Source of the DNA: Sandaracinaceae bacterium
GTDB taxonomy: Bacteria > Myxococcota_A > Polyangia > Polyangiales > Sandaracinaceae
Length of the DNA stretch: 64,000 nt
Direction: 5' to 3'
Assembly (NCBI GenBank): GCA_040218145.1
Contig: JAVJQK010000027.1
Span: 1-64,000, forward strand
Position numbers and translations under genes: made by a program. Positions 1 through 64,000 of this stretch are shown piece by piece (the stretch's first letter is position 1; every line of letters begins with the position of its first letter). The notes below the pieces were generated by a model that was not told where the DNA came from, did not search any database, and saw nothing but the letters and a program-made list of their open reading frames with translations.

Positions 1-136
1 CCGAAGGATCTCGGAGCGCGACGGCCTGATTCTCGGTTCGGGGCGACGAGGGAATGCTTCAGCATTTTCGAGGAGCCACGGGCCGAGAGGCGGGCCGTCC
101 CGCCCGAGAGACGAGGAGCGAGGTTCTTCAACGGGC
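1..136 (-). repeat. Dispersed ~136-nt element, copy 1
   Basis: The reverse complement of this stretch matches 26064-26200. By eye there are about 9 substitutions and one single-base gap over the ~130-base core, plus a further short match (GCCCGT) at the far end. It contains the inverted repeat AATGCT/AGCATT (53-58 and 61-66) with a 2-base loop. On the minus strand it follows the stop codon of the lipoprotein gene 139-1341 almost immediately. It starts at the first base of the window, so it may extend further. No open frame of interest lies in it. It could be a small mobile element or a structured RNA. Confidence 0.85.
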
Positions 137-138
137 TC

Positions 139-1341
139 CTAGGGCTCGAAGACGCGGAACACCTGAAGCATGTCCTGGGCCCGAGGCTCCGCATGGCGGC
201 GGGCGTAGAAGCTCGCCTCCACCCCCACCCAGCCACGCCACTGCCCGCGGTCGTCCAGGATCTGCAGCATCGGCTTCACGTGGGAGTTGCCGTCCGGTGG
301 GTAGCACTCGGCGCCCTGGGCGAGGCACGTGCACCAGTGCCAGAAGGTGTCCCGTCGATCGAACGAGCTCATCTGCTGGATGTAGTACTGGATGGACGTG
401 TCGCCGTCGTAGGGCGCGACGCACCCGGCGCGACAGGAGCGCGGTGACGACGGCTGGAAGTACGTCATGACGTAGGTCGTCGCGCCCGAGCCGTCGCATC
501 GGTCGTAGATGGAGTTCCGCCACGGCAGCGCCGAGGTCGTGGTGATCTCGTCGCGCACCCACTGCACGGTGTCGAAGGCGAGCGGACCCGGGTGCGCTTG
601 CACCGAGGACATCGCGCGGCGCGTGTCGAGCGCGGCGTCGCTCCCGGCCATGAACCCATGCGTCGCCTCGCGCGAGCCCCGCAGCGCGCCCTCGACGAGG
701 AGACCGTCCGCGCGCTCCTCGAGATCCCACGACTCCCAGTACGGCGGCGTCGTGTCGCCCCACCGCAGGATGACCACCGGGGTCCCGCCGATCGTGTCCA
801 TCTCGAACGTCCCGACGCGCACGTCTGCGGGCGCGCCCGCGAAGCCGTCGACCGTCAGGACCTCGCAGCGCTGCACGTCCGCGGATCCGCCCACGCAGTC
901 GCCGGCCGGGGTCGTGCCCGTGCCGACGCGGGCCGCGGGGGCGGTCTGGCTCCAGAGGTACATGCGGGCCGTCACCGCGCCGCTCGGCTCGAACGCGTAG
1001 GTGCCGAGTCGCACTCCGTTGCGGCGAGCCGAGGTCGAGAAGCTGCCCAGCGCGACGACGAAATGGGGGCGCCCGAGCGGGAGGCGAGGATCGTGTCCGG
1101 CGTCGGGAGCGGGAGCGGCGTCCATCGCGCCGACGCCGCTGTCGCCTCCCACCGCGCCGCCGTCGCTCGAGCCGTCCACTGCGCCGTCCACCGCGCCGTC
1201 GCGCGCGGCGCTGGGCCCGGAGTCCCGGACGCTCCTCGCGTCCATCGAGACGTCGGCGTCGCGCGCGACCCCGGCGTCGGCGTCTCCGCCGCCCCCGCAG
1301 GCGAGCGCAAACACGAGGAGGCTCGGGCACAGCACGCGCAT
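139..1341 (-). CDS. Predicted envelope lipoprotein, function unknown
   Basis: I do not recognise a family for this 400-residue protein. The first 20 residues are hydrophobic and end in FALACGGGG, a lipobox-like cleavage site. An Asp/Ala/Gly-rich spacer of about 70 residues follows (DAGVARDADVS, DGAVDGAVDGSS), typical of lipoprotein tethers in myxobacteria. The C-terminal half has clustered cysteines (YDRCDG, RSCRAGC, HWCTCLAQGAEC), which suggests disulphides in an extracytoplasmic protein. The ATG at 1339-1341 was chosen because it directly precedes the signal sequence; the frame stays open 52 codons further upstream but that part lacks lipoprotein character. The gene is divergent from the AgmX-like gene at 1539. 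Confidence 0.8.
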   Translation of the reverse strand: MRVLCPSLLVFALACGGGGDADAGVARDADVSMDARSVRDSGPSAARDGAVDGAVDGSSDGGAVGGDSGVGAMDAAPAPDAGHDPRLPLGRPHFVVALGSFSTSARRNGVRLGTYAFEPSGAVTARMYLWSQTAPAARVGTGTTPAGDCVGGSADVQRCEVLTVDGFAGAPADVRVGTFEMDTIGGTPVVILRWGDTTPPYWESWDLEERADGLLVEGALRGSREATHGFMAGSDAALDTRRAMSSVQAHPGPLAFDTVQWVRDEITTTSALPWRNSIYDRCDGSGATTYVMTYFQPSSPRSCRAGCVAPYDGDTSIQYYIQQMSSFDRRDTFWHWCTCLAQGAECYPPDGNSHVKPMLQILDDRGQWRGWVGVEASFYARRHAEPRAQDMLQVFRVFEP

Positions 1342-1538
1342 GGCCAGCACGATACCCGACGAGACGCGGGCCGGGCCAAGAGACCGCCACCAGATTTTTT
1401 CTCGGAACCCCTCCCGGCAGGCGCTGTCAGTGGGTGCGTACCGAGCAGCGCGAAGCGCCAACGCCCCGAGCGGAGAGCGCGCGCCTGCTTCGACCACGCA
1501 ACGTCGCGGCTTCGGCCGCCAGGGAGGAGTCCGTCGTC

Positions 1539-3092
1539 ATGAGCCAGCAGCTGCCCAACCCATTCGCCGTCCCCGTGCAGACCCCCATCCCGGAAGCGCA
1601 TGTACCGGAAACGCATGTACCGGAAGCGCATGAACCCGAAGCGCAGTTGCGCTGGGGGATCGAGGCGAGCGCGCCGCCCGTCGACCCGAGCGAGGTCGAG
1701 TCGACCGAGAGCGCGGTCGAGGTCGTCGTGATGTGGGGCGACTCCGATGTGCTGCACGTCGAGCACGTCAGCCCGCCCCGCGACGTCACCCTCGGCGATC
1801 TCTCCCTCGCGGACGACACACTCGGGCGGCTGCCCATCGTGGTCGAGCGGGCCGGCACGCTGTGCTGCGTGCTCCCCGAGGGCGCGGAGGGCACGGTCAC
1901 CGTCGGCGAGGCGACCCGCTCCTTCGACACCCTGGCGGCCGAAGGCAAGCTCACCCCGTACGACGCGATCCCCGGCGCCCGCCTCTTCGTGATGCCCGAC
2001 GGCGCCGCCGCCCGCGTGACGCACGAGGGCTTCACCTTCCTCGTCCGCCCGACCCAGGCCGGCAAGTTGCTCGCGTCCGGCGGCGCGATCCCCTGGAAGC
2101 GCTACGGCTGGATCGCCGCGTCGCTCGGCGTGCACGCCTTCGTGCTGACGATGTTCTACTTCATGCCGCCCAGCACCCAGGCGCTCAGCTTCGACAACGC
2201 CGACGCGCTCGGCCGCATGGTCGAGTACATGGACCCGGGCCGCGAGGTCATCGAGGAGACGCCGGACTTCCTGCAGCCCGAGGAGCCGAGCAACGAGCAG
2301 GCGGGCGGCGAGGGCGAGCGGGCCGCGGAGGACGAGGGCGCGATGGGCCGCGAGGACTCGCCGAACACCAACAACCGCTACGCGGTCGAGGGGCGCCCCG
2401 ACGACCCGAACCCGGAGATGGCGCGCGAGAACGTGCGCGAGCACATGGCCGAGATGACCGCGATCGGCACCGTGGCCGCGCTCGTCGGCAGCTGGGACGC
2501 GCCGACCTCTCCCTACGGCGCCGACCGCGCGCACGGCCTCGACGCCTTCAACGCGATGGGCTCGCTGATGGGCGCCCAGGCCGGCAACGACTTCGGCTTC
2601 GGCGGCCTCGGCATGGGCGGCACCGGGCGCGGCGGCGGCGGCAACGGCCTCGGCACGATCGGGCTCGGCCGGCTCGGCACCATGGGGCACGGCGACGGGA
2701 CGGGCCCGGGCAACGGCTACGGCGACGGAGTCGGCCTGCCCGGTCGCGAGCGCACGCCTCGCGTGCCGCAGATCCACACCGTCGACACTCGCGTGGTCGG
2801 GGCGCTGAGCGCGGAGGCCATCCGCCGCGTCGTGCGCCGCCACCTCCCCGAGGTGCGCCACTGCTACGAGCAGGGCCTGGTCGGCAACCCGAGCCTCGAG
2901 GGTCGCGTCACGGTGAGCTGGATCGTCTCGCCCACCGGCGCGGTGCAGAGCGCGAACGTCGTCAACAGCTCGCTGAGCAATGGCCGCGTCGAGGGCTGCG
3001 TGGAGCAGGCGGTCCGGCGCTGGACCTTCCCGCAGCCCGAGGGCGGCGGCACGGTGGGCGTGAACTACCCGTTCGTGCTCCAGACGCACTGA
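1539..3092 (+). CDS. AgmX/PglI C-terminal domain protein
   Basis: A 517-residue protein with the C-terminal domain found in myxobacterial gliding-motility and adventurous-motility proteins AgmX/PglI, which has a TonB-like fold. The segment from about residue 410 contains IRRVVRRHLPEVRHCYEQGL, then GRVTVSWIVSPTGAVQSA and a closing VEGCVEQAVRRWTFPQP, the usual layout with two conserved Cys. One membrane segment sits near residues 187-207 (GWIAASLGVHAFVLTMFYF). A Gly-rich linker precedes the C-terminal domain. So it is probably anchored in the inner membrane with a periplasmic C-terminus, perhaps energising an envelope complex. The N-terminus carries a 5-residue tandem repeat (PEAHV). Start ATG 1539 follows AGGGAGGAG; a 35-codon upstream extension lacks such a site. 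Confidence 0.85.
   Translation: MSQQLPNPFAVPVQTPIPEAHVPETHVPEAHEPEAQLRWGIEASAPPVDPSEVESTESAVEVVVMWGDSDVLHVEHVSPPRDVTLGDLSLADDTLGRLPIVVERAGTLCCVLPEGAEGTVTVGEATRSFDTLAAEGKLTPYDAIPGARLFVMPDGAAARVTHEGFTFLVRPTQAGKLLASGGAIPWKRYGWIAASLGVHAFVLTMFYFMPPSTQALSFDNADALGRMVEYMDPGREVIEETPDFLQPEEPSNEQAGGEGERAAEDEGAMGREDSPNTNNRYAVEGRPDDPNPEMARENVREHMAEMTAIGTVAALVGSWDAPTSPYGADRAHGLDAFNAMGSLMGAQAGNDFGFGGLGMGGTGRGGGGNGLGTIGLGRLGTMGHGDGTGPGNGYGDGVGLPGRERTPRVPQIHTVDTRVVGALSAEAIRRVVRRHLPEVRHCYEQGLVGNPSLEGRVTVSWIVSPTGAVQSANVVNSSLSNGRVEGCVEQAVRRWTFPQPEGGGTVGVNYPFVLQTH
1591..1650 (+). repeat. 15-nt tandem repeat, four units
   Basis: Four consecutive 15-base units (CGGAAGCGCATGTAC and variants at 1591, 1606, 1621 and 1636) encode PEAHV, PETHV, PEAHE, PEAQL near the N-terminus of the AgmX-like protein. 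The units drift progressively toward the 3' end. This is probably a slippage-prone spacer. Confidence 0.85.
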
Positions 3093-3112
3093 GCCAGCCT
3101 CGGAGGCTCCAC

Positions 3113-3146
3113 GACCGGTCGGATCGCGCGCGCGGTCCGGCCGGTC
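3113..3146 (+). terminator. Strong hairpin after the AgmX-like gene
   Basis: Arms 3113-3127 and 3132-3146 pair over 15 bp with only two G-U wobbles and a 4-base loop (GCGC), followed by TTCGTT. It lies 21 bases after the stop codon at 3090-3092. The U-tract is weak, as is common in GC-rich genomes, so intrinsic termination is likely but not certain. Confidence 0.6.
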
Positions 3147-3208
3147 TTCGTTCCGTCGGCGTCCCGGGTTCGTGCGCCGGGGGACGCGAGCGTGCATGCT
3201 CCGTCCCG

Positions 3209-4195
3209 ATGTTGGAGCAGCCGCTTTCCTCCGAGGTCTCCGCCACCGAGCTCTACGCGCTCACCGCCGACGGGTGGCGCATCCAGATGACGCGGAGCCT
3301 CGACCCGTCGCGGCTGGACCGCTCGCGCAGGCCCGTGCTCATCGTGCCCGGCTACGGGATGAACGGGTCGATCTTCGTCTCGCATCCGGGCGGGACCGCG
3401 ATGGTCTCGTACCTCGCGGCGCAGGGGCTCGAGGTGTGGACGCTCAACCTCCGCGGGCAGGGGGCGACCGCGCCGGTCAACGGGGAGGCGCCGCCGCCTT
3501 CGCTCCGAAGCTACGCGGAGCAAGACCTGCGGGCCGCGATCACGACCGTGCTCGACCGGACCGAGTCGGTGCAGGGCCGCCTCGACGTGCTGGGCTGCAG
3601 CCTCGGGGGCTCGATCACGTACGCGCTGATGGCGCTCGAGCCCGAGCTGCCGATCGGGCGCTTCGTGGCCATGGCCTCGCCGCTCCGCTGGGAGGACGTG
3701 CCGCTGCTGCTGCGGCTGCCCTTCCGCTCGCGCCGGCTCGCGCGGCTGATGCCGGTGCGCGGCACGCGGCGGCTGGCCGGGCTGGCCATGCCCATCGCCA
3801 AGCGCGCGCCGTTCGTGGTCTCGCTCTACCTCAACGCGAAGAACATCGACCTCGAGCACGCGGCGGCGATGATCGAGCAGACGGTGGAGGACCCGCACCC
3901 GCGCGTGAACGCCGACATCGCGAAGTGGATGCGGGCCGGCGACATGGTGCTCCGGGGCGTCAACGTGACCGATCAGCTCCGGCGCCGCACCGAGCCGCTC
4001 ATGGTCGTGACCGCCAACCGCGACGGCATCGTGCCGGGCGCCGCGTCGCGGAGCGCGCTCAGCGCCTGGGGCGGGCCGGTCGAGGCGCTCGAGGTGGGGG
4101 ACGCGTCGCAGTGGTATTCGCACGCGGATCTCTTCGTGGGACGCGAGGCCCCGAGGCGCGTGTTCGCGCCGATCGCGCGCTTCCTCCATCGGTGA
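3209..4195 (+). CDS. Alpha/beta-fold hydrolase
   Basis: A 328-residue alpha/beta hydrolase. The order of motifs is canonical: an oxyanion-region segment VLIVPGYGMNGSIF, a nucleophile elbow GCSLGG (about residue 132), a late acid in ANRDGIVPG, and a terminal histidine in SHADLFVG. The overall look resembles the PHA-synthase/PhaC-like and lysophospholipase branches (a long insert between elbow and acid with LNAKNIDLEHA). There is no signal peptide, so it is probably cytoplasmic. Start ATG 3209 gives MLEQPLSS. The natural substrate cannot be told from sequence. It is separated from the previous gene by a terminator-like hairpin. Confidence 0.8.
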   Translation: MLEQPLSSEVSATELYALTADGWRIQMTRSLDPSRLDRSRRPVLIVPGYGMNGSIFVSHPGGTAMVSYLAAQGLEVWTLNLRGQGATAPVNGEAPPPSLRSYAEQDLRAAITTVLDRTESVQGRLDVLGCSLGGSITYALMALEPELPIGRFVAMASPLRWEDVPLLLRLPFRSRRLARLMPVRGTRRLAGLAMPIAKRAPFVVSLYLNAKNIDLEHAAAMIEQTVEDPHPRVNADIAKWMRAGDMVLRGVNVTDQLRRRTEPLMVVTANRDGIVPGAASRSALSAWGGPVEALEVGDASQWYSHADLFVGREAPRRVFAPIARFLHR

Positions 4196-4220
4196 CTACA
4201 CACGATGGGGAGGAGCGCGC

Positions 4221-4673
4221 ATGGTGGCCGCCATGCGCTTGCTCTTCTTCTTCTGCGCGGCGGTCGCCCTGGCCGGCTGCGCCGACCACCACGATCGAGG
4301 CGACGACGCCGGGGCGCCCGCCGAGCGCGACGCGAGCCCCGCCGATCCGCCGCCGCTGCCGCCCGCGCCGATCGACGCCGGGCCCTCCTGCTCCTGCCGA
4401 ACCGGCGACTACGCCGTCGAGGGAGAGGGAGACGGCTTCACCCTCTCCTATCGCCTGAGCGTCGAGGAGTGCGACGGCGAGCTCCTCTGCACGCTGGACG
4501 ACATGGAGCGCAGATGCATGCGCGAGGGCGGGAGCTTCCGCGTCTACCTCGACACCGACGGCTACGTGCAGCTGATCTTCGGCGAGACGCCGTGCGACGC
4601 GCCGTGGACGGGCCGATACGCCACCCACGGCGGCTCGGCGACGGTCACCGCGAGCCGGATCGACCGAGACTGA
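4221..4673 (+). CDS. Small predicted lipoprotein
   Basis: A 150-residue protein of unknown function. The signal peptide MRLLFFFCAAVALAGC ends in a good lipobox (LAGC), followed by an acidic and Pro-rich tether (residues about 22-60). The mature domain holds six cysteines (SCSC, EEC, LLC, RRC, TPC), so a small disulphide-bonded envelope domain is likely. Start ATG 4221 was preferred over 4233 because GGGGAGGAG sits at the right distance. It is convergent with the TetR gene, whose stop is only a base away. Confidence 0.75.
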   Translation: MVAAMRLLFFFCAAVALAGCADHHDRGDDAGAPAERDASPADPPPLPPAPIDAGPSCSCRTGDYAVEGEGDGFTLSYRLSVEECDGELLCTLDDMERRCMREGGSFRVYLDTDGYVQLIFGETPCDAPWTGRYATHGGSATVTASRIDRD

Positions 4674-4674
4674 C

Positions 4675-5289
4675 TCACTCGCGCTCGAGGTGGCCGACGA
4701 GCAGCCGGGCGAGCCAGCCGCGGAACTCCGTGCGCACGTCCGGGTCGTCGGTGAGATCCGCCGCGCGCAGGACCCCCGGCTCGAACACGGCCGCGCCGAG
4801 CATCGCGTAGACGCTCAGGAGCACGGTGAACATCGTGTCCCGCGCGTCGCTCGGTCCTCGCTCTCGCTCCCGGGCCGCGTGCGCGAGCTGGGTGAGGACC
4901 GCCAGCGGGTGCTGCCCCTCCTCGAGCAAGAGGCGGGAGTGGTCACCGTGCTCGAGCGAGAGCCAGCCGAGCAGCCGCCCGTAGCCGCCGTCGACGATCA
5001 CCTCGAAGGCGCGCTCCAGCACGCGGCCGGGGTTCTCGCCGAGATCCGTCAAACCGGCCAGGGCCGTCGCGAGCTCCGTCTGGAGGTCATCGAGCCCGCG
5101 CTGGACCACCGCCGCGATGAGGCCGTCGCGGGTGCCGAAGTGATGGAGCAGCGCCTGGCGGGAGACGCCCAGCTCCTCCGCGATCGGATCGAGGCGGAGG
5201 CCGGAGGGGCCGGTGATCCGGAGCTGCTCTCCCGCCGCATCCAGGATCCGCGCCCGCGCCTCCTCGCCGCTCAACCGCCGTCTCGACAT
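4675..5289 (-). CDS. TetR-family transcriptional regulator
   Basis: A 204-residue TetR-type repressor. The N-terminal helix-turn-helix reads ILDAAGEQL...GLRLDPIAEELGVSRQALLHHFGTRDGLI (residues about 15-55), the standard TetR DNA-binding signature. The C-terminal helices form a ligand/dimer domain with no recognisable ligand class. It is divergent from the Coq4-like gene at 5393, and the 103-base gap contains a long nested palindrome (5329-5372), so it most likely represses both itself and that gene. Confidence 0.9.
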   Translation of the reverse strand: MSRRRLSGEEARARILDAAGEQLRITGPSGLRLDPIAEELGVSRQALLHHFGTRDGLIAAVVQRGLDDLQTELATALAGLTDLGENPGRVLERAFEVIVDGGYGRLLGWLSLEHGDHSRLLLEEGQHPLAVLTQLAHAARERERGPSDARDTMFTVLLSVYAMLGAAVFEPGVLRAADLTDDPDVRTEFRGWLARLLVGHLERE

Positions 5290-5328
5290 CGCGGGAGCAT
5301 ATCGCGTCTTGACGGGCGCTCCCCAGGA

Positions 5329-5372
5329 GCTTACTTACTGGGAAGTAGGCACTTACCTACGAGTAAGTAAGC
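5329..5372. promoter_or_regulatory. Nested palindromic operator between tetR-type and coq4-like genes
   Basis: Outer arms GCTTACTTACT (5329-5339) and AGTAAGTAAGC (5362-5372) are perfect 11-base inverted repeats. Inside lie GTAGG and CCTAC, a second perfect pair. The half-site TTACTTAC/GTAAGTAA is AT-rich compared with everything around it. TTGACG at 5309-5314 may be a -35 element, which would put the operator over the -10. This fits binding by one or two TetR dimers. Confidence 0.8.
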
Positions 5373-5392
5373 AACGTGTGAGGGGGTTCGAG

Positions 5393-6100
5393 ATGACCGT
5401 CAGCCAGCCCATTCGTCCCGTCGAGGCGCTCGTCGCCCTGCGCCGTCTGCTGCGGGACCCGGAGGACACACACCAGGCGTTTCGCGTCGTGCGCGCGCTC
5501 GACGGCCGTCAGGCGGCGCGCTTCCTCGGGCGCTTCCGCGCGAGCCCGGACGGCGCGCGCATGCTCCGGGAGCGCCCGTCGCTCCTGGCCCGCTTGCTGG
5601 ACCGGGAGGCGCTGAGGGCCTTGCCCGAGGGCAGCCTCGGCCGCGCCTACCTCGCGTTCGTGGAGCGCGAGGGGATCAGCGCGGACGGCCTCGTGGAGGT
5701 GAGCGCGACCGGCGACCGCATCCTCTCCGATCCGGACTTCGGCTTCCTCGCCGACCGCATGCGCGACAGCCACGACCTCTGGCACGTCGTCACGGGCTAC
5801 CAGACCGATCTCATCGGAGAGGCGAGCGTGCTCGCGTTCACCGCCGCCCAGACGGAGAGCCCGGGGACCGCGCTCCTCGTGGCCGGCGGCTTCGTGCGCT
5901 CCTTCGGCTTCCGGGCCCGCGCGGGCCGCACCGCGCGGGCCCAGATCCGCGCGGCCTGGCAGCGCGGCAAGCGGGCTGGCTGGCTGCCCGCCGCGCCGTG
6001 GGAGGCGCTCCTGACGCGCCCGCTCGACGAGGTCCGGCTCCGCTACGGCCTCGGGGCGCCCCCCGTCTACGAGCCCTTCCGCGTCGCCGACGCGGCGTGA
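5393..6100 (+). CDS. Coq4-like ubiquinone-biosynthesis-type protein
   Basis: A 235-residue protein of the Coq4 family. The hallmark is the metal-binding-type motif DSHDLWHVVTGY (HDxxHxxxG) near residue 125, preceded by FLADRMRDS. In eukaryotes Coq4 acts in ubiquinone assembly; bacterial homologues are sporadic and mostly unstudied. The N-terminal half has the usual helical RPVEALVALRRLLRDPEDT. Start ATG 5393 lies just after the operator. Tight control by the divergent TetR regulator suggests an inducible role, for example handling an isoprenoid or hydrophobic compound, rather than constitutive quinone synthesis. Confidence 0.8.
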   Translation: MTVSQPIRPVEALVALRRLLRDPEDTHQAFRVVRALDGRQAARFLGRFRASPDGARMLRERPSLLARLLDREALRALPEGSLGRAYLAFVEREGISADGLVEVSATGDRILSDPDFGFLADRMRDSHDLWHVVTGYQTDLIGEASVLAFTAAQTESPGTALLVAGGFVRSFGFRARAGRTARAQIRAAWQRGKRAGWLPAAPWEALLTRPLDEVRLRYGLGAPPVYEPFRVADAA

Positions 6101-6137
6101 GGCCGTCGTTCCGCTTGCAGCGCCGCGGGAACGCACG

Positions 6138-6641
6138 ATGCTTTCGTGCATGGAGTCGCCCAGCGAGCCCACCAAGGCGATGCTCGTGGAGGCCTTGCGC
6201 GCCGCGGCGGGCAAGGGGCGCCGCATCGCGGAGCTGGCCGTCGGCTCCGCCCACGCGATCGAGCGCGCGCCGCGGGCCGAGCAGAGGGAGCTGCGCCGTC
6301 GGCTGCACGAGATCCACGTGGATCTGCGCGACGCGACCAACCACGCGGCGCTGATGATCGGGTACCGCCACGGGCTGGCCGCGCGGACCGAGGCGCGGGA
6401 CGCGCTGCGCGCGAGGGTCCCGGCGCTCGACGCCGAGGGGCAGGCGCAGGCCCAGCTGGGGTGGATCGCACAGGCGGGCGCCGTGGTGGCCGACGCGCTC
6501 GAGGCGGTGTCGTACGACCTGCCGCCGGTGGACGCGGCGACGACGCTCCCGGGGCCCGGGCCGACCGCCGCCCGCGCCCGCGCGCACCTGTCGGCGATCG
6601 AGGCGCGGCTGCGCCTCGTGCTGCGCGGTCACCTCGACTGA
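6138..6641 (+). CDS. Hypothetical helical protein
   Basis: A 167-residue, predominantly helical, Ala/Arg-rich protein with no recognised domain (VGSAHAIERAPRAEQRELRRRL; HVDLRDATNHAALMIGYRHG). There is no signal peptide. Two starts are possible: ATG 6138 lies inside a small hairpin (GCACGA 6133-6138 / TCGTGC 6144-6149), and ATG 6150 lies directly after it; neither has a clear ribosome site. Its last 13 bases overlap the 3' end of the convergent flavoprotein gene. Function unknown. Confidence 0.6.
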   Translation: MLSCMESPSEPTKAMLVEALRAAAGKGRRIAELAVGSAHAIERAPRAEQRELRRRLHEIHVDLRDATNHAALMIGYRHGLAARTEARDALRARVPALDAEGQAQAQLGWIAQAGAVVADALEAVSYDLPPVDAATTLPGPGPTAARARAHLSAIEARLRLVLRGHLD

Positions 6642-8395
6642 GCGACGGCCTCGACCCGAGGCGCGCTCGCGCAGAGCTCACGCAGGCTGGGCGCGCCTGG
6701 CGCGCGCGCGTTCTTGCCGATGCTGCGCTCCATGTCGCGCACGGGCTTGCTCAGCAGCTTGCGGCGCCTCTTCGGCTCGGCCTCGTCCGCGGCGAGGCGC
6801 GCGTCCGACGGGGACGGCCGCCAGCCGATGCGCTCGACCAGCGCCGCCGCGCGCGTCGGGCCGGCTCTCCGCACCGCGCGCAGCCAGAGCTCGTCGACCA
6901 GCTCTCGGCCCTGCGCGAGCGAGCGCTGCATCTCGGCGTGCGTCTCGTCCGCGTCCCGCTCCTCGAGCAGCGCGAGGTGGAGGTCGCTGAGCGTGGTCGC
7001 GATGGCGGGCAGCCCCACGAAGGCGGTCCCCGGCTCGGCCGGCGCGACGTCGATCCACGCCTGGAAGACGCGTTGCGCCTGGTCATTGAGCGCGGCGAAG
7101 GCCCTCAGCGCGTCGTGGAAGCGCGCGTGAGAGGCGAGCGGCTCCCGGTAGTGCCCCCGGAGGAAGTACGGGCACATGCAGGCCCAGTAGTAGAAGTAGT
7201 CCCAGTAGAGCTTGGCGCCGAGCACCTCCGGGCGGCCCATCGCGCGCGAGCCCTCGCAGAGCGTGCGCGCGAGGAGCGCGGCCCAGTCGCGGAAGAAGGC
7301 GTCGTAGTGCGCGCGGCGCGGCTCGAGGTCCTCGCCCGCGAGGTCGGCCGCGATCAGCTCGGTGGTGAGCGAGTTGCCGAGCCCGATCATGTCGCTGCCC
7401 GGCGAGTAGAGCGGGTCGACGAAGATGCCCGCCTCGCCGACGAGGGCCCAGCGCTCGCCGAAGACCTGCGTGGCGCCGTGCCGGTAGCCCTTCATCGCGA
7501 TGAAGTCGGCGAAGTCGAGCCCCGAGAGCCGCTCCGCGAGCGCCGGCTCGTGCGACGCGAGCCATTCGCGGGCCGCCGCCTCGGTCGAGAAGCCCTTGTA
7601 GGGATGCACGCTCTCTTCCGCGACGATGCCGACGCTGGTGTAGCCGGAGCCGAGCGGGATGAGCCAGACCCAGTAGCCCGTGCCGCAGAGGTGGTTGGTC
7701 GACAGCCAGCGGTTGTCGTCGACGTCGCGCTCGTGCCACGCGCCCTCTGCCGCCCCGGCCAGCTCCCGCACCTTCACGCGCTCGGAGACGCGGAACCACG
7801 CGCTGCTCGACTGCGCGGGCAAGTCCGCCTGCAGGCCGAGCTTCTTGGCGAGGAGGCGGCGGCGCCCGCTCGCGTCGACGACCCAGCGCGCCTCGAGCTG
7901 CGCGGCCGCGCCCTCTCCTTCGCGCGACCCTCGGACGGGCACCGCGCTGACCGTGTGGGCGCCCTCGCCGAGCGTCACGTCCCGCACGCCCCAGCCCTCG
8001 CGCAGGTCCACGCCCGCGTCGACGCACCAGGCGCGCAGATCGTTCTCGAAGCGGCCGCGGTCGATCTGGTAGGCGGGCACGCGGGGCGCCTCGCGGGGGC
8101 CCATCTCGGCCCGCGCCTCGATCGGGGCGCCGGGCACGCCGCTGAAGAACCGCAAGCCGTTCTTCGGCAGGTGGCGCTCCATCATGTAGTCGTGCAGCCC
8201 GAGCACCGCGCCGAAGTAGTGGGCGCCGACCTCCACGCTCGACTCGCCCACCTTGTGGCAAGCCTCCGGCAAGGGTCGGCGCGTCGGCTCGAAGACGGTG
8301 ACGCGCCGCTCGGGCAGCCGCCTCTTCACCTGAAGGGCCAGCGTCAGGCCGGCGAGGCCTCCGCCGCAGATCGCGATGTCGGTCCGTTCGCTCAC
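6629..8395 (-). CDS. FAD-dependent oxidoreductase of the flavin-halogenase fold (A)
   Basis: A 588-residue flavoprotein. The N-terminal Rossmann motif CGGGLAG is at residues 10-16. CHKVGESSVEVG (46-57) corresponds to the GES segment of tryptophan-halogenase-like enzymes. HLPKNGLRFF (75-84) holds a lysine where carrier-protein halogenases carry their catalytic Lys. WVWLIP (242-247) fits the WxWxIP signature of flavin halogenases. DPLYSPGSDMIG closes the FAD domain. It is paralogous to, and divergent from, the gene at 8460, next to an ACP and ketosynthase. It may halogenate or oxidise an ACP-bound chain, but non-halogenating relatives share these motifs, so the reaction is open. The start MSERTD precedes the FAD motif directly. 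Confidence 0.75.
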   Translation of the reverse strand: MSERTDIAICGGGLAGLTLALQVKRRLPERRVTVFEPTRRPLPEACHKVGESSVEVGAHYFGAVLGLHDYMMERHLPKNGLRFFSGVPGAPIEARAEMGPREAPRVPAYQIDRGRFENDLRAWCVDAGVDLREGWGVRDVTLGEGAHTVSAVPVRGSREGEGAAAQLEARWVVDASGRRRLLAKKLGLQADLPAQSSSAWFRVSERVKVRELAGAAEGAWHERDVDDNRWLSTNHLCGTGYWVWLIPLGSGYTSVGIVAEESVHPYKGFSTEAAAREWLASHEPALAERLSGLDFADFIAMKGYRHGATQVFGERWALVGEAGIFVDPLYSPGSDMIGLGNSLTTELIAADLAGEDLEPRRAHYDAFFRDWAALLARTLCEGSRAMGRPEVLGAKLYWDYFYYWACMCPYFLRGHYREPLASHARFHDALRAFAALNDQAQRVFQAWIDVAPAEPGTAFVGLPAIATTLSDLHLALLEERDADETHAEMQRSLAQGRELVDELWLRAVRRAGPTRAAALVERIGWRPSPSDARLAADEAEPKRRRKLLSKPVRDMERSIGKNARAPGAPSLRELCASAPRVEAVAQSR

Positions 8396-8397
8396 CG

Positions 8398-8432
8398 GTG
8401 CGCAACATATCTCGGGGACATGGCGTGCGCAC
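8398..8432. promoter_or_regulatory. Inverted repeat in the divergent flavoprotein promoter
   Basis: GTGCGCA (8398-8404) and TGCGCAC (8426-8432) are perfect 7-base inverted repeats separated by 21 bases, in the 64-base gap between the two divergent flavoprotein genes. The centre holds ACATATC, locally AT-rich. It could be an operator for co-regulation; no regulator gene is adjacent. Confidence 0.35.
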
Positions 8433-8459
8433 TCGGGCGTTGGTAGCTTTCAGCGCTTC

Positions 8460-10028
8460 ATGACCCGCCCCTACGACGTCGCCATCATCGGCGGTGGCCT
8501 GGCCGGCAACCTCCTCGCCCGGCAGCTCTCCCGCGAGGTCCCGGACGCCCGCGTGCTCCTGGTCGAGAAGACCGGCGAGCCGCGCTGGAAGGTCGGGGAG
8601 TCCACGGTGGAGATCGCCGCGCACTACCTGCTCCGCCGGCAGGGGCTCGGCACCTACCTCTACGACCGGCACCTCCCGAAGAACGGGCTGCGCTTCTTCT
8701 TCGACACCCCGGAGAAGGACGCGCCGCTGACCCGGATGAGCGAGGTCGGCACCGATCGGCCCCCGCCCACGCCGAGCTTCCAGCTCGACCGCGCCCGCTT
8801 CGAGGCGGATCTGCGGGAGATGAACGCGGCCGCGGGCGTCGACGTCCGGGTCGGCTGGACCGCGCGCGAGCTCGACCTCGGCGAAGGCGGCGGGGTGCAC
8901 CGCTTCACCATCCGGGGACCGGAGTCCGAAGAGGCGGTCGAGGCGCGCTGGGTGGTCGACTGCACGGGCCGCGCGTCGATGATCGCCCGCCAGAAGGACC
9001 TTCGGGTCGACGTCGAGGACCACGCGCTGAGCGCGGTCTGGGGCCGCTTCACCGGCGTGCAGGACATCGACCAGGCGGGTGACGACGCCTTCCGACGGCG
9101 CGTGCGGTACACGGTGCGCACCCTCAGCACCAATCACTTCTGTTACCCGGGCTACTGGATCTGGTTCATCCCGCTCGGCCGCGGCGTGACCAGCGTGGGC
9201 GTGGTGGGCGAAAAGGGCGTCTTCCGCCGCGGGATGCGGACCGAGGCGGGCTTCCGCGCGTTCGTCGACGAGCACCGCGCGCCGGGCGAGCTCCTCGCGG
9301 GCTCGGAGCTGCTCGACCTCGAGGGCTACACGCAGCTGGCCTACGCCACCAAGCGCTTCTTCGACGGCGCCGATCGCTGGCTCCTCCTCGGGGACGCGGC
9401 CGCGTTCACCGACCCCTTCTACAGCCCCGGCTCGGACTTCATCGCGCTCGAGTGCGACTACGCGACCGATCTCATCCGACGCGACAAGCGCGGCGAGGAC
9501 GCGGCCGAAGTGGCCGACGTGGCCCGCACCTGGGACGCGTTCATGCAGTACCGCTTCCAGGCCACCATGCTGCTCTACCGGGATCTCTACCGGTGCTTCG
9601 GCAGCTACGATCTGATGCGGGTGAAGCTGAACTTCGACCTCGGCTGCTACTACAACGTGTGGCTGGACCCGGTGGCCAAGGACCAGCACCTCGACCCGCG
9701 CGCGGTCATGAACGAGCTCCGCCGGGCCCCCGACAACCTGACCGCGCTGCGGAACTTCTCCGCCCTCTTCCAGCAGGCCGACGCGGCGCTGCGGGACCGG
9801 GGCGCCTACCACGAGAAGAACCTCGGGCACTGGGACGACGGCGTCGCCTGCCTCCGCAGCTGGATCGCGGAGGTCGGGACCCAGCGCAAGAAGCGCGACA
9901 TCAACCGGCGCACCGAGGAGGTCTTCAACTACGGCCGAACCGAGGCGTTGAAGCTCCTGCACGGGGAAGACGTCACATCCACCGAGCCCTGGCGGCTCTA
10001 CCAGTTCGCCGACTCGCTGATTGCGTGA
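8460..10028 (+). CDS. FAD-dependent oxidoreductase of the flavin-halogenase fold (B)
   Basis: A 522-residue paralogue of the divergent gene A. Residues 11-16 are GGGLAG; KVGESTVEIAAHY is at 44-56; HLPKNGLRFFFDTP at 71-84 keeps the candidate catalytic Lys; WIWFIP at 233-238 matches WxWxIP; DPFYSPGSDFIA lies near 320. It heads a same-strand series with ACP, dehydratase, ketosynthase and acyltransferase (gaps of 46 and 10 bases, then 4-base overlaps), so it probably acts on an ACP-bound acyl or aryl chain. Chlorination, hydroxylation and desaturation are all possible. Start ATG 8460 was chosen because MTRPYDVAIIGGG leads straight into the FAD motif; 28 additional upstream codons lack similarity to gene A. 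Confidence 0.75.
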   Translation: MTRPYDVAIIGGGLAGNLLARQLSREVPDARVLLVEKTGEPRWKVGESTVEIAAHYLLRRQGLGTYLYDRHLPKNGLRFFFDTPEKDAPLTRMSEVGTDRPPPTPSFQLDRARFEADLREMNAAAGVDVRVGWTARELDLGEGGGVHRFTIRGPESEEAVEARWVVDCTGRASMIARQKDLRVDVEDHALSAVWGRFTGVQDIDQAGDDAFRRRVRYTVRTLSTNHFCYPGYWIWFIPLGRGVTSVGVVGEKGVFRRGMRTEAGFRAFVDEHRAPGELLAGSELLDLEGYTQLAYATKRFFDGADRWLLLGDAAAFTDPFYSPGSDFIALECDYATDLIRRDKRGEDAAEVADVARTWDAFMQYRFQATMLLYRDLYRCFGSYDLMRVKLNFDLGCYYNVWLDPVAKDQHLDPRAVMNELRRAPDNLTALRNFSALFQQADAALRDRGAYHEKNLGHWDDGVACLRSWIAEVGTQRKKRDINRRTEEVFNYGRTEALKLLHGEDVTSTEPWRLYQFADSLIA

Positions 10029-10074
10029 CGCTGGACGATTCCCCCAATCCGTGGCAGCACGCCGAGCTAATTCC

Positions 10075-10401
10075 ATGACCCGAGACGAGATCAGCGCGCG
10101 AATCGTGGACATCCTGGCCGAGTCGTTCGAGCTCGAGCCAGACGAGATCCAGCCCGAGTCGACCCTGTACGAGGACCTGGACCTCGACAGCATCGACGCG
10201 ATCGACATCTTCGTGCAGCTGCGCGAGATCACCGGTCGTCGCCCCGACCCGCAGGAGGCCCGGCAGATCCGCACCGTCGACGAGCTCGTGGTCTTCGTGG
10301 AGGCCGAGATCGCCAAGGGCCCGGAAGAAGACGACGGCAGCCCTCCCCCCGACCCGCGCGAGCTGTTCGGCGGCGGTGGCCCGACCGGCGGGGACAGCTG
10401 A
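10075..10401 (+). CDS. Acyl carrier protein
   Basis: A 108-residue acyl carrier protein. The phosphopantetheine site is DLDLDSIDAIDIFVQL with the modified serine at residue 39. The first 80 residues form the acidic four-helix carrier; the extra C-terminal 25 residues (PEEDDGSPPPDPRELFGGGG) are a disordered acidic/Gly tail not found in the housekeeping ACP. It is a dedicated carrier for the adjacent ketosynthase and dehydratase. Start ATG 10075 gives MTRDEISARIVDIL, a standard ACP N-terminus. Confidence 0.9.
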   Translation: MTRDEISARIVDILAESFELEPDEIQPESTLYEDLDLDSIDAIDIFVQLREITGRRPDPQEARQIRTVDELVVFVEAEIAKGPEEDDGSPPPDPRELFGGGGPTGGDS

Positions 10402-10411
10402 GCCCCGGGCC

Positions 10412-10849
10412 ATGAACGCGCTCCCGCCGATCACCTCCCTCATCCCCCACCGCCCGCCGATGCTCCTCGTCGACGAGGTGGTCTCTCATGAAGGACTGAC
10501 GGTGGTTTGCCGCACCACGATTCGCGAGGACATGCCCTTCGTGAAGGAGGGCGAGGTCCCGATGTTGCTCGCGCTCGAGCTGTTCGCGCAGAGCGCCGCG
10601 TCGCTCGTGTCGCTCCTCGCGAGCCGGGGCGGCGCCCCGCTGACCAGCGGCGCGATCCTCGGCAGCCGCCACCTCTCGCTCCAGGCCGGCCCGCTGAAGG
10701 TGGGCGACGTGCTCGAGGTGCGCTGCGAGGAGAAGATGGCGATGGGCGTGACGGCGCAGATCGAGTGCGTGATGACCCGGGCGGGTGAGGTGGTGGCCGA
10801 GGGCTCGATCAACGTCATGGCCGGCACGCCGGAGGGCGCCCCCTCATGA
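10412..10849 (+). CDS. Hotdog-fold 3-hydroxyacyl-ACP dehydratase-like protein
   Basis: A 145-residue single-hotdog protein. IPHRPPMLLVDEVV (residues 11-24) carries the FabZ/FabA-type histidine (His13), and ALELFAQSAASL carries the partner glutamate (Glu56). This subtype occurs with ACP and FabF-type ketosynthase in aryl-polyene and related lipid clusters. It probably dehydrates 3-hydroxyacyl-ACP in the local pathway. It is 10 bases downstream of the ACP stop and overlaps the ketosynthase start by 4 bases (ATGA), so the three are translated together. Confidence 0.8.
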   Translation: MNALPPITSLIPHRPPMLLVDEVVSHEGLTVVCRTTIREDMPFVKEGEVPMLLALELFAQSAASLVSLLASRGGAPLTSGAILGSRHLSLQAGPLKVGDVLEVRCEEKMAMGVTAQIECVMTRAGEVVAEGSINVMAGTPEGAPS

Positions 10850-12093
10850 CGCGCCCCCTCACCAGGCGAAAGGTCGTGGTCACCGGCATGGGGGTCGTCT
10901 GCCCCATCGGCCACTCCGTCGACGCGCTGATCGGCGCCCTGCGCGAGGGCAAGAGCGGCATCCGCTACATGCCCGAGTGGGAGCAGATCGCCGAGCTCAA
11001 GGGGCGGCTCGGCGGCAACGTCGAAGGGCTCGACCTGAAGAAGCGCTACCCCCGCAAGAAGCGCCGCACCATGGGGCGGGTCGCGCTGCTGGCCACCTAC
11101 GCGTCGGAGCAGGCGGTCGAGCAGGCCGGGCTCACCGAGGAGACGTTGACCGGCGGGCGCCTCGGCGTCGCCTACGGCACGACCTCGCCGAGCAACCAGG
11201 CGATGGAGGACTTCTGCGGGCCCTTGTTCAATCACCGCACGATGCGCGGGCTGGACTCGACCGCCTACCTGAAGTTCATGACCCACACCGCGGCGGCGAA
11301 CCTCACGCAGTTCTTCGGCGTGCAGGGCCGCGTGATCCCGACCAACAGCGCGTGCACGAGCGCGGCGCAGGCCATCGGGTACGGCTACGAGGCCATCTCC
11401 ACGGGCAAGCAAGACGTCATGCTCTGCGGGGGCGCCGAGGAGCAGCACTACGCCACCGCCGTGACGTTCGATCTCTTGATGGCGACGAGCGTCCGCTTCA
11501 ACGACCGCCCCGAAGAGAGCCCCCGCCCGTTCGACGCGCGTCGGGATGGGCTGGTCGTGGCGGAGGGCGCGGCCACGGTGGTGATCGAGGCCGAGGAGCA
11601 CGCGAAGGCGCGCGGCGCGACCATCCTCGCGGAGCTGGTCGGCTTCGGCACCAACTGCGACGGCGCGCACATGACGGCGAACTCCCGCAAGGGCATGGCC
11701 GGCGCGATCCGGCTCGCCCTCGAGGACGCGGGCCTGACCCCGGGTGACGTCGACTACGTCAACGCGCACGCCACCGCGACCGACGTGGGCGACATCGAGG
11801 AGAGCCACGCGACGTTCGACGTCTTCGAGCGACCCATCGCGGTCTCCTCGCTCAAGGGACACATGGGGCACACGCTCGGCGCGTGCGGGGCGATCGACGC
11901 GATCGCGTGCGTGCGCATGATGCAGGACGGGTTCCTGGCCCCGACGCTGCACCTCGAGGAGGTGGACCCGCGCTGCGCGCCGCTCGGCTACGTGCGAGAG
12001 GTCACCAAAGCCTCTCCGCGCACGGTCATGAGCAACAACTTCGCCTTCGGCGGCGTCAACACGTCGCTGATCTTCCGGAGGCCGGAGGAGTGA
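10846..12093 (+). CDS. Beta-ketoacyl-ACP synthase, FabF type
   Basis: A 415-residue type II ketosynthase. The catalytic triad is complete: Cys170 in TNSACTSAAQ, His308 in NAHATATDVGD and His342 in SSLKGHMGHTLGACG. It condenses an acyl chain with malonyl-ACP. An unusual basic stretch (KKRYPRKKRRTMGR, residues 65-78) precedes the core. No chain-length-factor partner, ketoreductase or malonyltransferase is encoded nearby, so those would come from primary fatty-acid synthesis. It overlaps both neighbours by 4 bases. Confidence 0.9.
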   Translation: MTRPLTRRKVVVTGMGVVCPIGHSVDALIGALREGKSGIRYMPEWEQIAELKGRLGGNVEGLDLKKRYPRKKRRTMGRVALLATYASEQAVEQAGLTEETLTGGRLGVAYGTTSPSNQAMEDFCGPLFNHRTMRGLDSTAYLKFMTHTAAANLTQFFGVQGRVIPTNSACTSAAQAIGYGYEAISTGKQDVMLCGGAEEQHYATAVTFDLLMATSVRFNDRPEESPRPFDARRDGLVVAEGAATVVIEAEEHAKARGATILAELVGFGTNCDGAHMTANSRKGMAGAIRLALEDAGLTPGDVDYVNAHATATDVGDIEESHATFDVFERPIAVSSLKGHMGHTLGACGAIDAIACVRMMQDGFLAPTLHLEEVDPRCAPLGYVREVTKASPRTVMSNNFAFGGVNTSLIFRRPEE

Positions 12094-12986
12094 GCGCGGC
12101 CCCTGAGCGCGAAGGGTACGAGGACGCGCACGGCTCGGGAGAGCTCCCCGTCACGCCCCAGTTCCGGCTCATGAGCCCGCGCCCGCGGCGCGCCTCTCGG
12201 CTCGCGCGCATGCCGCGCTGGCTCCGCATTCCCATGTCGGGCTGGGCGTTCGCCATGTTCTTCGGCGCCACGCTGATCCTCGGCATGTTCGCGGTGCCCA
12301 TCATCATGCTCATGCGGAACCGCCCCGAGCACCGCTGGCGCTTCACGCATCGGCTGAACGCGAGCTTGCGGCTCTTCAGCGGCTTCATCCGGGACTCCGG
12401 GCTCATCGACTACTGGCCGCCGCTGCTCCCTCCGGAGCTGGAGGGGCGCCCGTTCCTCCTCGTCTCGAACCACCCGAGCCTGATCGACGTCGTGCTCACG
12501 CTGTCGAGCTTCCCGCAGCTCACCTGCGTGGCGAAGGCCGAGTGGTACGGCTCCTTCCTCATGGGCCCGTTGCTCCGCCGCACCGAGCTGATCCCGGGGC
12601 CGGGCTACGAAGGCGACGAGGAGGCGGACGACGATCTGCCCGTCGTGCGGCGGATCGAGGAGAAGCTCCGCGCCGGGGTGCCCGTGCTGGTGTTCCCGGA
12701 GGGCTCGCGCTCGCTCGCGGACCGGCTCCGGCGCTTCCGCCGCGGCGCGATCGAGGCCGCGGTCCGCGCGCAGGTGCCCATCCTCCCGATGTTCATCGGC
12801 GTGAGCCACCCGTACCTGATGAAGGGCGTCCCGTTCTGGCACGTGCCGGACTCGACCCCGCTCTACACGTTCGAGCAGCTCCCGGTGATCGAGACGGCTG
12901 GCAAGACCTCGAGGGACGTCGCCCGCGACCTCACGGCGCACTACGAGGCGCGCTTCGACGCCTTGCTCGCCGAGCGCGAGCGCTGA
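12090..12986 (+). CDS. Lysophospholipid-type acyltransferase (PlsC-like)
   Basis: A 298-residue acyltransferase. NHPSLID holds the HxxxxD catalytic motif, followed by FPEGSRS, the glycerol-phosphate-binding motif of PlsC/LPLAT enzymes. An N-terminal hydrophobic stretch (GWAFAMFFGATLILGMFAVPIIML, given here as residues about 50-73) anchors it in the inner membrane. The GTG start at 12090 overlaps the ketosynthase stop (GTGA) and is preceded by GGAGGAG; an internal ATG would shorten it by 27 codons. As the last gene of the operon it probably moves the ACP-bound product to a lipid or other acceptor. Confidence 0.8.
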   Translation: MSAAPEREGYEDAHGSGELPVTPQFRLMSPRPRRASRLARMPRWLRIPMSGWAFAMFFGATLILGMFAVPIIMLMRNRPEHRWRFTHRLNASLRLFSGFIRDSGLIDYWPPLLPPELEGRPFLLVSNHPSLIDVVLTLSSFPQLTCVAKAEWYGSFLMGPLLRRTELIPGPGYEGDEEADDDLPVVRRIEEKLRAGVPVLVFPEGSRSLADRLRRFRRGAIEAAVRAQVPILPMFIGVSHPYLMKGVPFWHVPDSTPLYTFEQLPVIETAGKTSRDVARDLTAHYEARFDALLAERER

Positions 12987-13059
12987 GCGCCCCGTCCGCC
13001 GAACACCGTTCACGCCATTCGGCTGTCATTCGGCCGCGGTTCTGATACGAACGGCGCGC

Positions 13060-14832
13060 ATGACGGCTGATCCGAGCAACGCTGCGCCGCCGCGCGCCCG
13101 GTTCCCGATCGGCCTGAAGCTCGGGCTGCTCGCCACCCTGCTCGCGGTGGCGCCGCTCTCCGTGGTCGGCTTCGTGCTGATCGACGTCAACGCCGACGCG
13201 GTCGAGAGCCTGAGCCGCGAGGTGCAGCTCCTCGCGCTCGAGGACATCACCCGGACCGTCGATCAGGAGATCGTCGAGGCGCAGGACGCGCTCGACATGA
13301 TGGGCTCCCTCTTCGCCGATCCGAGCCTCGACGACGCGACGCGCATGACCGTGCTCCGCGCGATGGTCACGGGGCAGGAGTCGGTCGATCACGTCGCGCT
13401 CTACGACGTGGAGGGGAACCGCGTCGCGGTCATCGCCGAGGAGGGCCTCGAGCACATCGAGCCGCCCGAGACCCTGCCCGAGGCGATGCGCGCGCAGATC
13501 GAGCAGCTCCACGCGGCCACCGGGCCGGTCGAGCGCTACGGCGGCGAGCCGCGGGTGCCGCTCGCGGTGCGCATCCGGGTGGACGATCGCACGACCGGCT
13601 ACGTGCTCAGCCTCGTGGACCTCGAGGACGTGCAGCAGCGGGTGGAGCGCCTGGCCGACGGGCACTTCAACGGCATCGACGACGCGCTCCTGCTGGTCGA
13701 CCGGGACCTCCGCACCGTCGCCCACCCCGACCGCGAGCGCGCGGTGAGCCTCGCGAGCGCGGAGGACGAGGGGATCCTGCGCGACGTCGACCCCGCGCTG
13801 CTCGGGCCGCGCTTCAGCCAGTCGGGGGAGTTCGACGGCGCGGACGGCGAGGAGATGCTCGGCTCCGCGGTCGGTCTGACCACCCAGCCCTGGACGGCCA
13901 TCGCGCAGGTGCCGCAGTCGATCGCCTACGCGTCGATCACCCGCATGACGCGCATCGTCTTTTTGGTGGTGGCCATCGCGATCGTGCTCGCGCTCCTCCT
14001 CGGCCTCCTGATGGCGCGACGGATCAGCGCCCCGCTCGGTCGGCTCACGCACTACGCCACGCAGCTGGCGGAGCGGCGCTTCGACGCGCGGGTCGACGTC
14101 TCGACCTCGGACGAGCTGGCGGTGCTCGCGCACTCGATGAACCGCGCGGCGGAGGATCTGCAGGCCAGCGAGGAGCAGCTGGCGAAGGAGGCGGCGATCC
14201 GGGGAGACCTGGGCCGCTACCTCTCTCCGGAGCTCGTCGATCAGATCGTGCAGCGCAAGGCGGACATGGACCTCGGCGGCCGACGCCGCCCGGTGACCGT
14301 GATGTTCGCCGACGTCGTGGGCTTCACCCCGCTGACCGAGCAGCTCGACCCCGAGCACGTCGTCACGATCCTCAACGAGCTGTTCACCATCCAGACGGAC
14401 ATCATCTTCCGGCACGGCGGGACGGTGGACAAGTTCATCGGCGACTGCGTCATGGCGATGTGGGGCGCGCCGCGCGAGCACCCCGACCACGCGCGCCGCG
14501 CGCTGGACGCGGCCGAGGACATGCTGAGCTGGCTCGAGACCGGCAACGAGCGCTGGGAGCAGCAATACGGCGTGACGGTGCAGCTCGCGATCGGCGTGCA
14601 CACCGGCGTCGCGGTCGTCGGCAACATCGGCTCCGAGAAGCGCATGGAGTACACGGCCATCGGCGACATGGTGAACGTCGCGGCGCGGCTCGAGGCGATG
14701 GCGCGGCCGAACCAGATCCTCGTCACCGAGGACGTGCGCCGCGCGGCCCCCGACTTCGACTACGCGGACGCGGCGGAGCACTCGCTGGCCGGGCGCGAGC
14801 AGCCCATCCGCCTGTACGAGGTGCAGTGGTGA
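13060..14832 (+). CDS. Membrane adenylate/guanylate cyclase with HAMP domain
   Basis: A 590-residue class III nucleotide cyclase. A first membrane helix (about 17-43) and a second (about 306-330) enclose a periplasmic sensor of roughly 260 residues with a Cache-like look. A HAMP linker (MARRISAPLGRLTHYATQLAERRF) follows. The catalytic domain (about 400-585) has FADVVGFT and KFIGDCVMAMWG (metal aspartates) and YTAIGDMVNVAARLE; the lysine in KFIGD favours ATP as substrate. It makes cAMP in response to an outside signal. Its stop overlaps the kinase start, so sensing and phosphorylation are produced together. Confidence 0.9.
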   Translation: MTADPSNAAPPRARFPIGLKLGLLATLLAVAPLSVVGFVLIDVNADAVESLSREVQLLALEDITRTVDQEIVEAQDALDMMGSLFADPSLDDATRMTVLRAMVTGQESVDHVALYDVEGNRVAVIAEEGLEHIEPPETLPEAMRAQIEQLHAATGPVERYGGEPRVPLAVRIRVDDRTTGYVLSLVDLEDVQQRVERLADGHFNGIDDALLLVDRDLRTVAHPDRERAVSLASAEDEGILRDVDPALLGPRFSQSGEFDGADGEEMLGSAVGLTTQPWTAIAQVPQSIAYASITRMTRIVFLVVAIAIVLALLLGLLMARRISAPLGRLTHYATQLAERRFDARVDVSTSDELAVLAHSMNRAAEDLQASEEQLAKEAAIRGDLGRYLSPELVDQIVQRKADMDLGGRRRPVTVMFADVVGFTPLTEQLDPEHVVTILNELFTIQTDIIFRHGGTVDKFIGDCVMAMWGAPREHPDHARRALDAAEDMLSWLETGNERWEQQYGVTVQLAIGVHTGVAVVGNIGSEKRMEYTAIGDMVNVAARLEAMARPNQILVTEDVRRAAPDFDYADAAEHSLAGREQPIRLYEVQW

Positions 14833-16130
14833 GCGAGGCGCTCGCGCAGCCCGGCGAGGTCATCGGCGGCCGCTACCGCGTCGGCGCGCTGCTCGGCGAG
14901 GGCGGCATGGGCGCCGTCTACGAGGCGTTCCAGACCCAGCTCAACCGCCCCGTCGCGATCAAGCTGCTGCACCCGGAGATCGGCGCGCAGCAAGAGGCCC
15001 GCGCCCGCTTCGAGCGCGAGGCCCGGGTGACCGCCGCCCTGCGACACCCGCACACGGTCGAGATCTACGACTTCGGCGAGGACGCGGGCCGGCTCTTCCT
15101 CGTCATGGAGCGCCTCGAGGGGGCGCCGCTGTCGCACGTGATGCGCGCCGGCCTGCTCCCCCTCGCGCGCACGCTCGAGATCGTGCGACAGGTGGCAGAC
15201 GCGCTCGTGGCCGCGCACGCGCTGCCGCTGATCCACCGCGATCTGAAGCCCGAGAACCTCTTCATCGAGCGCGACGACCGCGGCCACGACCGCGCGGTCG
15301 TGGTGGACTTCGGGCTCGGCTTCATCGCGGAGCGGGAGGACGCCGACCGGCTGACCTCGGCGGACGTGATCATGGGCACGCCGTCGTACATCTCGCCCGA
15401 GCAGATCCACATGAAGAACCTCGGGCCGTGGTCCGACGTGTACTCGCTGGGCTGCATCCTCTACGAGATGATCGCGGGCGAGCCGCCCTTCGACGGCGCG
15501 CCGATGCTCCTGCTCTCGAAGCACGTCTTCGGGGAGCCGGTCCCGCCGAGCCGCCGCAACGCCGACGTCTTCGTGCCGCGCTCGCTCGAGGCGCTCGTGA
15601 TGCAGATGCTCTCGAAGCGCCCCGCGGAGCGCCCCTCCGCCGCGGCCACGCGCGCCGCGGTCGAGCAGCTCGCGCAGACCCTCGGCGAGCGCGAGCGCAG
15701 CCGCGGGGCCGGGGCGCTGGTCGAGCGCGCCGCGCGCATGGTCGACGCGCCGGCGCCCAGCGAGCCCCCCGCGCCGGTCGGCCACGCGGCCGGAGACGCG
15801 CAGGTCGTCGCGGTCACCGCGGCGATGGACGAAGCGGTGACCATCGGGCTGCGGGTCGACGGCCTCGCGCCGCTCGTCGTCTCCTCCATGGAGGAGATCC
15901 CCGCCCACGCGGTCGCCGTGCTCGTGCCGCAGGGCGACGCCGCGATCGTGTCGCAGCTCTCGATCCTGGGTCGACCCGTGATCGCGGGCGCGGACACGTC
16001 CGACGCGGCGCACGTGCAGACGCTGCTCAACGCGGGGGCCGCGGACGTGGTCAGCCTCCCGCTCCGCGTGGAGCAGATCGCGCGGAAGGTGAAGCGAGCG
16101 GTGCGCAAGGCGAAGAGGAGGAAGCGGTGA
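14829..16130 (+). CDS. Serine/threonine protein kinase with receiver-like C-terminus
   Basis: A 433-residue Hanks-type kinase. GEGGMGAV (P-loop, 23-30), Lys45, HRDLKPEN (136-143, catalytic Asp138) and DFG (160-162) are all intact; IMGTPSYISPEQ is the activation segment. The kinase domain ends near 275. Residues about 335-425 look like a degenerate response-regulator receiver (PVIAGADTSDAAHVQTLLNA, then GAADVVSLPLRVEQIARKVK), ending in a Lys/Arg-rich tail. No transmembrane helix is seen. The GTG start overlaps the cyclase stop (GTGA). Confidence 0.88.
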   Translation: MSEALAQPGEVIGGRYRVGALLGEGGMGAVYEAFQTQLNRPVAIKLLHPEIGAQQEARARFEREARVTAALRHPHTVEIYDFGEDAGRLFLVMERLEGAPLSHVMRAGLLPLARTLEIVRQVADALVAAHALPLIHRDLKPENLFIERDDRGHDRAVVVDFGLGFIAEREDADRLTSADVIMGTPSYISPEQIHMKNLGPWSDVYSLGCILYEMIAGEPPFDGAPMLLLSKHVFGEPVPPSRRNADVFVPRSLEALVMQMLSKRPAERPSAAATRAAVEQLAQTLGERERSRGAGALVERAARMVDAPAPSEPPAPVGHAAGDAQVVAVTAAMDEAVTIGLRVDGLAPLVVSSMEEIPAHAVAVLVPQGDAAIVSQLSILGRPVIAGADTSDAAHVQTLLNAGAADVVSLPLRVEQIARKVKRAVRKAKRRKR

Positions 16131-18490
16131 GAGTCATCCGAGCCCTGGCGTCCGCCCTGGTGGCGCTCGTCCTCTTGCCGTGCGGGCCCGCCTCCGCGCA
16201 GCAGATGCAGTCGTACACCGTGCGGGACGGAGACACCTGCGGGAGCATCGCGCGGCGCGTCTACGGCAACAGCCGCCGCTACGACCTGATCCACCAGCAC
16301 AACCCCGAGCTGGGCCCGATGCCGCACGACCTCGCCCCGGGCACGGTGCTGTCGCTCCCGGACGTGCGGACCCGCTCGGGCGCGGAGGCCACCGTGACGG
16401 CGGCGCGCCGACAGGTGCGCGGCCAGCCGCCGCAGGCGCCCGACTGGGACGCGGTGCGGGTCGGTCAGGAGCTGGACCGCGGCTGGCGCGTCTCCACCGG
16501 CGAGCGCTCGAGCGCCGACCTGACCTTCCAGACCTCGGCCGTGGCCCACGTGCGCGAGCAGACGCTCGTGATCGTCTACGGCGGCGGCGCGCAGCGCGTG
16601 CGGCGCGAGGGGGCGCGCGCCGTGGTGCGCGAGGGCAGCGTGCTCAGCCGCATCAGCGCGCTCAGCGGCGGCGAGCAGCTCGAGGTCGAGACCCCGTCGG
16701 CGCTGGCCACCCTGAGCACGGGCGAGGCGAGCGTCGACGTCGACGGCGAGGGCACCACGCGGGTGGCGGTGCACCAGGGCGACGCCGCCGCGGTGAGCCG
16801 CCCCAACGGATCGGGCCGCGTGCGCGTGCGCGCCGGCATGGGCACGCGGGTGGCCCGCGGGCGCCCGCCCACCCCGCCTCGGCCTCTGCCGCCCGCCCCG
16901 ACCTGGAGCGCCGACGCGCCGCGCACGTTCCTGTCCCTCGGCGGACACGGCGGCACCCTGCGCGGCGCGTGGGGCGCGGTGGAGAACGCGCACCGCTACC
17001 GGGTCGAGGTCGCGCGCCGGGAGGACGGCCGGGACGTGCTCGCCGCGATCGAGGTCGGCGCGGACGTGACCGAGCTCGAGCTGCACCGCTTCCCGCCGGG
17101 CACCTACTTCGTGCGGGTCGCCACCATCGACGAGGAGCGCTTCGAGGGCCGGCCCGCGCAGCCCGTGGAGATCGCCATCCTCGACGCGCAGATCGTCCCG
17201 CCCGGCGGCGCCCCCGCCCCGACGCGCGCGCCGGATCCGTTCGGCCTCGAGGCCCTCGACAGCGGCCTCGCCGAGCTCGACTTCGAGACGGTCCCCGAGG
17301 CCCTGCCCCGCGCGCCGCGCTTCTCGAGCCTCTCGGTGCCCGACGGCGTCGACTGCGGCGAGACCATCCTGCGCGAAGCGGGCCGCCGCGAGATCACCTG
17401 TCGCCGCGGGGACGAGGTGCTCGGCGCGCTGTCGATCGAGGTGACCGACGTCGCGGTGCGCGCGCTGGGTCCGGACGGCTCGGAGGCGAGCGCCTCCCGC
17501 AGCGGCGCCGCGCCCGTCGTCGTCTCCGTCGAGGGGCTGGAGGACGTCTCGGGCCTGACCCTGCGCGGCCTCGACGGCGCGACGGCCGAGCTGACCGACC
17601 GCAGCGGCGGCGAGCTCCGCGCGCGCGTGACCGCGGGCGAGACGGGCTCGGCCGCGTTCGCGGTGGTGAGCGACGACGCGCTCGCGCTCGAGGTCGGCAC
17701 CTTCACGCTGCCGGTGACGGAGACGGTCGCGGTGGAGATCCCCGAGGAGGCGCCGCCGCCCTTCCCCGCGGCCCAGGAGAGCTTCGGGCTCGCCGCCTTC
17801 CCGAGCGCGGTCGGGCTCGTCGACGAGCGTCGACGCGGCAGCGGCGCCCACCTCGCCGCGACCCTCGTCAGCGCCGAGGAGGGCGAGGCCGAGGTGCGGA
17901 CGCGGCTCAGCGCGGGCGTGCGGCTCGCGCTGCTCGAGGACCGCCTCCGGGTGGACGTGGCCGCGCCGCTGGACCTGACGGGGAGCGCGACGCCTCCTCC
18001 GGGCGGCCGACCCTCGCAGCGCGGATCGCGCGATCTCTACGCCGCGGTCGGCAGCCTCCTCTTCGACGAGGACGCGTTCGGGCTCGCGGCCGAGGCCGGC
18101 GTCTGGCTGCCCACCGCGGGCGACCAGGGGCTCGACCGGGTCCGGCTGCGCCTCGCGGTGGACGGCTCCATGCGCGTCCTGGGAGACCAGCTGATCCTCC
18201 GCACACGGCAAGCGGCCCTGCTGGATCTGAGCGACGACGGGAGCCGGCTCTGGGCCTCCGCGTACGGCGCGGACTGGCGCGCGGTCGGCCCGCTCGTGCT
18301 CGGTGCGGAGCTGGGCCTGGTCCTGGGCGACGAAGAAGGCTTCCGCGCCGCGGGCACGGCCGGGCTCGCCGTGGCCCTCGACTTCGAGTCGGTGGTCGTC
18401 GCGCTGTCCGGGCGCGCCGGCTTCGGCGACCACGCGCTCGTGGGCCTCGGCGCCGCCACCCTGGCCGTGCGCGGCCAGTACGACCTCTGA
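16127..18490 (+). CDS. Secreted LysM and FecR domain protein
   Basis: A 787-residue periplasmic or outer-membrane protein. The signal peptide (VRVIRALASALVALVLLP...ASA) ends near residue 24. A LysM peptidoglycan-binding module follows (YTVRDGDTCGSIARRVYG...), then a FecR-like domain (about 100-240: VGQELDRGWRVSTGERSSADL and ATLSTGEASVDVDG). The middle holds Ig-like segments, and the last 200 residues read as repeated amphipathic strands (LRLALLEDRLRVDVAAPL; AVDGSMRVLGDQLILRTRQA) compatible with a beta-barrel. The GTG start overlaps the kinase stop. It could be the envelope target or sensor partner of the cyclase-kinase pair. Confidence 0.82.
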   Translation: MRVIRALASALVALVLLPCGPASAQQMQSYTVRDGDTCGSIARRVYGNSRRYDLIHQHNPELGPMPHDLAPGTVLSLPDVRTRSGAEATVTAARRQVRGQPPQAPDWDAVRVGQELDRGWRVSTGERSSADLTFQTSAVAHVREQTLVIVYGGGAQRVRREGARAVVREGSVLSRISALSGGEQLEVETPSALATLSTGEASVDVDGEGTTRVAVHQGDAAAVSRPNGSGRVRVRAGMGTRVARGRPPTPPRPLPPAPTWSADAPRTFLSLGGHGGTLRGAWGAVENAHRYRVEVARREDGRDVLAAIEVGADVTELELHRFPPGTYFVRVATIDEERFEGRPAQPVEIAILDAQIVPPGGAPAPTRAPDPFGLEALDSGLAELDFETVPEALPRAPRFSSLSVPDGVDCGETILREAGRREITCRRGDEVLGALSIEVTDVAVRALGPDGSEASASRSGAAPVVVSVEGLEDVSGLTLRGLDGATAELTDRSGGELRARVTAGETGSAAFAVVSDDALALEVGTFTLPVTETVAVEIPEEAPPPFPAAQESFGLAAFPSAVGLVDERRRGSGAHLAATLVSAEEGEAEVRTRLSAGVRLALLEDRLRVDVAAPLDLTGSATPPPGGRPSQRGSRDLYAAVGSLLFDEDAFGLAAEAGVWLPTAGDQGLDRVRLRLAVDGSMRVLGDQLILRTRQAALLDLSDDGSRLWASAYGADWRAVGPLVLGAELGLVLGDEEGFRAAGTAGLAVALDFESVVVALSGRAGFGDHALVGLGAATLAVRGQYDL

Positions 18491-18502
18491 GGGATGCACG
18501 AG

Positions 18503-20251
18503 ATGAGACACGCGAGCTTCCTCTTCGCCGCCTGCGCCGTCGTCGCGCTGGCCTCCGTCGCGCCCGCGCGCGCCCAGTCCTTCCGACTCGACGGCTACCG
18601 GCCCGCGCCCACCGTGCGGGACGGCTTCACCGTCGAGCGCCCCATCGCGCCGGGGCACCTGCGCCCCGCGTTCGACCTGCACGTCGACTACGCGAACCAG
18701 CCGCTGGTCGTGGACGGCCTCGGCCCCGAGTCGGTGCCCTACGTCGAGCACCTCGCGGGCCTGCACGTCGGCGTGGCGCTCGGGCTCTTCGATCGGCTCC
18801 TGGTGCACGCGCGGCTGCCCGTCGTGCTCGCCCTCGAGGGCGCGGACGCGCCCGGCTTCCCGCCCACGCGTGGGGCAGGGCTGTCCGACCTCGCGCTCGG
18901 CGCGCGCTGGCTGCTCGTGACCAGCGACGACGAGCGCTTCGCCCTCGCCACGAGCCTCGTCGCGACCGTGCCGACGGCGGGCGCGGCGCAGGGCGATCAG
19001 CAGCTCGCGGGCGAAGCGGGCGTGACGTTCACGCCGAGCCTCGTCGGCGAGGCGCGGCCGGTGGACGGCTTGCAGATCACGGGCACGGTGGGCGTGCGCT
19101 TCCGCGAGGCGGCGCGGCTGCCGAACCTCGAGATGGGGCACGAGGTGACCTTCGGCCTCGGCGTCGGCTACTGGTTCCTCGACGACCTGCTCGAGGCCCG
19201 GATCGAGACCTGGGCCAGCTCGAGCGTGGAGCGCTTCGGGGAGGGCCAGACCAGCCCATGGGAGACCCTGCTCGGCGTCCGCGTGCAGCCCTTCGAGGGG
19301 TTCATCGTGGGCCTCGCGGGCGGCCCCGGGCTGGGACGCGGCGTGGGGACGCCGACCTTCCGCGGCGTGTTCAGCGTGGGCTGGACCCCCGACATCGGCG
19401 TCGCCCCGACCGAGGACAGCGCGGCGCGGGCGACGTCCGGATCCACGGGTGGCGGCGCGCGCGAGGAGGAGGACGGAGCCACGGCGCGGGCCGACGCGTC
19501 GCCCGCCGCGACCGGGACCGAGGGCGACGACGCGCCCTTCCAGGACGTCGTCCCCGACACGCCGCCCGGCGTCGAGCCGCCACCCGACCCGCCCTACGCC
19601 GCGCGGCGCCTCCCCGCGGGAGAGACCGCGCGCCGCTACGCGGAGCTGGACCGCGACGGCGATCGGATCATGGACTCGCAGGATCGCTGCCCGATCGATC
19701 CCGAGGACTTCGACGAGATCGCCGATCGCGACGGCTGCCCCGAGGCGGACGCGGACGGCGACGGCGTGGCCGACCAGGCGGATCACTGCCCGCTGACCCG
19801 GGGCGCCGACGGCTCCGACGCCTGCGCGGGCTGCCCCGAGCGCGCGTGCATGGCGCGCGGCGGCTCGATCGTGATCGGCGAGCGCGTGGAGTTCGCGGTC
19901 GGCACCGCGGACATCGAGGCGGCCAGCCTGGACGTCCTGCGCGACGTCGTCTCCATCCTCCAGACCAACCCGCAGATCGAGCGGGTGCGGATCGAGGGCC
20001 ACACCGACGCGGTCGGGAACGACTCGGACAACCTCGCCCTGTCGACCGCGCGGGCCCGCGCGATCATCGAGTGGCTGCGCGCCGAGGGCGTCGACGCCGA
20101 GCGCCTCGAGGCGTGGGGCTGCGGCGAGATGCACCCCGTGGACGACAACGCGCGCTCCGAAGGGCGTCAGCGCAACCGGCGGGTCGAGTTCCTCATCATC
20201 GTCCCGTCGAGCGGGCAGCCGCTGCGGGAGGGCTGCCGGGCCGCGCGCTGA
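18503..20251 (+). CDS. OmpA-family outer-membrane protein with calcium-type repeats
   Basis: A 582-residue outer-membrane protein. The signal peptide ends ASVAPARA. Residues about 25-290 look like a beta-barrel. Thrombospondin type 3-like repeats follow (DRDGDRIMDSQDRCP, DADGDGVADQADHCP), which usually bind calcium. The C-terminal OmpA domain (VRIEGHTDAVGNDSDN; RSEGRQRNRRVEF) binds peptidoglycan. ATG 18503 is preferred over 18494 because GAGGG lies 9 bases upstream. It is the last gene of the cyclase-kinase operon, 12 bases after the previous stop. Confidence 0.88.
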   Translation: MRHASFLFAACAVVALASVAPARAQSFRLDGYRPAPTVRDGFTVERPIAPGHLRPAFDLHVDYANQPLVVDGLGPESVPYVEHLAGLHVGVALGLFDRLLVHARLPVVLALEGADAPGFPPTRGAGLSDLALGARWLLVTSDDERFALATSLVATVPTAGAAQGDQQLAGEAGVTFTPSLVGEARPVDGLQITGTVGVRFREAARLPNLEMGHEVTFGLGVGYWFLDDLLEARIETWASSSVERFGEGQTSPWETLLGVRVQPFEGFIVGLAGGPGLGRGVGTPTFRGVFSVGWTPDIGVAPTEDSAARATSGSTGGGAREEEDGATARADASPAATGTEGDDAPFQDVVPDTPPGVEPPPDPPYAARRLPAGETARRYAELDRDGDRIMDSQDRCPIDPEDFDEIADRDGCPEADADGDGVADQADHCPLTRGADGSDACAGCPERACMARGGSIVIGERVEFAVGTADIEAASLDVLRDVVSILQTNPQIERVRIEGHTDAVGNDSDNLALSTARARAIIEWLRAEGVDAERLEAWGCGEMHPVDDNARSEGRQRNRRVEFLIIVPSSGQPLREGCRAAR

Positions 20252-20337
20252 CCCACTACTGCCGAGCGCGCGACTGGGGCTATGCTGTCGGGTGAATGGC
20301 GGCCGCGGACCGGCGTCCATTCGCGGAGGGAGCGCGC

Positions 20338-21525
20338 ATGAGGGCACGTCTCGGAGGGATCCTCGCTTCACTCGCCGCGCTCTGCGCGAGCGGGTGCTTC
20401 GTGGAGTACGGGGGCGGCGGGTGCCGCGCGGACCGGGACTGCCCGGCCGGCTGGTTCTGCGACGTCGACGGGCGCTGCTCGCCCGACGCCTGCACGAGCG
20501 ACCGTGACTGCCCCGTCGGCAGCACCTGCGACGTGCGCGACGGGCTCTGCTACCTCGACGACGCCGAGTGCTACAGCCACGCGGAGTGCCCGGTCGGGTT
20601 CCGCTGCGCGGCCGGCGGCGTCTGCGTCGAGGAGCTCGGCTGCGGGGCCGACGTCGACTGTCCCGCCGGCTACTACTGCGCCATCGACGGCTACTGCTAC
20701 GCGGAGACGGGCTGCGTCTCGGACGCGGAGTGCGGCGCGGGGTGGTACTGCGCGACGGACGGCCTCTGCTACCCGGAGACCGGCTGCGTCTCCGACGTGG
20801 ACTGTCCGGGCGGCTACTACTGCGGCTGGGACGGCTACTGCTACCCGCAGGCCGCGTGCGTGAGCGACGCCGAGTGCGGCGCCGGCTACTACTGCGGCGT
20901 CGACGGCAACTGCTACCGCGCCGCGGCCGGGTGCAGCTCCGACGCGCAGTGCGCGGCCGGCTACTACTGCGGCTGGGACGGCAACTGCTACGCGGACGTC
21001 GAGTGCGTTTCCAGCGCCGACTGCGGCCCGGGCTGGTACTGCGGCTACGACGGCTTCTGCTACCGCGACGCGACCTGCACGAGCGACCTCGACTGCGGCA
21101 GCGGCTACTACTGCGCCTGGGACGGCAACTGCTACCGCGGCGGCGCGGGCTGCGCGAGCGACCTCGACTGCGGCAGCGGCTACTACTGCGCCTGGGACGG
21201 CAACTGCTACCCGTCTTCGACCGGCTGCACGAGCGACTTCGACTGCGGCGGCGGCTACTACTGCGGCTGGGACGGCCTCTGCTACCCGAGCTACTCCGGG
21301 TGCACGAGCGACCTCGACTGCGGCAGCGGCTACTACTGCGGCTACGACGGCAACTGCTACCGGAGCGGCGCCGGCTGCCGCAGCGACGCGGACTGTGGCT
21401 TCGACTACTTCTGCTACAGCGACGGCAACTGCTACCCGAAGTCCGACTCCGGCTGCCTGAGCGACGCCGAGTGCGGGGCCGGCTACTACTGCGACTCCGC
21501 GAGCGGCTACTGCTACCCGCTCTAG
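20338..21525 (+). CDS. Cys-rich lipoprotein with 15 tandem four-cysteine repeats
   Basis: A 395-residue protein made almost entirely of 15 repeats of 23-26 residues with the pattern C-x5-C-x5-C-x5-C (for example CTSDLDCGSGYYCAWDGNC; a few units have six residues in the last gap). About 60 cysteines result. The signal sequence ends ASGC, a lipobox. Repeats 10-13 are nearly identical at DNA level, showing recent unit duplication; the first three and the last are more diverged. Such modules recall EB/dickkopf-like extracellular domains and are common in large myxobacterial genomes, but no function is assigned. Start ATG 20338 follows GCGGAGGGAG; a 14-codon longer frame lacks this. A -10-like TATGCT lies at 20281-20286. 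Confidence 0.85.
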   Translation: MRARLGGILASLAALCASGCFVEYGGGGCRADRDCPAGWFCDVDGRCSPDACTSDRDCPVGSTCDVRDGLCYLDDAECYSHAECPVGFRCAAGGVCVEELGCGADVDCPAGYYCAIDGYCYAETGCVSDAECGAGWYCATDGLCYPETGCVSDVDCPGGYYCGWDGYCYPQAACVSDAECGAGYYCGVDGNCYRAAAGCSSDAQCAAGYYCGWDGNCYADVECVSSADCGPGWYCGYDGFCYRDATCTSDLDCGSGYYCAWDGNCYRGGAGCASDLDCGSGYYCAWDGNCYPSSTGCTSDFDCGGGYYCGWDGLCYPSYSGCTSDLDCGSGYYCGYDGNCYRSGAGCRSDADCGFDYFCYSDGNCYPKSDSGCLSDAECGAGYYCDSASGYCYPL

Positions 21526-21532
21526 AAGAGCT

Positions 21533-21859
21533 CTAGCTCGTCATGACGTTGTCGAGTCCGCCCGCGTCGAGGACCTCGTAGCCCTCGCGGGAGAGCAGCG
21601 CGGCCGCGGTCGCGCTGCGCCCGCCGGACCGACAGTAGACGATGATCCGGAGATCTCGGGGTAGCTCCGCCCGACGCGAGGCGAGCTCCTGCAGCGGGAT
21701 GTTGATGGCGCTGCGCGCGTGGCCGCTCTTGAACTCGGCCTCGGTGCGCACGTCGAGCAGCACCGCGTCCTCCTCGAGCACCATGCGGCGCACCTCGTGC
21801 CCGTCGACCTTCGGGCGCGCGCTGGTCATCGACGCGAACAGATTGCGGAACAAGGTCAT
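21533..21859 (-). CDS. Single-domain rhodanese (sulfurtransferase)
   Basis: A 108-residue rhodanese domain. DAVLLDVRTEAEFKSGHARSA is followed by the active-site loop VYCRSGGRSATAA with Cys76. The loop has six residues after the Cys, the thiosulfate-sulfurtransferase size (GlpE/PspE-like). No signal peptide is evident, so it is likely cytoplasmic. The start ATG at 21857-21859 is preceded by GGAGG. It is convergent with the Cys-repeat gene and divergent from DUF389. Confidence 0.88.
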   Translation of the reverse strand: MTLFRNLFASMTSARPKVDGHEVRRMVLEEDAVLLDVRTEAEFKSGHARSAINIPLQELASRRAELPRDLRIIVYCRSGGRSATAAALLSREGYEVLDAGGLDNVMTS

Positions 21860-22043
21860 CGAGTGCCTCCGGCTCGAAATAAAGCACGGGCCGTACCAGC
21901 GCCGCTCACCGAAACGACGTCGAGCCGTGCAACGGCTTGGAACCTCGCGCGAGCCCCCGCGAAACACACCTGTGGGGAGTCCCCCGACGCGGCGATGGAA
22001 CATTCCGGTATTCTCGTGAGGTGGTGCGAGGAAGGACGCGAAG

Positions 22044-23273
22044 ATGGCTGAACCTCGCGAGGACGCGCCGAAGGGCGCCTCCACCCGCCTCCGCACCGCG
22101 CTCGACTTTCTCGTAGGATCGGAGCTCGACGCCCCCGAGGGCGAGCCGCGACCCGAAGCCCTCCCGGGCGTGTTCTCCTTCATGCGCGAGCGCTGGTCGC
22201 AGGACGCGGGCGGCGGGGGCGGCGCCAAGGAAGGCACCTTCGCGCGCTACCGCCGACTGCGGAAGGCGTACGAGGCGGAGAAGGAGCGCCAGGTCGGCAA
22301 CTTCCGCGTCTACGAGTCCATCGCGCAGGCGTCCCGGCTCTCGAAGGAGTTCCTCGCCCTGCTCTTCTCCGCGTGCCTGATCGCGACCTTCGGCCTCTTC
22401 GCCAGCTCCACCGCGACCATCATCGGCGCCATGCTGATCGCGCCCCTGATGATGCCGATCCTGGGCTTCGCGCTCGGGAGCATCTGGGGAGACACACGCC
22501 TCCTCTGGCGGTCGATCGGCACGCTCGGCGCGGGCACCGCGATGGTGCTGGTCGTCTCCGCCCTCCTCGCCGCCATCGTGCCCGGGGTGGAGGTCACGCC
22601 CGAGATGGCGGCTCGCACCAACCCGAGCCTCTACGATCTGCTGGTGGCGGTGGGGAGCGGCCTCATCGGCGCCTACGCGTTCGTCAACCCGCGCATCTCT
22701 CCCTCGATCGCGGGCGTCGCCATCGCGGTGGCGCTGATGCCGCCGCTCTGCACCGTGGGCATCGGCATCGGGCTCGGAGACGCCTCGGTGGCGAGCGGCG
22801 CGACGCTCCTCTACCTGTCGAACCTCATCGGGATCTCGCTCGCCGCGTCCTTCATCTTCTGGCGCCTGCGCGTCCACCCCTACAGCGCGGACGAGAAGGA
22901 CGTCGGCTCCCGCGCGAAACGAAACGTGACGGTCTCCACCGTCCTCATGGTGGTCATCGCGCTGCCGCTCGCGTGGTTCATGAAGGAGGCCTTCGATCTC
23001 CGCCAGCACCACGCCGCGGTGCGCGCCGCCGTCGTGGAGGAGCTCGGGGACGCCACTGTGCTCTCGCTCGACGTGCAGCCCGCGGAGGCGGGCCATCGCG
23101 TCAGCGCGGTCCTCGTCGTCGACGCGGCGACCTCACCCGGCGCGGTCGCGGAGCTCCGCGAGCGCATCACGGCCGAGTTCCCGGACGGCGTCGAGCTGAG
23201 CCTGGTCACGATGCGCTCGGAGGCGGCGAGCGCCCTCCGGCTGGCCTCGGCCGCGGGCGCCGGGAAGGACTGA
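22044..23273 (+). CDS. DUF389 family membrane protein
   Basis: A 409-residue polytopic membrane protein of the DUF389 family. The conserved core is seen at IGAMLIAPLMMPILGFALG, GAYAFVNPRISPSIAGVAIA and ALMPPLCTVGIGIG. The family's molecular role is unknown. The N-terminal 90 residues are soluble and charged; the C-terminal 90 residues form a separate alpha/beta domain (VVEELGDATVLSLDVQPAE... RITAEFPDGVELSLVTM) probably on the cytoplasmic side. About six to seven membrane helices lie between. Confidence 0.85.
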   Translation: MAEPREDAPKGASTRLRTALDFLVGSELDAPEGEPRPEALPGVFSFMRERWSQDAGGGGGAKEGTFARYRRLRKAYEAEKERQVGNFRVYESIAQASRLSKEFLALLFSACLIATFGLFASSTATIIGAMLIAPLMMPILGFALGSIWGDTRLLWRSIGTLGAGTAMVLVVSALLAAIVPGVEVTPEMAARTNPSLYDLLVAVGSGLIGAYAFVNPRISPSIAGVAIAVALMPPLCTVGIGIGLGDASVASGATLLYLSNLIGISLAASFIFWRLRVHPYSADEKDVGSRAKRNVTVSTVLMVVIALPLAWFMKEAFDLRQHHAAVRAAVVEELGDATVLSLDVQPAEAGHRVSAVLVVDAATSPGAVAELRERITAEFPDGVELSLVTMRSEAASALRLASAAGAGKD

Positions 23274-23367
23274 CGGGGCACCCGCCCCTCGGGCGCGGGG
23301 CGCGCGAAAACACCACGCGTTTCCGACCCTGGCTCGCCGCGTGGTAGAACCGGCGACGGAATTGCCG

Positions 23368-24045
23368 ATGGCTCTCTTCGCGATCGTGCCGTGGGTCCTG
23401 TTCGGGATCATGGTCCTCTTCGGGCTGATCTTCGCCATCGTCGCGTGGCGCGCGACGCGGCGCGCCGGAGACATGGAGGAGGGAGCCGAGCGCGCGCAGC
23501 ACGCGCTCTCCCAGATGGAGGCCCGCGCGCGGGCCGCGGAGGGGCAGATCGCCGAGGCGCAGGCGCGCGCCGATCGCGCGGAGCAGGCCATCGCCGCCGC
23601 CGACGAGCGCGCGCGCCGCGCGGAGCAAGCGGCCGACGACGCCCGGCGCGCGGCGTCCGAGGCCTCCGGGCAAGCCCAGCAGGCGCTCCAGCGAGCGCAG
23701 CAGGCGGACTCGGCGCTCCAGCATCGCCGGGACGAGGCCCAGGAGAAGCAGCGCAAGTCGCAGGCGCGCGCGCGCTCGCTCCTGAGCTGGGCCCGGCAGC
23801 AGTGGGAGGCGCGTCGCGAGCCGGACCGTCAGAAGGCCCAGGGTCAGCAAGGCTCCTTCCAGGCCCAGCTCGACGCCTTCCTCGACTACCGCCGCAAGCC
23901 CGTGACCTTCCGCGTCGAGGGAGAGATCGACCGCATGGCCGCGCCGCTCCTGGGCGGGTACGCGCAGGACGAGACGGTCGAGGTCGACGGCGACCTCGTG
24001 CGCGTCACCTACCCCGTCGATCCCGCGCTCGGCTTCCGCGCCTGA
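23368..24045 (+). CDS. Membrane-anchored coiled-coil protein
   Basis: A 225-residue protein with one N-terminal membrane helix (FAIVPWVLFGIMVLFGLIFA), then about 110 residues of Ala/Glu/Arg/Gln-rich heptads (ARAAEGQIAEAQARADRAEQ) predicted to form a long coiled coil, and a short C-terminal beta-rich domain (VTFRVEGEIDRMAAPLLGGY). No family recognised. The 225-residue ATG start was preferred over a GTG nine codons upstream because the membrane helix begins at once. It is convergent with the large lipoprotein gene, 2 bases between the stops. Confidence 0.7.
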   Translation: MALFAIVPWVLFGIMVLFGLIFAIVAWRATRRAGDMEEGAERAQHALSQMEARARAAEGQIAEAQARADRAEQAIAAADERARRAEQAADDARRAASEASGQAQQALQRAQQADSALQHRRDEAQEKQRKSQARARSLLSWARQQWEARREPDRQKAQGQQGSFQAQLDAFLDYRRKPVTFRVEGEIDRMAAPLLGGYAQDETVEVDGDLVRVTYPVDPALGFRA

Positions 24046-24047
24046 GC

Positions 24048-26003
24048 CTACAGCTCGCCGAACGCGCCGCTGGCCTCGAGCTGGTCGCCGACGATGGAGA
24101 ACGCCGGAGCGCGCGCGCCCAGCAGCGTGCCGGCGGCCACGCCGGTCGGGACCTCGACCCCGGCGCCGAACCGGAGCGACGTGGGCACCATCAGAGCCGG
24201 GACGGGGATGGGCGGGCGCGCGTCCCCGAGGAGCGTGCTCGCGACGTGGTGGCCGAGCACCGCGACGAAGGCGCCGACCTGCGCGCGCTCGTCGGCGCTC
24301 AGGGCGCGGTCAGCGGAGAAGCCCAGCTCGGTGAGCGCGATCGCGCCGACGCCCGGGTGCGTGCCCGGGCTGCCGTCGAGGCTGGCCCGCGCCGTGGCGT
24401 GGAAGCGGATCTGCATCCCCGCGCCGTAGGGCGACGGGCCGGAGACGGTCGCGGTCATGCCGCCCATCATCAGCGAGAGCCCGCCCCCGCTCGTGCTGGC
24501 GACCGCGGGCAGCGCCGACTCGACCTGGATCATGTCCGGCGCGACGATCATGTCCGGGGCCACGATCATGTCCGGCGCGACGATCATGTCGGGGGCCACG
24601 ATCATGTCCGGCGCGACGATGCCGCGCGTCCCGCCCGCGGCCCAGTGCGCGTGGAGCGCCTGGTTGAACACCCCGACCGAGACCGCGACGCCGCTCGCGG
24701 CGCTGAAGGTCCCGACCGTCGCCGCGTCGATCGCCTCGAGCGGCACGCCGAGGCCGGAGGGCGTGCCCCCGCCGGTGGGCGCGTAGCGGGTGCGCACGCC
24801 GAGGCTCAGGCCCTCGGCCTCGGTCGCGAGCACGACGGCCGGCCTGGCGCTGACGTCGATCGCGACGGAGCGCCCGCCGATGGAGGGGAGGAGCAGGTTG
24901 GTCTCCGGCGTCCCGAGCCCCCCGAGCAGCTCGCCCACGAGCGAGGTCGCCGCCTCCGCGTAGAGGTCCGCGATGTCGGCGTTGAGCTCCTCGTCGATGG
25001 CGGCCCGATCCCGGAAGGCGGGCTCGACCAGATCGCGGTGAGGCTCCGGCATGTCCGGGAAGCTCGCCGCGGTGACGCGGAGCTGCACGGACTCCACCGC
25101 CCGAAGGCGCGCCGTCACTTCCCCGGCCTCGAGGCCCACGTCGACCAGGAGCTGCACCTCCACGTCGAAGGTGACCGTGCCCATGGCGTCGAACCTCGAC
25201 GTCCCCTCCGTGCACTCCATGGTCATCTCGTCGCACATGCCCGGCAGCAGGTAGTCCGTGTCGCCCGTCGTGTGCGTGAGGACCTCGACCCCCGAGGCGG
25301 TGGCGTGCACCCGGAAGCCCCCGTCGACGACGGTCAGCGTCGAGTCCGGCGGCTCGGTCAGGGTCGGCGTCGTGTAGTCCACCGAGTCGAACCAGACGCG
25401 CGGAGGGATGTCGACGCAGCCCGTGCCGGGCGGCGGGATGCAGGGCGGCGGCAAGGGGAGCACGTAGGTGCCGACGGGGAGCTCCGCCGCGATGACCGCG
25501 TCGAACAGCCCGCTCTGGCCGGCGCGCAGGAAGACATCGTCCAGGCTCCCGAGCGTGGTGGCGTCGTCGCCGTCGTCCACGGCCGTCTGGGCCAGCCGCA
25601 GCATCGACGTGGCGGCGTCGACGTCGTCGTCCTCGAAGTGCGCGGCCACGAGGAACGAGCAGAGCTGCGTCGCGCCGTCGGCCTCGACGAGGAACGACTG
25701 CACCCCGAAGCGCGCAGGCTTCTCCACCGTGATCAGGCCGTACGCGTCGGGCTCGACCTCTTCGCCGTCCACGCGGACCATGGTCGGGTCGAGCCCGCGC
25801 ACCGCCGCGACGAGCCGCAGCGGCTCCCCCGGCTCGGCGCGGACCATGTCCCCAAAGGCAGGCCAGACGCACTGGATGCCGCCCTCCTCGACGCCGCTGT
25901 CGGGGTCGGGCGCGCCGGCGTCGTCGGGGGCCGGAGCCGGGCCACAGGCGGGAAGCAGGAGCAAGGCGGTGAAGAGGGCGCGGGTCGCTTTCACGCTCGG
26001 CAT
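24048..26003 (-). CDS. Large predicted lipoprotein with a VAPDMI tandem repeat
   Basis: A 651-residue lipoprotein of unknown function. The signal peptide FTALLLLPAC carries a lipobox, followed by the short tether GPAPAPDDAGAPDPDSG. The N-terminal 120 residues resemble an Ig-like domain (GEPLRLVAAVRGLDPTMVRVDG). The remainder is long, low in charge, and beta-rich. Around residue 470 a hexapeptide IVAPDM occurs five times in tandem, encoded by the 18-base repeat at 24529-24618. It is divergent from the molybdoenzyme gene, with dispersed repeat copy 2 in the gap. Confidence 0.75.
   Translation of the reverse strand: MPSVKATRALFTALLLLPACGPAPAPDDAGAPDPDSGVEEGGIQCVWPAFGDMVRAEPGEPLRLVAAVRGLDPTMVRVDGEEVEPDAYGLITVEKPARFGVQSFLVEADGATQLCSFLVAAHFEDDDVDAATSMLRLAQTAVDDGDDATTLGSLDDVFLRAGQSGLFDAVIAAELPVGTYVLPLPPPCIPPPGTGCVDIPPRVWFDSVDYTTPTLTEPPDSTLTVVDGGFRVHATASGVEVLTHTTGDTDYLLPGMCDEMTMECTEGTSRFDAMGTVTFDVEVQLLVDVGLEAGEVTARLRAVESVQLRVTAASFPDMPEPHRDLVEPAFRDRAAIDEELNADIADLYAEAATSLVGELLGGLGTPETNLLLPSIGGRSVAIDVSARPAVVLATEAEGLSLGVRTRYAPTGGGTPSGLGVPLEAIDAATVGTFSAASGVAVSVGVFNQALHAHWAAGGTRGIVAPDMIVAPDMIVAPDMIVAPDMIVAPDMIQVESALPAVASTSGGGLSLMMGGMTATVSGPSPYGAGMQIRFHATARASLDGSPGTHPGVGAIALTELGFSADRALSADERAQVGAFVAVLGHHVASTLLGDARPPIPVPALMVPTSLRFGAGVEVPTGVAAGTLLGARAPAFSIVGDQLEASGAFGEL
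24529..24618 (-). repeat. 18-nt tandem repeat, five units
   Basis: Five exact-length units of 18 bases begin at 24529, 24547, 24565, 24583 and 24601. Units 1, 3 and 5 are identical (ATCATGTCCGGCGCGACG); units 2 and 4 share a different tail (GGGCCACG) and differ from each other by one base. The alternation means a 36-base dimer was duplicated. Each unit encodes IVAPDM on the minus strand. Confidence 0.95.
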
Positions 26004-26063
26004 AATGACACAACCTGAGCGTCATCGCTTTCGTTGCCGCGACTGTACCCGCGTGACCGAGCC

Positions 26064-26200
26064 GCCCGTCCAAGAACCTCGCTCCTCGTCTTTCGGGCGG
26101 GACGAACCGCCTCTCGGCCCGTGTCTCCTCGAAAATGCTGAGAGCATTCCCTCGTCGCCCCGAGCCGAGAATCGGTCCGCCGCGCTCCGAAATCCTTCGG
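26064..26200 (+). repeat. Dispersed ~136-nt element, copy 2
   Basis: This is the inverted partner of 1-136. The perfect stem AATGCT (26134-26139) / AGCATT (26143-26148) has a 3-base loop here against 2 in copy 1, so the only length change falls in the loop. It lies in the 233-base gap between the divergent lipoprotein gene (starting 26003) and the molybdoenzyme gene (starting 26237). The two ends show no terminal inverted repeats and I see no target-site duplication. Confidence 0.85.
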
Positions 26201-26236
26201 GCTCGGTGCTTGGACGGGCTGCTAACCTTCGGCCGG

Positions 26237-28450
26237 ATGGGTGACGGTGAGCGAAAAGGGAAGCTGCATCTCGCGTCGGCGGTGCCGTTCGGCATCGGCG
26301 AGACGAAGCCGCACCACTTCCTCGAGATGGCGGAGATCGCGTGGAAGAACCGCGGCCGCTGGGGATACGCCTGGCGCATCCTCAACGAGGGCGTGTGTGA
26401 CGGCTGCGCGCTGGGCACGACGGGCATGCGCGACTGGACGCTCGACGGCACGCACCTGTGCCTGGTGCGCCTGAACCTGCTCGAGCTCAACACCAAGCGC
26501 CCCTTCGATCCGGAGATCATGGAGGACGTGGGCTGGCTCCCGCGCCGCGCCAAGGATCTGCGGGAGCTCGGCCGGATCCCCGTGCCGCTCCGCCGCCGCA
26601 AGGGCGAGCCGGGGTTCACCGCCGTCTCCTGGGACGAGACCCTCGAGGCGCTCGGCGCGCGGCTGCGTGACGCCGACCCCAAGCGCATGGCCTGCTACAT
26701 GACCTCGCGCGGGATCACCAACGAGGTCTACTTCGCGGCGCAGAAGGCGTGGCGCTACCTCGGCTCGCCCCACATCGACAACGCGGCGCGCCTCTGCCAC
26801 AGCCCGTCGACCGCGGCGATGAAGAGCGTGCTCGGGGTCGGCGCCTCCACGTGCAGCTACCTCGACTGGTACGGCTCGGACGTCATCGTCTTCTTCGGGA
26901 GCAACCCCGCCAACGACCAGCCGGTCGCGCTGAAGTACCTCTACGAGGCGAAGAAGCGCGGCAGCCGCGTGCTCGTCGTGAACACGTTCCGCGAGCCCGG
27001 CCTGGAGCGGTACTGGATCCCGTCGAACGCCGACAGCGCGCTCTTCGGCACCAAGATCGCCGACCGCTTCTTCCACGTCGGCGCGGGCGGCGACCTCGCC
27101 TTCGTCTACGCCGTGATGAAGCTCCTGATCGAGCGCGACGCGATCGACCGCGCCTTCGTCGAGGCGCACACGGCGGGCTACGAGGAGTTCGAGGCGCACC
27201 TCGCGGACCAGGACTTCGCGCACCTCCTCGCGCTGAGCGGCGCGACGGAGGAGGACGTCCGCGCCTTCGCGGACGAGATCGCCGACGCGGAGACGGGCGT
27301 GTTCGTCTGGTCGATGGGGCTGACCCAGCACGCGCACGGGACCGAGACGGTGGCGGCGGTGCTCTGTCTCGGGTTGACCCAGGGCTTCATCGGCCGGGAG
27401 CGCTGCGGGCTGATGCCCATCCGGGGCCACTCCGGGGTGCAGGGCGGAGCCGAGATGGGCGCCTACGCGACCGTCTTTCCGGGCGGCGCGGCGATCACGG
27501 ACGAGGAGGCCGACCGGCTCGAGGCGCTCTGGGGCTTCCGGCCGCCGGCGGAGACCGGCCACTCCACGGTCGAGATGCTCGAGGCCGCGCTGCGAGGCGA
27601 GCTGGACGTGCTCTACGCGGTGGGCGGCAACTTCGTCGACACCCTCCCCCAGCCGCAGCGCGTCGAGGAGGCCGTCTCGAAGGTCCCCGTGCGCATCCAC
27701 CAGGACATCGTCCTGACGCCCAAGATGCTGATCGAGCCGAACGAGGAGGTCTGGATCCTCCCCGCGAAGACCCGCTACGAGCACGAGGGCGGCGTGACGG
27801 AGACCACGACCGAGCGGCGCGTGGTCTACAGCCCGTACGTCCAGGGCCCCGTGTGCGGCGAGGCACGCGAGGAGTGGCGCATCGTGCGGGACCTCGCCCT
27901 GGCCGCGAAGCCCGACGGCCCGCTCGGGCTCGAGGACGCGGCGGCGATCCGCGAGGACATCTCGAAGACCATCGACTTCTACGCGCCCATCGCCTCCCTC
28001 GAGAAGAAGGGCGACCAGTTCCAGTGGGGCGGCCAGCGCCTCTGCGACGGCGGCGAGTTCCCGCTGGAGGATGGCAAGGCGCGCTTCCGGACCTTCGATC
28101 CGCCCGACCTCCGGCCGCAGGCCGAGGACGAGATGTACGTCACGACCCGGCGCGGCAAGCAGTTCAACTCCATCGTGCAGCACGACGTCGATCAGCTCAC
28201 CGGCGCGGCGCGGGACCACGTGCTGATCTCCCGCCCCGACATGGAGCGCCTCGGCGTCGAGCAGAACCAGGCGCTGCGACTCGAGAGCCCGCACGGCACG
28301 TTCACCGGGCGCGCCTTCGCGGCGCCGATCACGCCTGGCAACCTCCAGCTGCACTGGCCCGAGGCGAACGTGCTGCTCGATCCGGAGCGCGTGGACCCGG
28401 GCGGGCTGGTGCCCGACTACGGCACGCGCGTCCGCGTGTCGGTCGTATGA
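26237..28450 (+). CDS. FdhF/YdeP-family molybdopterin oxidoreductase
   Basis: A 737-residue molybdenum enzyme of the YdeP branch of the formate dehydrogenase H family. GVCDGCALGTTGMRDW near residue 55, followed by HLCLVRLNLLELNT, is the characteristic N-terminus. Later blocks include YMTSRGITNEVYF, GSNPANDQPVALKYL, MPIRGHSGVQGGAEMG and the C-terminal cofactor domain RRGKQFNSIVQHDVDQLTGA. YdeP relatives have been linked to acid resistance; the true substrate is unknown. I do not see the usual N-terminal CxxC-x3-C iron-sulfur pattern of full formate dehydrogenases. ATG 26237 is the start; the stop overlaps the fdhD start by 4 bases. Confidence 0.85.
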   Translation: MGDGERKGKLHLASAVPFGIGETKPHHFLEMAEIAWKNRGRWGYAWRILNEGVCDGCALGTTGMRDWTLDGTHLCLVRLNLLELNTKRPFDPEIMEDVGWLPRRAKDLRELGRIPVPLRRRKGEPGFTAVSWDETLEALGARLRDADPKRMACYMTSRGITNEVYFAAQKAWRYLGSPHIDNAARLCHSPSTAAMKSVLGVGASTCSYLDWYGSDVIVFFGSNPANDQPVALKYLYEAKKRGSRVLVVNTFREPGLERYWIPSNADSALFGTKIADRFFHVGAGGDLAFVYAVMKLLIERDAIDRAFVEAHTAGYEEFEAHLADQDFAHLLALSGATEEDVRAFADEIADAETGVFVWSMGLTQHAHGTETVAAVLCLGLTQGFIGRERCGLMPIRGHSGVQGGAEMGAYATVFPGGAAITDEEADRLEALWGFRPPAETGHSTVEMLEAALRGELDVLYAVGGNFVDTLPQPQRVEEAVSKVPVRIHQDIVLTPKMLIEPNEEVWILPAKTRYEHEGGVTETTTERRVVYSPYVQGPVCGEAREEWRIVRDLALAAKPDGPLGLEDAAAIREDISKTIDFYAPIASLEKKGDQFQWGGQRLCDGGEFPLEDGKARFRTFDPPDLRPQAEDEMYVTTRRGKQFNSIVQHDVDQLTGAARDHVLISRPDMERLGVEQNQALRLESPHGTFTGRAFAAPITPGNLQLHWPEANVLLDPERVDPGGLVPDYGTRVRVSVV

Positions 28451-29262
28451 TCGAGCGCGGCGTGACCGAGCGCCCCGTCGCGCGTCTGAGCGCGGCAGGC
28501 GCGCTCCGGGAGGGCGACGCGGTCGCGGTCGAGGAGCCGCTCGAGATCCGCCTCGCTGGCGACGCGCTCGCGGTCACCATGCGCAGCCCGGGCGAAGATC
28601 GTTTCCTCGCCGTCGGCTTCCTGTTCGCCGAGGGCCTCATCGGGAGCCTCGCCGACGTGGGGAGCGTCGCTCACTGCGGCCGGCCCGGCGACGAGGGCTT
28701 CGGCAACGCCATCGACGTGCTGCCGGGGCCGGGCGTCACCTTCGACACGAGCCGCCTCGAGGGCACGCGGCGCGGGACGCTGACCACCGCGTCGTGCGGT
28801 GTGTGCGGGCGGCGCTCCATCGATGACCTCCTCGCGCGCGTCGGCGTGGTCGACCGCGACGTCGTCGTGCCCTTCGAGGTCATCGCCAGCTCGCCCGCGC
28901 GGCTCGCCGAGGGGCAGCACCGCTTCGCGCACACCGGCGGCGTGCACGCGGCCGCGCTCCAGCGCGCGGACGGAGTCGTGCTCGCGTGCGCCGAAGACGT
29001 CGGGCGGCACAACGCGGTCGACAAGGTCGTCGGGCGCATGCTCTACGACGGCATCGACGACGCCGCGATCCTCTCGGTGAGCGGTCGTGTGTCGTTCGAG
29101 ATCGTGCAGAAGGCGGCCGCGGCCGACGTCCCGATCGTCACCGCGGTGAGCGCGCCGACGTCCCTCGCCATCGACCTGGCCGACCGCGCCGGCATCACCC
29201 TGGCCGCCTTCGTGCGCGACGGCCGGGCGAACGTCTACACGCACCCCGGGCGCATCGGCTGA
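28447..29262 (+). CDS. fdhD: Formate dehydrogenase accessory sulfurtransferase FdhD
   Basis: A 271-residue FdhD. The conserved cysteine pair is ASCGVCG (Cys117 and Cys120). FTHTGG-type (here FAHTGGVHAAAL), EDVGRHNAVDKVVG and VSGRVSFEIVQKA are the family blocks. FdhD carries sulfur from a cysteine desulfurase to the molybdenum cofactor of FdhF-type enzymes. The ATGA overlap with the upstream molybdoenzyme ties the pair together and implies that enzyme needs a sulfurated cofactor. Confidence 0.95.
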   Translation: MIERGVTERPVARLSAAGALREGDAVAVEEPLEIRLAGDALAVTMRSPGEDRFLAVGFLFAEGLIGSLADVGSVAHCGRPGDEGFGNAIDVLPGPGVTFDTSRLEGTRRGTLTTASCGVCGRRSIDDLLARVGVVDRDVVVPFEVIASSPARLAEGQHRFAHTGGVHAAALQRADGVVLACAEDVGRHNAVDKVVGRMLYDGIDDAAILSVSGRVSFEIVQKAAAADVPIVTAVSAPTSLAIDLADRAGITLAAFVRDGRANVYTHPGRIG

Positions 29263-29347
29263 CCACACCCGTGGCGACGCGCCCCGGTCGGCGATCGCCG
29301 CGCCCGATCGGGGCTCGCCGGATCGTCCGTTGCAGCCCCCGCGGGGC

Positions 29348-29908
29348 ATGAGAACGTCTGCGACCACATCCGCCTTCCTCGCCCTCCTGCTCGCCCCGCT
29401 CGCGCTCGGCGCGTCGGGCTGCACCGCGCGGGGCATCAACGCGGGCGGCGGCCTGAGCGCCGTGCCCCGAGGCGGGCTGACGAGCCATGGCGCGGAAGAC
29501 CGGCGTGACGACACGGAGCTGGCCGGCGCGGAGCTGGCCTTCGCGGGGCGAGACGTCGAGATCCACGCCGAGCCGCCCCGGCTCGCGGCCACCGACGAGG
29601 ACGGCGCGCTCTTTCTGACGCGCGTGCACCTCGTGAACCGCAGCGACGCGTGGGTCGACGCCCCGCGCGTGCGCGTGCGGACCGAGCGGGTGCTCGGCGA
29701 CCGCAGGGTCGGCTGCGAGATCCGGTACGAGGACGCCCGCGGCGACGCGCACCTGCCGCCGAACGCGGCCCGGGTGCTCCGCGCCTACGCCCACTGTCCG
29801 GTCGTGATGGAGACGCACGAGGTGCGCAGCAGCGTGTCCTTGCCGGACCTCGCGGAGGGCGACGACTTCCTCGCGGGGGTCACCCCGGTGCTCGTCCCCG
29901 ACGTGTGA
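29348..29908 (+). CDS. Predicted lipoprotein
   Basis: A 186-residue lipoprotein without recognised family. The signal peptide (FLALLLAPLALGASGC) is followed by TARGINAGGG. The mature part (about residues 60-186) has alternating hydrophobic strands (LFLTRVHLVNRSDAWVDAPR; RVRTERVLGDRRVGCEIRYE) and two further cysteines, so it is probably a small beta-sandwich in the envelope. Start ATG 29348 was chosen as the one beginning the signal peptide. Confidence 0.65.
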   Translation: MRTSATTSAFLALLLAPLALGASGCTARGINAGGGLSAVPRGGLTSHGAEDRRDDTELAGAELAFAGRDVEIHAEPPRLAATDEDGALFLTRVHLVNRSDAWVDAPRVRVRTERVLGDRRVGCEIRYEDARGDAHLPPNAARVLRAYAHCPVVMETHEVRSSVSLPDLAEGDDFLAGVTPVLVPDV

Positions 29909-29994
29909 GCCAATCCGCGCGACCGGCTCCGTCGGCCGTCTGCTAGAGTCTGCGCTTCGCGGGGGGTGGGGAATGAGCACCGGGAGCACCACGG

Positions 29995-31602
29995 ATGTAC
30001 GGCAGAAAGCGATTCACCATCGGCCGGCGGAGCTTCGTCCGCGTGACCACCGCCGGCGCGGCGGGCCTCTACCTCGCGCAGGGGTGTGACTCCGCGGAGC
30101 CCGCCGAGCGCGTGCGCGCGCTCGTGGTGGGGAGCGGCTTCGGCGGCTCGATCGCGGCCCTGCGGCTCGCCGAGGCGGGCATCCCGTCCACCGTGCTCGA
30201 GCGCGGCAAGCGCTGGGAGATCACCGACGACTACGACACGTTCTGCACCACGCAGAACCCGGACGGCCGCGCCGCGTGGATGCACCGTGAGCCGGTGATC
30301 CCGGGCGTCCCGGCCATCCGCCTGCGCATGTCGCCCTACGTCGGGCTCCTCGAGCGCTTCTTCGGCGAGAACCTCGACGTGGTCTGCGCGGCCGGCGTCG
30401 GCGGCGGCTCGCTCGTCTACAGCGGCATCATGATCCAGCCGCCGCGCGATCTCTTCGAGTCGGTCTTCCCGGCCGAGCTCGACTACGGCGAGATGGACGC
30501 CACGTGGTACCCGCGCGTCCGCGAGGTGATGCGACCGGGCGCCATGCCCGACGACGTGCTCGAGGCCGAGCCGTACCTCTCGAGCCGGATCTTCATCCGC
30601 GACGCCATGACGGCGGGCCTGGACGTGCAGCGCATCCAGTGCGCGATGGACTGGGACCTGGTGCGCGCCGAGCTGACCGGAGAGGTGCCGCCCCAGGTCA
30701 TCACGGGCGACTACCTCTACGGCCTGAACAGCGGCGCCAAGCACTCCCTCGACCGGGTCGGCTACCTCGCGCAGGCGGAGGCGACGGGCATGGTCGACGT
30801 GCGCCCGCTGCACCAGGTGAAGTCGGTCGGGGCGATCGAGGGCGGGGGCTACTGGGCCGAGGTCGAGCGGATCGACGAGAACGGCAACGTGCTCGAGACG
30901 ACGCGCATCGAGGCCGACCTCCTGTTCATGGCCGCCGGCTCGATGAACACCACGAAGCTGATGCTCAAGGCCAAGCGCGACGGAACGCTGCCCGGGCTCA
31001 ACGACCAGGTCGGCGAAGCGTGGGGCAACAACGGGCAGCGCATCCTGGTGCGCGGGGAGCTCGACGAGCCCACCGGCGCCAACCACGGCGGGCCGGCCTG
31101 CGTCTTCGTGCACCATCACGACAACCCCGAGGGCCCCATCGGCATGGAGTTCGGCCCGGCGCCGATCGGCTTCGAGCACAACTGCCTCGTCAGCGCGACC
31201 CAGGGCGTGCCCGAGCGCCTCGGCCGCCTGCAGCTCGACGTGCAGACCGTGGGCGACGAGGAGATCATCGGGATCGTACCGGAGTGGGACCGGAGCTGGG
31301 ACGCGAGCGCCGGCCGCGCCGCGCGCCACACCATGCAGCGCTTCGTGGACGCGGCCGGCGGCGCGCTCACCAGCCTCCCCGGCGTGGACGACCCGTCGAT
31401 CACCTTCCACCCCCTCGGCGGCATGACGATGGGCCGCGCGACCGACACCTACGGCCGCGTCGACGGCTACGCGCACCTCTACGTCGTGGACAGCGCGCTC
31501 ATCCCCGGCTCCACCCCGGCCGGCAACCCCTTCTGGACGGTGTCCGCCATCGCCGAGCGAGCCATGGACACCATCGTGCGCGAGGACCTCGCCGGCGAAT
31601 AG
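29995..31602 (+). CDS. Tat-exported GMC oxidoreductase, cholesterol-oxidase-like
   Basis: A 535-residue flavoprotein. The N-terminus GRRSFVRVTTAGAAGLYLAQ is a twin-arginine signal. The FAD motif VVGSGFGGSIAALRLAEAG is at about 43-61, and the late FHPLGGMTMG plus YVVDSALIPGSTPAGNPFWT match the cholesterol-oxidase branch of the GMC family, where the histidine region contacts substrate. It is therefore predicted to oxidise a hydroxyl group, perhaps of a sterol, outside the cytoplasm. It follows the small lipoprotein by 86 bases. A 7-bp hairpin (31719-31739) lies beyond its end, before the hexamer array. Confidence 0.82.
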   Translation: MYGRKRFTIGRRSFVRVTTAGAAGLYLAQGCDSAEPAERVRALVVGSGFGGSIAALRLAEAGIPSTVLERGKRWEITDDYDTFCTTQNPDGRAAWMHREPVIPGVPAIRLRMSPYVGLLERFFGENLDVVCAAGVGGGSLVYSGIMIQPPRDLFESVFPAELDYGEMDATWYPRVREVMRPGAMPDDVLEAEPYLSSRIFIRDAMTAGLDVQRIQCAMDWDLVRAELTGEVPPQVITGDYLYGLNSGAKHSLDRVGYLAQAEATGMVDVRPLHQVKSVGAIEGGGYWAEVERIDENGNVLETTRIEADLLFMAAGSMNTTKLMLKAKRDGTLPGLNDQVGEAWGNNGQRILVRGELDEPTGANHGGPACVFVHHHDNPEGPIGMEFGPAPIGFEHNCLVSATQGVPERLGRLQLDVQTVGDEEIIGIVPEWDRSWDASAGRAARHTMQRFVDAAGGALTSLPGVDDPSITFHPLGGMTMGRATDTYGRVDGYAHLYVVDSALIPGSTPAGNPFWTVSAIAERAMDTIVREDLAGE

Positions 31603-31755
31603 ACACCTCGCTCGCCCCCGCCCACCGACGAGCCCCTCCTCGTTCCCCTGCTCGCTCTCGTCCCCCTCGATCGCTCTCGCATCCACCGCGTGCGCACGGG
31701 AACGATGCGGCGCGGCTGCGGCGCCGGACGAGGGCGCCGATGAGAAGCGGAAGCC

Positions 31756-32155
31756 GCTGCGGTGGCGGCTGCGGATGCGGACTGCGGAGGCGGAGGCGGA
31801 GGCGGAGGCGGATGCGGAGGCGGATGCGGCTGCGGATGCGGCCGCGGTGGCGGATGCGGCCGCGGTGGCGGATGCGGCCGCGGTGGCGGATGCGGTGACG
31901 CGAGCGACTGCGGGAGCGGAAGCGGGAACGGGAGCGGGAACGGGAGCGGGAGCGGCAGCGGGAACGGCAGCGGGAACGGGAACGGGAACGGGAACGGGAA
32001 CGGGAACGGGAACGGGAACGGGAACGGGAACGGGAAACGGAACGGCTGCGGAAGCGGCTGCGGAAGCGGCTGCGGAGGCGGAGGCGGTGGCGGAGGCGGA
32101 TGCGGTGGCGGATGCGGCCGCGGTGGCGGACGCGGCAGCGGGAGCGGCAGGCGGA
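31756..32155 (+). repeat. GC-rich hexamer array between convergent genes
   Basis: About 400 bases of imperfect hexamers. The flanks are GCGGAN units (GCGGAG, GCGGAT) with an 18-base sub-unit GCGGCCGCGGTGGCGGAT repeated three times (about 31842-31895). The centre holds ten uninterrupted copies of GGGAAC at 31972-32031. G3 runs spaced by three bases could form G-quadruplexes on the plus strand. Open frames across it encode only Ala-Glu, Gly-Thr or Gly-Cys dipeptides and run antisense into the acetyltransferase gene, so I do not call a protein. The 153 bases before it (31603-31755) hold only a short hairpin at 31719-31739. Confidence 0.9.
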
Positions 32156-32166
32156 AGCGTCCCGCG

Positions 32167-32718
32167 CTACTCGCGCACGGGGGGCGGCTTCACGCGGCCC
32201 CCTCCGCGCTTCGGCTTCTTGACCGGCGCCTTCTTCCCCGACGAGAGGTTCTTCTCCAGGTAGACGTGCTCGCGCGGGTTGCCGAAGCCGTGCTTCTCGA
32301 AGAAGCGCACCGCCTTCTCGTTCGCCGGGTCGGTGTCGGCGAGCAGGATGCGGCAGCCGAGCTCGCTGAACGCCTCGGTGACGCGCTCGAGGAGCTTGCT
32401 CGCCACGCCGCCGCGGGCCGCGTCCGGGTCGACGCCGATCCACACCACCCAGCCGTAGCTCCACGCGCTGCGCCGCTTCTCCAGCACCGTGCCGAGCACG
32501 AACCCGACCAGCGCGTCCTCCTCGTCGACCGCGGCGAAGCAGGTGTCCCAGTCGGACGCGAAGAAGCCGACCAGCTCGAACTCGTCCCAGGTCCGGTAGA
32601 GGCTGGGGAACGTGCCCGCGCGAAAGAGCTTGGCGCCGAGGTGATAGACCGACGGCAGGTCGTCGATGCTCATGGGGCGCACCGAGATGGCGCGCTTGTT
32701 CTTCTTGCGGTCGCTCAC
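32167..32718 (-). CDS. GNAT-family N-acetyltransferase
   Basis: A 183-residue GNAT acetyltransferase. VWIGVDPDAARGGVASKLLE is the acetyl-CoA pyrophosphate loop (Q/RxxGxG/A-like), followed by ADTDPANEKAVRFFEKHGF, the usual fourth motif. The C-terminal 25 residues are Lys/Pro/Gly-rich (KKAPVKKPKRGGGRVKPPP), possibly nucleic-acid contacting. The acceptor is unknown. The 3' end abuts the hexamer array. Confidence 0.85.
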   Translation of the reverse strand: MSDRKKNKRAISVRPMSIDDLPSVYHLGAKLFRAGTFPSLYRTWDEFELVGFFASDWDTCFAAVDEEDALVGFVLGTVLEKRRSAWSYGWVVWIGVDPDAARGGVASKLLERVTEAFSELGCRILLADTDPANEKAVRFFEKHGFGNPREHVYLEKNLSSGKKAPVKKPKRGGGRVKPPPVRE

Positions 32719-32731
32719 GCGCCGCGCTCCC

Positions 32732-33295
32732 TCAGCGACGCCGATACGGCAGCGTGAAGCGCATCGGCTGCGGCATCATGTCGCCCTGGGTCGTCGCCGT
32801 GACCGTCATGCGGCCGTCGCTCTCGAGCGAATAGACGTTCCACCGAGTTCCCTGGTCCGCCTGGAAGACCTGCTCCAGGTCATCGCCCCGGAAGCGCTGC
32901 GTGATCCGGAGCTCGTCGCCCTCGAAGTCGCGCCCACGCCGGGTCTGGTTCAGGGGCGTGGTGTAGCGATGCCGGTTGTCGAAGACCACCGTGATCGTCC
33001 GATTCTCGTCCGAGAAGCGGAGCGAGATGGTCTGGTTCACCGGCGTGTTGTCGCGGAGCATCGGCCGGGCGATGCCGCGGATGAGCATGTTCATCGGGCC
33101 GACCGCGCGCTCGATCGCCGCGTCGACGGTCGAGCGGGCTCGGCGCTGTGGCATCCCGAGCACCCAGGTGCCGTGGAAGGCCTCCCGGTGCTGCTGCCAC
33201 TGACGATCGCTGTCGTCCTGCGCAGGCGCTCGGAACGGCACCAGCGCGCCGACGAGGAGGATCAAGGCGGGGATCGAATAGCGGAGGATGCGCAT
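32732..33295 (-). CDS. Secreted hypothetical protein
   Basis: A 187-residue protein with a signal peptide (MRILRYSIPALILLVGALVPFRAPAQ cut near residue 25). The mature part contains HGTWVLGMPQRRARSTVDAA and repeated beta-like strands (LRFSDENRTITVVFDNRHRY), reminiscent of lipocalin-like small envelope proteins, but no family is claimed. The start ATG at 33293-33295 follows AAGGAGA; 14 additional upstream codons are unlikely. It is 13 bases upstream of the acetyltransferase on the same strand. Confidence 0.65.
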   Translation of the reverse strand: MRILRYSIPALILLVGALVPFRAPAQDDSDRQWQQHREAFHGTWVLGMPQRRARSTVDAAIERAVGPMNMLIRGIARPMLRDNTPVNQTISLRFSDENRTITVVFDNRHRYTTPLNQTRRGRDFEGDELRITQRFRGDDLEQVFQADQGTRWNVYSLESDGRMTVTATTQGDMMPQPMRFTLPYRRR

Positions 33296-33356
33296 CGCTC
33301 TCCTTCGACGGGGAAGACCGTCGTGGATTCGATCCATAGGCTACCATCCGGCGCTC

Positions 33357-34115
33357 GTGAACGAAGAGGCAGTCCACTTCACCCTCGCCTGCGTCGAGAT
33401 CGCGCTGGCCATCCCCACCGTGGTCGCGCTGATCTGGACGACCGCGCCGTATGGTCGCCACGCCCGGGACGGCTGGGGCCCCACCATCCCCGCGCGGCTC
33501 GGGTGGGTCCTCATGGAGACGCCCGCGGTGCTGCTCTACGTGGGGATCTTCGCCCTCGGTGAGCATCGCCTCGAGACGGCGCCGCTGAGCCTGCTCGCGT
33601 TCTGGCAGCTCCACTACGTGCACCGCACGTTCGTGTTCCCCTTCCGGATGCGGGCCGACGGCAAGCGCATGCCGCTGTCGATCCCGCTCATGGCGATCGT
33701 CTTCAACTGCCTCAACGCGTACGTGAACGCGCGCTGGATCAGCCACCTGGGAAGCTACCCCGACGCGTGGCTCACCGACCCGCGCTTCGTGATCGGCGGC
33801 GCGGTCTTCCTCGTGGGCATGGCCATCAACGTGCACGCCGATACCGTGCTGATGAATCTCCGGAAGCCCGGGGAGACCGGCTACAAGATCCCGAAGGGCG
33901 GCCTCTACCGCTTCATCTCGAGCCCGAACTACTTCGGCGAGATCCTCGAGTGGACGGGCTGGGCCATCATGACCTGGTCGATCGCGGGCGTGGCCTTCGC
34001 CGTCTACACCGCGGCCAACCTCGCGCCCCGCGCCTTCTCGAACCACCGCTGGTACCTCGAGAAGTTCCCCGACTACCCGGCCGAGCGCAAGGCGCTGATC
34101 CCCTTCGTGATCTGA
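33357..34115 (+). CDS. Steroid 5-alpha-reductase-like membrane protein
   Basis: A 252-residue polytopic membrane protein of the 3-oxo-5-alpha-steroid 4-dehydrogenase family. The C-terminal signature is clear: GYKIPKGGLYRFISSPNYFGEILEWTGWA is the conserved NADPH-side block, followed by NHRWYLEKFPDYP. Earlier, FWQLHYVHRTFVFPFRM also matches the family. It would reduce a carbon-carbon double bond in a steroid-like or polyprenoid ketone. The GTG at 33357 was chosen; the frame is open 23 codons upstream but overlaps the divergent gene's start region. Confidence 0.85.
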   Translation: MNEEAVHFTLACVEIALAIPTVVALIWTTAPYGRHARDGWGPTIPARLGWVLMETPAVLLYVGIFALGEHRLETAPLSLLAFWQLHYVHRTFVFPFRMRADGKRMPLSIPLMAIVFNCLNAYVNARWISHLGSYPDAWLTDPRFVIGGAVFLVGMAINVHADTVLMNLRKPGETGYKIPKGGLYRFISSPNYFGEILEWTGWAIMTWSIAGVAFAVYTAANLAPRAFSNHRWYLEKFPDYPAERKALIPFVI

Positions 34116-34127
34116 GCCCCCCCGCGG

Positions 34128-35519
<1,392 letters not shown>

Positions 35520-35702
35520 GAGCGTGTGCGCACAGGTAGGTCCGCACCCTCCGGATGACGACCCCCGTGACGGTACCGACCGAAACGATCGTAACGATTG
35601 TGACTCCGAACGTCACACCGAGTCCAGCCAAGACCTACCGCAAACAGCCCCACACGCCTGAAATCATGCGGCTTTCATCACTGTGGCAGAAAGCGCGAGG
35701 CC

Positions 35703-35719
35703 CTGGCACGAGATCTGCT
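35703..35719 (+). promoter_or_regulatory. Sigma-54-type promoter motif
   Basis: CTGGCACG-AGAT-CTGCT matches the -24/-12 consensus (YTGGCACG-N4-TTGCW) with one mismatch, and keeps the GG-N10-GC spacing. The predicted transcription start falls at about 35730, two bases before the ATG at 35732, which would give an almost leaderless message. No enhancer-binding protein gene is adjacent. Confidence 0.45.
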
Positions 35720-35731
35720 CGACGGGCGACC

Positions 35732-36037
35732 ATGTCCCTGACCTTCCACGCCGAGCTCACCTGGTCCGACGCGGCCGGAACCGGCCTCTGCCGGCGGCTC
35801 CGCCTGGACGAGGCGACCGAGGCCTTCGGGCTGCTCGAGCGCGACGGGGACGGCTGGAGCCTGTGCATCCCCGATGGCGCCGAGGCGGAGGCGCGCGTGG
35901 ACGAGCGACCGCTCGACCTGCGGACCCTCTTCCTCGATCCGTCGGGGGAGCGGCGCCTTCCGCTGCGCGCGGGGCTCGAGGCGCGCGTGCTCATGGGCGG
36001 CTTCCGGTTCGAGCTGCGCCCGGACGCCGCCGCCTGA
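35732..36037 (+). CDS. Small hypothetical protein
   Basis: A 101-residue protein with no recognised family. It reads as alternating strands (MSLTFHAELTWSD; GWSLCIPDGAEAEARVDERP; AGLEARVLMGGFRFELRPDA), so a small beta-rich domain is likely. There is no signal peptide. A sigma-54-like motif lies immediately upstream. The frame is open for 59 more codons upstream, but those are Thr/Val-rich, unlike the downstream part, and have no ribosome site. Confidence 0.55.
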   Translation: MSLTFHAELTWSDAAGTGLCRRLRLDEATEAFGLLERDGDGWSLCIPDGAEAEARVDERPLDLRTLFLDPSGERRLPLRAGLEARVLMGGFRFELRPDAAA

Positions 36038-36046
36038 GCGCGTCGT

Positions 36047-36217
36047 CTACATGAGCTGAATGATCGCGACGCCCCGCTCACAGCCTTCCGGCGGCTCGCT
36101 GGGTCGCTGATGCCGAGGCGGGAGCGGGAGCTCCAGGCGCGGCTGGGGCCGGCGCTCCTCCTCGCGAAGTGCCTCTTCGCGGCGGCGAAGCTCTTCGATG
36201 ATGTATGCGGGAAGCAT
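36047..36217 (-). CDS. Conserved-type small protein (YIIEELRRRE...RGVAIIQL)
   Basis: A 56-residue protein. The N-terminus MLPAYIIEELRRREEALREE is a charged helix, the middle is Pro-rich (PQPRLELPLPPRHQRP), and the end reads ERGVAIIQLM. From general knowledge, short proteins with this same plan (YIIEEL-RRRE, Pro-rich, RGV-I-I-hydrophobic end) recur in many bacteria as uncharacterised hypothetical genes. The start at ATG 36215-36217 was chosen because GAGGG precedes it; a start seven codons upstream lacks a ribosome site. Its job is unknown. Confidence 0.65.
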   Translation of the reverse strand: MLPAYIIEELRRREEALREEERRPQPRLELPLPPRHQRPSEPPEGCERGVAIIQLM

Positions 36218-36357
36218 TTCGCCCTCACTCGGATGCATTCTGCGTGCCCGGGGATCGACGGAACGAGATCATTGGCTTTCCGGCCCACTTCGTCCCCGAT
36301 CGCGGTTCCGATTGTGGAATTCACCCTGCAACTGTGAGGGCTCGTACCCACGGGGTG

Positions 36358-36371
36358 CGACAGCGCTGTCG
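36358..36371. promoter_or_regulatory. Perfect 14-bp palindrome upstream of the SLC12-like gene
   Basis: CGACAGCGCTGTCG is self-complementary and lies about 68 bases before the transporter start. It is a plausible dimeric-repressor site, but short GC palindromes occur by chance here. Confidence 0.3.
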
Positions 36372-36438
36372 TAGATCGCGAGGCCACACGCCCCCAATCG
36401 GCTACCCAAAGTCCGGGCCGTGATGCGAACATGCCGCG

Positions 36439-38718
36439 GTGGCCGGAGAGAACGACACACCGAGGCCCAGCGCCACGCCCAGACCGTCGATGGAGCAGCC
36501 CGCGAGCGGGGGCCGCTTCGGCGCGTTCGGCGGCGTCTTCACGCCGTCCATCCTGACGATCCTCGGCGTCGTCATGTACATGCGCCTCGGCTGGGTCACC
36601 GGCCAGGCGGGCCTCGCGTGGGCGCTCGGCATCATCGTCGTCGCCCACCTCATCTCGCTCGCGACGGGGCTGAGCGTGGCGAGCATCGCGACCAACCGCA
36701 CCGTCGGCGCGGGCGGCGCGTACTTCATGATCAGCCGGGCGCTCGGCGGCGCGGCCGGCGCCTCGATCGGCATCCCGCTCTTCTTCGCGCAGGCGCTGAG
36801 CGTCACCTTCTACATCGTCGGCTTCGCCGAGTCGGTCCTGCAACTCGTCCCGCCCGAGTACCACCCGTACTGCCCCGCCTGGGCCATCGGCACGCTCGTC
36901 AACGTCGGCATCACCGCGCTGTCGCTCAAGAGCGCCGACCTCGCCATCAAGGCGCAATACGTCGTGATGGCCGCGATCGTCGTCTCGCTCGTGGGCCTCT
37001 TCACCGGGCAGGGCCCGGACTTCCCGACCCAGATCGAGTGGAGCAACCCCGAGGGCGTCCCCAAGGCGCTGATCTTCGCGGCGTTCTTCCCGGCCGTGAC
37101 CGGGATCATGGCCGGCGTCTCGATGTCGGGAGACCTGAAGGACTCGCGCACCGCCATCCCGCGCGGCACCCTCGCCGCGATCGCGGTCGGCTTCGTGGTC
37201 TACATGGCGATCCCGGTCTGGCTCGCGCTCAGCTACTCCAACGCGTTCCTGATCGAGAACACCGACGCGGTCTTCACTCTGGCGAGCGTGCCGGCCACGA
37301 TCTACGCGGGCGTCTGGGGCGCCACGCTCTCGAGCGCGCTGGGCAGCATCCTGACCGCGCCGCGCACGCTCCAGGCGCTGGCCCAGGACGGCCTGATGCC
37401 GCGCGTGCTCGGCAAGGGCTACGGGCCCGCGAACGAGCCTCGGGTGGGAACCGTCCTGACCTTCGCGCTCGCCCAGGTCGGCGTCCTGCTCGGCGACCTC
37501 GACGTCATCGCCCCCGTCCTGACGATGTTCTTCCTCGCCACCTACGGCGTGACGAACCTCGCGTGCGGTCTGCAGCGCTGGGCCGCGAGCCCGAGCTTCC
37601 GCCCGAGCTTCAAGATCCCGGCCTCGATCAGCCTCGTGGGCGGCGCGGCCTGCTTCTACGTGATGAGCATGATCGACATCGTGGCCATGGTGGTCGCGCT
37701 GCTGCTCTGCGGGCTCATCTTCGCCGTCGCGCAGCGCCGCGCCCTCGGGACCACCTACGGCGACGCGCGCCACGGCATCTGGTCCGCGCTCGTCCGGAGC
37801 GCGCTCCACCGCCTGCGCCGCGTGGAGTTCCACCCGCTCAACTGGCGCCCCAACCTGATCATCTTCGGCGGCGACCCGGAGAAGCGCCCGCACCTGCTGC
37901 ACATCGGCTCGTCGCTCGTCCAGGACCGGGGGCTCGTCACCTACTTTCACCTGCTCAAGGGAGACGTCGCGAAGCTCGCCCAGGCGCGACGCGAGACCTT
38001 CGAGCGCCTCGAGCCGCCCATCCGCGACAAGTTCGCCAACGTCTTCTTCAAGGTCGACGTGGCCGAGGACATCTTCCGCGGCGCGGTGACCAGCGCGCAG
38101 AGCTACGGCGTCGGCGCCTTCGAGGCGAACTGCGTGATGCTGGGCTGGACGACCAAGCCCGAGCGCGCCGGCGCGTACGTCAAGATGCTCCAGGACCTGG
38201 TGATGCTCGACCGCGCGCTCATGGTCGTGCGCTACCACCCGGAGAAGAAGCTCGGCGAGGGCAAGCGCCTCCACGTCTGGCTCGGCGGAGACGAGCGCAC
38301 CCAGGCGATGCTCCTCCTCTTCGCGCACCTGCTCACCTCGCACTATCGCTGGCGCAACATGGAGATCACCGTCTTCGACGTGGTCGAGAGCGACCAGGAC
38401 AAGCTCGAGGCGCAGTCTCACTTGCACAAGCTGCTCACGGAGGCGCGCATCGAGGCGCGGCCCCGCGTCGTGCTCCGTCAGGGCCGCACGCTCAAGCAGG
38501 TCATGCACGTCGAGAGCGACGAGGCCGACTTCGCGATCGTCGGCTTCGGCCTCCCCGAGACGGCCTCCGACGTCGAGGGCTACCGCGAGGCGGCCGACGC
38601 GAAGGCCCGCGAGCTGGTGGACGAGCTCGACGGCCTCCTGGAGGAGCTGCCCACCACGCTCCTGGTCCACAGCGCCCGCGACTTCGAGCACGAGCAGGTC
38701 CTGCTCGACCGCGAGTGA
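36439..38718 (+). CDS. SLC12-type cation-chloride cotransporter / APC permease
   Basis: A 759-residue transporter. About twelve membrane helices span residues 30-440; FGGVFTPSILTILGVVMYMRLGWV is the diagnostic first helix of the cation-chloride cotransporter branch (given here over residues about 29-52). NRTVGAGGAYFMISRALGG and FFPAVTGIMAGVSMSGDLKD are further family blocks. The soluble C-terminus (about 470-759, with RPNLIIFGGDPEKRPHLLHI) matches the universal-stress-like tail of these proteins. It probably moves K+ or Na+ with Cl- or related substrates. The GTG at 36439 was taken; an ATG at 36490 is also possible. Confidence 0.88.
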   Translation: MAGENDTPRPSATPRPSMEQPASGGRFGAFGGVFTPSILTILGVVMYMRLGWVTGQAGLAWALGIIVVAHLISLATGLSVASIATNRTVGAGGAYFMISRALGGAAGASIGIPLFFAQALSVTFYIVGFAESVLQLVPPEYHPYCPAWAIGTLVNVGITALSLKSADLAIKAQYVVMAAIVVSLVGLFTGQGPDFPTQIEWSNPEGVPKALIFAAFFPAVTGIMAGVSMSGDLKDSRTAIPRGTLAAIAVGFVVYMAIPVWLALSYSNAFLIENTDAVFTLASVPATIYAGVWGATLSSALGSILTAPRTLQALAQDGLMPRVLGKGYGPANEPRVGTVLTFALAQVGVLLGDLDVIAPVLTMFFLATYGVTNLACGLQRWAASPSFRPSFKIPASISLVGGAACFYVMSMIDIVAMVVALLLCGLIFAVAQRRALGTTYGDARHGIWSALVRSALHRLRRVEFHPLNWRPNLIIFGGDPEKRPHLLHIGSSLVQDRGLVTYFHLLKGDVAKLAQARRETFERLEPPIRDKFANVFFKVDVAEDIFRGAVTSAQSYGVGAFEANCVMLGWTTKPERAGAYVKMLQDLVMLDRALMVVRYHPEKKLGEGKRLHVWLGGDERTQAMLLLFAHLLTSHYRWRNMEITVFDVVESDQDKLEAQSHLHKLLTEARIEARPRVVLRQGRTLKQVMHVESDEADFAIVGFGLPETASDVEGYREAADAKARELVDELDGLLEELPTTLLVHSARDFEHEQVLLDRE

Positions 38719-38721
38719 GCG

Positions 38722-40884
38722 CTACTTCGCTTTCTTCGTCCAGGGCGCGAGATCGGCGAGCTCGTCGAAGGTCGGGAAGGTGCCGGTGAAGCGCCAGCCG
38801 CGATCGTCGAGGTAGAGCTCGGCGGGGGGCTTGGCGACCGGAAAACGGACGCGGGCCAGCACGCGCTCCTCGAGGCCGTGCTCGCGAAGCCAGGCCTTCA
38901 TCACCTCGATCGCGCCCGGGAAGCTCGAGCGGACGGAGCAGATCGCGAGGTCGAACCGCTCGGCGGCCTGGGTGAGGAAACGGATGGCGCCGTCGACCGG
39001 AGGATCCGGGATCGACAGAGGGCCCCGCCAACCCGAGCGGTAGCTGTGCAGGACGCCGTCGAAGTCGAGGCAGAGGGTCCGGCGGTGCTTGCCGCGGCCG
39101 ACGCGCTGGACCTCGCCGGGGAGATCCGAGAGATCCTCGCCCGAGAGGACACGCTCCTTGGCGCGGGTCGCCTCGGCAGGGGTGAGGAAGCCGCGGCTCT
39201 GGAGCGCCTCGAGCCGCTCGAGGGCGGAGACCAGGTCGTCGCCAGACGCAGCGGCGTCGGCCGAGTCCGCCGCTCTCTTCGGCTCCGCGTCCGGGCCCGC
39301 CTCGGCCTCCGCTTCCGCTCCCGTTCCCGTTCCCGTTCCCGTGCCCGTGCCCGTGCCCGTGCCCGTTCCCGCTGCCGCGTCCGAGTCCGCTACCGCGTCC
39401 GAGTCCGCTACCGCCTCCGCGTCCGCTCCCGCCTCCGCCTCCGCATCCGCATCCGCATCCGCATCCGCCTCCGCTCCCGCGTCCGCGTCCGCGTCCGCCT
39501 CCGCCTCCGCCTCCGCCTCCGCCTCCGCCTCCGCCTCCGCCTCCGCCTCCGCCTCCGCCTCCGCGTCCGAGTCCGCCTCCGCCTCCGCTCCCGCCTCCGA
39601 GTCCGAGTCCGCCTCCGCCTCCGCCTCCGCCTCCGCGTCCGCCTCCGCCTCCGCCTCCGCCTCCGCCTCCGCGGCCGAGTCCGAGGCCGAGGCCGAGTCC
39701 GGGTCCGAGTCCGAGGCCGAGGCCGAGGCCGAGTCCGGGTCCGAGTCCGAGTCCGAGTCCGAGTCCGAGTCCGAGTCCGAGGCCGAGTCCGAGTCCGAGA
39801 CCGAGTCCGAGTCCGAGTCCGAGTCCGAGTCCGAGTCCGAGTCCGAGTCCGAGGCCGAGGCCGAGTCCGAGTCCGAGTCCGAGGCCGAGTCCGAGGCCGA
39901 GTCCGTCCTCGTGCTCGCGCTCGTTCCCGCTCCCGTCCCCGCGCCGTGCACCCCACCCTTCACGGCCGCCACGAGCTCCTCGGGAGCCTCCCACTCCATC
40001 TCGAGCTCCCACGGCTCGTCGACGAAGTACAGCGCGTCCGGGTCCTGGTGATCGACGTAGTCCTTGTCCGGATCCTCGCCGCGGATGGCCGACGGTTCGC
40101 CGTTGCGAGGGCGGTGGGGCTCGAGATCGAGGGACGTGCGGCGCGAGAGGATGCCCTCGTCGACGGGATCCAGGATCGCACCGGGGCGCGCGTACGCTTC
40201 GCGGGGCCAGTCGCGGTGCGGGACGGCGGGCAAGGCGTAGGTCGCGGCGGGGCTCTTCATCGAGGGGTCGATGGTGAAGTGGGCGCGCTCCTCCGCCCAC
40301 GACCAGACCGCGGCCCAGTCCTCCGCCGGGACGGAGAAGGCGAGCGGCATCACCACGCGGAACCGCGCGTGCTCGGCGGTGTGAGACCACGTCGTGTAGA
40401 CGAGGTGGAAGAAGGTGCTCCAGGTCGTGCTCGCCTCGGCGATGGGCGTGCCGTCGTCGTAGTCCAGCACCAGGCAGCTGACGTGGGTGACGTTGTCGCT
40501 GCCGCGCTTGTCGGCGCCGGGGCGGTAGAGGGCCGGAGACCACAGGCGCAGGTCTCGCTTGGCGCTCTTGTAGGCGTCGGTGATGAGCTGCTCCGCCGCC
40601 TCTTGCACCACCGCGCGCGGATCGGCGCCGCGCTTCTTCGCCTCGGCCTCCACCTTGGAGAGCTTGCCCATGAACTTGCCGCGGACCGGCTTGCCGTCGG
40701 CGAGCTGCTGGCGGGCGTGCTTGATGCGCGCCACCTCGCGCTCGATCTTGGACGCCGTCTCCATCTTGATCTCGAACCGTCGGAGCGCCGCGGTCAGCTC
40801 GGGCAACGTCAGGACCTCCTGCTCGGGCGTCGTGTCGAAGACGCGCAGGAAGGTGCAGGCGGGGATGAGGAGCGAGCCGCTCAT
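38722..40884 (-). CDS. Primase-like (AEP) domain fused to HAD phosphatase by a long SD/AE linker
   Basis: A 720-residue fusion. Residues about 110-225 look like an archaeo-eukaryotic primase/PrimPol-type domain: CLVLDYDDG (Asp141, Asp143), [19 protein letters not shown] (His168) and [19 protein letters not shown] (Asp206) are the three motif regions of plasmid and phage primases of this fold. Residues about 321-530 are nearly pure Ser-Asp, Ala-Glu/Asp and Gly-Thr dipeptides. A short SHOCT-like helix pair follows ([20 protein letters not shown]), then a HAD domain: [12 protein letters not shown] (Asp607, Asp609) and YLDDRGWRF, similar to phage polynucleotide-kinase-type phosphatases. The start ATG overlaps the upstream gene's stop (ATGA). 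No helicase, integrase or capsid gene is near. Domain calls are by motif only. Confidence 0.7.
39300..39910 (-). repeat. Coding hexamer array (SD / AE / GT linker)
   Basis: About 600 bases of imperfect hexamers inside the primase-HAD gene. On the minus strand the order is GACTCG-type units (Ser-Asp), then GCGGAG/GCGGAT units (Ala-Glu, Ala-Asp), then GGGCAC and GGGAAC units (Gly-Thr). The last two classes are the same units seen in the non-coding array 31756-32155, in the opposite orientation. Confidence 0.9.
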
Positions 40885-42263
40885 GGCGTGCGGCGGCGGA
40901 CGCGGGCGAGCGAGGTCCAGCTCCGCGTTCCGTCGGGGTCGACGACCGCGAGCGCGTGACCGACGCGCGCCGCGACGAGGGCCGGGGCCGAGCGGCCGTC
41001 GACCCAGACGCGCGCGCCGGGGCCGAGCTGCTGGGCGCTCACCGCGTCGCGCTCGACCCACCGCTCTGCGCCGTCGCTCGTGGCGACGAGCAGGCGATCG
41101 GGCCCCTCTCGCGCGTCGACCGCGATGCCGGGGCGATACACGCCGGGGCCCACCTCCGCCTCGATCCACGCGCCGGGCGGCACGTCGCTCTCCAGCCCGC
41201 GCCCCGTCTCGTGCGGGGCGTCGCTCCGGACCCAGACCCGACTGGCGTCGGTCCAGCGCGCGCTGCCCCCATCGAGGCGGACGCGGAGCGCGGGGCCGAC
41301 GCGCGCGAGGAGCGTGGCGCGCGCGAAGCCGCCCCCTTCGTCCACCTCGACCGCGTCGCCCGAGGCGAGCTCGGGGGCGAGCAGATCACGGCGGTGCACC
41401 CAGTCGGCGTCGCCGTTGGCAAAGACCACGAACGCGCGCGGCGCGTCGATCCGCACGATCACCGCGAGCTGATGACGCGCCCCGACCTGTCGGGCGAGCG
41501 CCTGGGTGCCCACCCACAGCGGCGCGCGCGGACGCGTGGCCGGGCCGGGCGGCGGCTCGGTACGGTCCGCGCGAGCGAGGGCGCGGCCTCCCAGCTGTCG
41601 GTGCGGGACCTGCCGGTCCAGACCGAGCGGCGCCTCCATGGCGCGCGCCGGGAGGCCGACGACGCCTCCGAGCTGCGCGGCCACGAGCCAGAGCGCGCCG
41701 AGGGCGAACGCGGTGGAGCCGAGCCAGAGGCTCGGGGAGAGGACGAGCGCGGCCCGGGGCTTCCTCCCCTCGAGCCGCTGCCGTGCGGCGCTTCGCCAGC
41801 GCTGCTGCCGCCACCGCGCGTGGGCGATGTGCTGGATGAGCAGGCCCTCGGCCTCGAGCAAGATCGCGCCGCAGCGCCCACACGGGCGCGCGCCCGCGTC
41901 GGCGCGTCCGCGGGCGAGCACCGGGGCGCCGCAGCGTGGGCACCCCGCGCTCTTGCGCTCCTCGCTGGCGCGCACGCGACGGGCCTCGCCCTCCTGGAGC
42001 AAGCGGCGGCGCACGAGCCAGGGGCCGGACGCGAGGGCGAGCGCGAGGGCCGCCCCGAGCCCCGCGACCAGGCCGACCGCCCAGCCCTCGAAGAGCCGCG
42101 CCACCCGCCACCCGATGGCGATCAGCGTGAAGGCACCCACCGCGCCGATGACGAGCGCGAGGGTGCGCTGGGGTGCGCTGGGCAGCACGGCGCGCCGCAC
42201 CTCGTCCCGCCAGGCGCCGCGCGCCTCGACGCGGAGCGCGGCCTCATCGGGCGCGTCCTTCAC
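40881..42263 (-). CDS. Membrane protein with zinc ribbon and repeated beta modules
   Basis: A 460-residue protein without family name. Two membrane helices (about 32-50 and 60-80) are followed by a zinc ribbon, CPRCGAPVL...CGRCGAIL (residues about 110-137), then another helix (about 185-205). The C-terminal half contains several short Tudor/SH3-like beta modules, each with a Trp-Val pair ([48 protein letters not shown]). It starts at a GTG overlapping the M15 peptidase stop (GTGA) and its own stop overlaps the primase-HAD start, so the three are translationally coupled. Confidence 0.7.
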
Positions 42264-43696
42264 GGCGCGGTCAACCTCCGCACGTCCCGGACTTCCTCTT
42301 CGTCGGCGAGCCCCACACGCATCAGAGTGCCAGGTGAGACGCCTTCCAGCGAGACCCGCAACGACAGCTCACCAGGCGCGGCCGGAATTCGCGCCTGCGC
42401 GCCGTTGTCGTTTCCAGGGCGCGCGGGCGCGACGAGCGCCGCCTTCCAGGGCCACCCATGCCGGGCGTCCCCGAACCCGATGGCGAGCCGCCAGGCGCCC
42501 GCGATGGGGGGAAAAGCGCGCGCTGCGCGATCGGAGAGCTGCGCCTCGCGGTGCCCCCGTCGAAACCGGGCGCCGGACGCGGGCGTCACGATCGGGGGCT
42601 GGGTCAGCGTGTTGGGCGGCACGTCGACCGTGGCCTCCAGCCACAACCCTCGACCATCCCGGACGAGGCGCGCGTCGCGCAAGCGCGGAGGCCCGGCGGG
42701 GGCGCGCGGGGCGCCGGACGGGTCGAGGGAGAGCGCGGGCTGCGCGCACGGCCCCTCTCCCGGGTCAGCGAAGGTCGCGCAGCGATCGCAGTTGCATCCG
42801 TCACACACGGGCGCGCTCACGGCGTCGCTCGCGCCGGACCGCTCGCGGAGCCACTGCTCGAGGGTGATCTCGCCCGGCGTCCCCGGCCCGCTCGCCTCCC
42901 AGCGAGCGCGAAAGCGCTCCGCGTGCGCGCGGCCGATGTAGCGCAGGTGCCAGGGCTCGTAGCGGTAGCCGGTCCGCGGATCGATCCGCTCCTCGCCGCC
43001 CTCGACCGCGCCGCAACCTTCGCCGCGACGGTAGTCGGGGTGAAGCGGATAGGGCAGGACGAAGCCGTGCTCGTGCGCGTGGGTGGCGAGCCAGCGGCCC
43101 CCCGGGGAGCACCCGTAGCCCGGGCGAAACTTGTCCCCGCCGTCGGTCCACTCGCGGGTGAAGAGGTCGACGGTGGTCCCGAGCTGGTGCTGGCTGTGCC
43201 CCGGGAGCGCGCTGACGGTGGTCGCGTCGCAGAAGCCGCCGCGGCTGGCCCAGCGCTCGAAGGTCGAGCACTGCACGCGGTAGGCGCGAAACGCGCTGGT
43301 GGCGATGGGTCGGAGCCCGTCCGCGCGCATCGCGGCCGCCATGGCGCGATAGGCGGCGGCGGCCTGGCGCCGCATGCACTGCTTTCGAGGTGGGGTGCAG
43401 CGGTACCAACGGGACGGACGCCCCGTGTCGAGGTCGACGAGATCGTCCGGCGCGTAGTCCGGCGGCAGCGCCCCGGCCGGCGAGCGGTTCACGAGCGTCA
43501 GCAGCGCGTCCCCCGCGCTCGCGTCGGGCCGCAAAAGATCCGGGCGGGCGACGAAGTGCCCGTGCCCGTCGCTCCGGTCGAGGCCGCTGCACATCGGAGG
43601 CAGCGGCTGCGCGGACGCGACCAGGGCGACGGGGATCGAGACCGCCACGCAGGCCCAACCACAGGCCCAGGCCATGCTCGTTCGCTCGCTCCTCAC
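42260..43696 (-). CDS. M15-family D-Ala-D-Ala carboxypeptidase/dipeptidase-like protein
   Basis: A 478-residue secreted peptidase. The N-terminus is a signal peptide (MAWACGWACVAVSIPVALVASA). The zinc site of the LAS/VanY family is intact: SQHQLGTTVDL (HxxxxxxD) and EPWHLRYIG (ExxWH), within residues about 110-240. After the catalytic domain there is a Cys-rich hinge (CDGCNCDRCATF) and a C-terminal beta-domain of about 150 residues. It should trim peptidoglycan stem peptides in the periplasm. The GTG start at 43694-43696 is preceded by GGAG; an in-frame ATG at 43675 is the alternative. Confidence 0.85.
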   Translation of the reverse strand: MRSERTSMAWACGWACVAVSIPVALVASAQPLPPMCSGLDRSDGHGHFVARPDLLRPDASAGDALLTLVNRSPAGALPPDYAPDDLVDLDTGRPSRWYRCTPPRKQCMRRQAAAAYRAMAAAMRADGLRPIATSAFRAYRVQCSTFERWASRGGFCDATTVSALPGHSQHQLGTTVDLFTREWTDGGDKFRPGYGCSPGGRWLATHAHEHGFVLPYPLHPDYRRGEGCGAVEGGEERIDPRTGYRYEPWHLRYIGRAHAERFRARWEASGPGTPGEITLEQWLRERSGASDAVSAPVCDGCNCDRCATFADPGEGPCAQPALSLDPSGAPRAPAGPPRLRDARLVRDGRGLWLEATVDVPPNTLTQPPIVTPASGARFRRGHREAQLSDRAARAFPPIAGAWRLAIGFGDARHGWPWKAALVAPARPGNDNGAQARIPAAPGELSLRVSLEGVSPGTLMRVGLADEEEVRDVRRLTAP

Positions 43697-43839
43697 GGCT
43701 CCGGCGCAGGGTCGGGCATCGCCCGGGCGCCCGCAAGTCGAACCGCGCGCCCTCGCGCGCCGGCGGGACGAATGAGCGGTGGTGAACGGTGTCGATTTCG
43801 CGGACCCTCGTTCGACCTTCCGCGCGAAAGGGGTGATCG

Positions 43840-44592
43840 ATGGCGACCAAGGCGAAGACGGGCCGGAAGAAGGCGACGGCCCAGAAGAACCGCAGCGACG
43901 GCGGCGCGGAGTTCCGGGGCTTCGGCCCCCACACCCTCGGCTTCCTCGCGGAGCTGTCGAACCACAACAACAAGGAGTGGTTCGACGCCCACAAGCAGCG
44001 CTACGAGGACGAGGTCCGTGAGCCGGCGCGCGCCTTCATCCGCGCGATGGCGCCGAAGCTGAAGAAGATCAGCGCCGCGCTGGTGGCCGACGATCGCAAG
44101 GTCGGGGGCTCGCTCATGCGCGTCTACCGGGACGTGCGCTTCAGCAAGGACAAGACGCCCTACAAGACGAACGTCGGCATCCAGTTCCGCCACGAGCGCG
44201 GCAAGGACGTGCACGCTCCGGGCTGCTACGTGCACCTCGGCCTCGACGGCTGCTTCCTCGGCATGGGCATGTGGCACCCCGACGCGCCCAGCCTCGCGGC
44301 CATTCGAAAGGTCATCGCCGAGGAGCCCAAGAAGTGGCAGCGGGTGATCGGGGACGCGAAGCTGAACGCGGTGTGGCGCATGGGCGGGGAGTCGCTGAAG
44401 CGCCCCCCGCGCGGCTTCGACGCCGAGCACCCGCTGATCGAGGAGCTCAAGCGCAAGGACCACATCCTCGTGTGCGACCTCGAGGTGGACGAGGCCGAGT
44501 CGGACCAGCTGGTCGCCCTCTGCGCCGAGCGCTTCACGGCCGGCAAGCGACATATGTTGGCGCTGTGCGACGCGATCGGTGTCCCCTTCTGA
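43840..44592 (+). CDS. DUF2461 family protein
   Basis: A 250-residue DUF2461 (TIGR02453-type) protein. LGFLAELSNHNNKEWFDAHK, the central VYRDVRFSKDKTPYKTNVGI and GCYVHLGLDGCFLGMGMWHP are the conserved blocks. The family is widespread but its biochemical role is unknown. The N-terminal 18 residues are Lys-rich (MATKAKTGRKKATAQKNR), perhaps disordered. AAAGGGG precedes the ATG. Confidence 0.9.
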   Translation: MATKAKTGRKKATAQKNRSDGGAEFRGFGPHTLGFLAELSNHNNKEWFDAHKQRYEDEVREPARAFIRAMAPKLKKISAALVADDRKVGGSLMRVYRDVRFSKDKTPYKTNVGIQFRHERGKDVHAPGCYVHLGLDGCFLGMGMWHPDAPSLAAIRKVIAEEPKKWQRVIGDAKLNAVWRMGGESLKRPPRGFDAEHPLIEELKRKDHILVCDLEVDEAESDQLVALCAERFTAGKRHMLALCDAIGVPF

Positions 44593-44598
44593 GGCCCG

Positions 44599-45081
44599 TC
44601 ACCCGGGCTCGCGGAAGAGATCGCGCCAGCCCTCGGGCAGCTCACCGCCCAGGTAGGCGGCCGCCTTGTCTTCGTCCGGGAGCATGTAGCTCACCGTGGC
44701 GGAGCAACCCAGCTTCCCGGCCTGCAGCAGCTCGACGTTGACCGTCACGATGGGATCCTTGCGGGAGGCGATGCGGCCGCGCGCCTCGATGGGCTGGCCG
44801 ATGCGGAGCGGGCGGACGTAGCGCACGCGGAGCGAGGTCGTGAACCCCATGCGGCCGAGGAGCCCGACCAGCGTCCAGCCCGCCAGCTCGTCCGCCACCG
44901 TCGCCTGGAGCCCGCCGTGGAAGACGTTCGGCGGCCCCTCCCAGCCTTCGGGCGCGGTGAGGGTCGTGACCACCTCGTCGCCCTCGCGGCGGAACCGCAG
45001 CCGCATGCCGCGCTCGTTGTGGGGTCCGCAGCCGAAGCAGCGCTGCTCGGCGCCGAAGGTGAAAGGATCCAGCTCGCTCAT
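44599..45081 (-). CDS. PaaI-type hotdog thioesterase
   Basis: A 160-residue single hotdog protein. CFGCGPHNERGMRL and NVFHGGLQATVADELAGW match the PaaI/YigI thioesterase branch, the latter holding the HGG loop and catalytic Asp/Glu. It likely hydrolyses an acyl- or aryl-CoA thioester. It is convergent with DUF2461, 6 bases between the stops. Confidence 0.85.
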   Translation of the reverse strand: MSELDPFTFGAEQRCFGCGPHNERGMRLRFRREGDEVVTTLTAPEGWEGPPNVFHGGLQATVADELAGWTLVGLLGRMGFTTSLRVRYVRPLRIGQPIEARGRIASRKDPIVTVNVELLQAGKLGCSATVSYMLPDEDKAAAYLGGELPEGWRDLFREPG

Positions 45082-45290
45082 GGCCGCGCGTGATGAGGGC
45101 CACGACGCGCCGCGTCAAGCCACACGCCCCCGTTCGGGGACGTCAGCGACGCCCCCGATCGAGGCATCCATGTCGTTTTTTTGACCCCTGGATCCCCTGC
45201 CGTCAGACCGAATTGAGACACAACGGCGGGTGCGGGCGCATGGCATCTCCGTTGCTTTACTCCGCAGTGGGTCGGAAGGGAGGCAGCAAC

Positions 45291-45554
45291 ATGATTCCGA
45301 TCGAGTGGTTGAACGAGCTGATCGAGACGAGGGACGGGTTCCGCAACCTGTTGAACCAGGAGGGCCTCACGCGGGCCGCCTACCGCCTGGCGCTCGCGAA
45401 GTGCATGAGCGGCGAGCGCAGCACGCACGTGCCCACCCGGGGCGAGGTCCGCGCCGCGGCGCGAGAGATCGCGGCCCGCGTGCCCGGCACCTCCGTGCCG
45501 GACACCTCGACCCTGGTCCGGGACCTCGAGGCCCTCGGCATCGCGGTCCTCTGA
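45291..45554 (+). CDS. Small hypothetical protein
   Basis: An 87-residue, helical protein (MIPIEWLNELIETRDGFRNL; RGEVRAAAREIAARV) with no recognised family. A perfect GGGAGG lies eight bases before ATG 45291. The 209-base gap upstream (45082-45290) holds a T-run (TTTTTTT near 45177) and no clear promoter. It is convergent with the Cys-rich lipoprotein gene, 3 bases between stops. Confidence 0.65.
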   Translation: MIPIEWLNELIETRDGFRNLLNQEGLTRAAYRLALAKCMSGERSTHVPTRGEVRAAAREIAARVPGTSVPDTSTLVRDLEALGIAVL

Positions 45555-45557
45555 CCC

Positions 45558-46640
45558 TCAGAGGGGGCAGAGCTCCGGCGCCGCGCAGACGCCGGACTCG
45601 CAGCGCCCGCTGTAGCAGCCCTGATCGACATCGCAGGCGTCGCCGTTCGGACGCGGCCGCGTGCAGGTGTCGCCGAGCTCGCCCCTCACGCAGACGAGGC
45701 CGGACGCGCATTCGCCCTCGAGCGAGCCCGCGCAGTCCTGGCCGTCGGTGGGCAGCGGAGCGCAGGTGCCGTCGAACATGCCCATGAAGGGGTTCGCGTC
45801 GCAGTACTGCCCTTCGGGACACATCGAGGGGAAGCCGACATTGCAGGCCTCGCCCGCGCCGACCGCCGCCTTGCACTGGAACTCGGCGCCGCCCGCGCCC
45901 GCGCCCACCACCGCGCAGCTCAGTCCGCTGACGCAGAAGGTGCTCACCTGCGGGTCGCAGGACTCGTCGAGGGCCGCCGTCTGCAGCTCCGAGAGCGCGG
46001 TGCAGGTGCCGACCGTCTCCTCGTCTCCCCCGACGCAGAGCTCGCCGAGCGGGCAGGCGATGCCCTCGGGGCCGTCGCACGGCCCGCCGGAGCGGCTCGA
46101 GCTGGTCTTGCACGTGCCGCCCTCGCACACGAGCCCGGTCACGCACTCGTCGGTGCCGTCGCAGTCGGTGCCGCTCGCCTTGCGCGCCGTGCAGGTGCCC
46201 GCCGTCTCGGGGCAGGCCGCGCCGTCGCAGTAGGCGTCGCCCGCGCACTCCTCCGAGAACGAGCAGGCCTCGCCCGCCTCGATCGTGCCGACGAGGATCT
46301 CGCGGCACGACTCGGGAGGCGCCTCGTTGAAGAGGTTGCAGCCCGCCACGCGGGACTCGTCCAGGCAGGACCGCGTCGCCGCGCCGTCGTAGGTCACCGT
46401 CCCGCGCGCGATCGCCGCGTCCCAGAGCTCGAACGCGCCGTTCTCGGCCGACGCGGTGAAATTGGTGCGGCACGAGGCGCCGCCGAGCGATCCCGCGAAG
46501 TCCCCCGCGCAGGTGTCGACCGCGTCGCAGTAGACGGCGGCCGTCTCCGCGGGCGCGGCCTCGATGGCGACACCGCCGGAGTCACAGGCCCAAAGGCCGA
46601 GAGCAGAGCACAGCACCGCGAACGCGCGCGTCGAAGTCAT
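45558..46640 (-). CDS. Cys-rich dickkopf-like lipoprotein
   Basis: A 360-residue lipoprotein with about 30 cysteines. The signal peptide ends LGLWACDSGG. The mature part holds repeated CxxG-type Cys modules (GEACSFSEECAGDAYC, GGTCKTSSS, GQDCAGSLEGECASGLVC) typical of secreted Cys-rich proteins of myxobacteria. No function is known. It differs from the strict 15-repeat protein at 20338 in having irregular spacing. GGGAGG precedes the start ATG at 46638-46640. Confidence 0.8.
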   Translation of the reverse strand: MTSTRAFAVLCSALGLWACDSGGVAIEAAPAETAAVYCDAVDTCAGDFAGSLGGASCRTNFTASAENGAFELWDAAIARGTVTYDGAATRSCLDESRVAGCNLFNEAPPESCREILVGTIEAGEACSFSEECAGDAYCDGAACPETAGTCTARKASGTDCDGTDECVTGLVCEGGTCKTSSSRSGGPCDGPEGIACPLGELCVGGDEETVGTCTALSELQTAALDESCDPQVSTFCVSGLSCAVVGAGAGGAEFQCKAAVGAGEACNVGFPSMCPEGQYCDANPFMGMFDGTCAPLPTDGQDCAGSLEGECASGLVCVRGELGDTCTRPRPNGDACDVDQGCYSGRCESGVCAAPELCPL

Positions 46641-46745
46641 GAGAAGCCTCCCCGGAAATCCCAAGAGCCCGGCCAGGTGAACGCCCCGGCTCGGTCGTCC
46701 CATTGTATGCTCCGCCAGCTCGTTTCGATCAATGACCGGGGAAAC

Positions 46746-49700
46746 ATGATCAAGTTCATCGTCGGTGGGGTCATCGTCGTCCTCTCCTGGGCGCTCGCGA
46801 TCCTCATCGGGTTTCCGCTCTGGATTCCCACCCTGATCACCTTGCTCGTGGGTCTCGTGATCCTCCTCATCGTGGGGGTCGCGAAGCTCAAGGAGCGCCG
46901 CTCGGCGCGCGAGCTCGAGAAGGCGCTCCAGGCCCAGGCCGCGGAGCAGGCGGCCAGCGCGCGCCCCGATCTCCAGCACGAGATCGCGGAGATGCAGGCC
47001 GAGTTCCAGAAGGCCGTCTCCGCCCTGAAGACGAGCAAGAAGGGGGGCAAGAAGGCGCTCTACGCCCTCCCCTGGTACGCGATCATCGGCCCGCCCGGCT
47101 GCGGCAAGAGCACCGCGCTGCGCAATTCGGGCCTGCAGTTCCCCTACCTGAGCGCCTCGGGCGGCGGCGTGCGCGGCCTCGGTGGCACCCGGAACTGCGA
47201 CTGGTGGATGACGAGCGAGGCCGTGATCCTCGACACCGCGGGCCGCTGGACGAGCGAGGACGAGGACCACGACGAGTGGCTCGGCTTCCTCGATCTCATC
47301 AAGCGCTTCCGGCCACAGAAGCCGCTCAACGGAATGATCGCCGCGGTCAGCATCGGCGACGTCGGCGGCGCCCGCGAGGACGACGTGGCGCAGCTCGCGC
47401 GGCGCATCCGCGAGCGCATCGACGAGGTGCAGGCGCAGCTCTCGCTGAGCCTCCCGGTCTACGTGCTCTTCACCAAGTGCGACCTCATCCCGGGCTTCGT
47501 CGAGACGTTCGGGGACATGTCGAAGCAGGAGCGCGGGCAGGTCTGGGGCTTCACGCGGGCGCTCACCAAGGCGTCCGACCCGCCGGGCGAGTACTTCTCG
47601 AAGGGCTTCGACGAGCTGGCCTCCGTGCTCGAGCACCGCTCCCTCAAGCGCATGGGCGAGGAGCGCAAGATCCCGAACCGCGAGCTCGTCTACGGCTTCC
47701 CGCAGCAGCTCGGCGTGATGAAGGCGAACCTGCAGGAGTTCGTGCACCACCTCTTCCTGGAGAACGTCTTCAAGGAGACTCCGCTGCTGCGCGGCGTCTA
47801 CTTCACGAGCGGGACGCAGGAGGGGCGCCCGATCGATCGCGTGATGAGCGCGATGGCGGAGGCGTTCGGCCAGCCGCAGGTGCAGCTGCCCGCGCCGCAG
47901 GTCGAGGCGAAGAGCTACTTCCTGCGCGACATGTTCGCCGAGGTCGTCTTCAAGGACGCCGAGGTCGCCATGCGCAGCCCCGAGGAGCTGAAGCGCCAGC
48001 GCACGCGCACCGTGCTCGCGGCGGCCGCCATCTTCCTCTTCGCGCTCGGCATCAGCGGGCTGCCCGCCATCGCGTGGGCGATGAACCGCAGCTACCTGTC
48101 CGAGACGCGCGACATGATCGACGACGCGCGGCGCGACATCGCGAGCGACGAGCAGCTCCTGCCCGCGAGCGCGATCGAGCCGCTCCGGGCCCGGGCGATG
48201 GAGCTCGAGGAGTACGAGCACGACGGGCCGCCCCTCTTCATGCAGATGGGCATGTACCAGGGCGACGTCTACGACCCCGTGCGCGAGGTGTACCTGGAGA
48301 CCCTCCGCTCGCGCGTGGTCGGGCCGCTGCTGCAGGCGGACGCGCAAGCGATGGGCCGCTTCGCGCGGCGCGTCGAGGCGATGGCGGGGCAGGCCAACCC
48401 CGACGCCACGGCGCTGCAGGACATGTACAACCGCATGAAGCTGCATCTGCTCCTGACCGTGCCGCGGGGGGAGCACCAGCCGCCGCTGAACGACGAGGGC
48501 CGGGAGTTCATCGTCGAGCACCTGGTGCAGCGCTGGGTGGCCGCGACCGAGGTCGAGCGACACGACCCGCAGCGACGGCAGATCGAGCAGAACGTCCAGT
48601 ACTACGTCGACTCGCTCGCGAGCCGTGAGGACCTGTACTTCCCGCGCAGCGAGCCGGCGGTGGCGGGCGTGCGCGGCGTCTTCAACGCGGTGCCCGGACC
48701 GACCATGGCGGTCGAGGGGATCATCGCCGAGGTCGACGACATGAACTGCGACATCACCGTCGCGCAGCTCGTCGGCCGCGTCGGGTCGCTCGGCGCGCGG
48801 GGCCGCGTGCGCTGCGCCTTCACCAAGCGCGCGTGGGAAGAGCGCGTGCAGCGCATCATCGAGGAGGACTTCGCGCGCTTCTTCGGCGAGCACTGGGTGC
48901 TGGGCACCGAGCCGCCCGAGGACGAGCACCACGCGGAGATGGAGCGCGAGCGCCAGACCGCGGAGCTCAAGAGCTACTTCCTCCAGCGCTACGTCGAGGA
49001 GTGGCGCAACTTCATCAACTCGCTCTATGTCGTCAGACCGAGCGACGACCAGGGCCACATGGCGGTCCTGCGCGACTTCACCGACGGGCAGCCGCAGCTC
49101 ATCACGCGGATGATCCGGCAGATCGACTACAACGTGACGCTCTGGGAGCCCGAAGCGGGCGGCGCCGGAGCGGCCGCGGGTCGGGCCGAGCAAGAGGGCA
49201 CGCGTAGAGCGAGCCGCGCGATCGCGGGCCGCGTCGGGCTCACCCAGGGCGAGACCGAGCGGCTCCTGGGCGAGGCGCGCGATCAGGCCGCGAACCGACT
49301 CGGCCGCGGCGCCGATCTCGTCCCGGGCGCGATGACCGAGTGGGGCGTGCGAGAGCGGTTCGAGGGGCTGATCACCTTCGCGCCCGCCACGCCCAACGAC
49401 GTGCCGCAGGGGCAGACCGCGCAGGTCACGCCGGCGCGGATCTACGAAGAGCAGCTCGAGTTCTTGCGCGACGCCCTCGGCTTCCGCATGGCCGGCACCA
49501 ACGTGACCAACTTCGAGGAGCGGCAGCAGCAGGCGCGGGACCGGACCACGGCCCTGCTCGGCGACGTCGAGCGCGACTGGCGCGAGCGGCTCCGCACGCT
49601 GCTCATGCCGCCGATCGAGGGCCCGGCCTGGGTGCCGCCCGATCCGCCGGCCGCGCCAGCGCCGACTCCCGCGCCGAGCGCCGCGCCGTCGGGAGCCGGG

Positions 49701-49817
49701 GCGGCCGCGCCGCAGCCGACGCCCACGCCGACTCCCACGCCCACACCCACTCCCGCCGAGACACCTCAGCCGACCAAGCGGCGGCGGCCGAGCAGCGGCG
49801 CCTGGTGGGGGAACTGA
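46746..49817 (+). CDS. TssM/IcmF-like type VI secretion protein, orphan
   Basis: A 1023-residue TssM/IcmF-like protein. Two N-terminal membrane helices (about 3-22 and 24-45) are followed by a GTPase-like domain with Walker A GPPGCGKST (115-123), GLGGTRNCDWWMTSEAVILD and FTKCDLIPGF (NKxD-like). A third helix (about 424-440) separates the periplasmic part. It ends in a Pro/Ala/Thr-rich tail (TPTPTPTPTPTPAETPQP then KRRRPSSGAWWGN) rather than the usual C-terminal domains. No other type VI gene is in this window. ATG 46746 follows GGGG. Confidence 0.82.
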   Translation: MIKFIVGGVIVVLSWALAILIGFPLWIPTLITLLVGLVILLIVGVAKLKERRSARELEKALQAQAAEQAASARPDLQHEIAEMQAEFQKAVSALKTSKKGGKKALYALPWYAIIGPPGCGKSTALRNSGLQFPYLSASGGGVRGLGGTRNCDWWMTSEAVILDTAGRWTSEDEDHDEWLGFLDLIKRFRPQKPLNGMIAAVSIGDVGGAREDDVAQLARRIRERIDEVQAQLSLSLPVYVLFTKCDLIPGFVETFGDMSKQERGQVWGFTRALTKASDPPGEYFSKGFDELASVLEHRSLKRMGEERKIPNRELVYGFPQQLGVMKANLQEFVHHLFLENVFKETPLLRGVYFTSGTQEGRPIDRVMSAMAEAFGQPQVQLPAPQVEAKSYFLRDMFAEVVFKDAEVAMRSPEELKRQRTRTVLAAAAIFLFALGISGLPAIAWAMNRSYLSETRDMIDDARRDIASDEQLLPASAIEPLRARAMELEEYEHDGPPLFMQMGMYQGDVYDPVREVYLETLRSRVVGPLLQADAQAMGRFARRVEAMAGQANPDATALQDMYNRMKLHLLLTVPRGEHQPPLNDEGREFIVEHLVQRWVAATEVERHDPQRRQIEQNVQYYVDSLASREDLYFPRSEPAVAGVRGVFNAVPGPTMAVEGIIAEVDDMNCDITVAQLVGRVGSLGARGRVRCAFTKRAWEERVQRIIEEDFARFFGEHWVLGTEPPEDEHHAEMERERQTAELKSYFLQRYVEEWRNFINSLYVVRPSDDQGHMAVLRDFTDGQPQLITRMIRQIDYNVTLWEPEAGGAGAAAGRAEQEGTRRASRAIAGRVGLTQGETERLLGEARDQAANRLGRGADLVPGAMTEWGVRERFEGLITFAPATPNDVPQGQTAQVTPARIYEEQLEFLRDALGFRMAGTNVTNFEERQQQARDRTTALLGDVERDWRERLRTLLMPPIEGPAWVPPDPPAAPAPTPAPSAAPSGAGAAAPQPTPTPTPTPTPTPAETPQPTKRRRPSSGAWWGN

Positions 49818-49824
49818 GGCTCGA

Positions 49825-50817
49825 TCAAGCCGTCTTCGCGCTCGGCCGCGCCTCGAGGGAGGCGGCGAAGCGACGCACGACCACGCCGGCCGGCTCGATC
49901 GCCTCGATGCCGCCCACGCTGCGGCCGGCCTGGAAGTAGTCCTTGTAGCTCATGCCCTGGAGCGAGGCGCGCTTGAGCTGCCAGATGCTCTTCGCCGTGT
50001 AGTACATGCGCACGTAGTGCTTCGCCTTGGGGTGGCGGAGCAGGCGCTTGGCGACGAAGCCCGCCTTGGTGCCGACCTTGCGGATGTACGGCGTCTCGAT
50101 GACGGCGACCGGCACGCCCGAGATCTTCTCCGTCAGGACGATGTCGTCCTCCCGCGCGCGGACGATCGCGGCCTTGTAGTCGGGGTGCGCCTTGCACTCC
50201 TCGGTCGCGATGAAGCGCGTGCCGAGCTGGACGCCCGCGTAGCCGAGGTCGAGCGCGCGGCGGAAGTCCCGCTCGTCACCGACGCCGCCCGCGCAGACGA
50301 GCGGCACGCCGAGGCCGCCGAGCTCCTCGAAGAGCGCCTCGGGCGACAGCTCACCTGCGTGGCCGCCCGCGCGTCGGTTGACGCAGATGAGCCCGTCGAC
50401 GCCAGCCTCGAGCGCCTTCTCGGCCCACTTCCGGTTCGTGACGTCGTGATAGACCACGCCGCCGACCGCGTGCACCTTCTCGACCACCCAGCGCGGGTTG
50501 CCGAGCGCGGTGATGAAGAATCGCACGCCTTCTTCCAGCGCGACGTCGATCCACTTCCGCATCCGGTCCTCGTAGACCTTCGACGACTTCTCGACGATGG
50601 CGTTGAAGCCGATGGGCTTGTCGGTCTTGCGACGGATGACCCGGATCCCCTCGCGCAGGTCGTGTCCATGCACGTAGCTCATGCTGATGGGCTGGATGAT
50701 GCCGACGCCGCCCGCCTCGCTCACGGCCGCGATGAGCTCGGGGTTGCTGCAGGGGTACATCGCGCCGCAGATGAGCGGGATGTCGATCCCGACGTGCTTC
50801 GTGAAGGGGGTCTCCAT
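49825..50817 (-). CDS. Nitronate monooxygenase / 2-nitropropane dioxygenase-like flavoprotein
   Basis: A 330-residue TIM-barrel FMN enzyme. IPLICGAMYPCSNPELIAAV opens the barrel, VDGLICVNRRAGGHAGE is the phosphate-side motif and GAGGVG-type CAGGVGDERDF plus AGVQLGTRFIATEEC close it. It would oxidise alkyl nitronates or act as an NADH:quinone reductase-like enzyme. The start METPFTKH at 50817 was used; the frame is open 44 more codons but those are low-complexity. It is convergent with the TssM-like gene and divergent from the transposase. Confidence 0.88.
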   Translation of the reverse strand: METPFTKHVGIDIPLICGAMYPCSNPELIAAVSEAGGVGIIQPISMSYVHGHDLREGIRVIRRKTDKPIGFNAIVEKSSKVYEDRMRKWIDVALEEGVRFFITALGNPRWVVEKVHAVGGVVYHDVTNRKWAEKALEAGVDGLICVNRRAGGHAGELSPEALFEELGGLGVPLVCAGGVGDERDFRRALDLGYAGVQLGTRFIATEECKAHPDYKAAIVRAREDDIVLTEKISGVPVAVIETPYIRKVGTKAGFVAKRLLRHPKAKHYVRMYYTAKSIWQLKRASLQGMSYKDYFQAGRSVGGIEAIEPAGVVVRRFAASLEARPSAKTA

Positions 50818-50947
50818 GAGGGCGGAGCATGGTTCGCCGGGGTGGCGGCCGCCACCCCTCCGCCCGCCACCCCCGCCAATTCGCGCTCGTAAGTATGCGG
50901 AATTACATGTGCGAGGTTCGGCGTGAGGCTTGAAGTGGTCTGGCGGC

Positions 50948-52198
50948 ATGTCCGCGCCCGCCGTTCAGGTGGCGAAGGCGCCGGTGGCGATCACCCGGCG
51001 CTGCACCCACCGCAAGCTCCTCTGGACTCCCTCCGAGCCATGGATCCAGGAGGGCTTCTTCTACCTGTGGGCGCTGGCGGCGATGCGGCTCGGGGTCCGG
51101 ATCCACGGGCTTGCGCTCGAGCCGAACCACTACCACGGCGAGGTGACCCCGACCGAGGCGAACCTGCCCGAGTTCACCCAGCGCGCGCACCGGGACACCG
51201 CCCTCTTTCTACAGGCCGCGCTCGAGGAGCTCGGCTACGATCCGCCGCCGTGCGTGTGGGACAAGACACCGACCCACTACATGCGGCTGATGGACACCGG
51301 CGCCTGCCTGGCGTCGGCCCTGTACCTGCGGATGCAGCCCGTCGCGGATGGGCTCGTCGAGCGGACAGCGGACTACCCCGGGGTGAACACCGAGCTGGCG
51401 CTGCGGAAGGGGGGCGTGGTGGTCCTGAAGCGTCCGCCCATCCTGGCGAGCCCGGACATGCCATCGCAGCTGGAGGTGCCGATTCATCCGAACGCCGTCT
51501 TGGCGCGCGGCTTTGGCGGAGACTTGCAGAAGGCCGCATACGTGCTGAAGAAGCGCGAAGCCGAGCTCACCGAGCGGCTTCGTGCGGCGCACGCGGCCAG
51601 CGGCCGGCGGGTGTTGGGGGCGGAGGTCGTGAAGAAGATTCACCCCTACGCCGAGCCCAGGACCCAGCGCAAGCGCGGCCCGAGGCCGCCCGCGTACAAG
51701 GTCGGCGGCGAGCCGATGGAGAGCCTCGACGACCTCGCGGCGAAGCGCGAACAGCTCGCGGCCGAACAAGAGAGGTTCTGGGAGGACTACGAGGGATCCC
51801 GCGAGCGATGGCGCGGCGGGGACCGTGACGTGCTGTATCCGGCGGGCACCTACGAGATGCAGGTGGAGCACCGCGCGAACGTCGCGGAGCCGCACGAAGA
51901 CGCGTGGCTGTGCGCGCCCGGCGACCTCTCGCTCGTCCCGGAGGGTGGGCGGGTGAAGACGACCGTCCATGCCGCAGCGGTCGACGCGATGGTCGACGAA
52001 CTGATGGAGGACCTCGAGGAGGACTCGCTGGGGCAGGTCACCCAGCCCGGAGACGTGGTGCGCCCCGACGAGCGGAGCGAAGAGGAAGCGGAGGGGACGG
52101 AGCTCGAATCCCCGGCTCGGAGCGCGCGCCGCGATCACGCGCGTCGGCAGGTCACGCACCGCACCCGATCGCCGGGCAAGCCGAAGGCGCCGACGTAG
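50948..52198 (+). CDS. REP-associated-type HUH (Y1) transposase
   Basis: A 416-residue protein. The N-terminal 140 residues have the Y1/IS200-like fold: LEPNHYHGEV gives the HUH pair His61 and His63, and LYLRMQPVADGLVE gives the candidate nucleophile Tyr125 in the family's Y-x3-NPV-like context (here QPV). This layout fits REP-associated tyrosine transposases rather than insertion-sequence TnpA. The remaining 270 residues are an extension with a charged, Glu/Asp-rich end, much longer than usual. A GTAG-plus-palindrome element (52214-52260) lies just beyond the stop. Start MSAPAVQ; six upstream codons are possible. Confidence 0.7.
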   Translation: MSAPAVQVAKAPVAITRRCTHRKLLWTPSEPWIQEGFFYLWALAAMRLGVRIHGLALEPNHYHGEVTPTEANLPEFTQRAHRDTALFLQAALEELGYDPPPCVWDKTPTHYMRLMDTGACLASALYLRMQPVADGLVERTADYPGVNTELALRKGGVVVLKRPPILASPDMPSQLEVPIHPNAVLARGFGGDLQKAAYVLKKREAELTERLRAAHAASGRRVLGAEVVKKIHPYAEPRTQRKRGPRPPAYKVGGEPMESLDDLAAKREQLAAEQERFWEDYEGSRERWRGGDRDVLYPAGTYEMQVEHRANVAEPHEDAWLCAPGDLSLVPEGGRVKTTVHAAAVDAMVDELMEDLEEDSLGQVTQPGDVVRPDERSEEEAEGTELESPARSARRDHARRQVTHRTRSPGKPKAPT

Positions 52199-52213
52199 CT
52201 CGGCGCAGAGGCC

Positions 52214-52260
52214 GTAGAGGGCCACGCGCGGCTCGGCGACAGCCCGGGCCGCGCGTTCCT
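52214..52260 (+). repeat. GTAG plus GC palindrome, REP-like
   Basis: GTAG (52214-52217) is followed by arms ACGCGCGGC (52224-52232) and GCCGCGCGT (52248-52256), a perfect 9-bp stem with a 15-base loop. This is the layout of a REP unit recognised by RAYT enzymes. It is 16 bases after the transposase stop. The rest of the 244-base gap up to 52442 holds nothing else I can name. Confidence 0.4.
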
Positions 52261-52442
52261 GCGACTGCGCTGACCCCTGAAGTGTAGGGATCCGCTCTCG
52301 CTGTCCGGCGCGAGGGGCTCCGGGGGTGGGGAGGGCGGCGCCGGGAGGCGAGCGCTTGGCGCTGCGGTGCGATCTGGGAGTTGGGAGGCCGATTTCGCGG
52401 AGGCGTGGGGAGCAACCTGGGTTCGATCGGCAGCAACCTCGG

Positions 52443-53558
52443 TCAGACCGCCATCTCGAAGCGCTTCTCGTAGGCCTCGCCCACGGGCTTGACCTTGTCG
52501 CGCTCCGCCGCGCGGAGGAGCCGCAGGATGTGCGGCCCGAGCACGTCCACCTCCGTAGAGACGTACTGCTCCCCCCCGAAGCGCTGGATGTTCTCGGTCT
52601 GACGCTGGAGCACGACCGCGTCCTGGCGGAAGATGTGCATCGCGATCGGCTTGAGCAGCGGCACGACGGCCCAGCCCGGGAGCGGGAGGTTGAAGCTGAT
52701 CACCGGCCATAGATGCGTGACGTAGTCGCTCTCCGGCGTGAGCGCGGCGCTCACCATGAGGTGGGTCTCGCCGAGCCGATACTCGACCTGGACGATCGAG
52801 GGCAGCAGGAAGCGGTCCCAGTGCTGGACGAGGCCGCCGCCGGGGGCGAGCAGGCGCCCGACGACGCCCTCGGGACGCGGCTCGCCGCGGTACTCGGCCT
52901 CCACGCGGTCGTGCCACCGACGCACGATGACCTCGATGCGGTTCCGCTCACGCTCGTCCGACCGAAAGAGCCCGGCGTGCAGAAACGCGGTGTGGGGGAC
53001 GTCGAGCGCGTTCTCCGCCGTCGCGTGGAGCGAGGCCTGCGCGACGACGTGCTCGCGCACGGTCGTATAACCCGACTTGCCATCGTACTCGAACCGGAAG
53101 GGCTCCCCCGTGGGCTCCGCGAGCGCGTCGGGCCACACCCAGATGAAGCCGCCTTGTTCTCGGCAGCCGAAGCTCGTGGCCGCGCGCGCTTTGGAGGCGG
53201 ACGCGCCACACAGGGCCGGGACGTGGCGGCAGGTGCCCGCCTGATCGAAGCGCCAGCCGTGATAGCCGCACTGGAGCAGGCCCTGCTCCACCGAGCCCAT
53301 CGAGAGCGGCACGTTCCGGTGCGGGCAGCGGTCGAGCAAGGCGCCGGGCGAGCCTCCCGCGCCGCGGAAGAGCACGATCGGCATGCCGAGGATCGTCCGA
53401 CGGATGGGTCGGCGCCCCAGGTCGCCCGCGCGGCAGGCGATGTACCAGGCTCTCGACACGCGGGCCACGCTGCTGCCTCGGGCTCGCGACGGTTCGGGCT
53501 GCACCTCTTCCACGGCGTTGGTATGTAGCGCGCGAGCCTCGCGCATGGAAGCGAACAC
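52443..53558 (-). CDS. Rieske 2Fe-2S oxygenase
   Basis: A Rieske-type oxygenase of up to 371 residues. The 2Fe-2S site is RCPHRNVPLS (Cys78, His80) and CGYHGWRFD (Cys97, His100). The mononuclear iron region is AENALDVPHTAFLHAG near residues 173-190. The C-terminus has a hydrophobic stretch (LPLPGWAVVPLLKPIAMHI), as in membrane-associated members acting on sterols, chlorophylls or phenylpropanoids. It needs a separate reductase, not seen here. The longest start (53558) overlaps the divergent methyltransferase start by 14 bases, so a GTG at about 53513 or 53468 is also possible. Confidence 0.82.
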   Translation of the reverse strand: MFASMREARALHTNAVEEVQPEPSRARGSSVARVSRAWYIACRAGDLGRRPIRRTILGMPIVLFRGAGGSPGALLDRCPHRNVPLSMGSVEQGLLQCGYHGWRFDQAGTCRHVPALCGASASKARAATSFGCREQGGFIWVWPDALAEPTGEPFRFEYDGKSGYTTVREHVVAQASLHATAENALDVPHTAFLHAGLFRSDERERNRIEVIVRRWHDRVEAEYRGEPRPEGVVGRLLAPGGGLVQHWDRFLLPSIVQVEYRLGETHLMVSAALTPESDYVTHLWPVISFNLPLPGWAVVPLLKPIAMHIFRQDAVVLQRQTENIQRFGGEQYVSTEVDVLGPHILRLLRAAERDKVKPVGEAYEKRFEMAV

Positions 53559-54276
53559 CCTCTACACCGAGCCGGCCTACTACCGGATGCTCTTCCGCGA
53601 GCGCACGCACGATCGCGCGTTCTACGAGCGGGTCACGCGCGCCGGGCAGACGGTGCTCGAGCTCGGCGTGGGTGAGGGTCGCATGGCGCTCGCCCTCGCC
53701 GAGGCGGATCGCCGGGTGCTCGGCGTCGATCTCTCGGAGGACATGCTCGCCGCGCTCGAGCGACGCAAGAAGGAGCACTCTCCGACCGTCGCCGCCCGCG
53801 TGACCGCCATGCGCGGCGACGCGCGCACGCTCCGTCTCCGCCGCTCCTTCGACCGCGTCATCCAGCCCTTCAACGGCCTCGCTCACTTCCACGACCCGGA
53901 CTCGCTCGCCGAGCTGCTCGCCACGGTGCGCGCCCATCTCTCCCCCGGCGGCGTGTTCGCCTTCGACGTGATGCTCCCCGATCCGAGGCTGCTCGCGGGC
54001 GGCGCCTCGAGCGTGCCGCGCGTCGAGCACCCGCGTACGGGCCGCGTCTGCCGGGTCGAGGAGCGCTACGACTACGACGCGCTGCGCCAGGTGCTCACCG
54101 TCACCACCACCCTGGTCGACCGCGAGAGCGGCGACGCGCAGACCCTGACGCTCCTGCTCCGGCAGCTCTTCCCGCAGGAGACGCTCCTGCTCCTCGAGCA
54201 CCACGGCTTCGAGGTCGTGGAGCGCACGGAGGAGCTGGGCGACTCCCTCGGCTACGTCTGCCGGCGACGCGACTGA
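53545..54276 (+). CDS. SAM-dependent methyltransferase, class I
   Basis: A 243-residue class I methyltransferase. VLELGVGEGRMALALAEADR is the SAM-binding motif I, GVDLSEDML motif post-I, and IQPFNGLAHFHD the acidic later strand. No transmembrane helix or target domain is seen, and the substrate is unknown. Start ATG 53545 is just after a -10-like TATGTA (53521-53526). It is divergent from the Rieske gene. Confidence 0.82.
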   Translation: MEANTLYTEPAYYRMLFRERTHDRAFYERVTRAGQTVLELGVGEGRMALALAEADRRVLGVDLSEDMLAALERRKKEHSPTVAARVTAMRGDARTLRLRRSFDRVIQPFNGLAHFHDPDSLAELLATVRAHLSPGGVFAFDVMLPDPRLLAGGASSVPRVEHPRTGRVCRVEERYDYDALRQVLTVTTTLVDRESGDAQTLTLLLRQLFPQETLLLLEHHGFEVVERTEELGDSLGYVCRRRD

Positions 54277-54324
54277 ACTTCGAGGTCGGTTCGGGTAGAG
54301 TCGAGTCGTGCGGGGGAGAACGAC

Positions 54325-54681
54325 ATGAACGAAGAGATCGTGTGGACGCTCGACGGCAACATTCGGGAGGGCAAGCAGGACGACCTGCGCGCGCTTCTGA
54401 GCCTCGCCTCCGAGAGCGTAGAGAGCGAGGAGGCGGGCACCCTCGGGTGGGAGATGTTCGTCAGCGAAGACGGAACGAAGCTGCACGCCCTCGAGCGCTA
54501 CGCGGACTCGAAGGCCGCGCTCGCTCACCTCGGCGGCTTCGCCAAGATCGCCAAGGACTTCATGGCGATGGTCGAGGTCACCGGCTTCGCGGTCTACGGC
54601 GCCGCGTCGGAGGAGCTGCGCGCCGCCATCGCGGACTGGCAGCCCCGCTACCACGCGCCCTTCGGCGGCTTCCGCCGCTGA
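54325..54681 (+). CDS. Antibiotic-biosynthesis-monooxygenase-like small protein
   Basis: A 118-residue protein resembling the dimeric ferredoxin-like ABM fold: an N-terminal strand EIVWTLDGNIREGKQDDLRA, then GTLGWEMFVSEDGTKLHALE and YADSKAALAHLGGFAKIAKD, in the order seen in ABM/EthD-type domains. The enzymatic role is unproven. Its stop is directly followed by the stop of the convergent helical-repeat gene. Confidence 0.65.
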   Translation: MNEEIVWTLDGNIREGKQDDLRALLSLASESVESEEAGTLGWEMFVSEDGTKLHALERYADSKAALAHLGGFAKIAKDFMAMVEVTGFAVYGAASEELRAAIADWQPRYHAPFGGFRR

Positions 54682-57465
54682 TCACTGGCCGGCCGCAGCC
54701 ACCCCGGACTGTCGCCAGGCCAGCAAGATCCCCTGCTCGATGGCGCGGAGCATGGAGGCGCGCCCGCTGCCCGTGCACGCGACCCAGGGGATGTCGTTCT
54801 CGCTGCAGCGCTTGCGGATGTGCTTGCCGAGCATGGTGCGCACGTACCGCATCAGGATCACCACGCGCGCGCGCGCCAGCTCACCTTCCATGTTCTTGAG
54901 CTGATCGCCCCAGCTCGACGCCCAGCCGGTGCGCTCGAAGATGAGGGTCACGTTGGGCCACTGCTCCTTGATCGCCGCCGCGATGGCTTCGTCCTGCGCC
55001 TGCTGGGTCTCGTTCCCGCCCACCACGAGGACGAGCCCGTAGAACTCCTCCGGGTCGACGGTCGGCGGCACGACCAGGCCCGACTGACTGCGCCGCTCGA
55101 AGACCTCCTTGTACTGCCGATAGCGCGGCTCGAGAGACGCGACGGCCTCGTCGCCGCCGAGCGCCCGGATGTCGTCGAGCAGCGCCTCCGCCTTGCCCAG
55201 CGCCCACTCGTCGTCGACGTCGAGCGTGGCGTGAAAGGCGCGGCTCAGCTCCGTGGCTGCGTTCGCGAACTGCCCCTTCGACTCGTACAAGGTGGCCTGC
55301 ACGATGCGGGCGTCGAGCGCGTCGGTCGCGGTGCGCCACGGGCCCCGCTCGTCGGCGAGCAGCTCGATCATCTCGTCGATGAACGGCGCCTCGTCCGCCA
55401 GCTCCACCAGCACGTCCAGCGCCTCGGTCGCGCGCTCCTTGCTCGACGCGGCGTCGTCTCCGCTCGCCGCCTCCCGCATGGCGTGGCTCTCCTGGAGCAC
55501 CGTCCACGCCGCGTCCCAGCGCCGCCGCTTGGTGAGCGTGCCGCGGTTCGCCGTCGCGAGCAGCTCGTCCAGCGCGTCCGGCACGTGGCGAACCAGCCGC
55601 GTCTCCGCCAGCACCGGCAGCGCCCGCGTCCCGAGCGCGCGGTAGAAGCCGTCCGCGATCTCCACGCCGACGTCCGGGTCCGTGAGCTCGAGCGCCATCA
55701 GCGCGCGCCGCAACATGTACTGCGGCGCCTTCGCCTTCGACTCGACCGCCTGCACGAGCAGGTCCTGCGCGTACGGGACCCGGGCGAGGTCCGCCGTCTC
55801 CGCCAACGCCGTCGCGAGCGCCAGACGCGCGCTGTCGAGCGGGCCGAAGCGCCCGTATCGGTCGGGGTCGGCGCTCATGCCCGCGACCGCGCGCTCGAGG
55901 TAGCTGATCGACTCGTCGCCCTCCCCCTTCGCGAAGAGCGCCATGCCGATGCAGAAGTCTCCATGGTTGCGCCCGCCCGCGGCCACCCGGCTCGATCGCT
56001 GGAACAGGGTCCAGCCCCGCTCGAACTGCGCGGCGAAGTCTCCGAGCATCTGCTCGTCGGGGGGCAGCCGGACGTCCGCGAGGCTGCGCAGCCCGCACTC
56101 GATGAGGCCGAGGTCGGCCAGGATGTCGGAGCGCACGCCCGGGTCGCTCACGTCGAGCTGCGGCTCGAGCAGCTTGCGCGCCCCCTCGAAGTCGCCGCGG
56201 AGCCGAGCGCAGTGGGCGCGGCGACGCTGCAGCAGCACCTCGAAGTCGTCGGGCAGGTCGGGGTCCTCTCGAAGCGTGGGCAGCGCCGCGAGCAGCACGT
56301 CGAGGAGCTTGCGCGCGTCCGCCTCGCGGCGCTCCCGGATGAGCCCGGACGCCGCCTCGAGCACCGAGCGCGCGAGGTCCACGCCCGCGCGCGCGACCAC
56401 GTTCGGCGAGAGGAAGCGCGCCGCCTCGGCGAAGCGCCCCTTGCGGCGAAACGCGTCGAAGACCACCGAGACGATCTCCTCGGCGTACCCGGTGCCCGGC
56501 CGCGACAGCTCCCGGAGCAGCTCCGGCCGCTGCCCGAGCAGCTCCACCACCGCGTCGAGGTTGCCGCGCCGCCGGTAGCCGAGGATGGCGCCGCACGCGT
56601 ACCACCCGCGCCGCGGCTCGCTCGCCTCCGGGAAGTCCAGGGCCAGCTCACGCCCGAGCAAGACGGTCATGAAGCCGCGGTGGAAGTAGCTCTGGTGCCG
56701 CTCGAGATTGAGCTGGATCACCTCCTCGACGAGGTCGTCGACCTTCTCCGGCTGCAAGGCGCCGTGCACTTCTGCGACCGCCGCGACCACGGTGCGCATC
56801 AGCACCTGGTCGAGCGTCGTGAAGGTGGGCGGCGTCTCCTCCTGCGGCGACGTGCGGTCCCGCTGCGGCTCGGTCGGCTCGTCCGCGAGCTCGCTCGCGA
56901 GCTGCCCGGCGAAGGTGTCGGTCGGCGCCTGGGTGCGCTTCTTCGGCTCGAGGGCCTCGTCGACCAGCGACTCCTGCCGCGCGAGGTCGAACTCGCGGAA
57001 GACGTCGAACGCGGACTGGCACGAGATGACGTCGAGGAAGAGCTTCACGTGGCTCTTCGGGAACGTCGCGACCATGCGCCGGATCGCCGCCACCATGCGG
57101 CTCCGCGCCGGCGCCTCGAGCTCCTCGATGTTCTCGATGAGCCCGCGCTGGTTGGGGATCTTCAGGAAGTCGAGGAAGCTGACGACGAGCCGCTCGCGAC
57201 GCGCGAGGTGGTAGTGCGTGAGCAGGGCGGCGGCGAGCTGCGCGTTGGGGAGGCGCCGCATTCGCGCGAAGCGATCGGCGCGCTTCTCCACCGACCAGCG
57301 ATCCACCGTCTGGCGCCGCACCCGGTCGTGCTGCGCGAGCGCCGCGGTCGCCATCTTGCCGATCTTGGGGTGCTCCCACGCCGCCTCGGCCACCGCGCGC
57401 CGCGTCGCGGGGTCGAGCTCTTTCCAGACGCCAAGCCACGTCCGGCCCTTCGGTGCCCCACCCAT
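54682..57465 (-). CDS. Large helical-repeat protein with DUF2325-like C-terminus
   Basis: A 927-residue soluble protein with no overall family match. Residues about 100-800 are helical and TPR-like (DFEGARKLLEPQLDVSD; ARKLLDVLLAALPTLREDPD), including repeated Asp-Leu-Arg-Leu heptads. Residues about 820-927 form a Rossmann-like domain, LVLVVGGNETQQAQDEAIAA, then ARARVVILMRYVRTMLGKHI and NDIPWVACTGSGRASMLRAI, resembling DUF2325. No signal peptide. The start at ATG 57463-57465 (MGGAPKGRTWLG) was taken; 14 earlier codons are possible. The large size beside unrelated genes gives no pathway clue. Confidence 0.75.
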   Translation of the reverse strand: MGGAPKGRTWLGVWKELDPATRRAVAEAAWEHPKIGKMATAALAQHDRVRRQTVDRWSVEKRADRFARMRRLPNAQLAAALLTHYHLARRERLVVSFLDFLKIPNQRGLIENIEELEAPARSRMVAAIRRMVATFPKSHVKLFLDVISCQSAFDVFREFDLARQESLVDEALEPKKRTQAPTDTFAGQLASELADEPTEPQRDRTSPQEETPPTFTTLDQVLMRTVVAAVAEVHGALQPEKVDDLVEEVIQLNLERHQSYFHRGFMTVLLGRELALDFPEASEPRRGWYACGAILGYRRRGNLDAVVELLGQRPELLRELSRPGTGYAEEIVSVVFDAFRRKGRFAEAARFLSPNVVARAGVDLARSVLEAASGLIRERREADARKLLDVLLAALPTLREDPDLPDDFEVLLQRRRAHCARLRGDFEGARKLLEPQLDVSDPGVRSDILADLGLIECGLRSLADVRLPPDEQMLGDFAAQFERGWTLFQRSSRVAAGGRNHGDFCIGMALFAKGEGDESISYLERAVAGMSADPDRYGRFGPLDSARLALATALAETADLARVPYAQDLLVQAVESKAKAPQYMLRRALMALELTDPDVGVEIADGFYRALGTRALPVLAETRLVRHVPDALDELLATANRGTLTKRRRWDAAWTVLQESHAMREAASGDDAASSKERATEALDVLVELADEAPFIDEMIELLADERGPWRTATDALDARIVQATLYESKGQFANAATELSRAFHATLDVDDEWALGKAEALLDDIRALGGDEAVASLEPRYRQYKEVFERRSQSGLVVPPTVDPEEFYGLVLVVGGNETQQAQDEAIAAAIKEQWPNVTLIFERTGWASSWGDQLKNMEGELARARVVILMRYVRTMLGKHIRKRCSENDIPWVACTGSGRASMLRAIEQGILLAWRQSGVAAAGQ

Positions 57466-57542
57466 GCCCGCCTTATACCAGCGCAGGGCGCCTCGCGTCG
57501 GGAACACGTGCGAGACGGCGCGAGCCGGGGTATGAAGGCGCC

Positions 57543-57941
57543 GTGGTCAACTGGTTTATCCAGCACGCCATGGAGGCGTTCTACCCCAGAACGGAGACGC
57601 TTCCGGGCATCGCGGACACCGACGTCGCCGGCTTCCTGAAGCGCTACCGGAGCGACGCGACGCGGCTCATGTGGCTCGGCCTCGTCGTGGGCACGCTGCT
57701 CTTCGTGTGGACGCCGATCCTCACGGTCTACTGGCCGCTGCCCTCGTTCTTGCTTCCGAAGAAGGTGCTGGACCGACACGCGCACCGCGTCACCTCCTCG
57801 CGCCTCTATCTGCTGAGGCAGGCGGTCTTCCTGGTGAAGCTCGCGGCGGGGCTCTGCTGGGGCAGCCACCCGACGGTGCGCGCCAAGTTCGGCATGGCGC
57901 CCTACGACGCCGACCCCGGGACGTGGAGGACGAGCGCATGA
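57543..57941 (+). CDS. Membrane protein paired with GMC dehydrogenase
   Basis: A 132-residue membrane-associated protein. A hydrophobic helix (LMWLGLVVGTLLFVWTPILT) is followed by YWPLPSFLLPKKVLDRHAHR and a second amphipathic segment (LRQAVFLVKLAAGLCWGS). No family is claimed. It begins at a GTG and overlaps the GMC gene by 4 bases (ATGA), so it is probably its membrane anchor or electron-transfer partner, as with two-component GMC dehydrogenases. Confidence 0.65.
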   Translation: MVNWFIQHAMEAFYPRTETLPGIADTDVAGFLKRYRSDATRLMWLGLVVGTLLFVWTPILTVYWPLPSFLLPKKVLDRHAHRVTSSRLYLLRQAVFLVKLAAGLCWGSHPTVRAKFGMAPYDADPGTWRTSA

Positions 57942-59446
57942 GTCACACGGCGTTCCGGGACCGGGGCGAGGACTTCGCGCTCGAGGCGGACTACGTGGTC
58001 GTCGGCAGCGGCGCAGGGGGCGCGGCCGCCGCCGTGCAGCTCGCGCGCGGCGGGGCCGAGGTGGCCATCGTGGAGGCGGGCGCGTGGCGCGACCCCGCCG
58101 ACTACCCCGTGACCGCCTACGGCGCGATGCGCGACCTGCTCGACGACTGGGGCTCGCAGATCGCGCGCGGCCGGGCGCTCTGGCCCGTGGTGCAGGCGCG
58201 CTGCGTGGGGGGCACGACGGTGGTCAACAGCGCCATCTGCGTGCGCACGCCGGGCGACATCTTCGAGCAGTGGAAGCGCGAGCGCGGCCTGCCCGAGCGC
58301 GCGCTCTCCGAGCGCGTCTGGGCGCACCAGGACACGGTCGAGCGCGAGCTCTGCGTCGAGGAGGTCCCCCCGGCCGCGCGCGGGCGCAGCAACGAGCTGG
58401 CGATGCTCGGCGCCAAGCGCGAGGGCTACGAGAGCCACTGGATCAAGCGCTACGTCGAGGGCTGCGAAGGCACCGGGCAGTGCCTCCAGGGCTGCAAGAA
58501 GCTCCGCAAGCAGAGCACCAACCTCAACTACGTGCCCGAGGTGCTCGAGCGCGGTGGACACGTGGTCAGCGCCGCGCCCGTGGAGCGCGTGCGGTTCGAG
58601 GGGCGGCGCGCGGTCGCGGTCGAGGGACGCTTCTCGCACCCGCGCGAGCGACGACCGGGCGGGCGCTTCACCGTCCGCGCGCGCAAGGCGGTGGTCATCG
58701 CCGCGAGCGCCACCCACAGCCCGGTGCTCCTCATGCGCTCCGGCGTGAAGAGCCGCGCGCTCGGCCAGGAGTTCCGCGCGCATCCGGGCACCGGGGTCTT
58801 CGGCGTCTACGACGAGCCGGTCGACATGAACATCGGCGCGACGCAGGGCTGGGCCTCCACCGCGTTTCGCGAGGAGCCCGGGCTGAAGCTCGAGACGCTG
58901 AGCATCCCGATGGAGATGGTCGCGAGCCGGCTCTCGGGCGGCGGCGTCGCGCTGATGGAGCGCCTGCGCGACTACCGACACATCTGCATGTGGGTCCAGG
59001 CGTGCCGGGCCGAGTCCAAGGGGACCGTCAAGAGAGGCTTCGGAGGTCGCCCGTCCATCAAGTACGGGCTCGACCGCGCGGACATGCTGCGGTTCCGCGA
59101 GGGCATGTACCTCGTCGCCAAGACGCACGTCGCGGCGGGCGCCAAGAAGCTGATCCCCGGGATCCACGGCATGCCCTACGAGCTGAGCCCCAACCAGGTC
59201 GATCTCCTCAAGGAGGCGCCGCTCGATCCCCGCGCCTACATCGCCATCCTCAGCCACCTCTTCGGCGGCTGCGTGATGGGCACCGACCCGGCCACGTCGG
59301 TCGTCGACGGCAGCGGGCGCGTGCACGGCTACGAGGGGCTCATCGTGGCCGACGCGTCGGTGATCCCGACCAACCTCGGGGTGAACCCGCAGCACACGAT
59401 CATGGGCTTGGCGATGACCTTCGCCGACGATCTCCTCGCGGCCTGA
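57938..59446 (+). CDS. GMC-family FAD-dependent oxidoreductase
   Basis: A 502-residue GMC oxidoreductase. YVVVGSGAGGAAAAVQLARGG is the FAD motif, followed by the GMC block VGGTTVVNSAICVRTPGD. CEGTGQCLQGCKKLRKQST, near residue 170, contains three cysteines in a pattern seen in GMC enzymes that carry an extra cluster or disulphide. FGGCVMGTD and GVNPQHTIMGLAM close the C-terminus. It would dehydrogenate an alcohol. No signal peptide is seen, so attachment through the 132-residue partner is likely. Confidence 0.88.
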   Translation: MSHTAFRDRGEDFALEADYVVVGSGAGGAAAAVQLARGGAEVAIVEAGAWRDPADYPVTAYGAMRDLLDDWGSQIARGRALWPVVQARCVGGTTVVNSAICVRTPGDIFEQWKRERGLPERALSERVWAHQDTVERELCVEEVPPAARGRSNELAMLGAKREGYESHWIKRYVEGCEGTGQCLQGCKKLRKQSTNLNYVPEVLERGGHVVSAAPVERVRFEGRRAVAVEGRFSHPRERRPGGRFTVRARKAVVIAASATHSPVLLMRSGVKSRALGQEFRAHPGTGVFGVYDEPVDMNIGATQGWASTAFREEPGLKLETLSIPMEMVASRLSGGGVALMERLRDYRHICMWVQACRAESKGTVKRGFGGRPSIKYGLDRADMLRFREGMYLVAKTHVAAGAKKLIPGIHGMPYELSPNQVDLLKEAPLDPRAYIAILSHLFGGCVMGTDPATSVVDGSGRVHGYEGLIVADASVIPTNLGVNPQHTIMGLAMTFADDLLAA

Positions 59447-59455
59447 GGGCTCGCC

Positions 59456-60469
59456 TCAACGGAAGGCGCCCTGCGCGCCCGACCCCTTCGAGATCGGGGC
59501 GAGCAAGGTCACCGCCGCCTCCGCCTGCAGCTCGGTGGGGGGCGCGCGCCACCCGAGCGCGACCGCGTCGCCCTCCCCGCGCAGCACGGCCCGGCCCACG
59601 CGCCCGAGGTGATGGGCGAAGGACGGGTCGAGGACGCCCTCCGGGAGCTCGCCGTCGAGGGTTCCGTCCGCCGCGATCTCCACCTGGAACCGGGGCACCT
59701 CGTGGCGCGTCTCCACGATCGCAAAAGTCGCTGCGGCCCCGTCCACGCGGCGCACGCGGAGGCTCACCTCGGCCTGCCCGCGTCGCACCCGCACCCGCGG
59801 GCCCCGCGCGTCCCGGGGCTCCCAGCGGGCGCCGTCGAGGCGCGCGAGGTCGCGGAGGTGGTCGGCCCCGTGCCGGGCGAGCGTGGCCACGAGGCGCATC
59901 GCGCGCTCGAGCACGTCGACCCGCCGCTCTGTCCCGTCCCAGCGCAGGCGCACGCGCGCCCCATCGCCTTCGAGATCCACCCCGTGCGGCATGCCGTCGA
60001 GGAGGGCGCGCGCCTGCGGCGAGAGGGCCACGCCGAGCGCGTCGGGATCGACGCTCTCGAGGTGCGCGGGCCGCTCGGGAAGCGACTGCTCCCCGTCCTC
60101 GTGGGGATGCCGCCCGCGCGGATGGGCTTCGAACGTCGGCCCCGCCCCGAGGAGGTAGCGCGCGCGCGCCTCCGTGTAGGAGCCCAGCCCCGGGCCCGGC
60201 GCGGTCGCGGGCACGATCGCGGGCACGGTCGCGCGCGCGGACACCTCGACGTCCTCGAGCGTCGCCACCAGGTGCAGGCGGCGCGGCGCCAGGGCGCCGC
60301 TCGCGTCCACGTCGAGCCGCCCTCCGAGGCGCTCCGCGGCCTCGCGCCAGCGCGCCTCGATCTCGTCCTGCCAGGTCGTCGCCTTCGCCTTCTGACTCAG
60401 CCCCGCGAGCGCGGTCCCGCCGAGGAGCGCGCCGACGGCGAGCGAGATGACGATCCACTCCAGTCCCAC
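59456..60469 (-). CDS. Hypothetical protein with one N-terminal membrane helix
   Basis: A 337-residue protein with no recognised family. The N-terminus VGLEWIVISLAVGALLGGTALAG is one membrane helix; the remainder (residues 25-337) is soluble, with segments such as RLGGRLDVDASGALAPRRLH and repeated short strands. The GTG at 60467-60469 was taken, since 71 upstream codons are Arg/Ala-rich low complexity. It is divergent from the UbiB-type gene. Confidence 0.6.
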   Translation of the reverse strand: MGLEWIVISLAVGALLGGTALAGLSQKAKATTWQDEIEARWREAAERLGGRLDVDASGALAPRRLHLVATLEDVEVSARATVPAIVPATAPGPGLGSYTEARARYLLGAGPTFEAHPRGRHPHEDGEQSLPERPAHLESVDPDALGVALSPQARALLDGMPHGVDLEGDGARVRLRWDGTERRVDVLERAMRLVATLARHGADHLRDLARLDGARWEPRDARGPRVRVRRGQAEVSLRVRRVDGAAATFAIVETRHEVPRFQVEIAADGTLDGELPEGVLDPSFAHHLGRVGRAVLRGEGDAVALGWRAPPTELQAEAAVTLLAPISKGSGAQGAFR

Positions 60470-60546
60470 GACGGAGGTCTGGCGCCTTCGGGCCCGAAGG
60501 GCAACGGCCGGGGCGCGCGCGCGGCGCCCTGCTACAGTCGCGGCGC

Positions 60547-61848
60547 ATGCGCTCGCTCGGCTACGTCGGCCGCTTCCTGGCGATCTTCGCCGTCGGCGCC
60601 TTCGCGCTCCTGCGCTACGGCGTCGGTCGGCTCGGTACGCTCCTGGAGCGGAACCGAGAGCGACGGTGCACCGCCGTCTCACACCTGCAGGGGCGGATCC
60701 TCCGAGGCGCGCTGAGCACGCTCGGCGCGACCTTCATCAAGCTGGGTCAGGTCATGAGCACGCGGCCGGATCTCTTCGAGCCGGGGCTGATCGAAGAGCT
60801 GTCGCAGCTCCAGGACCGCCTGCCCGCGTTCGGCCGGGCGCGCGCGCAGATCGAGGCGGGGCTGGAGCGCCCCATCGACCAGGACTTCGCGGAGCTGGAC
60901 GACGCGCCGGTCGCCGCGGCGAGCGTGGCGCAGGTGCACCGGGGTCGGCTGAAGGACGGAACCGAGGTCGCGGTGAAGGTCCTCCGGCCCGACGTGCGCG
61001 AGAAGAGCGAGCGCGACGGCCGCATCCTGCTCGCCCTCGCGCGCCTCGCGATGAAGCTGCACCCGCACGCGCGGCACGCGAACCTCGCCGGGCACCTCGA
61101 GCACTTCGTCGACGGCGTGCTCGCCCAGACGGACCTGCGCATCGAGGCGAAGAACTATCGACGCTTCCGCGAGAACTTCGAGCGCGTCGACCACATCACG
61201 TTCCCCGAGGTCTACGACGACCTGAGCGGCGAGACGGTGATGACGATGGACTTCGTGCGCGGCAAGAAGGTCGACGCGCTCGAAGCGGGGGAGCACCCCG
61301 AGACGGCCGCGCGCCTACGCCGCGCTTTCCTCAAGATGCTCTTCGAGGACGGCTTCCTGCACGCTGACTTGCACCCCGGAAACCTGCTCGTCCAGGCGGA
61401 CGGCCGGGTCGCCATCTTCGACGTGGGCCTGAGCAAGCAGCTCGACGACGCGCTGCTCGAGCAATACATCGACTTCAACAAGTGCCTCGTGATGGGCACC
61501 GGGCCCGACTTCGTCAAGCACCTGCGGACCTACCACTCGTACGCCGAGGACAGCGTCGACTGGGAGAACCTCGAGGACGACGTCAACGGCTTCCTCGCGC
61601 AGTTCCGCGGCAAGCCGGCGAGCGAGATCGAGTTCGGGGCGCTCATCGAGCGCGTCTTCGCGGTGGGCCGCCAGCACGGCATCCGGCCCGTGCCGGACAT
61701 GACGCTCATCATGGTGGGCCTCGTCACCGCCGAGGGCATCGGAAAGCAGCTCGACCCGCACAGCGACTCCTTCGGCGAGGTCGCGAGCTACCTCATGCCC
61801 ATCCTGATCCAGCGCAACATGCTCCCCGCCGGCATGCCGCCCGCGTAG
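60547..61848 (+). CDS. UbiB/ABC1 (AarF)-type atypical kinase
   Basis: A 433-residue UbiB-family protein. The family-specific KxGQ element is FIKLGQVMS (Lys65-Gln68). The Ala-rich nucleotide loop AAASVAQVHRG (about 123-133), Lys144 in VAVKVL, HADLHPGN and IFDVGLSKQL (DFG-like) follow. An N-terminal hydrophobic helix (LAIFAVGAFALLRYGVG) may anchor it. UbiB proteins support ubiquinone synthesis and lipid handling, probably through ATPase activity. It has no direct link to the Coq4-like gene 54 kb away. Confidence 0.9.
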   Translation: MRSLGYVGRFLAIFAVGAFALLRYGVGRLGTLLERNRERRCTAVSHLQGRILRGALSTLGATFIKLGQVMSTRPDLFEPGLIEELSQLQDRLPAFGRARAQIEAGLERPIDQDFAELDDAPVAAASVAQVHRGRLKDGTEVAVKVLRPDVREKSERDGRILLALARLAMKLHPHARHANLAGHLEHFVDGVLAQTDLRIEAKNYRRFRENFERVDHITFPEVYDDLSGETVMTMDFVRGKKVDALEAGEHPETAARLRRAFLKMLFEDGFLHADLHPGNLLVQADGRVAIFDVGLSKQLDDALLEQYIDFNKCLVMGTGPDFVKHLRTYHSYAEDSVDWENLEDDVNGFLAQFRGKPASEIEFGALIERVFAVGRQHGIRPVPDMTLIMVGLVTAEGIGKQLDPHSDSFGEVASYLMPILIQRNMLPAGMPPA

Positions 61849-61890
61849 GTCCGCGGCGCGTTTCTTTGCGTCTCGCCACCGGTGCGTGAA

Positions 61891-61906
61891 ATTCCCCATG
61901 GGGAAT
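61891..61906. promoter_or_regulatory. Perfect 16-bp palindrome before the esterase gene
   Basis: ATTCCCCATGGGGAAT is fully self-complementary and lies 16 bases before the chosen start of the esterase gene. It contains an in-frame ATG (61898) eight codons upstream. Its AT ends and position suggest an operator; it lacks a T-run, so it is not a standard terminator. Confidence 0.45.
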
Positions 61907-61921
61907 GACGAGCGGCAGAGC

Positions 61922-64000
61922 ATGAGTTGGACCGGAGTGCGCGCCTGGGCGGTGATGGGGCTGCTGCTCGCGAGCTGCGGCCACCCGGAGCCGCGCGCGG
62001 CGCGAGAGGACCCGCCGCCGGCGGCCGAACGCGCGTCTCCGAGCGAGCGGCCGGAGCCCGAGGCGGGCGGCGAATCGGAGCCCGATCCGCCGCCCGATCC
62101 CCGGGCGCTCGCCGCGGGTCGCCCCCTCGCCGCGGTGGGCCCGGAGGGCTTCCTCTCGACCTGGCGTGTCGGCGAGGAGGTGGTCGCCTTCCCCTCGTGG
62201 CGCATGGAGCTCGAGGAGGCCGCGCCGCGCGGGGCCGCCTCGATCACGCTGTCGGCGACGCTCCTCGTGCCGCGCGCCACGCACGCGTGGCTGATGCTCG
62301 GCATGCGGGGCGGGGTGGAGGTGACACTCGACGGGGAGGCGCTCGGCGCGGGCGTGAGCGAGGAGCGCTTCCACCGCGACTGGGTCCTGGTCCGACTCCC
62401 GCTCGCGGAGGGAGAGCGCGCGCTGAGCGTCCGCTTCGACCGCCCCGAGCGCGGCGCGTGGCGGGGCGCGGTCCGGTGGCTGAGCGCGCGCACCCGTCCG
62501 GGCCCCGGCCACGTCGCGATCACCTTCGGCGAGCTCGACGACGCCCGCCAGGACGCGCTGCGCGCCGCGTCGGTCGCCATCGACGAGCGCCGCGTCCTCG
62601 GCGACGACGGCCCCGAGGTCCGGGTGCGCCTCCACCGACCGGGCGGGGGCCTCGAGGGCGCGGTGCCGATCTCGATCGAGGGTCCGGCGGACGCGTCGAG
62701 CCAGTCGGCGCTCGACGCCCCGCTCGAGCGCGCGTGGCCGATCCCCGACCGGGGCCTGCTCGGCGTGACGGTGGAGGTCGGCGCGCGCAGCCAGCGGGTC
62801 GGGCGCCAGCACCTGATCAGTGACCGGCGCGCGCTCTCCGCCGCGGCGGAGCTGCGCGACGCGCTCGCAGACGCCCCCGAGGGGGCGCGCGCGCCGATCG
62901 CCTGGCGCGTCGACGAGCTGACGCGGCTCGTGGCCTCGCACGACGGCGATCAGGCGTGGCGCAACGTGCTCCAGGCCGACGCGCGGCGCATCACGCGGAG
63001 CCTCGCCCGAGACCGCGATCCGTTCGCGCGCGTCCGCGGCTACGAGCGCATGGCGTTCTTCTCGCGGCTCGACGGCACCGCGCAGGAGTACGAGCTGTTC
63101 GTGCCGCCCGCCTATCGGGACGGCCGCGCCTGGCCCGTGCTGATCACCTTGCACGGCTACAAGGGCAACGCGGGCGACTACTTCCGGAACACCTTCGGGC
63201 TCGCGCGCGACTACGAGGGCGGCGAGACGCTGCTCGGCCACGGACGCACCGGTGAGGCCCCGCGGCAGGGCCCGATGATCGTGATCGCGCCGACCGGGCG
63301 CGGCCAGGCCTACTACCGCCACGCCGGGGAGGTCGACGTGCTCGAGGCGCTCGCGGACGTCCAGGCCCGGTTCCGCACCGACCCGCGGCGCATCTACATC
63401 ACCGGCGGCTCGATGGGTGGGACCGGCGCCGCGTACCTCCCCTACCGTCACCCCGATCTCTTCGCCGCCTCCGCCGCGCTGGCCGGCTACCACGACCAGC
63501 GCGTCCGCGAGGACACCGATCACGACGCGCTGAGCGAGGTGGAGCGCTTCCTGGTCGCCCACCGCAGCGACGTCGACTGGGCGGAGAACGCCCTGCACAT
63601 GCCGACCCTGCTCGTGCGCGGCACGCGCGACCGGCCGCTCGAGTGGACGCGCGTGCTCGCTCGCCGCCTCGAGGCGCTCGGCTACCCGTACGAGCACCGG
63701 GAGCCGGAGCTGGGCCACAACGTCTGGACGGAGACCTACGCCGAGGGCGCGATCTTCGGCTACCTCGGCCGGCACCGTCGGCCCGAGGCGCCCTCGCACG
63801 TGCGGCTGCGGACCGCCCGCGAGCGCACCGCCGAGTCGTACTGGGTCCGCGTCGAGGAGCGGGCCGCGCCGGACGCGTTCGCGGACATCGACGCGCGCCT
63901 CGAGGGCGGCGTGATCGAGGCGACGATCGAGGGCGCGCGCGCGGTCACGTTCTCGCCCCCGGACCACGAGGGCCCGCTCACGGTGCACGTCGGCGACCAA
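61922..64000 (+). CDS. Alpha/beta-hydrolase lipoprotein (esterase-like), partial
   Basis: An open reading of 693 codons that runs off the window without a stop. The N-terminus WAVMGLLLASC is a lipobox signal, with an acidic/Pro-rich tether to residue about 65. The next 300 residues are beta-rich, perhaps a carbohydrate-binding-like domain. The hydrolase core begins near residue 390: YELFVPPAYRDG, LITLHGYKGNAGDYF, and the nucleophile elbow GGSMGG (about residue 494-499), then RGTRDRP (acid) and ELGHNVW (His). It resembles PHB-depolymerase/feruloyl-esterase-type enzymes acting outside the cell. ATG 61922 is taken; an in-frame ATG at 61898 inside the palindrome is the alternative. Confidence 0.8.
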   Translation, partial: MSWTGVRAWAVMGLLLASCGHPEPRAAREDPPPAAERASPSERPEPEAGGESEPDPPPDPRALAAGRPLAAVGPEGFLSTWRVGEEVVAFPSWRMELEEAAPRGAASITLSATLLVPRATHAWLMLGMRGGVEVTLDGEALGAGVSEERFHRDWVLVRLPLAEGERALSVRFDRPERGAWRGAVRWLSARTRPGPGHVAITFGELDDARQDALRAASVAIDERRVLGDDGPEVRVRLHRPGGGLEGAVPISIEGPADASSQSALDAPLERAWPIPDRGLLGVTVEVGARSQRVGRQHLISDRRALSAAAELRDALADAPEGARAPIAWRVDELTRLVASHDGDQAWRNVLQADARRITRSLARDRDPFARVRGYERMAFFSRLDGTAQEYELFVPPAYRDGRAWPVLITLHGYKGNAGDYFRNTFGLARDYEGGETLLGHGRTGEAPRQGPMIVIAPTGRGQAYYRHAGEVDVLEALADVQARFRTDPRRIYITGGSMGGTGAAYLPYRHPDLFAASAALAGYHDQRVREDTDHDALSEVERFLVAHRSDVDWAENALHMPTLLVRGTRDRPLEWTRVLARRLEALGYPYEHREPELGHNVWTETYAEGAIFGYLGRHRRPEAPSHVRLRTARERTAESYWVRVEERAAPDAFADIDARLEGGVIEATIEGARAVTFSPPDHEGPLTVHVGDQ

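Follow-up and report, generated by a model that had tools for sequence, protein, structure and literature searches.

The window (the whole 64-kb stretch of DNA analysed here) holds two copies of a palindromic repeat, here termed family A. The full element, copy 2, spans nt 26060–26224 with its purine-rich, better-folding strand on the minus strand, and lies in the divergent gap between the frame at nt 24048–26003 (minus) and an ORF whose start is probably close to nt 26237 (plus). Its intact terminus is CTGCTA (nt 26219–26224, plus strand; TAGCAG on the minus strand); the opposite terminus, at nt 26060, is decayed and reads AGCCGC after G, thus the TA is lost at this end. Copy 1 (nt 1–141, purine strand on the plus strand) carries a terminal TA at nt 140–141 and is truncated, since position 1 of the window is also position 1 of the contig (G000:C27). 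The TAG at its end (nt 139–141, minus strand) is the stop codon of the adjoining ORF (nt 139–1497, minus). In a genome search the similarity originally noticed between positions 1–136 (minus) and 26064–26200 (plus) was confirmed (91% match, E 1.2e-48); however, the 136-base length then proposed is to be revised to ~165 bp, as indicated by the span of copy 2 and by the cut of copy 1 at the contig start. The apical core, with the layout GCGACGAGG-stem-loop-TTCGAGGAG and two tandem GA/GA 2x2 loops, is found at nt 26125–26158 (minus) in copy 2, and its counterpart in copy 1 at nt 43–76 (plus). Other repeats of the window include 72–75 bp tandem repeats at nt 20483–21520, resembling a cysteine-rich coding repeat, and 12/18-bp repeat tracts at nt 31755–32190 and 39222–39890, complementary to each other at 71–79%.

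The preliminary description had the repeat as present twice. On the contrary, searching the genome to which the window belongs (G000, of a marine myxobacterium; 11 Mb in 148 contigs) retrieved family A at no fewer than 40 places, with 22 complete copies at distinct sites, and a local inverted duplication giving rise to only two copies is excluded by this number. Many copies lie at contig ends, indicating that the assembly breaks at the family A repeat, which explains these interruptions. There were 426 loosely matched ends, compared with 137 when the control pattern, a reversed one, was used, so that the true copy number is likely higher than 40. Dozens of copies were also detected in a second assembly of the same species (G182), and a GTDB scan showed the core on numerous contigs of Sandaracinaceae bacterium MED-G138.

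Family A is a near-palindrome, and most of its 22 complete copies, which have different flanks, show TAGCAGnCCGTTGAAG at the start and the complement of this sequence at the end. The signature C-TA[...]TA-G was seen at most of these sites, the outer base being C in 14/22 and G in 18/22; the target CTAG is split, with a TA flanking the element on either side. When the joined flanks of 16 of the sites in the window's genome were sought in the second assembly, most were occupied there too and two were empty. In the clean case the empty site reads GTCTAACGCG and the occupied one GTCTA[GCAG...CTGC]TAGGCGCG or, in compact form, GTC-TA-ACGCG versus GTC-TA[element]TA-GGCGCG, that is, a TA duplication plus a small difference beside it; the other empty site (L160) is ragged, and a clean TA is thus seen at only one of the two. 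The direction of change at the empty sites would be a gain rather than a precise loss. The TA duplication, the CTAG sites and the empty site indicate MITE-like behaviour of the element, with insertion at CTAG. Indeed, it is short (~165 bp), non-coding and dispersed over at least 40 places, it has terminal inverted repeats (TAGCAGnCCGTTGAAG ends) within C-TA...TA-G and one clean empty site, and its ends are shared with an insertion sequence (IS) of the species.

This IS, found intact in the second assembly after broken IS ends only had been met at two loci (L114 and L115), is ~1.5 kb long, carries a 484-codon open frame with the Pfam domains DUF772 and DDE_Tnp_1, and has the ends CTAGCAGCCTGTTGATTTAC and CTAGCAGCCCGTTGACGAACC. 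The family A ends agree with the second of these (CTAGCAGCCCGTTGACGAACC) at 19/21 and 19/22 positions (86–90% over 21–22 bp). No credible match was found between the interiors of the IS and of the element, and an origin of the element by internal deletion of the IS is ruled out, as only the ends match. The transposase gave its best score with IS1182 (178.8 bits, below the curated NCBIfam cut-off of 270), and the partner is therefore named IS1182-like. In the window's genome, contigs C60 and C61 break off within this IS, which is thus present, though unassembled, in the host of the window; the insertion site of the IS in G182 had no matching locus in G000, an uninformative result. These data lend good support to a MITE-type element partnered by an IS1182-like IS. 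From the shared ends we infer that the IS1182-like transposase may mobilise the element in trans, as proposed for RUP (PMC2229807); nevertheless, some members of the IS1182 family replace palindromes instead of mobilising them (PMC5678879), so that the shared ends could have another origin. Related IS copies with TAGCAGCCCGTGGAC-type ends were seen in genome G159, and an IS with TAGCAGGCTGTTGAAGAA-type ends in G119 (L107:1501–2913), its ORF resembling an IS5/IS1182-type transposase. A candidate coding partner within the same termini in G020 (contig C7) was rejected, being two separate repeats 2.7 kb apart around ordinary genes. No transposase homologue was detectable in G002, which has about 70 such ends, and no partner IS was found for the termini of G034 and of family B (see below).

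Termini and TA duplication account for the spread of the element, and one could suppose that the ends alone matter, the body being a functionless by-product of palindrome formation and copying. In line with this, palindromes in genomes G042 (L076:1501–1657) and G020 (L119:500–640), each with dozens of matching ends, share the family A terminus without a common core, their bodies consisting of several short hairpins. We regard this explanation as unlikely because it does not predict three observations, namely the strand bias, the covariation and the persistence of the tip under different termini. As for the first, both strands of a perfect palindrome are expected to fold alike. Here the purine-rich strand forms one ~60-bp hairpin and folds better in 21/22 representatives of all types, and in every copy examined of family A and of the G002 and G041 elements; for copy 2 the energies are −104.4 kcal/mol (minus) versus −82.1 (plus). 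In a Watson–Crick-only fold of the 22 representatives, opposed G.T and A.C mismatches stand at 75:9; copies in one genome share ancestry, and the independent units behind these counts are the families, about a dozen. The hairpin is far beyond chance even on the plus strand of copy 2 (z −5.2), as it is on the purine strand of another copy (z −10), and dinucleotide shuffling gave z values of −10.1 for family A, −13.0 for G002, −11.0 for family C and −11.7 for family B. Identity with a known RNA family was discarded, as the Rfam covariance search of the window retrieved nothing at the gathering score; in a search of four loci down to E 1 the only hit was one miRNA model, whose score of 27.8 bits lies below its cut-off of 79.

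The tip of family A is built of two or three tandem GA/GA internal loops, whose GA pairs we take to be of sheared geometry. In the most stable folds of 34 elements, the loop next below the tip stem has GA opposite GA in 25, and a second or third such loop follows one to three pairs further down in about 22 of the 34 (manual count). A C.C mismatch plus a bulged A in GGAGCGCGACG/CGTCCCGCCC is the second recurrent feature of the tip. A kink-turn reading was dropped, the loops being symmetric 2x2. In 13 sequences aligned without structure (alignment A5), 82% of the cells are paired and 34 doubly changed, versus 27–43% and 4–10 for slid structures, and the covariation score is 0.403 versus 0.05–0.12; covariation is thus above that of every slid version. 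The lone C-G pair between the GA loops is invariant in this alignment, hence lacks covariation support there, and is replaced by G-C in the longer type of G117. A MAFFT alignment of all core types (A2) misaligned the longer tips, and the counts are not based on it.

The same tip occurs, with covariation, under many different termini. The covariance model gave hits in 17/183 genomes of the order, in elements pre-selected for the core, and in two of another family of the phylum (G188 and G254), both with a similar-folding tip. Families B (ends TAGTGCGAGATCC...) and C (ends TAGAGAGGCGATCC...) were found independently of the model, as neighbours of family A copies. Elements of G028 and G015 have TAGAGCCCGTCTCATAAAT and TAGAGCACATCTCAAAAAT ends and an interior in common with family A; the similarity of the own element to that of G028 (70% over ~119 nt) is confined to nt 28–143 of the query. 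Elements that differ in their termini retain an interior in which one particular strand forms a long hairpin. Family B (L003:1330–1500 and L284–L306, in the window's genome and in the second assembly) is a ~163-bp palindrome with TAGTGCGAGATCC ends, about ten copies and three tandem GA/GA loops, one copy adjoining a family A copy. Family C (L019:1655–1820, L027, L187 and L188) has TAGAGAGGCGATCC ends and the same tip as family A, and one of its copies appears to have inserted at a family A terminus. Mini palindromes of ~55–60 bp in G034 (L265:~201–260 and L275:~1461–1520) correspond to the two ends of the G034 element without the core. A literature search for such repeats in myxobacteria yielded nothing relevant. 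Genome-wide copies and covariation, the check originally suggested for separating a miniature mobile element from a structured RNA family, came out in favour of both: the number of copies, the duplicated TA at the target, the empty site and a resident IS sharing the ends speak for the former; strand-biased wobble pairs, covariation and a non-canonical tip kept across genera for the latter, with transcription as a presumption.

Compared by architecture, the element works like ERIC, NEMIS and RUP yet is a separate family, differing from them in its partner, its host group and a core kept under changing ends. We know of no tandem GA/GA tip in NEMIS/Correia elements. RUP, paired with IS630-Spn1, is likewise a non-coding intergenic multicopy repeat of ~100 bp with TA target, IS-like ends and proposed trans mobilisation, but its partner is IS630 and not IS1182-like, it measures 107 bp, and the review cited mentions no conserved folded core for it (PMC2229807). 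ERIC/IRU (RU-1) is also an imperfect palindrome of <200 bp, with TA termini, duplication and a long stem-loop transcript (PMC2229807); in contrast, it is 127 bp long and enterobacterial, and the core under different termini is a feature of the element described here. NEMIS/Correia is a TA-flanked miniature element too, and RNase III is proposed to cleave the hairpin of its RNA within adjacent mRNAs (PMC2229807), although it belongs to Neisseria and measures 107/155 bp. The palindromic intergenic repeat YPAL/RU-2 is close in size (~168 bp; PMC2229807) but has no TA at its termini and makes duplications of 3–26 bp. GTAG and CGTC REPs/REPINs are dispersed palindromes of diverse families as well (PMC3733652); their 20–40 bp units with a terminal GTAG or CGTC tag differ from the single ~165-bp hairpin found here, which has DDE-type TAG...CTA ends. 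Finally, IS1272 and other palindrome-targeting elements of the IS1182 family are transposase kin with a similar link to hairpins (PMC5678879), but IS1272 replaces target hairpins without target duplication, whereas here the hairpin itself moves.

Taken together, we consider it probable that family A is a palindromic element, inserting at TA and mobilised by an IS, and that selection acts on its folded strand, probably an RNA. A non-autonomous MITE-type palindrome of ~165 bp, duplicating TA at CTAG and present in dozens of copies, would be moved in trans by the IS1182-like transposase; its folded strand would function at the RNA level, in transcripts either of its own or coming from adjoining genes, and the core would be maintained by selection on this RNA, as with NEMIS and ERIC transcripts folding in host mRNAs. 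A strand acting as RNA would be the likeliest cause of the strand bias.

Alternatively, the relevant single strand could be DNA, e.g., a hairpin that extrudes on a lagging strand, or on one that has been displaced, and to which a protein of the host or of transposition would bind. DNA, too, can form tandem GA and G.T pairs, and no orientation bias relative to genes was seen. Copies are intergenic, in convergent, tandem and divergent gaps, and the terminal TAG often serves as a stop codon; in nine tandem-gene contexts (simple ORF calls) the purine strand has the orientation of the genes three times and the opposite one six times, revealing no read-through bias. A role limited to read-through mRNA finds no support in gene orientation. 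On the other hand, DDE transposases, to which the matching one belongs, act on double-stranded ends, and we judge a DNA strand quite unlikely. That the palindromes are mere landing sites, on which an IS1182-like element replacing inverted repeats left its ends, in the way IS1272 of the same family replaces stem-loop targets (PMC5678879), is most improbable, given that the two empty sites of the second assembly hold no palindrome at all and that the CTAG/TA signature recurs at 22 sites, both indicating that the palindromes themselves reach new sites.

Returning to the reading of a mobile element with a selected RNA strand, a further step, which we put forward tentatively and which may well not hold, is that the elements represent a previously undescribed structured RNA family, recognisable by a ~60-bp hairpin with two or three tandem GA/GA loops stacked close to its tip, and spreading in myxobacteria under the ends of any available TA-inserting transposon. 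The usual view of palindromic repeats in bacteria is that they are passive hitch-hikers, with the ends as their defining feature. In the present case the ends change while the folded tip of one strand persists from genus to genus, a pattern suggesting that a structured single-stranded molecule has spread on termini borrowed from transposons. The old question of whether selection acts on such repeats as nucleic acid structures becomes testable here, given a set of defined motifs, a candidate transposase and a covariance model.
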